DNA from: a virus
DNA: 39,047 nt
Strand: one strand, 5' to 3'
Virus record (IMG/VR): IMGVR_UViG_3300037493_001544
Span: 1 to 39,047 of that record
In this document: piece after piece, positions 1-39,047 of the stretch
Numbering within the stretch: the first letter of the stretch is position 1
Layout: the number at the start of each line of letters is the position of its first letter
Position numbers and translations under genes: made by a program
The notes under the pieces: model-generated
Databases searched by the model: none
What the model was told of the DNA's origin: nothing
The model's input: only the letters and a program-made list of their open reading frames with translations

Positions 1-54
1 AAGAAACCAGTTAGAAGAAAACCTCCAGTTAAACGAACAGTAACTAAAAAATAA
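1..54 (+). CDS. C-terminal end of a basic protein (partial)
   Basis: The window opens inside a coding frame that reads 17 codons to TAA at 52-54. The visible tail is very basic (KKPVRRKPPVKRTVTKK), with Lys, Arg and Pro dominating. The next gene starts 4 bases after the stop, so it probably belongs to the same lysis/structural transcript. The rest lies upstream of the window and its function cannot be judged. Basic tails of this kind occur in phage DNA-binding and virion proteins, which is only a suggestion here. Confidence 0.6.
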   Translation, partial: KKPVRRKPPVKRTVTKK

Positions 55-58
55 TATT

Positions 59-283
59 ATGAGTTTTTGGAAAGAACTAGTAAGTGATGAATCAGATAGA
101 GTTTCATCTAAACGTGTAGCAGGACTTTTATGTGTTGTTGCACTTGTAGCATCTTTAATTGCTAATACATTCAGTCATGAATCAGTTAAACCTTCAGACA
201 TTCTTGTAGAGTCTGTAGCTTTATTTGCATTCGGTGCATTGGGCCTTACATCAATTGATAAATTTACTAAAAACAAACAATAA
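59..283 (+). CDS. Putative holin (two-TM small membrane protein)
   Basis: A 74-residue protein with a charged N-terminus (residues 1-18), a hydrophobic helix at about 20-38, a short polar loop, a second hydrophobic helix at about 48-66 and a basic C-terminus. The size, two membrane segments and basic tail fit small phage holins, which form inner-membrane lesions that release the endolysin. The context supports this: its TAA stop overlaps the ATG of the endolysin gene (TAATG), and spanin-like genes follow. No family-specific motif is recognised, so it could be another small phage membrane protein. The holin role is inferred from position and topology. Confidence 0.6.
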   Translation: MSFWKELVSDESDRVSSKRVAGLLCVVALVASLIANTFSHESVKPSDILVESVALFAFGALGLTSIDKFTKNKQ

Positions 284-744
284 TGCAATTATCAGAAAAC
301 CTATCACTAGCAGAAGTAATGAGATCAGAAACTGCTAAAAGAAAAGGAGTTAGTAACATGCCTACTCCTGAACACATTGAAAACTTTAAGAAGTTAGCTG
401 AGAATATATTCCAACCTATCAGAAAACATTTTAATAAACCAATTCATATTTCTTCTGGTTACAGAAGTGCTGCTTTAAACAAAGCAATTGGTGGAGCAGC
501 TTCTTCACAACATTGTACAGGTGAAGCTATCGATATTGATATGGATGGTACATCTATTACAAACGCACAGATATTCAACTACATTAAAGATAACTTAAAC
601 TTTGATCAGTTGATCTGGGAATTTGGAACAGCATCTAATCCTGATTGGGTTCATGTATCATATGAGTCTACAGGTAAACAGAGAAAACAAATTCTTAAAG
701 CTTTAAAAGTTAACGGTAAAACTAGCTATGCTCCATATAAGTAA
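283..744 (+). CDS. Endolysin, peptidase M15-type (D-Ala-D-Ala carboxypeptidase-like)
   Basis: This 153-residue protein looks like a zinc peptidase of the M15 group that cuts peptide cross-links in peptidoglycan. The usual SxHxxGxAxD signature is seen as SSQHCTGEAIDID (His77, Asp84), and the third zinc ligand sits in DWVHVSY (His124). The SSGYRS stretch at 57-62 is also typical of the family. There is no signal peptide, so export through a holin is expected, and a two-TM candidate lies directly upstream. The start overlaps the stop of that gene, suggesting translational coupling. Its end overlaps the next gene by 17 nt. Confidence 0.88.
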   Translation: MQLSENLSLAEVMRSETAKRKGVSNMPTPEHIENFKKLAENIFQPIRKHFNKPIHISSGYRSAALNKAIGGAASSQHCTGEAIDIDMDGTSITNAQIFNYIKDNLNFDQLIWEFGTASNPDWVHVSYESTGKQRKQILKALKVNGKTSYAPYK

Positions 745-1063
745 TTTTATAAAACAGCAATGGTTAGGATCCATCCTAATAGTATTCTTCGTTCTGTTCC
801 TTCTTTATGGGATGGAAAAGAAGAATGAATTGCTTGTAGAAAAACAACGTCTTGAGAAAGAGATAGAGGTGCTAGAAGAACGTGAAGAATCACACTGGCA
901 TTCTCTTGATAGTTTAAAATCTCACAAGGACGTAATTATAGAAAAACAAAAAACATTAATACAATTACAACATGATACAATTAAAGTTATCGATACTATT
1001 GCTTTTAGTAAGCTTCAACAGTTTTTCACAGACAGATACTATCAAGAAGATAGTGCTGAATGA
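728..1063 (+). CDS. Putative inner-membrane spanin subunit (Rz-like)
   Basis: A 111-residue protein with one N-terminal membrane anchor (about residues 13-28) followed by a long charged heptad-rich stretch (about 32-95) predicted to form a coiled coil. This is the architecture of i-spanins, which sit in the inner membrane and reach across the periplasm to fuse it with the outer membrane in the last step of lysis. It starts inside the endolysin gene, and its last 92 nt overlap out of frame with a gene whose product has a signal peptide, like lambda Rz/Rz1. No sequence signature proves the role. It is inferred from topology and gene order. Confidence 0.6.
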   Translation: MLHISNFIKQQWLGSILIVFFVLFLLYGMEKKNELLVEKQRLEKEIEVLEEREESHWHSLDSLKSHKDVIIEKQKTLIQLQHDTIKVIDTIAFSKLQQFFTDRYYQEDSAE

Positions 1064-1439
1064 GAAAGTAGCTAGAGAAGTAGTTAAAGATCTTGTTAAA
1101 GGAGATTTGTGTGAAAAACATTTAGAGTTAAAAGATGAAGAGATTGATAATCTTCATCAACAAATTGTTGAACTTACTGAAGTTATCAAGATTCAGGAAC
1201 AGATCATCTCTAAGAAAGATGAAATCATCACTGTTCAAGATAAAGCAATAGGATGGTGGAAGAAGCCTGAGCTTCATGGATACCTAGGAGTTCAAACCGT
1301 AAACTCTAGTTTAGTTGATCCATATTTATATGGAACATTGTTATTACAATTTCCTAAATTCAGTGTAGGAGGACAATACTTTGCACAACCAAATAATCCA
1401 TCAGGGTATGGATTCATTGTAGAATATAACTTATTTTAA
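972..1439 (+). CDS. Exported coiled-coil protein, candidate outer-membrane spanin partner
   Basis: A 155-residue protein with a clear signal peptide: a Lys near the N-terminus, a Leu-rich core at about 5-14, and probable cleavage near SFSQ-TD. The mature part has a coiled coil (about 45-95) and then a Gly/aromatic-rich region ending in Phe, which looks like paired outer-membrane beta strands. It begins inside the Rz-like gene in another frame, as Rz1 does in lambda. Unlike classical Rz1 it lacks a lipobox Cys and is longer. It could instead be an unrelated secreted virion or lysis protein. The spanin role is an inference. Confidence 0.5.
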   Translation: MIQLKLSILLLLVSFNSFSQTDTIKKIVLNEKVAREVVKDLVKGDLCEKHLELKDEEIDNLHQQIVELTEVIKIQEQIISKKDEIITVQDKAIGWWKKPELHGYLGVQTVNSSLVDPYLYGTLLLQFPKFSVGGQYFAQPNNPSGYGFIVEYNLF

Positions 1440-1442
1440 ATC

Positions 1443-1580
1443 ATGGCAAAACAAACCAACACAGTAGAGAAAAGAATCAAGATTAAAGTGAGCAGACCAG
1501 GTGTCCATGCTAAAACAAAGACATCGAAGCTTAAATCTTCAAAGAACTATAAGAAACTTTATAAAGGTCAAGGTAAATAA
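1443..1580 (+). CDS. Small basic phage protein, unknown function
   Basis: Direct translation gives a 45-residue, strongly basic protein from ATG 1443 to TAA 1578-1580. It contains a Pro-Gly-Val-His-Ala-Lys-Thr-Lys-Thr-Ser-Lys stretch and ends in YKKLYKGQGK. From memory, similar short proteins with a KTSKxKxSKNYKKxYxGQGK-type end recur in Bacteroidota phages, with no known role. It is the last gene before a terminator, three bases after the spanin-like gene, so it probably shares that transcript. The start uses the recurring AATCATGGC context seen in several genes of this arm. Confidence 0.7.
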   Translation: MAKQTNTVEKRIKIKVSRPGVHAKTKTSKLKSSKNYKKLYKGQGK

Positions 1581-1586
1581 TCAAAC

Positions 1587-1616
1587 TAGTTAGACTCGTT
1601 CTAACTATTTTTGTTA
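1587..1616 (+). terminator. Rho-independent terminator of the lysis block
   Basis: A perfect 8-bp stem (TAGTTAGA at 1587-1594 and TCTAACTA at 1600-1607) with a 5-nt loop is followed by a short T-run. It lies just after the 45-codon gene and before a promoter-like box, so it separates the lysis block from the fibre block. Confidence 0.7.
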
Positions 1617-1658
1617 TTTTATTTTGGTGAAAATCACTTACTTATCGTGAAAAATAAT

Positions 1659-1666
1659 TATTTTTG
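1659..1666 (+). promoter_or_regulatory. Candidate Bacteroidota -7 promoter box (fibre block)
   Basis: TATTTTTG matches the Bacteroidota -7 consensus TAnnTTTG. It sits 24 nt before the ATG of the repeat-fibre gene and after the terminator at 1587-1616. No clear -33 element is seen at the expected spacing, so the call is tentative. Confidence 0.4.
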
Positions 1667-1690
1667 TATAATAAATAAAAATTTAAAATC

Positions 1691-3340
1691 ATGGCTATAC
1701 CATCTAGACAAATAGGTTGGAAAACAGAAGATAACCTTTTATGGCAGATCTCTAAACAGCTACAATATCTAACACAAGTAACATCAACAGTAGTTGGTGG
1801 TTCATCAGGTCCATTTAAATATAACACTAACACTACAGGTATAGAACCTTGTTTAGGCACTAATGATGCGAGTGGAACATTATCAACTATTGGTGGTGGT
1901 CAATATAATACTGCTTCTTGTGATAAGTCTTTTGTAGGTGGTGGTTATTGTAATATTTCATCAAATTATTATTCAACAGTTGGTGGTGGTAGTTATAATA
2001 CTGCTTCTGGTGCAAATTCTACAATTGGTGGAGGTAAAGTAAATACTGCTTCTGGAATTTCTTCAACTGTTGGTGGTGGTTCAACTAATACTGCTTCTGC
2101 AAGAAATTCATCTGTTGGTGGTGGAAAATCAAATACTTCTTCTGGAATTTCTTCAACTGTTGGTGGTGGTGCTTCAAATATTGCTTCGGGTTATTATTCT
2201 ACTATTGGTGGTGGAACTGGAAATTATGCTTGTATTAATTATTCAACAATTGGTGGTGGTCGTCAAAATAGTGCATGTGGAGAATTTTCAACAATAGGTG
2301 GTGGTGTTACTAATACTGCTTCTGGTTTTAATTCAACAATAGGAGGTGGTCAATCTAATACTGCTTCTGGTTATTATTCTATTATTGGTGGTGGTCTTTC
2401 AAATACTGCTTCTGGTTGTTATTCAATAATTGGTGGTGGAGATAGCAATATTGCTTCTTGTTATTTTGCAACTATTGGAGGTGGTAAGTTTAACTATGCT
2501 ACTAATCAATACGCAACGATTGCAGGTGGTCTTCAAAACTATTCTTGCGGACAGGTTTCTTTTGTTGGTGCAGGAGTTCAAAATTTGGCTTATGGAAACT
2601 TATCGGTAATTGGTGGTGGATTACAGAACTATGCGTATTGTACATTTACCGCAGTAGTTGGAGGTCAACTCAATGAAGCAATTAATAATTTTGCGATTGT
2701 AGGAGGTGGTTATAAAAATAGTGCGATTGCAGGTTTATCTACCATATTTGGCGGAAGTTATAATGTCGTAACTCAAACTTTTTCAAATATACTTGGGGGT
2801 TATCGTAGTACAGTATCAGGAGTGCAGTCATCTATTGTCGGTGGAGAATATAATATAGTTAGTGGAGCAAGGTCTTTTATTGGGGGAGGTCGTCAAAACG
2901 TTATTTCATCACAATATTCAATAATTGGGGGAGGTCGTCAAAATAACGCTTTAAGAAATTGTTCAACAATTGGTGGTGGTTCTAATAATACTTCTTCTGG
3001 TTATGGTTCAACAATTGGTGGTGGTAGAAATAATACTGCTTCAGGAGCTTGTTCAACAATAGGAGGTGGTTATCAAAATACTGCATCTGGTTATTATTCT
3101 TCTGTTGGTGGTGGTTATGATAATACTGCTTCTGGTTGTGCTTCAGCAATATTAGGAGGGCAATATAACACAACAAATACTTGTGATTCTGCAATGATTG
3201 TAGGAAGCAATATAACTGCCGATAGAGTGTGTACTACATTTGTAAATAACTTATCAATTAAAAATATACCTACTGCAAGTGCAGGTTTGCCAAGTGGTTC
3301 TGTATGGAGTAATGTTGGAATATTAAATATTGTACCTTAA
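1691..3340 (+). CDS. Repeat-fibre protein: anchor domain plus 30 tandem 15-residue beta-roll-like repeats
   Basis: This 549-residue protein is probably a tail-fibre or surface adhesin. Residues 1-30 form a short module (MAIPSRQIGW ... LLWQISKQL) shared with the small gene that follows. Residues from about 64 to 513 form 30 uninterrupted repeats of 15 residues with pattern S-T-I-G-G-G-x-x-N-T-A-S-G-x-x. The pattern recalls YadA/Hep_Hag head repeats, which fold as trimeric beta-rolls. Variable residues cluster at repeat positions 7-8 and 14-15. Repeats 1-13 and 25-28 are near-uniform, while 14-24 are divergent. The last residues (IPTASAGLPSGSVWSN) resemble a short tail-protein cap. A host-recognition role is inferred. 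Confidence 0.8.
   Translation: MAIPSRQIGWKTEDNLLWQISKQLQYLTQVTSTVVGGSSGPFKYNTNTTGIEPCLGTNDASGTLSTIGGGQYNTASCDKSFVGGGYCNISSNYYSTVGGGSYNTASGANSTIGGGKVNTASGISSTVGGGSTNTASARNSSVGGGKSNTSSGISSTVGGGASNIASGYYSTIGGGTGNYACINYSTIGGGRQNSACGEFSTIGGGVTNTASGFNSTIGGGQSNTASGYYSIIGGGLSNTASGCYSIIGGGDSNIASCYFATIGGGKFNYATNQYATIAGGLQNYSCGQVSFVGAGVQNLAYGNLSVIGGGLQNYAYCTFTAVVGGQLNEAINNFAIVGGGYKNSAIAGLSTIFGGSYNVVTQTFSNILGGYRSTVSGVQSSIVGGEYNIVSGARSFIGGGRQNVISSQYSIIGGGRQNNALRNCSTIGGGSNNTSSGYGSTIGGGRNNTASGACSTIGGGYQNTASGYYSSVGGGYDNTASGCASAILGGQYNTTNTCDSAMIVGSNITADRVCTTFVNNLSIKNIPTASAGLPSGSVWSNVGILNIVP
1880..3229 (+). repeat. 30 x 45-bp in-frame tandem repeat array
   Basis: The coding array has a 45-bp period built on GGTGGTGGT (Gly-Gly-Gly) and AATACTGCTTCTGG (Asn-Thr-Ala-Ser-Gly). 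Outer units are close to identical at DNA level. Central units (about 2465-2960) differ in codons and residues. Unit number could change by recombination without breaking the frame. Confidence 0.8.
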
Positions 3341-3353
3341 TAAATAAATAATC

Positions 3354-3524
3354 ATGGCTATACCTAGTAGACAAATCGGATGGAGCACTACAGCTAACTT
3401 GCTTTGGCAGATATCCAAACAATTAGAATATTTAACATGTGTAGCAGCTGGTGGATGTGGTACAACTACAACTACTACTACAACAATAGCACCCACTACA
3501 ACATCTACAACAACAGCATTATAA
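3354..3524 (+). CDS. Small anchor-plus-Thr-tail protein (mucin-like), shares N-terminus with the repeat fibre
   Basis: Direct translation gives 56 residues from ATG 3354 to TAA 3522-3524. The first 28 residues (MAIPSRQIGW ... NLLWQISKQLEYLT) are closely related to the start of the 549-residue fibre upstream. After a Cys-containing hinge (CVAAGGCG) comes a Thr/Pro tail of the type TTTTTTTTIAPTTTSTTTAL. The shared N-terminus looks like a virion docking module, and the tail looks like an extended, O-glycosylatable stalk. A glycosyltransferase gene follows after 25 nt. It could be a decayed fibre gene, but the clean frame and the related tails in two later genes argue against that. Confidence 0.72.
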   Translation: MAIPSRQIGWSTTANLLWQISKQLEYLTCVAAGGCGTTTTTTTTIAPTTTSTTTAL

Positions 3525-3549
3525 ATAATCATATTAAACCAACTACATT

Positions 3550-4566
3550 ATGAAAGATTTAAAATTTGTTCAAGCTTGCCCAAGCGATATTTATTACACA
3601 TGGCAAGTGAATCTTTGGATGGAGAGTCTTAAAGAAATAGGACATTCTGACAAAGCAATCAATTTAATATTCACTCCTAAAGGAAGAGAGAATAGAGATA
3701 AGTGGAAACAGATCGAAGATCTATATCCAGAAGGTGAGTTTCATTACTATGAAGATGAGGATAATTTAAATCGATTGATTGGAATCTATATTCCTGTACT
3801 ACGTCCATATGTTCTTTGGAAACATTTCAAGAAACATCCTGAACTAAGTGAAAAAGCAATCTTCTATTGTGACTCTGACATTCTATTCATGAAGGATTTC
3901 AATGTAGATCAATTCTTAGAAGATGGAATATGTTACTTATCAGATACAAATAGTTATATCAATGCTAGTTATTTTGACAGTAAAATTAATCAGGTACTTC
4001 CAGAAAAACTGGAAGAATACAAAACTAGAGATGTTCTTGCAGAAATTGCGAGTGTTGTAGGAATAAGTAGAGAAATAGCTGAAGCTAATAATGATCATTC
4101 AGGAGGAGCACAATATCTATTAAAGAATATAGATGGTGACTTCTGGAGTAAGGTGATGAATGATTGTATTCTTATTAGAACCTATTTACAGAAAGTAAAT
4201 AGAGAGTTCTTTAAAGATGAAAATGCTGGATACCAAAGTTGGTGTGCTGATATGTGGGCTGTTCTTTGGAACATTTGGTTAAGAGATGGAGAAACTAAAG
4301 TGGTTCCAGAATTAGCATTTGCTTGGGCAACTGATCCTATATCAAAACTAGATACATACACAATCTTTCATAATGCAGGAATAGTTTCTGAGACAGGTAA
4401 TGGATATCCTGCTTTCTATAAAGGTAAATATCATATGGGAACTGATCCAACAAAAGATCCTAACCTAGATGCTATTCTTAATGATGAACAATCAAAAAAA
4501 TATTGTACGTGGTTTTATGCCACTAAGCTAAATGAAATCAAAAACAAATATAACCTAAACTATTAA
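3550..4566 (+). CDS. Glycosyltransferase (GT-A-like, DxD), candidate modifier of the Thr-rich proteins
   Basis: A 338-residue protein with features of a nucleotide-sugar glycosyltransferase: a DxD metal/sugar-nucleotide motif in YCDSDILF (Asp108-Asp110), preceded by RPYVLW, and late His motifs (FHNAGIV and KYHMGTD). An early YTWQ motif at 16-19 and the RP-then-DxD layout loosely recall the plant hydroxyproline O-arabinosyltransferase / Ser-galactosyltransferase families. That is a recollection of layout, not an alignment. No signal peptide or TM is seen, so it would act in the cytoplasm. It lies between three genes encoding Thr/Pro-rich tails, which makes those tails its most likely substrates by context. 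Confidence 0.72.
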   Translation: MKDLKFVQACPSDIYYTWQVNLWMESLKEIGHSDKAINLIFTPKGRENRDKWKQIEDLYPEGEFHYYEDEDNLNRLIGIYIPVLRPYVLWKHFKKHPELSEKAIFYCDSDILFMKDFNVDQFLEDGICYLSDTNSYINASYFDSKINQVLPEKLEEYKTRDVLAEIASVVGISREIAEANNDHSGGAQYLLKNIDGDFWSKVMNDCILIRTYLQKVNREFFKDENAGYQSWCADMWAVLWNIWLRDGETKVVPELAFAWATDPISKLDTYTIFHNAGIVSETGNGYPAFYKGKYHMGTDPTKDPNLDAILNDEQSKKYCTWFYATKLNEIKNKYNLNY

Positions 4567-4584
4567 CCATAAATTAAAAAACAC

Positions 4585-4824
4585 ATGGGAAGCATTAATT
4601 CAAGACCTTTAAAGGCTTATGTTAGATTCGATGGATCTGGCAGAATAGTTGCAGGAAGTTTGATTCTTAGAAAGAACAAACCTAAAGTTGGTAAATGGAA
4701 AGAGATTCCAGCATATGAGTGCTGTAATTATACTACCACTACAACCACTACAGCTGCTCCAACAACAACAAGTACAACAACTGTAGCTCCAACTACTACT
4801 ACAACAACAACAATACCTGGATAA
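4585..4824 (+). CDS. Anchor-B plus Thr/Pro-rich tail protein, copy 1
   Basis: A 79-residue protein with two parts. Residues 8-49 form a compact domain (LKAYVRFDGSGRIV ... KPKVGKWKEI ... ECC). Residues 51-79 are almost only Thr with Ala-Pro breaks. The domain is closely related to that of the next gene, so the two are tandem duplicates. The Cys pair just before the tail could hold subunits together. A surface decoration or short-fibre role is inferred from the mucin-like tail and the fibre-gene context. Its function is otherwise unknown. Confidence 0.7.
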   Translation: MGSINSRPLKAYVRFDGSGRIVAGSLILRKNKPKVGKWKEIPAYECCNYTTTTTTTAAPTTTSTTTVAPTTTTTTTIPG

Positions 4825-4826
4825 TC

Positions 4827-5039
4827 ATGGCTAGAAGTAATAACAATAATAAGCTTAAAGCTTTTGTACGTTTTGATGGTTCAGGACGTATTGTACCTAG
4901 TAGTTTAATTGTACAAGCATTTAAACCAAAGGTTGGTAACTGGCAAGAAATAGATGCTAAAGAATGTTGTAATTATACAACTACAACCACCACAACTATA
5001 GCACCTACTACAACCACCACAACTACTGGTCCAGCATAA
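4827..5039 (+). CDS. Anchor-B plus Thr/Pro-rich tail protein, copy 2
   Basis: A 70-residue paralogue of the gene two bases upstream: the same LKAxVRFDGSGRIV core, the same KPKVGxWxEI segment, and the same ECCNYTTTTTTT junction into a shorter Thr/Pro tail. The N-terminus differs (an Asn-rich stretch), which suggests the copies have diverged. The tail differs in length from copy 1, as expected if ACW triplet repeats expand and contract. The start uses the AATCATGGC context. The role is unknown and likely matches copy 1. Confidence 0.7.
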   Translation: MARSNNNNKLKAFVRFDGSGRIVPSSLIVQAFKPKVGNWQEIDAKECCNYTTTTTTTIAPTTTTTTTGPA

Positions 5040-5056
5040 TTTAAAAACTAAACAAC

Positions 5057-5470
5057 ATGGCACTAAAATCCCTATTTCCAAATGAAATGATGGAAAGCAA
5101 AGGAAGTGAACTTTCATTAGATAGTATTGCTGCAAAGCTTACTTACTTTCACGAGCAATTACATTTATTGCACTGGCAAACAAGCTCATATGCAGAGCAT
5201 CAAGCTTTAGGAGGATTGTACGATTATGTACATGATTTTAAAGATGGATTGGTAGAAAAGATTATGGGATATACAGGTAAAAGACCTGGTATTTATAAAA
5301 TTGAACCTCTTACAAACTGCAAACCTGAACAATGTGTAGCTGATCTTATGTCATTTGCATCTTCCTTAAAGATGTATGGAGAGAAGAACAGTTTTCACGA
5401 TGTATGCAACTTAGCTGATGCATTATCAGGAGAAGCGGCAAAAACCAAGTATTTGTTAACATTGTCATAA
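5057..5470 (+). CDS. Dps/ferritin-like protein
   Basis: A 137-residue helical protein resembling the Dps-like family found in large phages (close to DUF5856, from memory). The segment LTYFHEQLHLLHWQT, followed by a second His (48) and the DGLVEKI stretch (Asp63, Glu67 with the D-x3-E spacing of Dps), resembles the Dps ferroxidase layout HW...H...D...D-x3-E, with a shorter loop between. Dps proteins bind iron and often DNA. In a phage it might protect DNA or form a small shell. It sits between fibre genes, so a virion or late role is possible. Residue equivalence is judged by eye. Confidence 0.68.
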   Translation: MALKSLFPNEMMESKGSELSLDSIAAKLTYFHEQLHLLHWQTSSYAEHQALGGLYDYVHDFKDGLVEKIMGYTGKRPGIYKIEPLTNCKPEQCVADLMSFASSLKMYGEKNSFHDVCNLADALSGEAAKTKYLLTLS

Positions 5471-5754
5471 TGGAGATAAACAGAAAACATTTTCCAAAGG
5501 TGATGCAAGATAACGATGAGGTTTTTCTTGCTCACCTAGAAGGTGTAATAAGTTCTGTTGATGAATTATGTAGTCTTGAGATTACAAAGAATACCCATAG
5601 CTATAGATTTAGAATAGCAGCTAGTCATCCAATGTATAACAACATGCTTATAGAAGAGATTCTTAAGTTCTGCAATATGTTCAACATCAGAGTGGATATG
5701 AGTAAATCAATTAAAACATCAAGTGTAATAACATTTGAAATAAACTTAGATTAA
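5470..5754 (+). CDS. Unknown protein
   Basis: A 94-residue protein of unknown function. It alternates predicted helices and strands (for example [12 protein letters not shown], then [12 protein letters not shown], and a final strand VITFEINL), suggesting a small alpha/beta fold. There is no signal peptide, TM segment or Cys cluster beyond two isolated Cys. The ATG overlaps the stop of the Dps-like gene (TAATG), and the spike gene follows one base after its stop, so it is probably cotranslated with both. Confidence 0.7.
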
Positions 5755-5755
5755 T

Positions 5756-7387
5756 ATGGCAACATTTATAAAAGCAGGATTTTGGGAACAATTATGTAAA
5801 CCTTGTACAGGATACAAGGGATGGCTTAATCTTGATGAGTTAATCAAGAAACTAGCAAGTACAGTGGTTGGTCCTCAAGGACCTCAAGGAATTCAAGGAG
5901 AACAAGGAATACAAGGTGTTGCAGGTCCACAAGGAATACAAGGTGAAACAGGTGCTGCATTGACAGTGCTTGGATCCTATCCAGATCTTGCTGCATTCTT
6001 AGCAGGAGCTGGTGGTTCACCAGGATTACCTGGAGAAGCTTGGTTACTTGAATCAGATGGATCTTTAATGATTTGGAACACAGCAACTAATGTTTGGGAA
6101 GATGTAGGTGATCTACAAGGACCACAAGGGATACAGGGAATTCAGGGACCACAGGGTGAACAAGGTGTTCAAGGGGTGCAAGGTATTCAAGGAGTACCTG
6201 GAATATCTGAATTAGTTGGAAATACTTTATTTGTTGATGCTGTTTATGGTAATGATACAAATGCAGCTTTAAATCCTAATTCAGTTCCATTTTTAACTAT
6301 ATCTGCTGCTTTAGCAATTGCTACTTCTGGTACAAATGTTATTATTAATGCAGGTACATATAATGAAGTTATAACTATTCCTGCTGGAGTATGTGTAACA
6401 GGAGCAAGTACACAAGCAGTAATTATTCAAAAATTAGGGGTTACTGCTAATACAACTTTAGTTACTTTAAGTTCTAATGCAAGGATGGAAAATGTTACTT
6501 GTAATTTAACTTCAGCTGGTAACTATAATCTTGTTGGTGTAGAATACGTTAGTGGAGCATCTATTACAGCTAAAATAAGAACATGTGTTATAAATGTTAC
6601 ATCAACTACTGTTAATGGACCAAGTATCACAGGTGCTTTATCAGCAGGAACTTCAGCTACCACTTTTTCTGCAACAGATGCTATTGCAAGAACTACGATA
6701 AATGTTATATCAAGTAGTACAGGGGTATCAAGAGGAGTTTATGTGAGTGGGCCAAATAGATTTACAGTTAGAGAAACAAATATTTATGCAAGAGGTACAG
6801 GAAGTAATATTATTGGTTTTGAAACTAATGACGCTTCTGCTGTTTCTGCAATAAGAACTTCTACAATTAGTGGAGCTTTATATGATGTAAATAGAAATTT
6901 AGGTACAATGCTTATTGGTGGTACAGACTTAGTAAATAATACTGCTAATGGTAATTCTTTTACAGCTACACAAGCACCAGCATCATTCTCTTTTGGAACT
7001 ATAAATGGTCTTGGCACAAATAGAAGATATTATATGCTTACTGGAACTATACCAGTTGGACAATTAGTCAATGAGGCAAAAACGAATCCTTACGACCCCT
7101 TACTTGCTTTACCAGTGCCAGTTACACAATTATCTTTAGTAATTACTGTAACTATGGCTTATCAACCAGCTTTACCACCAGGAACAGCTGTTACACTTAA
7201 TATTTATAAAAATTCATCTTTAACACCTGAAATAACTTTAACAATGTTACCTGCTGATGGCGGTTTAAAAAGATTAGATACTCAATCTTTTTCACTTGGC
7301 ACTTTAGATGTAATTAGAGTAACTGTAGAAACAACTGGTAATGTTGGAGCTGGAGGAGCATTTCAAGCTGTAATAGGATACTATTAA
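5756..7387 (+). CDS. Tail fibre/spike with collagen-like repeats and beta-helix
   Basis: A 543-residue fibre protein. Residues 1-36 are an N-terminal module (a third anchor type, with KPCTGYKGW). Residues 39-66 and 122-149 are two blocks of collagen-like Gly-x-y triplets (GPQ, GIQ, GEQ), separated by a small domain at about 70-118 ending in a [16 protein letters not shown] stretch often seen in phage fibres. Residues about 158-400 begin with FVDAVYGND and TISAALAIA, the usual opening of a right-handed parallel beta-helix of the pectate-lyase type. About 400-543 looks like a beta-rich cap. It probably binds or cuts a surface glycan. No catalytic residues can be named. Confidence 0.8.
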
Positions 7388-7455
7388 AATTACAATAAAT
7401 TAATATGTCATATTATTCAGAAATTTTTACATTAAACAAAATCTATTAGACTGTA

Positions 7456-7487
7456 TTTGTTTATTTCAAAAACATTTTTTACTTTTA
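7456..7487 (+). promoter_or_regulatory. Candidate promoter of the Lys-rich gene cluster
   Basis: TTTG at 7456-7459, a 20-nt spacer, then TACTTTTA at 7480-7487, close to the Bacteroidota TTTG / TAnnTTTG pair with A for the last G. It lies in the 129-nt gap before ATG 7517. That gap holds no other convincing gene (only a 14-codon frame from ATG 7404). Confidence 0.45.
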
Positions 7488-7516
7488 CTGATTATTAATA
7501 AAAAACCAATTAAATT

Positions 7517-7753
7517 ATGGCACAGTACGATCCTGCAAAAAGGTACACTTGGACTCCTGAAGATTCATTCACATTAACAGGAGCACAGTTTGGGTTAATC
7601 CTAAACACAGTTAGAGCTTACTTATCATCAGAAGAAGCTGCACGTTTTCAATTAATGATGCAAGCTAATGAGGTGATTGAAAAATTAATGATTCAAGGTG
7701 TTGAAGCTGATATCATTAAGGAAGTAGAAGCAGAAGCTGCAGTAGCAGAATAA
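7517..7753 (+). CDS. Conserved-looking phage protein, unknown function
   Basis: A 78-residue protein, helical and acidic at the C-terminus (KEVEAEAAVAE). The N-terminal part (YTWTPEDSFTLTGAQFGLILNTVRAYLSS) resembles small proteins I recall from Bacteroidota phages that lie near structural genes, without known function. It is first after a promoter-like box and heads the cluster that runs to the 11326 terminator. It has no TM or signal peptide. Confidence 0.7.
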   Translation: MAQYDPAKRYTWTPEDSFTLTGAQFGLILNTVRAYLSSEEAARFQLMMQANEVIEKLMIQGVEADIIKEVEAEAAVAE

Positions 7754-7802
7754 GTAAAATGGTGTTGGGAGACGAATAACACTCAAACAAAAGCTCTTCT
7801 CT

Positions 7803-8009
7803 ATGAGAATATATGAACCTAAGAATAGAATAGATGTTACAACACCCAAGGGAGATGGGGTAGTGTGGCTTGTTACAGATTATGGAACAGAGACAGACAC
7901 CATCTATACAATAATAATTAATCAAACAGGAGAACTTTGGCAATATACCCATCGTGATCTTATTGTTAAACCCAATATAACATTTAAACGCTATGGCAAA
8001 AATTATTAA
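7803..8009 (+). CDS. Small beta-rich protein, unknown function
   Basis: A 68-residue protein beginning MRIYEPKNRIDVTTPKG, with alternating hydrophobic residues (VVWLVTDYG, YTIIIN, ELWQYT) that suggest a small beta barrel. From memory, proteins of this pattern (DVTTPKGxGxxWLVT ... TGELW) are frequent in Bacteroidota phages, with no role assigned. Its last 17 nt overlap the start of the Lys-rich gene at 7993. Confidence 0.7.
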   Translation: MRIYEPKNRIDVTTPKGDGVVWLVTDYGTETDTIYTIIINQTGELWQYTHRDLIVKPNITFKRYGKNY

Positions 8010-8508
8010 AAAAGCACAGAATGGTGCTAAAGAAAAATTAGACAAAAAGTTTAATGAGATTTATGCATCTAAGAAAAATGATTCTATTAAAGAATCTAAT
8101 AGAGTTTTACCTAAAACATACGCTATGCTTATGAAAATTAGTGGTAAATCTCCTAGTTCTAAACAGTTAAATAATACTCAAGATTACATAAATAAAGAAA
8201 TGGTGAGAATTAAAAAAGGTGACACCCCTTTAAATGCTAAAGGAAATGCAATTAAGGAAATTTCTAAAGTTAAAATTGATAGAAATGGTGGAACTACTAA
8301 AAAGAAAATGAAGAACGGTGGTTCTTTAACTGGTCTTAAAGCTTCTGCTAAACGTGTAGGTCCTGTAGATCCTAAAGGTGCTTGGACTAAGGTGCAAGAG
8401 AAAACATTAAAAGGTGCTAAAGGTAAAGCTAAACTTACTGCAGATAAACAACTTGGTGCTACCAAAATGAAAGCTGGTGGTAAAATGTCTAAAGGTAAAA
8501 AGTGCTAA
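7993..8508 (+). CDS. Lys-rich small protein with IKKAQNG motif
   Basis: A 171-residue, very basic protein. It opens with KIIKKAQNG, carries MKNGGSLTGLKASAKRVGPVDPKGAW in the middle, split here as a Gly-Gly break followed by a basic helix, and ends in MKAGGKMSKGKKC. The repeated KKAQNG and K(N/A)GG units recur in the neighbours at 8512, 8964 and 10547. High Lys and low aromatic content fit a DNA-binding or internal virion protein, but nothing proves either. There is no TM or signal peptide. Confidence 0.7.
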   Translation: MAKIIKKAQNGAKEKLDKKFNEIYASKKNDSIKESNRVLPKTYAMLMKISGKSPSSKQLNNTQDYINKEMVRIKKGDTPLNAKGNAIKEISKVKIDRNGGTTKKKMKNGGSLTGLKASAKRVGPVDPKGAWTKVQEKTLKGAKGKAKLTADKQLGATKMKAGGKMSKGKKC

Positions 8509-8511
8509 GTC

Positions 8512-8961
8512 ATGGCTACAGCTAAGAAACCTATTAAAAAAGCTCAAAAAGGAGCAATGCTAAAGCAAGCACCTAAGACAAGACTAGAAGATATTACTAG
8601 TACAAAATTAAAAGATGTACCAAGAAGAGCAATTAATTTTGGTAAAAGATTAATTAATAATACTATTGATGATGTAAAGAATGCTACAGTGGGAGATGTT
8701 GCTAAATCATTAATACCAACTGGTGTTGGTAAAACTACTAAAACATCTACTAAAAAACCAGATCGTGTATTAGCTGCTATGGCTAAAAAGAATGGTGGAT
8801 CTGTAAAAGCTAAGGATGGTAAATGGATTCAGAAAGCAGTAAAAGGAATGCGTAAAGATAAACCTTGTACTGGACCTAAACTTGGCAGTAAAACTTGTCC
8901 TCCTGGAAGTAAAAGATATAATCTTGCCAAAACTTTTAGTAAAATGAATAAAAAGAAATAA
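8512..8961 (+). CDS. Lys-rich small protein with IKKAQKG motif and Cys-Pro C-terminal module
   Basis: A 149-residue basic protein. It has IKKAQKG near the start, a KKNGGSVKAKDG break at about 96-107, and a C-terminal module around KPCTGPKLGSKTCPPGSKRY with two Cys, followed by a short basic helix. The C-terminal module looks like a discrete, conserved unit that I recall only loosely from other Bacteroidota phages. It starts three bases after the previous stop, in the TCATGGC context. Function unknown. Internal virion protein or DNA condensation are possibilities. Confidence 0.7.
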   Translation: MATAKKPIKKAQKGAMLKQAPKTRLEDITSTKLKDVPRRAINFGKRLINNTIDDVKNATVGDVAKSLIPTGVGKTTKTSTKKPDRVLAAMAKKNGGSVKAKDGKWIQKAVKGMRKDKPCTGPKLGSKTCPPGSKRYNLAKTFSKMNKKK

Positions 8962-8963
8962 TC

Positions 8964-9614
8964 ATGTCTAAGTTAAATCCCCAAAAAGCATCAGCCTATG
9001 TAGGTCCTGGTGTATTACGTAAAGGTGGTAAGATAACACCTGTTCCTAATGGTCCTCTTATCAAAAAGAAAGGTCCATATGCAGGAAGCACATTAAAATC
9101 TGGTGGTGCTATTAAGAAAGCACAGAACGGTACTAAGACAAAAGATAGTACAGCTTACTTTAATAAAGAAAAAGAATATAGATTTAAAGAAGCTAGAGAA
9201 GCAGGTAAGCTTGGTTTTAGAAAATCTGCAGATGATGAAATGAAAAAAGGAATGGCAGCTGGAGAAAACGCAATGAGACAAAAACTTAAAGGAATGCCAG
9301 GATATGATAAAAATGGTTACCCTATTAAGAAAAAGAAAGCTATGATGGGTAGTAGCATATTTAAAGACAATCCTATCTATAAAAAGAGTACTGAGGCTCG
9401 TGGTATGATTGGAAAACTTTATGGTATACCAGGTAAACCAATTGTAAAGAATGGTGGTATGTTAAAGCGTGCTGATGGTTCATATTCACAACGTGGATTA
9501 TGGGATAACTTGAGAAGCAAAGCTGCTCAAAATAAAAAAACTGGTGCAAAACCTAAAGCTCCTACCAAAGCAATGTTGACTCAGGAGAAAAAAATAAAAT
9601 CTAAAGGAAAATGA
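8964..9614 (+). CDS. Lys-rich protein with IKKAQNG motif
   Basis: A 216-residue basic protein with the SGGAIKKAQNG unit at about 47-57, a helical charged segment (about 65-110, rich in KEAREAGK-like runs), PGYDKNGYPIKKKK in the middle, and a KNGGML break near 162. It belongs to the same family-like cluster as its neighbours. Its TGA stop overlaps the ATG of a GIY-YIG endonuclease (ATGA), so the endonuclease is inserted directly behind it. Function unknown. Confidence 0.7.
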   Translation: MSKLNPQKASAYVGPGVLRKGGKITPVPNGPLIKKKGPYAGSTLKSGGAIKKAQNGTKTKDSTAYFNKEKEYRFKEAREAGKLGFRKSADDEMKKGMAAGENAMRQKLKGMPGYDKNGYPIKKKKAMMGSSIFKDNPIYKKSTEARGMIGKLYGIPGKPIVKNGGMLKRADGSYSQRGLWDNLRSKAAQNKKTGAKPKAPTKAMLTQEKKIKSKGK

Positions 9615-10234
9615 TATTAGATATTAGTAATGAACATAAACAAAAATACTTTTCTCAAAAAGAGAAAGGAGGAGTTGTTTATAAAATCACTAATCAAATT
9701 GATGGTAAATTCTATATAGGAAGTACAAACAATTTAATAAAAAGGTATTATACTCATATTAATCATATAAGAACTAATAAATCTACATGTGTAAAACTAA
9801 TTAGAGCAGTTAATAAACATGGAGAACATAACTTTACATTTGAAATTTTATGTGAGTGTTCTATTGAAGAAACACTAAAGATTGAACAAAGTTATATAGA
9901 TAGTTTAAATCCTACGTATAACATTGCTAAAATTGCTGGAAGTAATCTTGGAATCAAAAGAACAGAAGAAGTCAAACTTAAAAAATCTATATCTCAAAAA
10001 GAAAATTGGAAAGATGATGATTATAGAAGTAAACATTTAGAAAATTTATCAAAGAATTGGAAAAGTGGAGCTTCTCATAAAATGGCCAAGCTTACAGAAG
10101 AACAAGTAATTGAAATTAAAAAACAATTAGCAAATGGTCTTCTTCCTAAACAGGTAGCAGACAAACTTAAACTTAGTTATTACTCTATAAAAGACATACA
10201 TAGAGGAAAAACTTGGAAAAATATAAATATTTAA
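9611..10234 (+). CDS. GIY-YIG homing endonuclease (free-standing)
   Basis: A 207-residue nuclease. The GIY-YIG domain occupies about 18-105: GVVYKI (GIY position), FYIGST (YIG position), Arg45 in NLIKRY and Glu92 in IEQSYIDSLNPTYN match the expected catalytic Arg and metal-binding Glu. A NUMOD3-like segment at about 113-130 (GIKRTEEVKLKKSIS) and a C-terminal helix-turn-helix at about 160-205 (LTEEQVIEIKK ... YYSIKDIHRGKTW) would bind DNA. It interrupts the Lys-rich gene array and starts by ATGA overlap. Such genes spread by cutting relatives that lack them. No intron or intein is evident. Confidence 0.88.
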   Translation: MILDISNEHKQKYFSQKEKGGVVYKITNQIDGKFYIGSTNNLIKRYYTHINHIRTNKSTCVKLIRAVNKHGEHNFTFEILCECSIEETLKIEQSYIDSLNPTYNIAKIAGSNLGIKRTEEVKLKKSISQKENWKDDDYRSKHLENLSKNWKSGASHKMAKLTEEQVIEIKKQLANGLLPKQVADKLKLSYYSIKDIHRGKTWKNINI

Positions 10235-10246
10235 ATCTGAGAAACA

Positions 10247-10528
10247 ATGGCTAAAACCCCAAGCTGGCAAAGAAAAGAAGGAAAGAATCCTTCTGGAGGA
10301 CTAAATGCTAAAGGTGTAGCTTCATATAGAAAAGCTAACCCTGGTAGCAAGCTTAAGACAGCTGTTACAACTAAACCTTCTAAGTTAAAACCTGGAAGTA
10401 AAGCTGCTGGTAGACGTAAGTCTTTCTGTAGTAGAATGTCTGGTATGAAGAAGAAGCTTACATCTGCTAAGACAGCAAATGATCCTAACTCAAGAATAAA
10501 TAAATCTCTACGTAAGTGGAATTGTTAA
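10247..10528 (+). CDS. Lys-rich protein, DUF-like small phage protein
   Basis: A 93-residue, very basic protein with the conserved-looking core WQRKEGKNPSGGLNAKGVASYR at residues 7-28, then KSFCSRMSGMKKKL at about 59-72 and a C-terminal NDPNSRINKSLRKWNC. The pattern NPxGGLNxKGxxSYR ... SFCxRMxGxxxK ... DPxSRINxSLRxW is one I recall from many phage genomes, usually annotated as a structural or unknown protein. It follows the GIY-YIG gene by 12 nt. A capsid or DNA-associated role is plausible but unproven. Confidence 0.75.
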   Translation: MAKTPSWQRKEGKNPSGGLNAKGVASYRKANPGSKLKTAVTTKPSKLKPGSKAAGRRKSFCSRMSGMKKKLTSAKTANDPNSRINKSLRKWNC

Positions 10529-10546
10529 CCTTATAAATAATAAATC

Positions 10547-11161
10547 ATGGCAACAATTAAAAAGGCACAACTTGGTGGCTTAATAAAAAAAGGAGTAAAA
10601 GCTGTTGAAAAAACAGCTCCTAAAAAAGCATTAACCTTATCTGAAAAAGTAAAAGAGGCAAAATGGCAAAAAAATAAAGGAAAATTTGGAATGACAGAAG
10701 ACATTTCATGGAAAGAATTTAAAAAAATAGGAAAAGATGCAAATAAAGGTACAACTGATATAAATCAAACTCCTAAATCTTCATCAGTTGTATTAACAGC
10801 AGAACAAAAAGCTAATAATGCTAGAATCTTAAAAGAAATAAGAGAGGGTAAAAGAAAGAATGGTGGTCCTGTTAAAAAAGTAGTTAAGAAAGCTAAATCT
10901 GGTACTTCTTTAGGAATGAAATCTGTTAAAGCTGGATTTGATAAAAACCCTGGTGTAACTAGAGCTGATATTATTACAGCTGCTAAAGGAAAAGCTAAGT
11001 CTGGTAGTTCTATTAAGAAAGCTCAAAATGGTTATCAAAAGAATAAAGGATATGAAGCCATAAAAGAAAAAGAGTTAAAAACAATAGCTAAAACTAAAAA
11101 GACTGCTAAGACTATGAAGTCTGGTGGTAAAATGACAAAATGTAAATATGGCTGCAAGTAA
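10547..11161 (+). CDS. Lys-rich protein with two IKKAQ motifs
   Basis: A 204-residue basic protein containing ATIKKAQLGG at the start and SSIKKAQNGYQ at about 158-168, so the motif occurs twice in one chain. It also has KNGGPVKK and KSGGKMTK breaks, and a C-terminal Cys pair (KCKYGCK). A predicted helix with the DISWKEFKKIGK sequence lies at about 52-63. It is similar in composition to 7993, 8512 and 8964. Its last 14 nt overlap the next small gene. Function unknown. Confidence 0.7.
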   Translation: MATIKKAQLGGLIKKGVKAVEKTAPKKALTLSEKVKEAKWQKNKGKFGMTEDISWKEFKKIGKDANKGTTDINQTPKSSSVVLTAEQKANNARILKEIREGKRKNGGPVKKVVKKAKSGTSLGMKSVKAGFDKNPGVTRADIITAAKGKAKSGSSIKKAQNGYQKNKGYEAIKEKELKTIAKTKKTAKTMKSGGKMTKCKYGCK

Positions 11162-11324
11162 ATCAATGACAGCTGGTAAAGCTAAGAAATCTGGTAAGCC
11201 TAGATTGGCTCCTAAGGTGAAACCACCTAAGTCTATCAATGGAAATTATATGAAGGAGGCTGATACTCCTAGTAGATTAAAAAGTCCTATGGCTCCAATG
11301 AAACAAAAAAGATTATCAAAATAA
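11148..11324 (+). CDS. Small Lys/Pro-rich protein
   Basis: Direct translation gives 58 residues from ATG 11148 to TAA 11322-11324, overlapping the previous gene by 14 nt. It is basic and Pro-rich (KPRLAPKVKPPKS in the first half), with a short acidic patch (YMKEADTPSR) and a basic end. Composition matches the Lys-rich cluster, but the IKKAQ motif is absent. It is the last gene of the + strand arm, directly before the convergent terminator. Confidence 0.65.
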   Translation: MAASKSMTAGKAKKSGKPRLAPKVKPPKSINGNYMKEADTPSRLKSPMAPMKQKRLSK

Positions 11325-11325
11325 T

Positions 11326-11352
11326 AAAGCCCTCTTAGTGAGGGCTTTTTTT
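11326..11352 (+). terminator. Strong convergent terminator
   Basis: A perfect 9-bp stem (AAAGCCCTC at 11326-11334, GAGGGCTTT at 11340-11348) with a 5-nt loop is followed by a T-run to 11352. It closes the + strand arm. The - strand arm ends at 11351, so the two arms converge exactly here. Confidence 0.9.
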
Positions 11353-11890
11353 ATGTTAAAGAATTATAAACAGATAGCACTTTGGGTATATAGAATATAG
11401 TTTTTGCTTTCTCATAGCACTCACGTGCAAATACACCATCAGCATCATATCTATTTAACACCCATCTTGTATTTCCTATACATTCTATAGATGTAACAAA
11501 ATTATGACTATCTATAGTTCCTACAGATATATTAGCTCCTTCTAGTCTTATACTTCCATCTTTATCAGCTTGTTTAAAAGATATAAAATCTTCTAAGTCT
11601 CCATTTTTTATTTCATCCCATAATGTAGGTTGCATAATAGTATCATCATCATTGAAATAAATATGACCATCTGTAACTAAATCAAGAGCAAAGTTTCTTT
11701 GTGCATTACCTGATATACTATTAATATCTTTAATTGCATATGCTTCACAATTATCTGGAATATTTTCTGGTACTTCTGGTAAATCAAATACAACAATCCA
11801 CCTATATTTTTCTCTAGGAATATTTATACTCTTAGATATAACATCTAAGTTTTGTGGTCTTGAACAGGGAGTAATTATATTTAAGAACAT
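11351..11890 (-). CDS. Small GT-A-type glycosyltransferase
   Basis: A 179-residue protein with a GT-A nucleotide-binding layout: NIITPCSRPQNL near the start, GNAQRNFALD at about 61-70, and an acidic DxD-like cluster in IYFNDDDTIM (Asp81-83). It is shorter than most family 2 enzymes, so it may be a minimal catalytic domain. It is the third gene of a three-gene cassette (GT, methyltransferase, GT) and overlaps the methyltransferase end by 10 nt. Its substrate is unknown. Surface or virion glycans are the natural guess. Confidence 0.68.
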   Translation of the reverse strand: MFLNIITPCSRPQNLDVISKSINIPREKYRWIVVFDLPEVPENIPDNCEAYAIKDINSISGNAQRNFALDLVTDGHIYFNDDDTIMQPTLWDEIKNGDLEDFISFKQADKDGSIRLEGANISVGTIDSHNFVTSIECIGNTRWVLNRYDADGVFARECYEKAKTIFYIPKVLSVYNSLT

Positions 11891-12537
11891 GGCTTATCAT
11901 TTCTATGTAATACAAGAAGCTTATCATTATTCCATCCAGGAGAATGTTTTAAATTATGATTAGCAAATATAAATGTAGCAGAAGAGAAATAATCAGATAA
12001 ATGATTTATTTGATTTGCATAATCTTCTTCTTTAGCACTAATAAATATATCCTCTATAATTAGAAATCCTCCAGGTTTTAAATGTTTGTATGCCACATTG
12101 ATAAACTTAATTTGATCCTCAAACACATGTGTTGAATCATCCATAAGTATATCAAAGTTACTTCCTGCATTAATTAGTCCTCCTTGAATAGATGATGGAT
12201 TAGTAACATCCATCTTACTGTATATGCAGTTTGGTATGTTATCACCAATTGCTTTATCTAATCTACTATCAAACCATTCAAATCCATACAATGTAGCATT
12301 AGGAAAGAATTCTCTCCAAGAAAGCATTGAATGATTCTCTAATATACCTAGTTCTCCTATACGTAGATCATTATATCTAATATTAGAGAATAATAGATTA
12401 TATATAGAAGTGTATGCATGCTTATGTAAGTTTGCATCTTTGTTATATGGAGATTTATCTGTTGGATATTTCACTCCAAGAAGACATAATTCTGTAATAG
12501 AATTAGTTGAATCTATTGATATACTATTTATGTTCAT
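11881..12537 (-). CDS. SAM-dependent O-methyltransferase, likely sugar methyltransferase
   Basis: A 218-residue class I methyltransferase-like protein. The pattern recalls macrolide/sugar O-methyltransferases of the MycE/TylF type: YPTDKSPY near the start (Y-G-T-D-K position), a motif I region at IGELGI (60-65), YGFEWFD after a strand, DILMDDSTH (Asp133-134, His137) as the metal-binding and catalytic region, and LKPGGFLIIEDIF (Glu162-Asp163). Those enzymes methylate sugar hydroxyls using Mg. It overlaps glycosyltransferase genes on both sides (10 and 14 nt), which supports methylation of a transferred sugar. Confidence 0.7.
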   Translation of the reverse strand: MNINSISIDSTNSITELCLLGVKYPTDKSPYNKDANLHKHAYTSIYNLLFSNIRYNDLRIGELGILENHSMLSWREFFPNATLYGFEWFDSRLDKAIGDNIPNCIYSKMDVTNPSSIQGGLINAGSNFDILMDDSTHVFEDQIKFINVAYKHLKPGGFLIIEDIFISAKEEDYANQINHLSDYFSSATFIFANHNLKHSPGWNNDKLLVLHRNDKPCS

Positions 12538-13279
12538 TGATATAATCTTTTAGCATTTGACTATAGTTTTTGTTCCATTGAGGCATAAGATGAACATCTC
12601 CTGTAGGGATTTGTCCTTTTCTTCTTAAGTTTTCTATATAATCACTATGTCTTTTTATAACACTAGGTCTATCTGCAGTGTCTGTTCCCATACCTGATTG
12701 GTGATATCCTCTACCACCCCACATATAAAACCAAGAACATTCTTCATTAGGAGGATCAGCTAATACCACTTTATCTCTTCCTAAATTATGTAGAGCTACA
12801 ACTAATGTCATATCTCCACCAGCGTTCTCAATTGGACTTCTTCCAATTTCTTCCCATGCTCTCTTGCTATATACAATACCTGAATTACCAAGAGCCATTA
12901 GATCTGTTATATTAGGTTCATTATAGAACACACCATTTTGCCAGTGTAAAAGATTAGCATCTGGTCTCCAGAACTTAGCTATATTAGATAGATGATTTGG
13001 TAAAGCTACATCATCATCATCCCATACAGCAATTAGTTCTCCAGAACATCTTTCTATAGCATAGTTTTCTTTATCTCCAATTGTGGAGAATGTCTCATCT
13101 AGATTATAAATCTTAATTTCTGGATGATCAAATATTAACTTCTGTAGAGGGTAATCATTAACTATAATTAGTTCTTTCTTACCTGGATACTCTTGTAGGA
13201 GGAAACTTTGTACAGCTTCCTCCAGAGTATCTACTCTTCCATAGGTTATACACTTACAACTAATAAAAGGATATTCCAT
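12524..13279 (-). CDS. Family 2 glycosyltransferase
   Basis: A 251-residue GT-A enzyme. The first strand and loop (ISCKCITYGR, then LEEAVQSFLLQEYPGKKELIIVND) are classic for family 2, and the DxD region is ELIAVWDDDDVALPNHL (Asp87-90). A later GGDMTLV stretch fits the acceptor/base region. It has no TM helix, so it is a soluble enzyme. It is the first gene of the sugar cassette and ends with TAG inside the methyltransferase gene. Donor and acceptor sugars cannot be told from sequence. Confidence 0.85.
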   Translation of the reverse strand: MEYPFISCKCITYGRVDTLEEAVQSFLLQEYPGKKELIIVNDYPLQKLIFDHPEIKIYNLDETFSTIGDKENYAIERCSGELIAVWDDDDVALPNHLSNIAKFWRPDANLLHWQNGVFYNEPNITDLMALGNSGIVYSKRAWEEIGRSPIENAGGDMTLVVALHNLGRDKVVLADPPNEECSWFYMWGGRGYHQSGMGTDTADRPSVIKRHSDYIENLRRKGQIPTGDVHLMPQWNKNYSQMLKDYINEHK

Positions 13280-13280
13280 A

Positions 13281-13562
13281 TTACCAAATCATAATAATAT
13301 CAAATGGAGAAACAAGTAACACTTGCTCATCATCTGATAAAGGGATTAATGGAGCTTTTTGTAAAGCTGCTGGATCTACCAACACTACATCACCTTCTTT
13401 TACATCCATGTTAGCTGTACCAACACTGTGCACTTTAAGCTTGCTCATTTTTTTAAGCATTTCTTTTTCTAAAGCTTCTTTTGTATTCTCATCTACAATA
13501 AGTTTGCTTTCTTCTTTCTGTGGTATCTCTAAGTATACTCTATTTCCTAATAACTTTGGCAT
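13281..13562 (-). CDS. GroES-like co-chaperonin
   Basis: A 93-residue protein matching the GroES fold: LGNRVYLEIPQKEESK at the start, KVHSVGTANMDVKEGDVVLVDP in the middle (the beta-barrel G-D-x-V signature) and a final strand VSPFDIIMIW where GroES has its last strand. Phage GroES homologues (T4 Gp31, for example) replace the host cap on GroEL to fold viral proteins. The mobile loop is replaced by a Lys/Glu-rich segment at about 20-40, so host GroEL contact may differ. It sits two bases from the sugar cassette. Confidence 0.8.
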   Translation of the reverse strand: MPKLLGNRVYLEIPQKEESKLIVDENTKEALEKEMLKKMSKLKVHSVGTANMDVKEGDVVLVDPAALQKAPLIPLSDDEQVLLVSPFDIIMIW

Positions 13563-13566
13563 GGTT

Positions 13567-13737
13567 TTATTTTTTTGTTAATTCATTATAGTGTTTTAAA
13601 AGCTCTTCGATTTGTTTAAAATACTCATCGACTGGTTCTCCTTTTTTATAGCATTCATGAGCCAAAAATGCTCCTGAAACTATACCTAATGTTATAGCTT
13701 CTAAAGCTTTAGCATTAAAGTCTTCTTCTGTTGACAT
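13567..13737 (-). CDS. Small helical protein, unknown
   Basis: Direct translation gives 56 residues from ATG at 13737 to TAA at 13567-13569. It has an acidic start (MSTEEDFNAK), a hydrophobic helix at about 14-26 (AITLGIVSGAFLA) and a charged helical end. The ATG overlaps the stop of the upstream gene (TAATG), which supports it as a real cotranslated gene. GroES starts five bases downstream. The hydrophobic helix is short for a TM segment, so it may be a packing helix. Function unknown. Confidence 0.6.
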   Translation of the reverse strand: MSTEEDFNAKALEAITLGIVSGAFLAHECYKKGEPVDEYFKQIEELLKHYNELTKK

Positions 13738-14015
13738 TATCCTTTAAATTCAGTTAGTTTAATAAATTTTTGTGCATCATCAGCATTTAGTTCAATCTCT
13801 GATTGTACAGTCTCACGAACTTTTTTGAATCCTTTCATCTTATTAGTCTTAAGATCAATGTCTGGTTGTTCTGTAACTCTTTCATTGAAATCATCTAAGA
13901 TGATGATAAGTCCTCCTGCATCATTAGCTAATGTTCTAATGATTTTGTTTAAGTTTAAAGAAGCTAAATACTCCTTTTCGCCAATCTTGGCTGTGTAAAA
14001 AAATTGGTTTTTCAT
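13737..14015 (-). CDS. Unknown protein
   Basis: A 92-residue alpha/beta protein with no recognised motif. It begins with strands (FFYTAKIGEKEYLASL), then a hydrophobic strand GGLIIILDDF at about 34-43, and ends in a charged helix. It lies between thioredoxin and the 56-residue gene, and its TAA overlaps the latter's ATG. Function unknown. Confidence 0.7.
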   Translation of the reverse strand: MKNQFFYTAKIGEKEYLASLNLNKIIRTLANDAGGLIIILDDFNERVTEQPDIDLKTNKMKGFKKVRETVQSEIELNADDAQKFIKLTEFKG

Positions 14016-14034
14016 ATTACTTGTTTTTAATTAT

Positions 14035-14289
14035 TTATTTATCAAGATTAATTTCATCTAAGATTTGATTGTACATAGATAGTGGCATATTACCAGATTG
14101 TCTATGCACTTCTTTCCCATCTTTTAGGAACACCATAGTAGGAACACTTCTGATTCCATACTTTCTAGCTGTTTCCATGTCTTTATCGATATCAATGTTA
14201 GTTATCCCTTCAACATCTTTTAATGTTTGAGCTAACACTCTACATGGACCACACCATGATGCACTAAATTTTAATACTTCTACGTTCAT
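14035..14289 (-). CDS. Thioredoxin
   Basis: An 84-residue short thioredoxin. The redox site is WCGPC at residues 12-16 after strand VEVLKFSAS, and the conserved cis-proline lies in SVPTMVFL. At 84 residues it is shorter than bacterial Trx (about 105), lacking the first helix/strand, as is common for phage versions. It could keep viral or host proteins reduced, or serve a ribonucleotide reductase outside this window. T7 uses host thioredoxin as a polymerase clamp, but that does not apply to a family B polymerase. PhoH ends three bases upstream. Confidence 0.88.
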   Translation of the reverse strand: MNVEVLKFSASWCGPCRVLAQTLKDVEGITNIDIDKDMETARKYGIRSVPTMVFLKDGKEVHRQSGNMPLSMYNQILDEINLDK

Positions 14290-14292
14290 TAT

Positions 14293-14940
14293 TTAATTGT
14301 ATTCGTTATCTAATATTTTACCTACAAGATCACTTCTGTGATTTGCTTTAAGTTTGATCCATTCTATACCATCAATCTTCTTAGAGATGTCTATAGCATA
14401 TGATAGACCTGTGTATGATTCTTTGATATCTTTCTGTTCATTATCACCGTTGATAATAATCTTTCCAGTTTTACCAAGTCTAGTTAGTATGGCAAGCATT
14501 TCATTCTTTGATAAGTTCTGAGCTTCTTCCACTACAAGAACATCATCAATTGTTTTTCCTCTAATAAATTGTACAGGATAGGCAACTACTCTTTTGTTCT
14601 TAACAAGTTCTTGAATCTTCAACTTATCATAACACTTCTCTAGGTTCTCCTGAAAAGCTTCTAAGTAAGGATTAAACTTATCTTCTAGATCACCTGGTAA
14701 GAATCCTAATGATCCTCCCACTTCGATTGTAGCTCTTGTAACATAGATGTGATTACATTGTTTCTTCATTAAGAAATCTAAGGCTGCTTGAGCACAGATT
14801 AATGACTTACCACTTCCTGCTCTACCAGTAACAATAACAATTTGATTGTTGATTATTAACTGTTTAGCGAGCTTCTGTTCTTCGTTAAGGGTAACATTAT
14901 ATTTAATATCACTCTTTCTTTCCCTATTAGGTTCTTTCAT
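14293..14940 (-). CDS. phoH: PhoH-like ATPase
   Basis: A 215-residue P-loop ATPase of the PhoH family. Walker A is GRAGSGKS (39-46), YVTRATIEVGGSLGFLPG (about 66-83) is the family-typical stretch, and Walker B is LVVEEAQNLS with the conserved Asn/Ser that follows. The final KLKANHRSDLVG carries a conserved Arg region. PhoH is widespread in large phages. An RNA/phosphate-stress role is proposed but unsettled. The start overlaps the end of an HNH gene by 14 nt. Confidence 0.9.
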   Translation of the reverse strand: MKEPNRERKSDIKYNVTLNEEQKLAKQLIINNQIVIVTGRAGSGKSLICAQAALDFLMKKQCNHIYVTRATIEVGGSLGFLPGDLEDKFNPYLEAFQENLEKCYDKLKIQELVKNKRVVAYPVQFIRGKTIDDVLVVEEAQNLSKNEMLAILTRLGKTGKIIINGDNEQKDIKESYTGLSYAIDISKKIDGIEWIKLKANHRSDLVGKILDNEYN

Positions 14941-15322
14941 ATTTGGTTAATAAATGATTACGTCTTTTATTCACCTCCTCATATCTATACATGTCATTCT
15001 CAACATTAGAATGCTCCTCAAGTGTCAAAAGTATAATATTTTCTTCATCCAAACAAGCATCTGGGTATTTTTCTTTTGGTAAAATATGATGGAAGTATGT
15101 AGACATAGCTTCTTTACCTAAATATGTTCCACTTATTTCTGATTTGTGTGGCTTTTTCTTCCACATATCCATAAACATTTCTCTAATTTGATGGGATTTT
15201 CCATCACTAACCTTCTTTTTTGTAGTTAGTGATGGTTTCCCACTTTGTTGTAGTTGTTTTCTGGGTTTATGCTGAAAGCAATAGTCGCTATCAGAATTTT
15301 TTCCACAAGTTTTACATTTCAT
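14927..15322 (-). CDS. HNH endonuclease-like protein with N-terminal zinc ribbon
   Basis: A 131-residue protein. Residues 3-18 hold a zinc-knuckle-like set (CKTCGKNSDSDYCFQH). The C-terminal part has an HNH-like layout: a His pair in YFHHILPKEKYPD, an Asn in EENIILLTLEEH and a final His/Asn in HSNVEND. This suggests a DNA-cutting or nicking protein. Whether it is a homing nuclease or a recombination (NinG-type) factor is open. The ATG overlaps the MazG stop (TAATG). The N-terminal Cys cluster may bind DNA or fold only. Confidence 0.62.
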   Translation of the reverse strand: MKCKTCGKNSDSDYCFQHKPRKQLQQSGKPSLTTKKKVSDGKSHQIREMFMDMWKKKPHKSEISGTYLGKEAMSTYFHHILPKEKYPDACLDEENIILLTLEEHSNVENDMYRYEEVNKRRNHLLTKYERT

Positions 15323-15669
15323 TATGTATGGCTTGCATTATTAGGATCAAATCCAGGATGTCCTGTATCATCTTTAACAAACTGACCATCTACCATCTTA
15401 CCTGTACGCTTAGCAATTACATTGTATGCACTATCTAAACAGTCTGTAAGCTTCAATCCTTGCATCTCAGCTTGGATGATAATTGTTACTAGGATATCAC
15501 CTAAAGCATCAATCACTTCTGCTCTATCATTTTTCATAATAGCATCATGAAGCTCTTCAACTTCTTCTAGTGTTTTATGACATTGTGCAATTGGTGTTCC
15601 ATTTTCTAGAATACCTTTCTGTGTTGCCCATGCTATAACAAGGGCTTCTAATTCATTGTAACTTTTCAT
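15322..15669 (-). CDS. MazG-like nucleotide pyrophosphohydrolase
   Basis: A 115-residue all-helical protein with the MazG metal-binding pattern: LEEVEEL at 34-40 (EExEE) and EVIDALGD at 51-58 (ExxDxxxD). Such enzymes hydrolyse (d)NTPs to NMP and pyrophosphate, and phage versions may lower ppGpp or remove modified nucleotides. A C-terminal tail (TGHPGFDPNNASHT) is extra. It belongs to a tight operon, with its stop overlapping the HNH start. Confidence 0.85.
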   Translation of the reverse strand: MKSYNELEALVIAWATQKGILENGTPIAQCHKTLEEVEELHDAIMKNDRAEVIDALGDILVTIIIQAEMQGLKLTDCLDSAYNVIAKRTGKMVDGQFVKDDTGHPGFDPNNASHT

Positions 15670-15670
15670 A

Positions 15671-16078
15671 TTATTTTTTTATAATTATTTTATAACCTTT
15701 TTCAATAGGTTTAAAATCTTCAATCTTGTATCCTTCAAATCCTAGATTATCTAAAGACATGCCTCTCATTAGATAGGGCCCACCACTAGGATCAACCATA
15801 TCTATTTCATCTCTTAGAGACTCAACCATAGTTATGTATTTAGGATAGTCATAGCTAAGAGTTTCATCATCATAATGATGTACAACACTCTTAAATTGAG
15901 TTAATGTCATTAATGATTGACTATGTTCATTATCTTTCAAATATGCATTATATGCATTTTGGTAATCATTAGGCATACCTATTCTACAGAATTCAAAGTT
16001 ACCTTCCCATAGTATATTGTGATCATCATCCTCTGTGAATGTGAACACATCACCGTATCTATTTTTGTACTCTCTCAT
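15671..16078 (-). CDS. Unknown protein
   Basis: A 135-residue acidic protein of unknown function. It begins with a strand-rich stretch (YGDVFTFTEDDDHNILWEG), then a helical middle (about 40-90), and ends in a basic strand KGYKIIIKK. No motif is recognised. It starts inside the preceding gene's end (20-nt overlap) and ends one base before MazG. Confidence 0.7.
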   Translation of the reverse strand: MREYKNRYGDVFTFTEDDDHNILWEGNFEFCRIGMPNDYQNAYNAYLKDNEHSQSLMTLTQFKSVVHHYDDETLSYDYPKYITMVESLRDEIDMVDPSGGPYLMRGMSLDNLGFEGYKIEDFKPIEKGYKIIIKK

Positions 16079-16265
16079 TGTTCTCTAGTTCAATTATACA
16101 TCTCTTTAGATAGTTGGCCATATCTAAGCACTCTTCATATGAATGCTGTAACCAATCTTTGAGCTCCAGATCAGTTCTCTCAAGTGTAGTATTATATTTC
16201 TTAATACCCACTTGAGATCGCTGTAATAGATCAGCTCTTACCGCTTCAACTACTTTATCTATCAT
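16059..16265 (-). CDS. Small helical protein, possible NTP-pyrophosphohydrolase-like fragment
   Basis: A 68-residue helical protein. The pattern GIKKYNTTLERTDLELKDWL then EECLDMANYLKR resembles short phage proteins of the dATP/dGTP diphosphohydrolase-like (MazG-related) type, where KYG...L and EExxDxxxY are shared. It lies four genes from a true MazG homologue in a nucleotide-metabolism context. Its ATG overlaps the RecA stop (TAATG). Assignment is from memory of the pattern and is tentative. Confidence 0.6.
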   Translation of the reverse strand: MIDKVVEAVRADLLQRSQVGIKKYNTTLERTDLELKDWLQHSYEECLDMANYLKRCIIELENNERVQK

Positions 16266-17302
16266 TATAGTTCATCTTCTTCCACTTCCACTTCCTCAAC
16301 AGGAAGATCAGACTCATTAATCTTAGCTATAATCTTCTCTCTTAGTTCATCATAGAATTCTGGATTGTCTACAACAAGCTGCTTGAATTCATCTAAGTCA
16401 TACTTAGTTCCATCAATTGTCATTGTTTTACCATACTTTCTACCTATCTCAAACTCGTTAAGAAGGCTCATCATCTCATCAAGTTTATCAATACCTACAC
16501 CATATACAATCTCAAACTCTGATTTTCTATATGGGGGAGACATTTTATTCTTAATAGCTTTTAGCTTAGTGATATTACCATAGTTTACATCACCATCTTT
16601 TGCAAGAGTTCTAGACACTTCTATTCTAGCATCACTGTAGAATTTCAATGCATGACCACCTTGAGTTGTAGTTGGGTTACCAAACATAACACCAATCTTT
16701 TCTCTATATTGGGATATTACGATAACACATACATTATGATGTGATAGAGCTCCCTTAAGTTTTGGATAAGCATTACTGTTTAGTCTAGCTTTGTAACCGA
16801 TAGTAGAATCACCCACATCACCATCTAATTGTTTCTTAGGAATAAGAGATGAATCTGAATCGATGATCACAAGATCAATCTCTCCAGTTTGAATCATTTC
16901 CATAGCAATGTTAAATCCCTCCTCACCACATGATGGTTGAGCAATCAACATTTTAGTTGTATCCACTCCTAGTTTCTTGAAATAATTTTTATCAACAGCA
17001 TGCTCACCATCGATATACAATACAGTACCTCCAGCTTTCTGACACTCTGCAGCAGCATGCCCACAGATTGTAGATTTACCTGTACCTTCCCATCCCATAA
17101 GCTCATATAGCTTACCTTTTACAAATCCTCCTACACCTAGAGTGATGTAATCAAATCCAATACTACCTGTACTGATTACATCATAGTCTCCTCCTGTTTT
17201 AGAGTCTAATGCTAATACTGAACCAACACCATACTTTTTGTTTAGGTTGTCGATTGTTTCTTGAAACTTATCATCAGTTTCTTTTGTTGCTTTTTTTGCC
17301 AT
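16265..17302 (-). CDS. recA: RecA recombinase
   Basis: A 345-residue RecA-like strand-exchange protein. Walker A is GWEGTGKST (70-78), Walker B is LVIIDSD (144-150), and the IVISQYREKIGVMFGNPTTTQGG region carries the MAW/L2-like ssDNA-binding loop with conserved GG. The acidic C-terminus (EVEVEEDEL) resembles bacterial RecA tails that tune DNA binding. It would drive recombination and repair of the phage genome. It is preceded by a promoter-like pair, so it probably heads a transcript that runs through to the sugar cassette. Confidence 0.92.
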   Translation of the reverse strand: MAKKATKETDDKFQETIDNLNKKYGVGSVLALDSKTGGDYDVISTGSIGFDYITLGVGGFVKGKLYELMGWEGTGKSTICGHAAAECQKAGGTVLYIDGEHAVDKNYFKKLGVDTTKMLIAQPSCGEEGFNIAMEMIQTGEIDLVIIDSDSSLIPKKQLDGDVGDSTIGYKARLNSNAYPKLKGALSHHNVCVIVISQYREKIGVMFGNPTTTQGGHALKFYSDARIEVSRTLAKDGDVNYGNITKLKAIKNKMSPPYRKSEFEIVYGVGIDKLDEMMSLLNEFEIGRKYGKTMTIDGTKYDLDEFKQLVVDNPEFYDELREKIIAKINESDLPVEEVEVEEDEL

Positions 17303-17325
17303 TATTTAATTGATTTTTAATTGTT

Positions 17326-17357
17326 TAAAGGTAATGATTTTTCTGCTTATTTCCTAA
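17326..17357 (-). promoter_or_regulatory. Candidate promoter of the recA operon (TTAG-N20-TACCTTTA)
   Basis: On the - strand TTAG (17357-17354) is followed after 20 nt by TACCTTTA (17333-17326), 23 nt before the recA ATG. The same TTAG-N20 arrangement is found at two other promoter sites of this window. A terminator lies just upstream at 17370-17395. Confidence 0.5.
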
Positions 17358-17369
17358 TGAATTGAGGAT

Positions 17370-17395
17370 AAAAAAGCCCCAGATTTCTCTAGGGC
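17370..17395 (-). terminator. Rho-independent terminator with GAAA loop
   Basis: On the - strand an 8-bp stem (one G-T wobble) with a GAAA tetraloop is followed by six T. The + strand arms are 17376-17383 and 17388-17395. It ends the operon of small genes upstream and isolates recA. Confidence 0.85.
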
Positions 17396-17425
17396 CTTCT
17401 CAACAATTAAAAAACAGAACAGAAA

Positions 17426-17590
17426 TTATTTTTTTAACTCAGTGTTATTCTTTGCTCTTTCTGTGTATGGACAATGTCTACATTTTCCACCACAACAAGG
17501 GCCTCTTTCTTTAAGATACTTCTCTGTGAATATAACCCTACCATTTTCTAAATAGTAGTCTACGTTTTGTATATAATCTTTCTTTCCCAT
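17426..17590 (-). CDS. DUF5522-like small Cys-rich protein
   Basis: Direct translation gives 54 residues from ATG 17590 to TAA 17426-17428. The sequence DYYLENGRVIFTEKYLKERG then CCGGKCRHCPY matches the small DUF5522 family (YYxENGxxVFTExYxxxRGxCCGxxCRHCPY), which I know from Bacteroidota chromosomes. The Cys cluster likely binds a metal. Function unknown. Its presence points to a Bacteroidota host and possible acquisition from one. Confidence 0.8.
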   Translation of the reverse strand: MGKKDYIQNVDYYLENGRVIFTEKYLKERGPCCGGKCRHCPYTERAKNNTELKK

Positions 17591-17620
17591 AGGTTAAATT
17601 TCAGATTGCAATATACAATT

Positions 17621-17782
17621 TTATTTCTTATTAAACTTAGAAGGAACAATTATTTCTCCTTCTTTGAATAATTTTATTACTCCTTCTAGTTGCGTACCAA
17701 ACATTTCTGATACTTGTTCAGCTGTTATAGCAGGATAACGCTCTTTATATTCATATATAAGAAGCTTAGTTTTTAGTGACAT
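17621..17782 (-). CDS. Small helix-turn-helix-like protein
   Basis: Direct translation gives 53 residues from ATG 17782 to TAA 17621-17623. It is a compact helical protein: LLIYEYKERYP, then AEQVSEMFGTQLEGVIKLFKEG, which reads like the recognition half of a small HTH. A final basic strand follows (IIVPSKFNKK). It starts inside the end of the next gene by 17 nt. A regulator role is a guess. Confidence 0.55.
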   Translation of the reverse strand: MSLKTKLLIYEYKERYPAITAEQVSEMFGTQLEGVIKLFKEGEIIVPSKFNKK

Positions 17783-18026
17783 TCTTTTTATGTAACCCAT
17801 TCTTAATTTGTTTTAAAAGATATGATTCATCCGCAAATACATATCTGTATTTGGTATCTTTATACTCTTCCATGATGGTTGGATTCTCCATCTTTCTAAA
17901 GAAGTTCTTTACATCATTAGTTTCCACAGCAACAATGAAATGAGCATCATTATATCCACATACGTATCCTTGATACTTGGGATATATTACTAACATATTT
18001 TTAAATTGTTTGAATAGCTTTTCCAT
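17766..18026 (-). CDS. Unknown protein
   Basis: An 86-residue protein with a strand-rich first half (LVIYPKYQGYVCGYNDAHFIVAVE split over two strands), a helix around NFFRKMENP and a basic end. Function unknown. If the first ATG is used it overlaps the upstream gene by 26 nt. A second in-frame ATG at 17996 would remove the overlap, so the start is uncertain. It overlaps the small HTH-like gene downstream by 17 nt. Confidence 0.6.
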   Translation of the reverse strand: MEKLFKQFKNMLVIYPKYQGYVCGYNDAHFIVAVETNDVKNFFRKMENPTIMEEYKDTKYRYVFADESYLLKQIKNGLHKKNVTKN

Positions 18027-18333
18027 CTTTGTCTAGGTTTAAACTTTTTAATCTGTGCTCTATTTCGTATTCCACTTTAAGAATGAAGTTGATTTTTTCT
18101 TCAAGCTCTTGTTCTAGGATTCTTCCTGCAAATGGCATAATCTCCTGAAGATTTGTATGCACTCTAGCTAATCCATGCTGTGTAGTGATTTGTTCATACT
18201 TAAATCCAGGGATCTGTGTAAGATCATTAAACACTTGATCAACATATGATAATACAGATGGAATATCTAAAAGTATACCCTGACCATCTAGATAGTCTTT
18301 ATACTTCTCATTAAATTCTTTTATTGTTCTCAT
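18001..18333 (-). CDS. Unknown helical protein
   Basis: A 110-residue helical protein with no recognised motif. It has an N-terminal stretch NEKYKDYLDGQGILLDIP, a middle region with QHGLARVHTNLQEI and a charged coiled-coil-like end. A promoter-like box lies immediately upstream. It is the first gene of a short - strand set that ends at the GAAA-loop terminator. Confidence 0.68.
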   Translation of the reverse strand: MRTIKEFNEKYKDYLDGQGILLDIPSVLSYVDQVFNDLTQIPGFKYEQITTQHGLARVHTNLQEIMPFAGRILEQELEEKINFILKVEYEIEHRLKSLNLDKDGKAIQTI

Positions 18334-18347
18334 GGTTTTTTAATTTT

Positions 18348-18374
18348 AGGGAGACAAATATAATTCATCTCCCT
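18348..18374. promoter_or_regulatory. Dyad around a promoter (candidate operator)
   Basis: AGGGAGA (18348-18354) and TCTCCCT (18368-18374) form a perfect 7-bp inverted repeat whose 13-bp spacer contains the -7 box described in the next entry. A protein bound to the dyad would cover the promoter. Confidence 0.4.
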
Positions 18375-18386
18375 GATTATTCCTAA
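18355..18386 (-). promoter_or_regulatory. Candidate promoter (TTAG-N20-TATATTTG)
   Basis: On the - strand TTAG (18386-18383), 20 nt, then TATATTTG (18362-18355), a full match to TAnnTTTG. It is 22 nt upstream of the ATG at 18333. It is one of three sites with the same TTAG-N20 layout. Confidence 0.55.
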
Positions 18387-18673
18387 TTAATTTTCATCCA
18401 ATTTCCATCCCATACAGATTTCTCATCGAATATCCATTGTCCTTTATGTCCTCTAAGTTTAACGTTGAAACCTTTTAATCTTTCTTGAGTTGTTTTAGAG
18501 AATCCATAATTACCATCACTTATGTATATACCATCGTGCTCTTGTTTAGCAATAGCTCTACCATGTAAGTACATAGTTATTACACCATCATTGAATCTAA
18601 CTTCTGTGTTTCTAGATTTGAATCTTCTTCCAGCATTGAAAGCAGCATGTGTATCACTAGTTATCTGTCTCAT
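18383..18673 (-). CDS. Conserved phage protein, unknown function
   Basis: A 96-residue beta-rich protein. The order T-x-x-T-x-x-A-x-x-A-F, NTEVRF, VITMYLHGRAIA, ISDGNYGFSKTTQERL and a final WDGNWMKIN recalls a small family common in phages and plasmids (MYLHGNxIA ... TTKERLN), whose role is not known. There is no TM or signal peptide. Its stop lies just upstream of the promoter at 18355-18386, so it closes the transcript before it. Confidence 0.75.
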   Translation of the reverse strand: MRQITSDTHAAFNAGRRFKSRNTEVRFNDGVITMYLHGRAIAKQEHDGIYISDGNYGFSKTTQERLKGFNVKLRGHKGQWIFDEKSVWDGNWMKIN

Positions 18674-19046
18674 TAGTTTCTTCTTTAGGGGTTAGTTTGT
18701 TTTCTAATATTTCAAATGCTCTAGTTATACTAATTAATTCACACTCTTTTCTTGTTGAATATTCTGTAGGATTAACTAGATTATCTATTCTATAAGTAAA
18801 TTTTCTATATGTTATATTTATACTAATGAATACTTCATGCTCATCAAATATATCAAATAACATTCTAGGATTTGCATCAATCATTGGTGCTATCTTATCA
18901 TTCTCTATTCCTTGATCACGCATGTATTGTTTGAATTCTTCATCAATTGATTCATTCTGTAATGCATCAACCATTTTCCATAAAAGCCAGTTCTTAATTA
19001 CAGAAGCGGCTCTTGGATATTTTTCTAAAAGTTCTAATCCAGTCAT
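18657..19046 (-). CDS. Unknown protein
   Basis: A 129-residue protein beginning MTGLELLEKYPRAASVIKNW, a start pattern I recall from other phage unknowns, with an acidic helical centre (EEFKQYMRDQG) and a strand-rich part around VFISINITYRKFTYRI. Its end overlaps the next gene by 17 nt. Function unknown. Confidence 0.7.
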   Translation of the reverse strand: MTGLELLEKYPRAASVIKNWLLWKMVDALQNESIDEEFKQYMRDQGIENDKIAPMIDANPRMLFDIFDEHEVFISINITYRKFTYRIDNLVNPTEYSTRKECELISITRAFEILENKLTPKEETNETDN

Positions 19047-19050
19047 AATA

Positions 19051-19245
19051 TTAAATTTTCTTTTTTAATTCTAGTTCTGCATCCTTCCACCAGTCTCTTT
19101 CATAATCAAGTTCACTAAGCGGATCTAATTGTTTGCATGCATTATATCTAATATCATACATAAGACTAGCTAGTCTACAAAACTCTGCAGCATTTTTGCT
19201 ACCTACTTCTTCTATAATAACCTCTAAGATTTCTCTATTACACAT
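19051..19245 (-). CDS. Small helical protein, unknown
   Basis: A 64-residue helical protein (REILEVIIEEVGSKNAAEFC, then SLMYDIRYNACKQL) that ends in a charged helix with a Trp pair (RDWWKDAELELKKK). Its start overlaps the end of the upstream gene by 22 nt. Function unknown. Confidence 0.65.
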   Translation of the reverse strand: MCNREILEVIIEEVGSKNAAEFCRLASLMYDIRYNACKQLDPLSELDYERDWWKDAELELKKKI

Positions 19246-19790
19246 AATTCTTTTATTTTATCAAGTTCTAAAATTTCTTTTGTTTCGTCCCAACCTTCCC
19301 ACACTTCATAGTGGTCTTCAAAATCTACACCTAGCTTATTCTCCCAAAATTCTATAAGATCTTCAGCTCTGTTAAAGATTCTGTATTGCAAAGATAGTTC
19401 ATCTTTATGTAATCCGTTTCTAGTTATTTTAATTATTTTTGGAAACATCTTTTGAAAGTCTTTAGATGTTTTAGAATAATTTCCCTGTCTAATAAGATCA
19501 AAGTCCTTTTCATATTTGCTGTTTAGTTGATACACTACAACAACAAACCCATCTTCATAATCATAATCTTCTATGATGGTCTTAGTTCTTTCATATTCGT
19601 TATCTAGAAACTCTCTAAACTTATCCAGATCTTCTGGTTTAAATAATAGATAGATACATTCATTATAATGGTCTTCTCTTCTTGCATCTTTTACATATGC
19701 ATTAATGAATCCATTTGATCGTAAAGCATCTTTAGGTACCTTGAGGGTAGGTACCATAAAAATGCTAGTTATATTCTTTTTAATCTCCAT
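19224..19790 (-). CDS. Conserved-looking phage protein, unknown function
   Basis: A 188-residue alpha/beta protein. The order LFKPEDLDKFREFLDNEY, IIEDYDYEDGFVVVVYQL, LIRQGNYSKTSKDFQKMFPK, LQYRIFNRAEDLIEFWENKL looks like a conserved phage family I recall without a function. It is acidic overall with no membrane segment. It sits directly downstream of the PD-(D/E)XK nuclease gene (three bases), so a link to DNA metabolism is possible but only by position. Confidence 0.7.
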   Translation of the reverse strand: MEIKKNITSIFMVPTLKVPKDALRSNGFINAYVKDARREDHYNECIYLLFKPEDLDKFREFLDNEYERTKTIIEDYDYEDGFVVVVYQLNSKYEKDFDLIRQGNYSKTSKDFQKMFPKIIKITRNGLHKDELSLQYRIFNRAEDLIEFWENKLGVDFEDHYEVWEGWDETKEILELDKIKELCVIEKS

Positions 19791-19793
19791 AGA

Positions 19794-20846
19794 TTATCCT
19801 TTGATATTAACAATTCCGTTAGATAAATAATTTTTGTGGCTTATATTCCATGTGTTTGTTTCTTTACACCATGTTAATGCTGCTATTAAATCTCCTACAC
19901 CAGGGTAAGTTCTTCCTTTGTGTACAAATCCTTTGTATGCATCATTCATATCATCATCATCTAATGTATAAATCAATGGTTGATAATAATTAGTGCTATC
20001 ACATACAATGAACTTTAGATATTCTACATGATATCCATGACATGCACTAGCTTTATCATGAACAAGTACTAACATTGCACGATAATATAAGAATGCTTGA
20101 ATATATGCACGTCTGTAAAGATAATACTCTTCATAGAAATTTTCAACACTCCATGTACATTTTAAATCATATGGTTGAATAGTCTTTTTATCATGATCAA
20201 TCACCACTTTATCTAACATAGATTTAAATGGATGACCATCAACTGTATATCCTTCAACTTGCATCTGATCAATCACTTCATATCTAGAACTGTTCACTAG
20301 ATTAACAATTGGAGCTGTAGTGCTATTAGTTTTAAGCTGTTCTACAATCTTTTCAGCAACTGCTATCTCTGTAGTGTTTACCACTGTTAGATTATTAGCT
20401 CTCACTCTTCTAATTTCATTGTAGTAGATTTCAGCCTCACTTCCTATAAACTTACTTATAACAGCCTCATACTTAATCTTGAATCCTGAAAGATTATATG
20501 CTTCTAAAGACATATCTGCAAAGTCTCTGGTAATCTTACCATCTTCATCTGTAGCATCTCTAGTTACACGATATAAAGCTTCAACAAAATCTAACATAAG
20601 TCCTGTTGGTGTAGATAGGCAAGATGACATATAGAACTTATCATCAAATAGATGAGGTTCCATAAGTAGGGTTTCGACTATGCGTCCCATATTAGCAGCT
20701 GAGCTATCTTTGTCTTCTACCACCTCATTAAGTATATACTTCTTGTAATACTTCTTTCTATCTTGGGAGAAATCTTTCAATGAACTTGAACTATCGAGCA
20801 TTACTTCTCTATAGTTTGCTTCTGTTTTACTGTTTCCTTTTATCAT
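19794..20846 (-). CDS. PD-(D/E)XK nuclease (RecB/exonuclease VIII-like)
   Basis: A 350-residue nuclease. The N-terminal SSSSLKDFSQDRKKYYKKY is the usual opening of phage exonuclease VIII-like PD-(D/E)XK proteins. The core is MLDKVVID (Asp212) followed by PYDLKC (Asp227, Lys229), giving D-x14-DxK, and AYIQAFLYY carries the Q-x3-Y motif of RecB-family nucleases. Such enzymes resect or degrade DNA ends. With RecA and Sak4-like genes in the window it may feed recombination, or it may digest host DNA. Confidence 0.8.
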   Translation of the reverse strand: MIKGNSKTEANYREVMLDSSSSLKDFSQDRKKYYKKYILNEVVEDKDSSAANMGRIVETLLMEPHLFDDKFYMSSCLSTPTGLMLDFVEALYRVTRDATDEDGKITRDFADMSLEAYNLSGFKIKYEAVISKFIGSEAEIYYNEIRRVRANNLTVVNTTEIAVAEKIVEQLKTNSTTAPIVNLVNSSRYEVIDQMQVEGYTVDGHPFKSMLDKVVIDHDKKTIQPYDLKCTWSVENFYEEYYLYRRAYIQAFLYYRAMLVLVHDKASACHGYHVEYLKFIVCDSTNYYQPLIYTLDDDDMNDAYKGFVHKGRTYPGVGDLIAALTWCKETNTWNISHKNYLSNGIVNIKG

Positions 20847-21073
20847 AATGTTTGTTTAAATGCTTCTATAATTTGAGGATAAAGAGCTCTAACCTCTCTT
20901 GGTACTCTTGAGAAAAACCATCTCACTTCTAATTCATACTGATCACCCTTATCATCTAATCCTTGCGGATGTATTAACCAGAAGTAATGGTATTTACCTT
21001 CATGTTCTACATGGCCTTCATGCCACACCTCATTGAATGAAGGTGTCTTATTTATTGTTATTGCGTTTTTCAT
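20843..21073 (-). CDS. Unknown protein
   Basis: A 76-residue protein with many aromatic residues (FNEVWHEGHVEHEGKYHYFWL) and a helical end (VPREVRALYPQIIEAF). It overlaps the upstream and downstream genes by 4 nt each (ATGA), showing tight coupling to the nuclease. Function unknown. Confidence 0.7.
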   Translation of the reverse strand: MKNAITINKTPSFNEVWHEGHVEHEGKYHYFWLIHPQGLDDKGDQYELEVRWFFSRVPREVRALYPQIIEAFKQTL

Positions 21074-21474
21074 ATTTCTAATAGTTTAATTATTTTTCTA
21101 AATGTGTTAATGTCTTTACATTCTCCATGGTATAAAGTACGTTTCCATATATTTATATTAATACGTTCTTTATAACAAAATTCTAATTCATATTCTGTAT
21201 TATTAACTGTTTTAATATAATAGTCAAAATCTCCTAAATTATAATCAAACTTCCATCCTTCAGCTTCTATTTGTTCTTTAGTAAGATAGGGAACTCTAAT
21301 AGAATCATATAATTCAATAAGTAGTTCTATTTTATTTTTCTCAAAAATAAAAGGTTTAAATTCTGGAGCATTGCTAGTTGGATTAAGTATACTTACATTA
21401 GTGTTCATTAATAACTCACATTCATATCCAACATGAATATCTTCTATATCTGGAGTGAAATATTTATTTTCCAT
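21070..21474 (-). CDS. Unknown protein
   Basis: A 134-residue protein starting YFTPDIEDIHVGYECE, with YLTKEQIEAEGWKF near the middle and a strand-rich second half (DYYIKTVNNTEYELEFCY). I recall this opening from unknown proteins of Bacteroidota phages and prophages. No catalytic motif is seen. It couples to its neighbours by 4- and 11-nt overlaps. Confidence 0.7.
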   Translation of the reverse strand: MENKYFTPDIEDIHVGYECELLMNTNVSILNPTSNAPEFKPFIFEKNKIELLIELYDSIRVPYLTKEQIEAEGWKFDYNLGDFDYYIKTVNNTEYELEFCYKERININIWKRTLYHGECKDINTFRKIIKLLEI

Positions 21475-21859
21475 TTGTTTTAATTTTAGATTGTTTTTCT
21501 TTTAATGTTTTCTTATCATGACATGTAGTACATAACACTTGCAAATTGTCTTGCTCACAGAATAGTCTTTCCACAAACTGTGGTAGGTCTTGTGCTGTAT
21601 TTAATGATCCTGCAGGTATAATGTGGTCTACATTAATTTCTTTTTCTGGAAACCATCCTTTGCACTTTTTACAGTTATACTCATATTTCTGACGTTTATT
21701 TGCACCTTTATATAGTCTACGAGCATTAAGTTTGCAAACTGATATGGGTTTCCACCATCTACTCTTTTGTCTCAAAGCACTACGTATGAAGCTCCAGAAG
21801 GCTGCTTCACTCATTGTACCATTACATCTTGTCTTTGGGACCAACACTCTCTTTGCCAT
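21464..21859 (-). CDS. HNH endonuclease
   Basis: A 131-residue HNH nuclease. The zinc/HNH layout is YNCKKCKGWFPEKEINVDHIIPAG followed by LQVLCTTCHDKKT, split here as the first Cys pair (CKKC), the DHI catalytic His, an Asn in NLQVLC and the final CxxC-H. A basic, Trp-rich N-terminus (about 20-50) may bind DNA. It is separated from the rIIB-like gene by a perfect hairpin that overlaps a promoter box, the kind of isolated control often seen for homing nucleases. Confidence 0.85.
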   Translation of the reverse strand: MAKRVLVPKTRCNGTMSEAAFWSFIRSALRQKSRWWKPISVCKLNARRLYKGANKRQKYEYNCKKCKGWFPEKEINVDHIIPAGSLNTAQDLPQFVERLFCEQDNLQVLCTTCHDKKTLKEKQSKIKTNGK

Positions 21860-21872
21860 ATAGTTATAATTA

Positions 21873-21911
21873 AGTTATGTCGCAAATTTAGCATATTTTT
21901 GCGACATAACT
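21873..21911. repeat. Perfect 14-bp hairpin upstream of the HNH gene
   Basis: AGTTATGTCGCAAA (21873-21886) and TTTGCGACATAACT (21898-21911) pair perfectly around an 11-nt loop. No T-run follows on the - strand, so it does not look like a standard terminator. It begins 14 bp upstream of the HNH ATG and overlaps a -7 box. Confidence 0.8.
21883..21890 (-). promoter_or_regulatory. Candidate -7 box for the HNH gene
   Basis: TAAATTTG on the - strand (21890-21883) matches TAnnTTTG and lies partly in the left hairpin arm. No clear -33 element is present at 20 nt. Confidence 0.35.
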
Positions 21912-21921
21912 ATATTAATTA

Positions 21922-23463
21922 TTATTTAATCGTACTAACACGTTTGCTTATCTTAGCTTTCATCTCACTAAGACTATTAACAATGTTATTGATTTCTACA
22001 GCAGAAATAGCTGGCATGTTGAATTGATACTTTTTAGACTCAGTAGCAAATCCATCTTTAGCTCTTTCAGCAAGAGATTCTAATTCACGAATAGCATACT
22101 CCTCATCTAATTGAATTGTATCAAACATACCATCATGTAGAATTCTAGTAGCTTCTTCTCTTGGCACAGTCATAATTGGAAGATACTCATAGCATCTACC
22201 TTTATGTTGACCAATACCTACCACTTTCATAGGATTGATAAGAACAATAACAGATTGATCACCACATCCAACATAGTGAATCTGATCAGCTGTAAAGTGT
22301 AAACCTGCAGCAGCACAATCTTGTGTACTCCAGTTACATTGTTCCATAGGCATACTAGTCACTTGTCCAATACGGATATCAAATGTTTTAGTCCAATCAT
22401 CTGTAAATCTATTCTCTGCTCTATTAGGTAGATCAAGATATAGTTCTACAAGATTACCAATCTTCTCACCATGGTCTACAGACCATGTTTCAGTGTAAGT
22501 ATATTCTTCCACTTCTCCTGATCCATCACAATTTTCACAATCTATCCAGTTATTATCATCTTCCCATTCTTCATCATACCATCCACCATCTCCTAAACAA
22601 TCAGGACATGTTGTTGTTGTATGAGTTTCTTCTTTGAATAGTTTATCATCATGTACAAGTTTGTATTCACCGTTCTCTAAGAACACTGTGTACTCAGATG
22701 GATTCTTCTTCCATACAGCTTTTACTTTGTTATATGCATTACTGATGAAATGTACAAGCTCAGGAGAACCATGAAGCGTTACAACATTTCTCAATGCTAC
22801 AACAAATCCTTGTCTAGTGATTCTAAATGAATTCTCACTCAAGAATCTGTATAGCTCATGTGCCACTTCAGCTCTTGGGTTTAAACAACACCACATAAAG
22901 AAGTTCTTCAATGCTACATACTCATCATCTTCATTCAATTGTACATGGAATACTTCTGTAGATGGTTCATTACTCACTCTATACACTACACGAACAAACT
23001 CCTCAACTAATATTTGAGGCATACTTCTAGATGTACCTGCTAAATAAACTGTTGTACCTTCCACTTTGAAATCAGGAAGAACATTAAGTATCTGAATACC
23101 TTGTTGTAAAGATTTGATTCTTTCTGCTTCAGCTCTAATCTTCTCTACATCAGCTGCCACTTCTGCAGAAGCTATAATAGCATGTATTTCATGCAAACTT
23201 CTTGCATTAGAAACAGCAACAAAATCTTCTTCTGTTGCTCCAGGCTTACTCATTATACTTCCGTCTCTTAACACCACAGTTAAGGTGTCATTTACCAATT
23301 TTAGATTTATGTAAGGTTTCTCAAACACTTCTTTGTCAAGATCATAATCAGAACCTGTTTGTTCTTGTTCCATTAGACTCTCTAACTTGTTAGCTACCAC
23401 TTTAGCTATTGCGTTCTCTGCTGTTTGCTTGAACCAGTCAAGACTTAAAAATTTGTTGCTCAT
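21922..23463 (-). CDS. rIIB: rIIB-like protein with inserted DnaJ-type zinc finger
   Basis: A 513-residue homologue of T4 rIIB. Matching segments are YRFLSENSFRITRQGFVVAL (T4: a domain with ITEDGYFYAWK) and the C-terminal DCAAAGLHF then VIVLINPMKVVGIGQHKGRCYEYLPI (T4: SRGLHV ... VVSIP ... MRTCQYEVV). Residues 286-317 form a CxxCxGxG pair (CPDCLGDGGW, CENCDGSGEV), a DnaJ-like zinc finger not in T4 rIIB, inserted between the matched blocks. rIIA/rIIB act in lysis control and exclusion in T4. The gene follows rIIA after a hairpin. Confidence 0.85.
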   Translation of the reverse strand: MSNKFLSLDWFKQTAENAIAKVVANKLESLMEQEQTGSDYDLDKEVFEKPYINLKLVNDTLTVVLRDGSIMSKPGATEEDFVAVSNARSLHEIHAIIASAEVAADVEKIRAEAERIKSLQQGIQILNVLPDFKVEGTTVYLAGTSRSMPQILVEEFVRVVYRVSNEPSTEVFHVQLNEDDEYVALKNFFMWCCLNPRAEVAHELYRFLSENSFRITRQGFVVALRNVVTLHGSPELVHFISNAYNKVKAVWKKNPSEYTVFLENGEYKLVHDDKLFKEETHTTTTCPDCLGDGGWYDEEWEDDNNWIDCENCDGSGEVEEYTYTETWSVDHGEKIGNLVELYLDLPNRAENRFTDDWTKTFDIRIGQVTSMPMEQCNWSTQDCAAAGLHFTADQIHYVGCGDQSVIVLINPMKVVGIGQHKGRCYEYLPIMTVPREEATRILHDGMFDTIQLDEEYAIRELESLAERAKDGFATESKKYQFNMPAISAVEINNIVNSLSEMKAKISKRVSTIK

Positions 23464-23493
23464 TTTATTTAATTTTAATTGTTACTTTTTAAT

Positions 23494-23515
23494 AAAGGGG
23501 GATTGCTCCCCCTTT
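23494..23515. terminator. Hairpin between rIIA and rIIB (probable terminator/attenuator)
   Basis: AAAGGGGG (23494-23501) and CCCCCTTT (23508-23515) pair perfectly with a 6-nt loop. On the - strand only a short, interrupted T-run follows, so it may be a leaky terminator that tunes rIIB relative to rIIA. Confidence 0.6.
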
Positions 23516-23518
23516 TCT

Positions 23519-25816
23519 TTAATCTACTAAATTTTCTATTGTTTCTTCAGTTAACACTTCTTCATTGATTCTAATGTTGTAGTGTTTTAGATCTACTCTG
23601 TGTTTGTAATACTTGAATAAGTCAGTCATTACACCTACCATCTGATCGCTTTCAGTAAAATATCCTGCTCTAGAGCATAAAGGATTCAAGAATGTAAGTT
23701 TCTCAAAGATGTCCAACATTTCTAAATACTCTGGATAGATGTTCATGTCAAACAATTTATGTTCTTCAGCCACTGTTAACATTGCTGCTTTTAAAGATCC
23801 ATCGCTATCATAATAATGAGTGCGTTTGTAATCCAGTAATGTTCTTATCTTATTAGAAAGATCTTTAGATACAAATTCTATCTGATCTACTCTATCAAAG
23901 ATGTGTCTGTAATTACTTATCATGTCATTGATTAACATTGATGTGATTATTCTTTTGAATGGTGCATTTTTCCCCTCCATAAATTTGTCGTATGATATTA
24001 AATTGTGAATGTCTAATTGTTCTACTATTTTAAGTTCTCTAGCAGAAAATGTAATTACTTCTATTTTCTGTTTTTGCATCACTCCATACAAAGCATCAAG
24101 CTTCATATATTCATCGTGATGAGCATACACCTTTAAGTGCTTAGCACTTGCAAGATCTTCTAACTTATATAGTTGTGAATCAAACTTACACTTTCTACCA
24201 TCATTCCATCTCATTAAGTCTACACCTTTCTTACCAACAATCTCTCCCTGAATCTTAAGTCTTTTACCAGATGTTCCAGTAGTAGCAACCTTAACTTTCT
24301 TTTTGCTATCAATAAAAGATTGTGGTACAACCAATTCATCAAGATTAACAAACTTCTCCTCAATCAAAGATAGAATGTATTGATATTCTTTAATAACATC
24401 TCTCCATTGTGATTTTGGATAATTAGCAAGACCTAATAAGTGATAATAAGTTTCTCTGTTATACTTAGCACGAATTCCTAATTTCATAGGTTCAGCTCGT
24501 TTAACAATGAAATTGTAATCACTCTCTGTACATGTAGCTCTTAGATAATCTTTCTTGATACCAGGAATTCTATCATCATACATCCACACTTTAGAACGTC
24601 CACTACATACAGATTCTATAGTGTATCCCCATGTATAATGTTTATCTGTGTTTTGCATTCTTTTATATCTCAACATAAACTTAGAAGGAAATGCATAATT
24701 TATGATTTCTTGTTTATGCATCTTATATAATGCAGGGAAGTTGATAAGATTAACACCTTCTATCTCTGGAACAGCAATTTGTACTTGAGAGAACTTAATG
24801 AAATCATCAATTCTTTCTGTATTACCATTACCCATTGTAATTCTATGACCATTCTTCTCAAGATAATTAACTACAGAAGAAATATCATTACCTTCTGTCA
24901 ATTGTTCATTATACTTGTTTACGAAATAATCTGCTACATTACTAAGTTTAGTTAGAATGATTTGTTTAGCTTCCTGAGTATATCTCAAACTCTCTCTATT
25001 AGGAGTTGGATAAAGTCCATCAGTTAATGTGAATCTAAGAGCTACAGGGAAATCAATTCTATCAATACCCACCTTCTCGAAATCAAGAGGATAGTAAACA
25101 TTATCTAAACAAATGTGTAATCTATCATCTGTAGACATTTCAGAGAACTGAAAATGTGTGTGTCTAGAGATAACAAAATCATTAGTAATAGTAGAATCAC
25201 TTGGTACATCAAAGTATACACTTTCGAAATAACAAAGTTGCTCCTTAATCTTCTTACGGAATTGATATGCATCACTATACTTAACAGGGATAATCACCTT
25301 TACACCATTACCTTCTGTTGTAGGCATTTCATATAAAAGATCGATAGTGTTAGTATCTTCTCCTTCATACATCATATACTTACGTTCCATACCATCTTTT
25401 CTACATACAAAGTAGAAACTACTAGAATATGCAAGAGGTGCCTTGAAACCTAATCCCATCATACCAAGCTCAGTGTTACTGTCACGCTTAGTTGATTTAC
25501 CATACTTACTAATAATGTTTTTCACATCATCAGCATCTAGACCAATACCAAAATCCTCTACGCAGAATTCATAATTGTAACTAGAATTTTCTTTAAATGA
25601 TACAATGATAGGAGTGTCCACTCCAGCTCTTCTATGGCTATCTAATGCATTTGATGCACATTCTCGGATAGCAGAACCTATGTCATCAGAATATAAATTC
25701 TTACTTAACATCTGCATCAATATCTGTGCAGAATCTAAGTCTAGTGACATTCCTATACTTTCTTGTGATTGTCCTTCTAATAGGACGTTGCTTTCTGTCT
25801 GTTTTTCTAAAATCAT
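23519..25816 (-). CDS. rIIA: rIIA-like GHKL ATPase
   Basis: A 765-residue homologue of T4 rIIA, close to its usual length (about 725). The N-terminal GHKL ATPase motifs are clear: RECASNALDS (51-60, N box), VEDFGIG (86-92, G1 box) and LGMMGLGFKAP (117-127, G2 box), with the loop ISKYGKST nearby. The long remaining part is unknown. In T4 rIIA works with rIIB and is tied to membrane and lysis phenotypes and to lambda Rex exclusion. It lies directly upstream of rIIB, as in T4. Confidence 0.88.
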   Translation of the reverse strand: MILEKQTESNVLLEGQSQESIGMSLDLDSAQILMQMLSKNLYSDDIGSAIRECASNALDSHRRAGVDTPIIVSFKENSSYNYEFCVEDFGIGLDADDVKNIISKYGKSTKRDSNTELGMMGLGFKAPLAYSSSFYFVCRKDGMERKYMMYEGEDTNTIDLLYEMPTTEGNGVKVIIPVKYSDAYQFRKKIKEQLCYFESVYFDVPSDSTITNDFVISRHTHFQFSEMSTDDRLHICLDNVYYPLDFEKVGIDRIDFPVALRFTLTDGLYPTPNRESLRYTQEAKQIILTKLSNVADYFVNKYNEQLTEGNDISSVVNYLEKNGHRITMGNGNTERIDDFIKFSQVQIAVPEIEGVNLINFPALYKMHKQEIINYAFPSKFMLRYKRMQNTDKHYTWGYTIESVCSGRSKVWMYDDRIPGIKKDYLRATCTESDYNFIVKRAEPMKLGIRAKYNRETYYHLLGLANYPKSQWRDVIKEYQYILSLIEEKFVNLDELVVPQSFIDSKKKVKVATTGTSGKRLKIQGEIVGKKGVDLMRWNDGRKCKFDSQLYKLEDLASAKHLKVYAHHDEYMKLDALYGVMQKQKIEVITFSARELKIVEQLDIHNLISYDKFMEGKNAPFKRIITSMLINDMISNYRHIFDRVDQIEFVSKDLSNKIRTLLDYKRTHYYDSDGSLKAAMLTVAEEHKLFDMNIYPEYLEMLDIFEKLTFLNPLCSRAGYFTESDQMVGVMTDLFKYYKHRVDLKHYNIRINEEVLTEETIENLVD

Positions 25817-25827
25817 TTTTCTTTAAT

Positions 25828-26115
25828 TTAAATTGTTTCTCTTTTTACTAACCAAATATTTCTGTAATTAAAATCTACATACTTCTCTTTAGTATGTCCT
25901 TCTCCTGTTAATGTACCTCTTCTATCCCATGAACGTACATCATGTTCTTTAAAAGAACATTTCACTCTAGAATAATATGTATCACCTCTGTAATTAGTAT
26001 TCTTAGCTAACTTCATTGGTCTAAGAATTTTTACATATTGAATGTAACCATTACCATGAATGATCACTTCATCTCCTTTTTGTAATTCATCAATTGTAAT
26101 TTCTCTATTTTCCAT
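25828..26115 (-). CDS. Unknown protein (small beta barrel-like)
   Basis: A 95-residue protein with alternating strands (GDEVIIHGNGYIQYVKIL, YYSRVKCSFKEH) suggestive of a small SH3- or OB-like barrel. No motif is recognised. It ends 11 bases before the rIIA start. Function unknown. Confidence 0.68.
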   Translation of the reverse strand: MENREITIDELQKGDEVIIHGNGYIQYVKILRPMKLAKNTNYRGDTYYSRVKCSFKEHDVRSWDRRGTLTGEGHTKEKYVDFNYRNIWLVKRETI

Positions 26116-26119
26116 AATT

Positions 26120-26440
26120 TTAACTTAATAATTCAATTTTATCTAATAAATCTTTTGTTGCTCTAGCAATCATTTTTTCTTTAAGTTGTTTTTGGAAACC
26201 AGCATTCAATCCTTTTCTAAAATCGAACATACTTTCATAACTAAGTTCTTTAACTTTTCTAGTACCACTACCAGTTGATTCCCATTCAGATGGAACATAT
26301 AAAGAACCACCATCATAATCTCCATTCTGCTTAAGAAAATTTGTAATCTTATCTGCTATATCACGTACAAATACATCAATTTGTTGATCTACTTTATGTT
26401 CAATCATTTTGTCTATTTGACCTGTTTTCATTTCTGCCAT
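26120..26440 (-). CDS. Unknown helical protein
   Basis: A 106-residue helical, charged protein (IEHKVDQQIDVFVRDIADKI, then GFQKQLKEKMIARATKDLLDKI), with a strand-like middle. No family is recognised. It lies between the UDG-like gene and the small barrel protein, in the same direction. Confidence 0.68.
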   Translation of the reverse strand: MAEMKTGQIDKMIEHKVDQQIDVFVRDIADKITNFLKQNGDYDGGSLYVPSEWESTGSGTRKVKELSYESMFDFRKGLNAGFQKQLKEKMIARATKDLLDKIELLS

Positions 26441-26459
26441 GTTTTCTAATTTTTAATTG

Positions 26460-27179
26460 TTAAAAGGGCGGATCAATGTCTAACCACATCACACTAAACC
26501 CATTGTTTTCTTCTAATAATCTATTAACCTTTGTGAATACACCTTCTGTATCCCAATCTATTCCTTTATAAGATGCACTTGCTGGATGACTCACTTCAAA
26601 TACATGAGCAAATATGCCTGTGTATTTTTTGTATTTAGCTGCATCTTTACCAAGAAACACAATTGGTACACCTAAGTAGTTAATCACTTCCTCAAACAGA
26701 TATTTAATAAATGGTTCCCATATATCTAAATGAGAGCCTGCTTTATTAATCTCTGTAGTTAAAGCGGCATTAAGCATTAACACTCCCTGATGAGCTAAGA
26801 AGCTCACATCTGGATTCTCTATAATGTGTAAGTTTAACCCATCATAAAATTCTTTCTCCATAGCTCTATAAAACTGATCTAATGAAGGTTGAACCTGTTC
26901 TGTAATAGAACAGCCCATAAGTAATCCATCTGCTACAGGAGCATCATTCTTAAGTGTATGATATGGACATAGTCCTACCATCACCACTTTAATATCATCT
27001 AATGGTGTCTCTAAGAAACATCTCCAAACATGCATAGAGAGAGGAGCAACTCTTTTGCCCCTCTTACTCTCTGCTTTTAGAAATGCATAAATCTTATCAC
27101 ACTCTTCACTCTCTATAAATGGACGCATCTTTGCATGCCAACTAGGGTGAAACTGATGTTTAAAATTATCCCATTTCAT
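26460..27179 (-). CDS. Uracil-DNA glycosylase homologue lacking catalytic Asp
   Basis: A 239-residue protein with the fold marks of family 1 UDG. The active-site loop GQDPYH is GLCPYH (69-74): the water-activating Asp is Cys71 and the Gln is Leu70. Other UDG elements are kept: VLMLNAALT with the uracil-reading Asn (137), and VSHPASAS with the conserved His (198). Loss of the Asp usually cuts activity strongly, so it may be a weak enzyme, a different glycosylase, or a binding protein for uracil-containing or modified DNA. Length is normal. Confidence 0.82.
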   Translation of the reverse strand: MKWDNFKHQFHPSWHAKMRPFIESEECDKIYAFLKAESKRGKRVAPLSMHVWRCFLETPLDDIKVVMVGLCPYHTLKNDAPVADGLLMGCSITEQVQPSLDQFYRAMEKEFYDGLNLHIIENPDVSFLAHQGVLMLNAALTTEINKAGSHLDIWEPFIKYLFEEVINYLGVPIVFLGKDAAKYKKYTGIFAHVFEVSHPASASYKGIDWDTEGVFTKVNRLLEENNGFSVMWLDIDPPF

Positions 27180-27345
27180 CTTCTAGTAATTGTCTAATTG
27201 ATTCTTTACATAATTCTATTTCGTGATCAGGAGATCCTCCTTCTTCTATTTCATCATGACATAGAGAAACAAAATCCCATATCTCTTCAAACTTATCTGG
27301 GTGATCATTCTTTAATGATCTGGCCCATTGTACTAATTCTTCCAT
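27166..27345 (-). CDS. Small acidic protein, unknown
   Basis: Direct translation gives 59 residues from ATG 27345 to TAA 27166-27168. It is acidic and helical (LVQWARSLKNDHPDKFEEIW, then HEIELCKESIRQLLEDE). The ATG overlaps the stop of the DUF932 gene (TAATG) and its end overlaps the UDG start by 14 nt, so it is a coupled member of this operon. Function unknown. It may be an accessory or inhibitor protein. Confidence 0.62.
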   Translation of the reverse strand: MEELVQWARSLKNDHPDKFEEIWDFVSLCHDEIEEGGSPDHEIELCKESIRQLLEDEMG

Positions 27346-28103
27346 TATACAGCAAATAATTCTAATTGAGTAGCTGGTTTAGTAATAGGTTTGCTAACAA
27401 TACCTGCAGCATCTAAGAAGAATGAGTGAGCATCAATGTGATTACCCATCCATAAGCTTGGGTGAACCTCTTTCATACTGAATGTAGTGAATTGATAAAG
27501 TTCCCATAAGCTATCTGGTGCACCATAATCATGTGTAGGCTTATCAAGCTCTCTCCTGATGATGTTAAGCTGTGTAGATTCAATGAATTCTTCTTCAATG
27601 ATCATACGTCCTATTAGTTCAGCCTGAGCTCTTCTATCCAATTGAATAGTTTTCATGATATCTCTTTCTTTCTGCATTCTGGTGAAAGCTTCTCCAGCAT
27701 CCATAATGTACTCTGTAATAGCTTGTGGTGTGAATGTTTGAATCTCTCCAACATGTTTATGTTTAAAAGATCCATAATCACCACTTACACAACCATTGCT
27801 ACAAATAAAGATCTTGGTACCAATAGCAAACTTTAATGATAATGATTTATCATAGCTATTTTGCCAACCAATCTGTAATTGCATCTCACTGTCAGCTACA
27901 TTCTTAATTGTGAACTTACCATTAGCAACTTTACCATCTCTTGCAGATGTATAAAGCTCTTGGTCTAGGGTAAACCCTGCTTGATGAATACTCTCAAGTG
28001 TTAGGTCCATTAATTCTGCATGACTTACAGGTTTGTAAGTGCGTGTTTGTTGAGGAAGTGGTGCTGCTAGCAACATTCCTCTTGCGGTGTTGTAATTTTC
28101 CAT
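27345..28103 (-). CDS. DUF932-family protein
   Basis: A 252-residue protein of the DUF932 (phage/plasmid-like) family. The family hallmark is seen as IFICSNGCVSGDYGSFKHKHVG, split here as CSNG followed by a basic His-containing region, with a preceding strand NSYDKSLSLKFAIG. Later parts are helical (about 150-200). Function is unknown, although the family is common on plasmids and phages near replication genes. It precedes a small acidic gene and the UDG homologue in one operon. Confidence 0.75.
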   Translation of the reverse strand: MENYNTARGMLLAAPLPQQTRTYKPVSHAELMDLTLESIHQAGFTLDQELYTSARDGKVANGKFTIKNVADSEMQLQIGWQNSYDKSLSLKFAIGTKIFICSNGCVSGDYGSFKHKHVGEIQTFTPQAITEYIMDAGEAFTRMQKERDIMKTIQLDRRAQAELIGRMIIEEEFIESTQLNIIRRELDKPTHDYGAPDSLWELYQFTTFSMKEVHPSLWMGNHIDAHSFFLDAAGIVSKPITKPATQLELFAV

Positions 28104-28117
28104 AATTTCTATTTTTG

Positions 28118-28333
28118 TTATAATCCTAGTTCTACAAGTTTTTTGTGTAATATTGGTTTTTCTTCATCTGAAATACTATCAAAATATTCCATAAGCTCAT
28201 TGAATCCATAATAGTATTTTCTAAGCTCTTCAGTAGCTCTTTGAATACCATATCCTTCATGTTGTTCTTTAGAATTACCAAAATCAATTAACTCTTGAGC
28301 TTGTTCTTCTAATTCATCTATGATGTTTGCCAT
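28118..28333 (-). CDS. Small acidic helical protein, unknown
   Basis: A 71-residue acidic helical protein (IIDELEEQAQELIDFG, then LRKYYYGFNELMEYFDSISDEEKPIL). No motif is recognised. It sits between DUF932 and a 55-codon gene. Function unknown. Confidence 0.66.
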   Translation of the reverse strand: MANIIDELEEQAQELIDFGNSKEQHEGYGIQRATEELRKYYYGFNELMEYFDSISDEEKPILHKKLVELGL

Positions 28334-28337
28334 AAGT

Positions 28338-28505
28338 TTATCCTAATGTTAGTGATATTTTTCTTCGAAAAAATCTTGTTAATACTGCTTCTAAGTTTTC
28401 TACACTGATACACTCTATTTCATCTCTTGATGATGTACCAAGCCATTCAATGTTTTCTTTAATCTCTTCTTCGAGCATTTCTAGCTCATTATCTAAACAA
28501 TTCAT
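28338..28505 (-). CDS. Small acidic protein, unknown
   Basis: Direct translation gives 55 residues from ATG 28505 to TAA 28338-28340: an acidic helix (NELEMLEEEIKENIEW), then a short basic end (RFFRRKISLTLG). The ATG overlaps the primase stop (ATGA), supporting cotranslation. Function unknown. Confidence 0.6.
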   Translation of the reverse strand: MNCLDNELEMLEEEIKENIEWLGTSSRDEIECISVENLEAVLTRFFRRKISLTLG

Positions 28506-29506
28506 ATTAGTTCTCTTTGTATTAAATATTTCTCAATTGTCTTTAATCCATGTATGCGTGCTAAATCAGCCCAATCCTTAATTCCTTCATCTAGATAGAT
28601 TCTAGGTACATTGCAATACTCAAACCCAAACTTATCAGTTATCATTTGAGAATTCTTTACACCAGTTTCATCACTATCGAAGCTTAATATTTGGACATCA
28701 GAATTTTCCTTAATGTATTCAACATTCTCATCAGAGAAACATCCAATACCTTCATTCTGAACTGCACAGCAACATGGAAATACTTTTTTCATCACCATGT
28801 AATCCTTCTTACTCTTATTGATAAATGCTACATCACAATCTTTGATATCTTGTAATCCATCCATCATAGTAATAGGCACATTATTAGGCATCCACTTATT
28901 CTTTTTGTCTGCAAATGGTCTATAGATTTTCCAATGGCCTTCATATAGATAACCAAATCTCAACTCAGAGTCCTTAATTGGAAACTTTTGTTTGTTGAGA
29001 TATACTGTATCAATTGAATATACATTGTTAGCTCTAAGATCATCTATGTCCTGGTAATACCCATTCCAATAGGCCAGCTCTTCGTTAGTAAACTTTCTAG
29101 TCTTCACTTGAATAAAATACTCACGTTTAGATGTGGCAGTTGGTTGTGAATAATCAGCAACAATCCTCTCATAGTTCTTTGTAGAGGATGCATTCATTAT
29201 CCCTAGGTCAAAATCTCTATCAATCATTAACAATGCTTCACGCAATGATGGTAAATTGAACAGCATTATTACAAAATCAAAGCATCCACCTTTCTTGCTG
29301 GAATCTCCAAAATCTATAAATCTTAATGCTCCTCCTCTATATCCTATAATGAATGAAGGATGTTTTTCATTTCTAAAGGGAGAATAAGTAACGGTATTAA
29401 TTTTCCAGTTCTGATGTGGCATATACATTTTATAGATATCATATTCAGATATCATGTTTAATATGCTATCAGGTGTTAAGTCTAACTTCTTTCTTCCTTT
29501 TATCAT
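28502..29506 (-). CDS. DNA primase (DnaG-type, Toprim)
   Basis: A 334-residue primase-like protein. The N-terminal catalytic-core entry is VTYSPFRNEKHPSFIIGYRGG (about 40-61) and FIDFGDSSKKGGCFDFV. The Toprim part has the Glu of NEGIG and DSDETG, the usual acidic Toprim residues, with KDWADLARI near the end. It makes RNA primers for the phage fork. The start is set at ATG 29506, because an ATG at 29533 would lie inside a terminator hairpin and add a tail encoded by its T-run. It has no obvious zinc-binding domain. Confidence 0.82.
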   Translation of the reverse strand: MIKGRKKLDLTPDSILNMISEYDIYKMYMPHQNWKINTVTYSPFRNEKHPSFIIGYRGGALRFIDFGDSSKKGGCFDFVIMLFNLPSLREALLMIDRDFDLGIMNASSTKNYERIVADYSQPTATSKREYFIQVKTRKFTNEELAYWNGYYQDIDDLRANNVYSIDTVYLNKQKFPIKDSELRFGYLYEGHWKIYRPFADKKNKWMPNNVPITMMDGLQDIKDCDVAFINKSKKDYMVMKKVFPCCCAVQNEGIGCFSDENVEYIKENSDVQILSFDSDETGVKNSQMITDKFGFEYCNVPRIYLDEGIKDWADLARIHGLKTIEKYLIQRELI

Positions 29507-29510
29507 AGCT

Positions 29511-29545
29511 CTAAAAATAAAAACCCCCATCATTTCTGATGAGGG
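29511..29545 (-). terminator. Rho-independent terminator with GAAA loop
   Basis: On the - strand a 9-bp stem (one G-T wobble; + strand arms 29524-29532 and 29537-29545) with a GAAA tetraloop is followed by TTTTTATTTTT. It ends the SSB/Sak4 transcript and lies upstream of the primase start. Confidence 0.85.
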
Positions 29546-29566
29546 CCTCTACCGAATTAATAATTA

Positions 29567-30439
29567 TTAATAATCATCACCCTCATCAGAAATATATGCA
29601 TCAGAAGCCACTAGGTTATCATCTGCATTATAATCCTGTAAATCTTTAAATGTATAATAGTCTTTACAACCATATTCACCTATAACATTCACAACAAATT
29701 TCTCATGTGCTTTCAAGTCACGAGGCTTCTTATTCTTAAGATCTGTCTGAACTTTTTTGCTTCCATAATCAACAAGTCTAAATTGTTTCAATGCATATCC
29801 ACTTAAGAATGCTTTGTTATAGATCCCTTGATATTCTTTAGACTCTCCATCTCTCTCTTTAACTATTACAGTTGCAAGAGATACAACAGATTTAGCCCAC
29901 TCACCATCAATTTGGTCTTTTAAGTCTTTTACATTACCACGCATCAACTTCTTCCATTCTAATTGTAGAACAGTATCTGCATCACGATAGTCAAGATCAG
30001 CTAACCATGTTCTCATAAAGTTATAAAGATCCTCTTCACCTGTATAAGCTACACGATAATCTCTTCCTTTAGTGAACCATTCAGCTAGATCATTTTCATC
30101 AGCTGCCCAAGAACACATACCAATAGAATTGATATACTGATTCTTAGTCTGATCTTTATTTTCTCTCTCCTTGTCTTCTAAAAAGAATGACACCTTGAAT
30201 TTGTCTTTGTTCTTAACTTCTTCTAACCAGAAATCAACACGTAGATAGTTATTACCATCTTTTGTCTCACCTAAATACTCAGCAGCTTTGCTATCTTCTT
30301 TAAGCTCCATACCTAGAATGTCTTTAAACTCTTCAATTGTTGGATTAATTGCAATCACGTTTGCTTCAAACAAACCTACTTTCTTAGAAAAATCTCCACC
30401 ACCTGTGTTTTCTCTTTTCTTTCCTCCGATACTACTCAT
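29567..30439 (-). CDS. Candidate ssDNA-binding protein (SSB-like)
   Basis: A 290-residue protein with a strand-rich central region (DGNNYLRVDFWLEEV, FKVSFFLED, DYRVAYTGEE) and a very acidic C-terminal end (SDAYISDEGDDY), the usual protein-docking tail of SSB proteins. It lies next to a Sak4-like ATPase, a known partner arrangement in phages where Sak4 works with an SSB. No sequence signature of an OB fold can be verified by eye, so the call is from tail, context and composition. Confidence 0.55.
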   Translation of the reverse strand: MSSIGGKKRENTGGGDFSKKVGLFEANVIAINPTIEEFKDILGMELKEDSKAAEYLGETKDGNNYLRVDFWLEEVKNKDKFKVSFFLEDKERENKDQTKNQYINSIGMCSWAADENDLAEWFTKGRDYRVAYTGEEDLYNFMRTWLADLDYRDADTVLQLEWKKLMRGNVKDLKDQIDGEWAKSVVSLATVIVKERDGESKEYQGIYNKAFLSGYALKQFRLVDYGSKKVQTDLKNKKPRDLKAHEKFVVNVIGEYGCKDYYTFKDLQDYNADDNLVASDAYISDEGDDY

Positions 30440-30451
30440 CTTAATTTAATT

Positions 30452-31123
30452 TTAGTTATAATATTCATTTAATGTATTCACTACTAGTTGTAAGTCATTT
30501 GGTATTTTTGTTTCTGCAAACATACCATCAGGACTTTTTGCAGGCATTTTCTTATATCGATTAGTTACAAAGCTATATGTAGCAGCACCATCTTTTGTTT
30601 CCTCTACATTAGTGTAAAGACAAACAGTTAACAGTCCTTCTAATAACACTTGGTTATCGATTAACTTACCTGCAGTTTTGATTTTGTATCCTATTATCTC
30701 TCCACCATCTTCAATAGTTTCTGGGTGAGTTAAATAGAACACTGTGATGTCATCACGTAATTGTCTAGCAGTTCTAAACAGATCAACCATATCTCTAGCC
30801 ATAACGCTAAACTTGGTAAATCCTACTTCAGTTGCTTTAGCCACTATATTGAATCCCATAATGTAATTAGAGTCTTCAATAATAATGTTCTTAATGTGAG
30901 GAGCTTTTTCAGAAATAGTTTTTAACAAACGAGAGATCTCATTTGCATCATCTACTTCCTTGTAATTCTTCTTTTCTGCGTTGTAAAGCTTTTCAGATCC
31001 TTTGAAAGGAAGTTCTTTCTTTGCAACATTAATGATGTACGTTTCTTCTGGATTCAGATGCTTAATACTAGTTGATTTACCTGTACCTGTAGCACCAACA
31101 ATCCCTACTAATTTACTTGCCAT
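30452..31123 (-). CDS. Sak4-like RecA-fold ATPase (ssDNA annealing/recombination)
   Basis: A 223-residue AAA_24/Sak4-type ATPase. Walker A is GATGTGKST (10-18), a Walker B-like strand is NIIIEDSNYI, and FYLTHPE is the strand that carries a sensor-type residue. The layout and size match phage Sak4 recombinases, which assist annealing of ssDNA with SSB. It lies just upstream of the SSB-like gene. An alternative is a general phage NTP-binding protein of the same fold. Confidence 0.75.
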   Translation of the reverse strand: MASKLVGIVGATGTGKSTSIKHLNPEETYIINVAKKELPFKGSEKLYNAEKKNYKEVDDANEISRLLKTISEKAPHIKNIIIEDSNYIMGFNIVAKATEVGFTKFSVMARDMVDLFRTARQLRDDITVFYLTHPETIEDGGEIIGYKIKTAGKLIDNQVLLEGLLTVCLYTNVEETKDGAATYSFVTNRYKKMPAKSPDGMFAETKIPNDLQLVVNTLNEYYN

Positions 31124-31163
31124 TGTTTACTTGCTTTAATTATTAATATTTAGTTTTAAGTTA

Positions 31164-31195
31164 TAAATATACGAATAATATTTGATAAAGTCAAA
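31164..31195 (-). promoter_or_regulatory. Candidate promoter (TTTG-N20-TATATTTA)
   Basis: On the - strand TTTG (31195-31192), 20 nt, then TATATTTA (31171-31164), 41 nt before the Sak4-like ATG. The spacer holds an 11-bp inverted repeat described in the next entry. Confidence 0.5.
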
Positions 31196-31201
31196 TATTA
31201 T
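31175..31201. promoter_or_regulatory. 11-bp inverted repeat in a promoter spacer (candidate operator)
   Basis: ATAATATTTGA (31175-31185) and TCAAATATTAT (31191-31201) pair perfectly around a 5-nt loop. One arm carries the -33 TTTG and the other lies in the spacer. It overlaps the helicase stop, so it may also slow readthrough. Confidence 0.5.
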
Positions 31202-32274
31202 ATGTATTTTATTTTGTTTTTGTCAAAAAATTCTAGTGCTTTTGACAACCACTTTAGCTCTGTAGGTTCATTAGTACTTACGATATAAATGTGGGCTTTT
31301 TTATCAGGAGTGCTATACTCCATAGCCATACATCTATTAATCTTTTGTGCTAAATTCTCTGCATTACTATCAAAGTAGTTTATGATCACCTTGTTAAGAG
31401 GTTTATACGTTATACCTGTATTACCAATCTTCACAACAGCCAGGTGATTACCTTTACCTTCAGCAAAGTCTTCAAAGAGTTGTTTCTCACTTGATTTGCT
31501 ATGATAGGAAGGAATTCCTAAACTGTCAGCTATCTTGGTAACACCACAGAACACTAACACTCTTTCATTCTTATGCTTGGCAAGCAATGCTTTAGTTGCA
31601 TTAGTTTTAGCAACAGATGATTGGATTAGTCTCATTCTAGCAAGACGCATAAACATTGTATCAGATCCGCTATTCTGCAGTTTATTAATCACCCAGGTTA
31701 GAGCATCAAACTGTTTCTTTTCAGTTTTCTTCTTCCCCTTATAATCTTGCATAATAGTGTTATCCAATGGCACTCTAATAACATGGATTTCATAATCTAC
31801 AATAACTCCCTCTTCAATTGCTTTTTCAATTGGATAGGTTGCTAGTACATGAAGATCTAATTGTTCTTCAAGGGTTCTTTCTGTCCAACTGGATAATGTA
31901 CCAGTAAGACCAAGGATCTGTCCATTTACATCAAACAGGTCCTTACACACTTCTATTTGAGCCTCGCTCAATAGATGTATCTCATCAATGATAACAACAT
32001 CAAAACTCTGATCAGCATACTTCTTTAGAGATAGATGGGTTGTATATGTGACATTTGAATCATCATATCCTCTATCCTCAAAATCAGATTGCCAAGAGTC
32101 TTTAATCTTATTATCTGGATAAGCAATAAGAATGCTTTCAGGCTTCAGGTCCTCTAGTATGTTAATGGATGTATAAATCTTTCCAAACCTAGGGCACAGA
32201 TTCAATATACCAAACTTACCATGGTTCATCCATACATCAGCAAACTCTTTCTGCCTTTTGTCTCTAATTGTCAT
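31198..32274 (-). CDS. SF2 helicase with altered Walker A
   Basis: A 358-residue SF2 helicase-like protein. Domain 1 has the Q-tip region MTIRDKRQKEFADVW, Walker A in LCPRFGKIYTS (27-36), a DEAD-type Walker B as DEIH (97-100) and LTGTLS (motif III). Domain 2 has YHSKSSEKQLFEDF and the arginine motif VI QKINRCMA. The usual GKT is GKI here: Ile33 replaces the Thr that binds magnesium. It is similar in layout to UvsW-like helicases. It may have reduced ATPase activity. Confidence 0.8.
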   Translation of the reverse strand: MTIRDKRQKEFADVWMNHGKFGILNLCPRFGKIYTSINILEDLKPESILIAYPDNKIKDSWQSDFEDRGYDDSNVTYTTHLSLKKYADQSFDVVIIDEIHLLSEAQIEVCKDLFDVNGQILGLTGTLSSWTERTLEEQLDLHVLATYPIEKAIEEGVIVDYEIHVIRVPLDNTIMQDYKGKKKTEKKQFDALTWVINKLQNSGSDTMFMRLARMRLIQSSVAKTNATKALLAKHKNERVLVFCGVTKIADSLGIPSYHSKSSEKQLFEDFAEGKGNHLAVVKIGNTGITYKPLNKVIINYFDSNAENLAQKINRCMAMEYSTPDKKAHIYIVSTNEPTELKWLSKALEFFDKNKIKYI

Positions 32275-32465
32275 AGCTCTCTTTGTTTAAGCATTGCATC
32301 TGCAATTTTATAAGCAGATTTAGCTACTATATCAGGATCGTTATAAGTATAAGGATTAGAAAGATGACCTTCCATTGCTTTAGCTGCAAAATAATCTCTT
32401 AAACTCATTCCTCTATGACCATCTAAATGTAATGCTGGAAATGCATTTTGTTCTTCTTCTTTCAT
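32271..32465 (-). CDS. Small phage protein with GMSLRDYFAA motif
   Basis: A 64-residue helical protein. The pattern GMSLRDYFAAKAMEG then YKIADAMLKQREL is one seen in many phage and prophage unknowns. The role is not known. It overlaps the helicase start and the DnaB stop by 4 nt each. Confidence 0.78.
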   Translation of the reverse strand: MKEEEQNAFPALHLDGHRGMSLRDYFAAKAMEGHLSNPYTYNDPDIVAKSAYKIADAMLKQREL

Positions 32466-33529
32466 TCTCTAAGGAAATATGATTTGTTAATAATTGCTTC
32501 ATAATCACTGTCTGTGATGTCTTTCTTTCTAGGGAGCTCTTTGAACATACCAATCTGGCCTAAGAAGCCCAAACCAATACGCACATCATCTTCTCCATAA
32601 GAATTCTTGATTAGTCTAAGACTTCTGAAGTATTTAGCTCCATATTCATCTTTTAACTTATCTAGGTCATAACCTGATGGGTCTGCAACCTTGTATCTCA
32701 TAGGATCAAATAATGCCATAACAATATCAGCATCATTCTGTGTTGCTGAACTGTCTGCAAAATCCTCTAGTTGAGGTTCTACATCACCATTCTTTATTCT
32801 AGATGGATTAGATATATCACGATTGAACTGACTAACCACTACAGGACTATATCCATAGAAGTCTCTAGCATATCTTAGCTCATCAGACATCTTATCAATA
32901 GCTTGTTTCTTGGTAGGTTGAGCTGTTGTAAGTTTTAGAAGACCAATGTGATCAATAACCACCATAGTTATTTGACTTGGATCATTAGGAACATATATCT
33001 TGTTCCACTTATCAAGCTGCTGTATCTCACCATTCTCTAGAGCATAGTTCTTTAGTTCTTTTGCTATACCTACAGGGTTCTCTGGACCATCAATAATGGT
33101 GACAATATCACTTAGCTGATCTACATAGTCTTTGTAATAAAGAAACAAATCATGCTCATCTTTAGTCATCTTCTCAGTCCAACCTAATAGTTTACCTACA
33201 GGAATAATGATTCCCTGGTCCAGAAATATCTTACGAGATACCCATTTGGCCATCTTGTAAGTTCTACTTCTCTCCATGGATCTATACCACACCTTCACCT
33301 TGATACCTGAAGCTAGGCCTTCTTTAGAAAGAGCCCAATCAACAGGATTAAGAACAAAAGCATCATCAATAAAGCTAGTCTTACCTGAACCAGTTAAACC
33401 ACCTACAAGATAATACATACTCTTACGGATACCTACATATCTAGTCAAGCGATCAAATCCCATAGGAATTCCTCTGTTGAGATCATTTAAGCCTTTCTCA
33501 ACTTCTGCATTTAATAATTCAAAACTCAT
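32462..33529 (-). CDS. DnaB-like replicative helicase (SF4)
   Basis: A 355-residue protein covering the C-terminal RecA-type domain of DnaB-like helicases. Walker A is GGLTGSGKTS (43-52), Walker B is MVVIDHIGLL, and PVVVSQFNRD is the family motif with the DNA/NTP-contact Gln. Glu and Arg residues near VWYRSMERSR fit the catalytic Glu region. The N-terminal scaffold domain of bacterial DnaB is absent, as in many phage helicases. It opens DNA at the fork ahead of the polymerase and primase. Confidence 0.85.
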   Translation of the reverse strand: MSFELLNAEVEKGLNDLNRGIPMGFDRLTRYVGIRKSMYYLVGGLTGSGKTSFIDDAFVLNPVDWALSKEGLASGIKVKVWYRSMERSRTYKMAKWVSRKIFLDQGIIIPVGKLLGWTEKMTKDEHDLFLYYKDYVDQLSDIVTIIDGPENPVGIAKELKNYALENGEIQQLDKWNKIYVPNDPSQITMVVIDHIGLLKLTTAQPTKKQAIDKMSDELRYARDFYGYSPVVVSQFNRDISNPSRIKNGDVEPQLEDFADSSATQNDADIVMALFDPMRYKVADPSGYDLDKLKDEYGAKYFRSLRLIKNSYGEDDVRIGLGFLGQIGMFKELPRKKDITDSDYEAIINKSYFLRE

Positions 33530-33698
33530 GTTCTATGTTTTTAGATGGATAACGAAGTATTTTAGATGTAGGATTTTCTTGAATAGCTTCTTTTAAAGAA
33601 TCATACTCTTCAAATCTCCCTTTTGGTGTATAACCACATCCATCCTCATAAAGATAGATATCTGGTATGTTACTGAATATAATGATTCGTTGTTTCAT
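33519..33698 (-). CDS. Small protein, unknown
   Basis: Direct translation gives 59 residues from ATG 33698 to TGA 33519-33521: a short strand (RIIIFSNI), a Tyr/Gly-rich segment (LYEDGCGYTPKG) and a charged helix, ending with Pro/Lys. The ATG overlaps the stop of the upstream gene (ATGA) and its end overlaps the DnaB start by 11 nt. Function unknown. Confidence 0.6.
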   Translation of the reverse strand: MKQRIIIFSNIPDIYLYEDGCGYTPKGRFEEYDSLKEAIQENPTSKILRYPSKNIEHEF

Positions 33699-34324
33699 AT
33701 GTCAGTTCCTCCTGTTGGTTTCTGTGGTGCTATATCAACCTTAGCTCCATCATTAATTAGTTCAATATAAGCCTCGAAAGCTCTTTGATTCAAATATGTT
33801 ACACTGTTTTGCATAAAGGTCATTCTATTACTATTGGTAGAAACAGAAGATTCTTTCTTTTGTAAGAGTTCATAGTTCAAAGCAGCTATAAGCTGTTGAG
33901 CTGTATACTCTCCTTCTAGTATAATCTTATCAAACTTGAGTCTACATTCATCTTTACCTTTTCTAATAGCTCTGGTGCCTGTAAACTTCTTACCTTTATA
34001 CTCAAATGAATCAGTACCTGGATAGTTCTTCCACCACTCTTCAAAATCTGTGGTTGCAGGCTTTCTCTTTATTAGTTTTCCTGTGCTTTTAGCATTCATG
34101 AATTCTAATAAGTCTTTACCTAATGTTGTAATCTTCTCATCATCTTTGGTTATCAATGCTTTTCTTATCAAAGTTTGATAGACAGAACCAATCTTCATAC
34201 TTCCCTCACATAGTGGAGAAACATCATATTGCTCGTCTATCAACTTCAATAAGAATATTACATCTAAATTATAACCTCTTTTGATGAGCTCTTCGAACTG
34301 CTGTGGTGTTACATTCAGCTTCAT
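33695..34324 (-). CDS. Candidate replication-initiation or helicase-loader protein
   Basis: A 209-residue protein. The first 80 residues look like a winged-helix (FEELIKRGYNLDVIFLLKLI, then IGSVYQTLIRKALI and ITTLGKDLLEFM). The C-terminal part opens with FEEWWKNYPGTDSFEYKG and has a basic helix RAIRKGKDECRLKF, like C-terminal domains of phage replication initiators that begin W-x-x-YP. It sits directly upstream of DnaB (past a 59-codon gene), where a loader would be expected. The loader role is inferred from position. Confidence 0.55.
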   Translation of the reverse strand: MKLNVTPQQFEELIKRGYNLDVIFLLKLIDEQYDVSPLCEGSMKIGSVYQTLIRKALITKDDEKITTLGKDLLEFMNAKSTGKLIKRKPATTDFEEWWKNYPGTDSFEYKGKKFTGTRAIRKGKDECRLKFDKIILEGEYTAQQLIAALNYELLQKKESSVSTNSNRMTFMQNSVTYLNQRAFEAYIELINDGAKVDIAPQKPTGGTDI

Positions 34325-34481
34325 CTGTTAAAATTGGTTTTACTATTTTAATAATTGCAGGCATTTTCTTTTTAGCCTGTTCTTCTTCCCACTGTTGCCA
34401 TGAAACTTCTAAATCATGTTGTCTTTCCATAGCATAGATATGATCATTGGGATATTCCCAATCTTCTAATATCCAATCCAT
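34269..34481 (-). CDS. Small acidic/basic protein, unknown
   Basis: A 70-residue protein with a Trp-rich acidic start (MDWILEDWEYP) and a charged helix (LEVSWQQWEEEQAKKK), ending in a basic stretch. Its ATG overlaps the stop of the AT-hook membrane protein gene (TAATG), but its end overlaps the next gene by 56 nt. The overlap leaves some doubt about the true ends of both. Function unknown. Confidence 0.58.
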   Translation of the reverse strand: MDWILEDWEYPNDHIYAMERQHDLEVSWQQWEEEQAKKKMPAIIKIVKPILTDEAECNTTAVRRAHQKRL

Positions 34482-34750
34482 TATTCAGATTTCTTAGGTC
34501 TTCCAACAGGTCTTTTTTCAACTTGTGCATTTTGTGCAACAGCTGGTTTCTTCTTCTTGTTTCTCTTTTTGTATCTTCTCTTAGGTTTTTCTGTACCTTC
34601 AGAAACTACAACAGTCACCTTTCTAGGTTGAAACTTAGTAACAGGTAATTCTAAATTTTCGTCATGTCTTTCTGCAGTGTGAATTGCATAATAGATACTT
34701 ATTACTGATATTGCAGCAATAACTAATAAAATAATTCCAATTGTGCTCAT
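34481..34750 (-). CDS. Membrane-anchored basic protein with AT-hook-like motif
   Basis: An 89-residue protein. Residues 4-23 form one membrane helix (IGIILLVIAAISVISIYYAI). A linker follows, then a strongly basic region at about 55-68 (RRYKKRNKKKKPA) and a C-terminal KRPVGRPKKS, close to the AT-hook pattern (P-x-GRP flanked by basics). The layout suggests an inner-membrane protein whose cytoplasmic tail binds AT-rich DNA. It lies in the replication operon near the polymerase. A role in tethering replicating DNA to the membrane is an inference. Confidence 0.68.
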   Translation of the reverse strand: MSTIGIILLVIAAISVISIYYAIHTAERHDENLELPVTKFQPRKVTVVVSEGTEKPKRRYKKRNKKKKPAVAQNAQVEKRPVGRPKKSE

Positions 34751-34755
34751 AATAA

Positions 34756-35013
34756 TTAGGATTTAATTCGAAGGCCAAATTGCATATTGAACCAACCAAA
34801 TGTTGATTCAGCCTTCTGTTTGTTAAATTTAAAGATTTTTTTTAATAATGGAATAGCATAACGCTTGAATTCCACATGTTGTTCTGGTGTCATGGTCCAA
34901 TTAAAGTACCACATGTCATCATCTAGTGTATCCACTAGTCTTTTACCAACCATATCAAGTTGATACTCGATTAAATGTCTGGTAATGTTCGCTCGATTCA
35001 CTTTAGCTTTCAT
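34756..35013 (-). CDS. Conserved-looking phage protein next to the polymerase
   Basis: An 85-residue protein with pattern NITRHLIEYQLDMVGKRLVD, then MWYFNWTMTPEQHVEFKRYAIPLLKK and STFGWFNMQFGLRIKS. I recall this pattern from many phage genomes beside replication genes, with no known function. It overlaps the polymerase stop by 4 nt. Aromatic-rich and basic at the end, so nucleic-acid contact is possible. Confidence 0.75.
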   Translation of the reverse strand: MKAKVNRANITRHLIEYQLDMVGKRLVDTLDDDMWYFNWTMTPEQHVEFKRYAIPLLKKIFKFNKQKAESTFGWFNMQFGLRIKS

Positions 35014-37073
35014 TCAAATAAATTTAATTGATTAGGAATATACACTGTTTTGATTCTTTTGCCTTCAGTCTTCACCTTAGTGATTATTCTGTTAGCCTTC
35101 TCAATATAGTAATCATAGTTGACATTATCAACTTTACTGCGTTTTGGTAGGTAATTACAAACTTTACATACCCATTCACCAGCTTCTATCTGACTTACTG
35201 CAGCTGCCCTAGTAATACACTCAGGGTTCTTAACCTTGAGGATCTTCTCTCCATCAGTAGATATATAATAACGAATTAACTTATTATACACAGTAACTTC
35301 GCCTGTTAGTCTATTAGTTCCCTCATAATGGAAACTTCTGGTTGCTTTCTGTCTTAGACAAAAATCATATAGATTACTATGATTTCTAATAGTCTCATCA
35401 ACAGGAATACCACTAACAAAATAATGTTCCAGAGCAATAGGAACAATCCTTGCGCTCTTGTTCTTATGAAGTTCGAAATCCGTAAGGAAATCACCTTTCT
35501 TCTTAATCTCTCCATCTGTTTTAATAGCTAAATAATCATTCACCGTACTGAAAATAATCTTGGAATAGTCAGTTCTTTCTAACTCATATTGAGTGAGGTC
35601 ACTCCACCATTCATTGATTTCATGCATCAAAGGAATCAGGTCTTTCTTAATCATGATAGTTACACCATCTGTATTAGCAGAGATCACATGTATGCCATTG
35701 GTTTCATATTTCTCAATAAGCATCATCAAGCTAAGCTCACCAGTAATCGTGGTGAACATAGTTAACTGCCTATCATATATCCAATTTTGCATATCAGATG
35801 ACTTACCATATACAGAGTTGACTGCAAGCTTAAGTGCTCCTACAATTCCCTTAATACGTTTATCTTTCTTAGCAAGAGGTTTCAGTTCCAATCTCTTATC
35901 AAACATTTGTTTATACCCTCTCAGGAACTCTTTACCTAAGTGAGCAGGGAACTTCCCATTGTTAATGATGATAGCAGGATAATAAGAACTGACATCCCAA
36001 TCGATTATTTCATATTCTTCATCAGCATCAAACACTTTAGGTTTGTTCTCTGTATGAAGACCACCTTTCATAAAAGAATATACATTTCCATAGAAATCTA
36101 TATGCTCTTTGAAATCATCTTGAAGACCTAACTGCATCTTATTGATCTTCTTTAAGAAGTCTTTAAGTTGAGGTGTCTCAAATGTCACATATTTAGCGAT
36201 GCAATTCTTTACATCTATACTTTTTCTAAAGTATCCCTTTTTTGGTAGTTCTTTGTATTCTATTCCTTTCTCAGAACAGTAATACTTCTTAATCATCTCA
36301 TCACCAATCTTACTATCAGAATAGTTTAAACATGGTATACCAAACTCTTCTTCGATATCCTGTCTTAGCTCTATTCTGTTGTCTCCTTTGTATAATGGAT
36401 GATCAGTTTCACCTAGTGTCACCTTGTAGAACTCATAAGTTGCATCAACATCATTGTAACAATAATCAATGGTGAGTTCAACCTCTTCCTTGGTCATGTT
36501 AGTCTTGGTATGATGAATAGGCATCTCCTCAATGTTCTCTAGGTCCATTTCAAACTCTAGTCTTTTAAGACTCACCATACGATTCTTATTATCATAATGG
36601 TGTATCTTGAATAGATCTATTTGTTTAAGTGTTAGTTCGTGCTCTCTGTACTCTGGAAATACATCATAATTTGCATCATGAATAACATCAGCAGCTTTCT
36701 GTGCTATCTTAGCTGTAATCTCTAAGTTGCTTAGCTCATGCCAATTGTCATAGTTTCTCAAGATCCATTCAACAACTTGACTATCAAAGCGTAGATTGTT
36801 ATATCCTACCCAATAAGCATCAGAATTCTCTTCTGTGTATCTAACAAATGAATCAAGTTGATTCTTCCATTTAGATACTTGAAAGCTTTTACCAGCTTTA
36901 CCAGGCACCATACAAACTATTAAGAATAGTTCTTGCATGGTCTCAATGTCGTACACTATTACATTATCATTTTTCATCTTGAGTTGTTCATTAATTAACC
37001 ATAATTTGTTATAATGTTGTTGAAGAGGTATCATTCTTTCAACAAGTGACTGTTGTTTAGATTCTTCGTTCAT
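35010..37073 (-). CDS. Family B DNA polymerase with 3'-5' exonuclease
   Basis: A 687-residue replicative polymerase. The exonuclease motifs are VYDIET (Asp42, Glu44), YNNLRFD (about 91-97) and YCYNDVD (about 204-210). The polymerase motifs are motif A WDVSSYYP (about 359-366), motif B KLAVNSVYGK (about 415-424) and motif C SANTDGVT (about 466-473). Motif C is NTDG where most family B enzymes have DTDS, keeping the metal-binding Asp. The start is placed at ATG 37073, because it gives an ATGA overlap with the upstream gene's stop. An earlier ATG at 37112 would overlap that gene by 43 nt. Confidence 0.88.
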   Translation of the reverse strand: MNEESKQQSLVERMIPLQQHYNKLWLINEQLKMKNDNVIVYDIETMQELFLIVCMVPGKAGKSFQVSKWKNQLDSFVRYTEENSDAYWVGYNNLRFDSQVVEWILRNYDNWHELSNLEITAKIAQKAADVIHDANYDVFPEYREHELTLKQIDLFKIHHYDNKNRMVSLKRLEFEMDLENIEEMPIHHTKTNMTKEEVELTIDYCYNDVDATYEFYKVTLGETDHPLYKGDNRIELRQDIEEEFGIPCLNYSDSKIGDEMIKKYYCSEKGIEYKELPKKGYFRKSIDVKNCIAKYVTFETPQLKDFLKKINKMQLGLQDDFKEHIDFYGNVYSFMKGGLHTENKPKVFDADEEYEIIDWDVSSYYPAIIINNGKFPAHLGKEFLRGYKQMFDKRLELKPLAKKDKRIKGIVGALKLAVNSVYGKSSDMQNWIYDRQLTMFTTITGELSLMMLIEKYETNGIHVISANTDGVTIMIKKDLIPLMHEINEWWSDLTQYELERTDYSKIIFSTVNDYLAIKTDGEIKKKGDFLTDFELHKNKSARIVPIALEHYFVSGIPVDETIRNHSNLYDFCLRQKATRSFHYEGTNRLTGEVTVYNKLIRYYISTDGEKILKVKNPECITRAAAVSQIEAGEWVCKVCNYLPKRSKVDNVNYDYYIEKANRIITKVKTEGKRIKTVYIPNQLNLFE

Positions 37074-37267
37074 TGTCTTGTTGTGTTTTTGTGATCTTTC
37101 CAATCTAGCCAAAAGCCTATTGCTACAATAATGTTCATTCCAAACGAGGCTATTATCTCATATATGTCTTCATATATGTTAGTAGTAAGATGGATATGTC
37201 CCACCATCCAAAAAGGAATAGCGAGATTATTTGATATCCATCTTACTAAATAATTTATAAACTTCAT
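37070..37267 (-). CDS. Small membrane protein, unknown
   Basis: A 65-residue protein with hydrophobic stretches at about 15-24 and 40-55, the second more clearly a membrane helix (FGMNIIVAIGFWLDW). The ATG at 37267 is preferred over a TTG at 37276, which would overlap the promoter box. It stops in an ATGA overlap with the polymerase start. Function unknown. It could place the polymerase near the membrane, but that is only position. Confidence 0.55.
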   Translation of the reverse strand: MKFINYLVRWISNNLAIPFWMVGHIHLTTNIYEDIYEIIASFGMNIIVAIGFWLDWKDHKNTTRQ

Positions 37268-37273
37268 AGCCTG

Positions 37274-37305
37274 CAAAGATAATTAAAATTGTTATAATAT
37301 TCTAA
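37274..37305 (-). promoter_or_regulatory. Candidate promoter (TTAG-N20-TATCTTTG)
   Basis: On the - strand TTAG (37305-37302), 20 nt, then TATCTTTG (37281-37274). The ATG at 37267 follows after 6 nt, so the mRNA would be nearly leaderless or the first gene would be skipped in favour of the polymerase. Confidence 0.5.
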
Positions 37306-37314
37306 TGATTTTAG

Positions 37315-37566
37315 TTACAACTTTTTAAGTTTTGCATCTATCACCACTTTAATTAAGTCTCTGTTCATATGTCTGGCACATCTCTCATTGAATACAGTCT
37401 CAACAATATCATTATAGCGTTGCTTTGATATGGAAAACTTAACACCGTTCTTGTGGTTTGGATCATCAGATTCTAATGTAGCTGCAGCATCTTTAATCTT
37501 TTCCACTGCAATGTATGCTATACATCTCTCATCTTTATATCTCTTGGCTGTTAATACATCATCCAT
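37315..37566 (-). CDS. Unknown protein
   Basis: An 83-residue protein with charged helices (KYKDERC-like start at 9-15, then KDAAATLESDD) and a basic end (KVVIDAKLKKL). No motif is recognised. It starts one base after the stop of the upstream HTH-repeat gene, and a promoter box for the polymerase lies in the gap after it. Function unknown. Confidence 0.66.
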   Translation of the reverse strand: MDDVLTAKRYKDERCIAYIAVEKIKDAAATLESDDPNHKNGVKFSISKQRYNDIVETVFNERCARHMNRDLIKVVIDAKLKKL

Positions 37567-37567
37567 A

Positions 37568-38311
37568 TTAGAAATAGATTCTGAAGTGATCTGAATGTAA
37601 CATAATTCTCTTAGGAGTTCCTTCGAATGTCATACCATGTGGCACTTCAACTCCCACTTCTGCAGGTTGTTGTAAAACTTCTTGTTGTTTTTTATCTTGT
37701 AATTCTTTCTTAGCACGAATTGTAGCTAAAGATCTAACAGGTTTAACTTTAGGAGCAGAACTTCTCATTTTACCTAATAGTTGATAAATTCCATATTCTG
37801 ATCTATTAAACTGAATTGCTAATTTTCTTGATATATTTCTTTTAGTTTCTCCAGTAGATAACATTTTTTTCATTATGTTTTTTTCTTCTTCTGTATAAAA
37901 TTTTATTTCTCTCATTGTTTCTAATTTTTTATTTAATAATCTAATTTGATTTTTTTCAGGAATAGTACTGCTAATTCTTTGTATTTTAGTTAAAACTGCA
38001 CGAAAAGGTCTATCAGTTAATTTTGAAACTTCTTCTGCTATATTTACTAAAGATTTATTTGTAGTAAGTAATTCTTTTTTTATCAAATCTGTTAATTCTT
38101 TTGAATAAAAATATGAACCGCTTCTATTCTTTATTGAAAGATTGGGTCTTAGTCTTGAAACTTTAAGCTTAATAGATAAGAATGTTCTATAAGGAAAACA
38201 TTCACATAATTGTTTAATAAGATCATTATAACTTAAACCTTTCTTTACATAAGAATCCACTATTTTAATTTCTTCTTCTGTCCATTTAAGTTGTGGTTTA
38301 CTTTTTTTCAT
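37568..38311 (-). CDS. Protein with three Myb/SANT-like HTH repeats, putative transcription factor
   Basis: A 247-residue protein with three similar helix-turn-helix units. Unit 1 is about 10-55 (WTEEEIKIVDSYVKKGLSYN start), unit 2 about 67-113 (KELTDLIKKELL start) and unit 3 about 138-183 (YTEEEKNIMKKML start). Each keeps a Trp/Tyr-x-EEE or related acidic start and a second helix with L-x-x-K-x-x-R, as in SANT/Myb DNA-binding domains. A basic linker follows, then a conserved-looking end RIMLHSDHFRIYF. It could regulate phage genes. No target can be named. Confidence 0.6.
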   Translation of the reverse strand: MKKSKPQLKWTEEEIKIVDSYVKKGLSYNDLIKQLCECFPYRTFLSIKLKVSRLRPNLSIKNRSGSYFYSKELTDLIKKELLTTNKSLVNIAEEVSKLTDRPFRAVLTKIQRISSTIPEKNQIRLLNKKLETMREIKFYTEEEKNIMKKMLSTGETKRNISRKLAIQFNRSEYGIYQLLGKMRSSAPKVKPVRSLATIRAKKELQDKKQQEVLQQPAEVGVEVPHGMTFEGTPKRIMLHSDHFRIYF

Positions 38312-38316
38312 AATTT

Positions 38317-38862
38317 CTAAATTTTAGCAAAACAACACATAGCTGATGTGTCGAAATACTTGATAAATAAATAGTCTCCTTGTTTTGTTGTATAAATTGT
38401 GTGAGGTATAGGTGATGAATGATCAACACTACCTAACACTTTCTCTCTCCTAGCTTTAAAGAATGTATTAATTGTTTCTTGTAATCCTATTCTATAACTA
38501 AATGTCATAATAAAATTACTCTTGAACTTAGCAATGTGATCTGTTAAGAATCTAACAGAAGCACAGAAGTCAAGATCAAACAATACATTCTCTTTGTCTG
38601 GATTTGCTTTGAGAATATCACCACATATCAATGCTATCTTAGATTTTGATTTGATTTTAGATAGTTGTTGTAATGCTACCTGTGAGTTATTCTCATAGAT
38701 TTCAAATTCTTTACATCCTTTGGATTCTAGATAACCTAGATACTCATTGATGTCTGGACCCGCTAATCCAACTACTGATTCAAATTGGAATCTTTGGATT
38801 AAGAACTCTCTAACAGCATGCTTGTTGCTTGAGTTAATGTAAGTTTTCTTTCTTTCAGCCAT
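38317..38862 (-). CDS. Rossmann-like protein, possible SAM-dependent methyltransferase relative
   Basis: A 181-residue protein with a Rossmann-type order: VVGLAGPDI (motif I-like), FEIYENN with acidic Glu (motif II-like), ALICGDILK and VLFDLDFCASVRF (motif IV-like), then strands FIMTFSY and YLFIKYF. The glycine pattern is weaker than in active methyltransferases, so it may be a relative that lost activity. It ends a few bases before the HTH-repeat gene. Function unknown. Confidence in a methyltransferase role is low. Confidence 0.5.
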   Translation of the reverse strand: MAERKKTYINSSNKHAVREFLIQRFQFESVVGLAGPDINEYLGYLESKGCKEFEIYENNSQVALQQLSKIKSKSKIALICGDILKANPDKENVLFDLDFCASVRFLTDHIAKFKSNFIMTFSYRIGLQETINTFFKARREKVLGSVDHSSPIPHTIYTTKQGDYLFIKYFDTSAMCCFAKI

Positions 38863-38867
38863 AATAA

Positions 38868-39047
38868 TTATTCTTCTTCTAGTTCATCCCAGTCTTCAAA
38901 CTCTTCATCTGGTACCAGAGCTAACACTATTTTACCTTCTATAACAACTAATCCTTCATCATCAATCTCAACATCAACATATCCTTCAAACTCTCGTATA
39001 AGATAGTTGATATCATCTAGTGTAACTTCTCTGTATTCATCTGTATC
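38868..39047 (-). CDS. C-terminal part of an acidic protein (partial)
   Basis: The - strand frame runs from the window end to TAA at 38868-38870, 59 codons, with no start inside the window. The visible part is acidic with alternating strands (YVDVEIDDEGLVVIEGKIVLAL) and ends in a highly acidic tail (DEEFEDWDELEEE). No motif is recognised. The gene continues beyond 39047. Confidence 0.6.
   Translation of the reverse strand, partial: DTDEYREVTLDDINYLIREFEGYVDVEIDDEGLVVIEGKIVLALVPDEEFEDWDELEEE

Follow-up and report, generated by a model that had tools for sequence, protein, structure and literature searches.

A short KKAQxG tag on unrelated basic proteins of crAss-like phages is a candidate signal for loading into the virion

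In phage T4, basic internal proteins share a signal at the N-terminus, some 10 residues long, known as the capsid targeting sequence (CTS) (PMC9026906). The phage crAss001 contains several MDa of cargo, and its published structure names no sorting signal. In that structure residues 425–552 of gp45 (cargo protein 1) are attached to the portal on the inner side of the capsid (PMC10172136).

Here, we describe a cluster of Lys-rich proteins with a short tag whose best reading, by analogy, is that it works like the T4 CTS but is not the CTS. As in T4 IPI, IPII, IPIII and Alt, a signal of about 10 residues stands at the N-terminus of small basic proteins that otherwise differ, and the set of carriers varies between related phages. 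Unlike the CTS, to which it is unrelated in sequence, the motif described here is found at internal positions too, as well as in a protein of the cargo-1 type. The CTS is cleaved by gp21, whereas no gp21 counterpart was found here with Peptidase_S77, the gp21 family, in a search without a positive-control match; the tag consensus also contains no Glu, in contrast to the T4 cleavage determinant (e.g. LIE). A further difference is that head packaging is here inferred from sequences. With crAss001 the relatives of our locus share a large protein that is homologous to gp45 by profile and the gene order ring, muzzle, cargo 1, cargo 2, large ORFs. However, the published crAss001 cargo list names no proteins like the small tagged basic ones.

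The window (the whole stretch of DNA analysed, 39,047 nucleotides) is, judging from its relatives, a 39 kb fragment of a crAss-like phage. These relatives, found by protein similarity, are metagenomic contigs of about 104–119 kb with mechanically called ORFs. In one of them, G001, the portal resembles those of crAss-like phages, and CrAss_Ring_1, CrAss_Ring_2 and crAss_MUZ were all matched. The cluster forms the end of the plus strand structural and lysis module, where it abuts minus strand genes. Its features are as follows:

7993–8508, plus strand: Lys-rich protein of family A, 171 aa, charge about +31, consisting of tag, variable linker and conserved C-terminal core
8005–8025, plus strand: IKKAQNG, N-terminal tag of family A
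8308–8322, plus strand: MKNGG junction directly before core A
8323–8469, plus strand: conserved core A (SLTGLKASAKRVGPVDPKGAWTKVQ...DKQLGATKM)
8512–8961, plus strand: Lys-rich protein of family B, 149 aa, charge about +30
8533–8553, plus strand: IKKAQKG, N-terminal tag of family B
8788–8799, plus strand: KNGG junction before core B (WIQKAVKGMRKDKPCTG...LAKTF)
8964–9614, plus strand: Lys-rich protein of family C, 216 aa, charge about +37
9096–9131, plus strand: KSGG followed by AIKKAQNG, internal copy at residue 50 of family C
9447–9458, plus strand: KNGG junction before core C (MLKRADGSYSQRGLWDN...QEKKI)
9611–10234, plus strand: GIY-YIG homing endonuclease, untagged, between family C and the DUF6321 protein
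10247–10528, plus strand: DUF6321 protein (family E), 93 aa, naked in the window
10547–11161, plus strand: Lys-rich protein of family D, 204 aa, charge about +38, with C-terminal MKSGGKMTKCKYGCK
10556–10576, plus strand: IKKAQLG, N-terminal tag of family D
11012–11032, plus strand: IKKAQNG, second, internal copy of family D, after KSGSS
11326–11348, strandless: bidirectional terminator-like hairpin, closing the plus strand (late) operon against the minus strand genes

Beyond the hairpin, three consecutive minus strand genes (11351–13279) that resemble two glycosyltransferases and a methyltransferase end the minus strand module; relatives carry other gene sets at the same place. The endonuclease gene is missing at the matching place in G001 and G017. 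AlphaFold models of family A (pLDDT 61) and of the DUF6321 protein (pLDDT 70) were too uncertain for interpretation or searching. Among 50,697 phage records searched for isolates with families A and C there was no convincing match, a search of bacterial genomes for a host via a family A relative returned none, and a literature search for the KKAQxG motif found no phage paper; nor did any virion proteome of these phages come to light.

The first-pass annotation had reported the unit IKKAQ[N/K/L]G in four genes of the Lys-rich cluster (7993, 8512, 8964 and, twice, 10547). All five copies were recovered in these adjacent genes, beginning at 8005, 8533, 9111, 10556 and 11012, and a six-frame search of the window revealed no KKAQxG beyond them. 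Three start within the first eight residues of their proteins, and the two internal ones come after K-S-G-(G/S). The K(N/S/A)GG breaks described earlier were also confirmed, with seven occurrences in the four genes. Two genes within the cluster, those of the endonuclease and the DUF6321 protein, lack the motif. In composition-preserving shuffles of the cluster proteins KKAQxG occurred on average 0.011 times (maximum of 2 in 20,000 shuffles) against 5 observed, and these shuffles, together with permuted motifs, rule out chance or composition as its origin. Synonymous codons differ among the five copies, so that KKAQxG is a protein motif rather than a DNA repeat; these codon differences and the unrelated cores also rule out a recent duplication.

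The motif is present in relatives as well, mainly as an N-terminal tag, M-A-T-I-K-K-A-Q-x-G, and on at least five protein families. In an unbiased set of loci, retrieved with patterns from which the motif is absent, KKAQxG stands at most 20 residues from the start in 34 of 180 small basic ORFs, compared to 0.06 expected by shuffling, and in none of the 677 other ORFs; permuted motifs of the same letters occur 0–1 times. In 111 tags with the motif at residue 5, many of them fetched by the tag itself and thus describing the tag but not measuring its frequency, positions 2–4 are mostly A-T-I (I at position 4 in 93) and V, L or I is preferred at position 13. Q occupies its position in 34 of 41 N-terminal KKAxxG sites. 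In a set partly fetched by the tag, 149 of the 224 copies in basic proteins start within residues 1–10, in line with the short N-terminal element (about 10–19 residues) expected of a T4-type CTS.

Four loci of another viral lineage (L111, L112, L172, L189) encode long Lys/Gly-rich proteins (MKMSDLRAKARAIFG..) with repeated KKAxGG and one IKKAQGG. L111, L112 and L172 were rejected as tag carriers, being a different Lys/Gly-rich protein type with a single internal KKAQGG.

The earlier statement that the proteins otherwise differ was borne out by profile comparison. We assigned small proteins to families by simple sequence patterns, with DKQLGATKM as the core signature for A, CTG..LAKTF for B, RADGSxSQRGLWDN..QEKKI for C, VTRADI or DLNKDGK..CKYGC for D, and DUF6321 for E. 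With the motif removed, cores A–E matched each other at no more than 5% in hhalign, except for A and D (27% over a 12-residue tail); homology among the small proteins is not detectable outside the tag and the GG tail, and families A–D show no similarity to DUF6321. Nevertheless, each of the cores A–E occurs with the tag, and alignments of family A and DUF6321 revealed that a given core may lack the tag in certain phages yet carry it in others. Core A forms a naked protein of about 60 aa in some relatives, and in L053 the tag is fused directly to it, without a linker. On the evidence of these arrangements, the tag is portable.

DUF6321 (PF19846) comprises small basic proteins of cyanophages and pelagiphages, and the product of gene 10247, inside the cluster, is a clear member (10247–10525, 72.8 bits against a cut-off of 28.5). 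While it is untagged in the window, its counterparts in several relatives (L128, L147, L154, L161 and L163) carry MARIKKAQxG, or a variant close to it, together with a linker and K(N/S)GG or R(S)GG. The marine single-cell virus AG-345-E15 (MH319741.1, L219) encodes a DUF6321 protein 85% identical to that of gene 10247 but contains no KKAQxG, suggesting that phages have exchanged this gene; AG-345-E15 was therefore set aside as a relative for motif comparison.

In the near-complete relatives G001, G017 and G005 (78–124 ORFs each) the sole carrier of the motif apart from the cluster is a single large protein, with lengths of 1569, 1605 and 1051 aa, respectively. Across 24 scanned records, every motif site outside the cluster belongs to this protein, which is present in 20 of them. 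It starts with MKAQILKIAGVKSEKEFYKKYPSEEAFMKVHGKEFKKAQxG, and KKAxxG closes a conserved N-terminus of 42 residues, with K36, K37, A38 and G41 invariant in ten homologues. The protein contains 11–13% Lys+Arg and a glycine-rich hydrophobic segment, like a channel-forming protein. Its gene lies downstream of CrAss_Ring_2, CrAss_Ring_1 and crAss_MUZ (in G001, two small genes separate it from the muzzle) and, in G001, is followed by very large ORFs; gp45 occupies this position in crAss001.

Profile comparison of the large protein family with the gp45 family gave 97.0% (hhalign, E=1.2e-10) over gp45 residues 388–532, while the controls gp44, gp46, gp32 and gp50 reached at most 0.2%. By this match, the large protein is a homologue of cargo protein 1 of crAss001, the similarity covering the domain that is bound to the portal within the capsid. 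PF25725 (crAss_CARG1), a single-sequence model, did not match it directly, and no strict N-terminal KKAQxG was present in the nine gp45 homologues checked. A distant homologue (hhalign, 92.8%) in the cyanophage Lbo-JY46 of Leptolyngbya starts with MKIRIIGLPKAQIG. We did not count gp040 of phi4:1 as evidence: this protein, structural by MS/MS, was only weakly similar by tblastn to the large protein of G001, gave no profile match and has no strict KKAQxG. Other putative cargo proteins, namely a 940 aa protein and the giant ORFs at the RNA-polymerase position, do not carry the tag. Where the virion RNA polymerase is expected, G001 appears to have one uninterrupted ORF of about 4270 aa (30073–42894); two pieces of it were scanned and gave no Pfam match.

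The chances seem to us roughly even that the tag is a portable address signal of virion assembly, loading various basic proteins into the head alongside the cargo-1 homologue. Among the functions suggested at first pass (a packaging signal, a cleavage signal or a common DNA-contact unit), a head packaging signal fits these sequences best. The motif is a portable N-terminal tag on unrelated basic proteins, and its sole other carrier is the cargo protein 1 homologue; the loading itself stays a prediction. The small basic proteins would consist of a tag (approximately M-A-T-I-K-K-A-Q-x-G-x-K-V), a variable Lys-rich linker, a K(N/S)GG junction and a short conserved basic core. The tag would be read during virion assembly, most likely by the partner that recruits the cargo-1 homologue, at or near the portal or in an internal core, and would bring several different basic proteins into the head. 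There they would be stored with the DNA and probably ejected ahead of it. For the basic cores, DNA binding in the head and a role in the host once ejected are both possible. We infer presence in virions, the tag as loader and action on DNA or host after ejection.

Some observations speak against a loading tag. Nearly a third of the copies (29 of 95) are internal, which a pure N-terminal signal would not need. As 26 of these 29 come after K-x-G-G or K-x-G-x (read by eye), the internal copies also stand at a module boundary. Several cores, and the DUF6321 protein of the window, are untagged though presumably used alike. In some relatives (G003, G010) none of the cluster proteins has a strict tag, and their cargo-1 homologue reads KKAV or KKAK, so that the signal must be either dispensable or degenerate. 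Across genomes, there was no clear signal of co-variation between the state of the motif in the large protein and how many small proteins are tagged.

A tag common to the cargo-1 homologue and many small basic proteins offers a concrete, single-peptide hypothesis for cargo choice in crass-like phages, and it would allow cargo to be predicted from sequence in very abundant phages.

It is worth considering the junction before the cores separately. In tagged proteins, GG, usually as K(N/S)GG, lies at most 12 residues upstream of the core in 27 of 27 proteins with core A, 23 of 28 with B, 15 of 17 with C, 18 of 24 with D and 9 of 9 with E, and KNGG occurs 52 times versus 2.2 by shuffling. This suits an alternative in which the motif and/or K(N/S)GG is a maturation cleavage site, where a phage or host protease would remove tag and linker and free the naked core in the prohead. 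A cut after GG in tagged DUF6321 would leave a nearly naked protein, and there is a precedent in the T4 tag, which is cut by gp21 (PMC9026906). We nevertheless regard cleavage as unlikely. HMM searches of eight relatives found no known maturation protease: Peptidase_S78 and C39, with working positive controls, gave no match, nor did Peptidase_S77 and C48, whose searches were both without a positive-control match. For 40 G001 proteins, most of them structural or unknown, the first 25 families listed include no proteases other than lysis peptidases. The residue just after the motif is not conserved, and the crAss001 paper makes no mention of proteolysis (PMC10172136). GG may simply be a flexible hinge; the junction is suggestive of processing or, equally, of a hinge. 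It is possible, albeit doubtful, that a portable N-terminal loading tag together with a payload-releasing GG junction packs a changing set of small basic proteins alongside the ejection protein cargo 1; crass-like phages would then have a cargo-sorting code independent of that of T4, and new head proteins could be recruited by gaining about 10 residues.

The motif-bearing proteins of the cluster are without exception strongly basic (pI 10.3–10.6, charge +30 to +38), and the Ascovirus protein P64 is a known cationic viral protein that condenses packaged DNA (PMC6163548). The motif could be a unit through which Lys-rich proteins in general contact nucleic acids or gain charge, with no role in sorting, but this seems rather improbable to us. 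The fixed order K-K-A-Q-x-G is far above both composition and permuted controls. Also, the DNA-contact unit proposed earlier is made less likely by the position of the motif, which is near the N-terminus instead of being spread along the proteins and does not vary in the large protein, although Lys+Arg make up only 11–13% of that protein.

Modules are clearly shuffled between genes, with combined cores and tags with or without linkers. This would agree with a shared N-terminus that is either left over from duplicated genes or exchanged cassettes or else an enhancer of translation starts, and that has no function at the protein level. We find this quite improbable, as the residues stay while the codons vary and the tags flank completely different cores; a start-codon effect leaves the internal copies and the cargo-1 homologue unexplained. 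Finally, although certain internal proteins of T4 are active in the host once they have been ejected (PMC9026906), a tag that acts after infection as a host-side signal, directing injected or late-made proteins to e.g. the membrane, nucleoid or RNA polymerase, is highly improbable, given that the motif is common to a putative virion cargo protein with a channel-like segment and not to early genes, and that the cluster lies within the plus strand structural module.

Other genes of the window are repetitive. Two small paralogues at 4585–4824 and 4827–5039 (LKAYVRFDGSGRIV..) have long Thr-rich repeat ends (TTTTTTT), and a protein of 549 aa (1691–3340) consists of many degenerate IGGGxxNTASGxxST repeats. 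The N-terminus of the latter, MAIPSRQIGW..LLWQISKQLE, is found again in the gene that follows (3354) and in two G001 genes, which suggests a common virion anchor on variable fibres.
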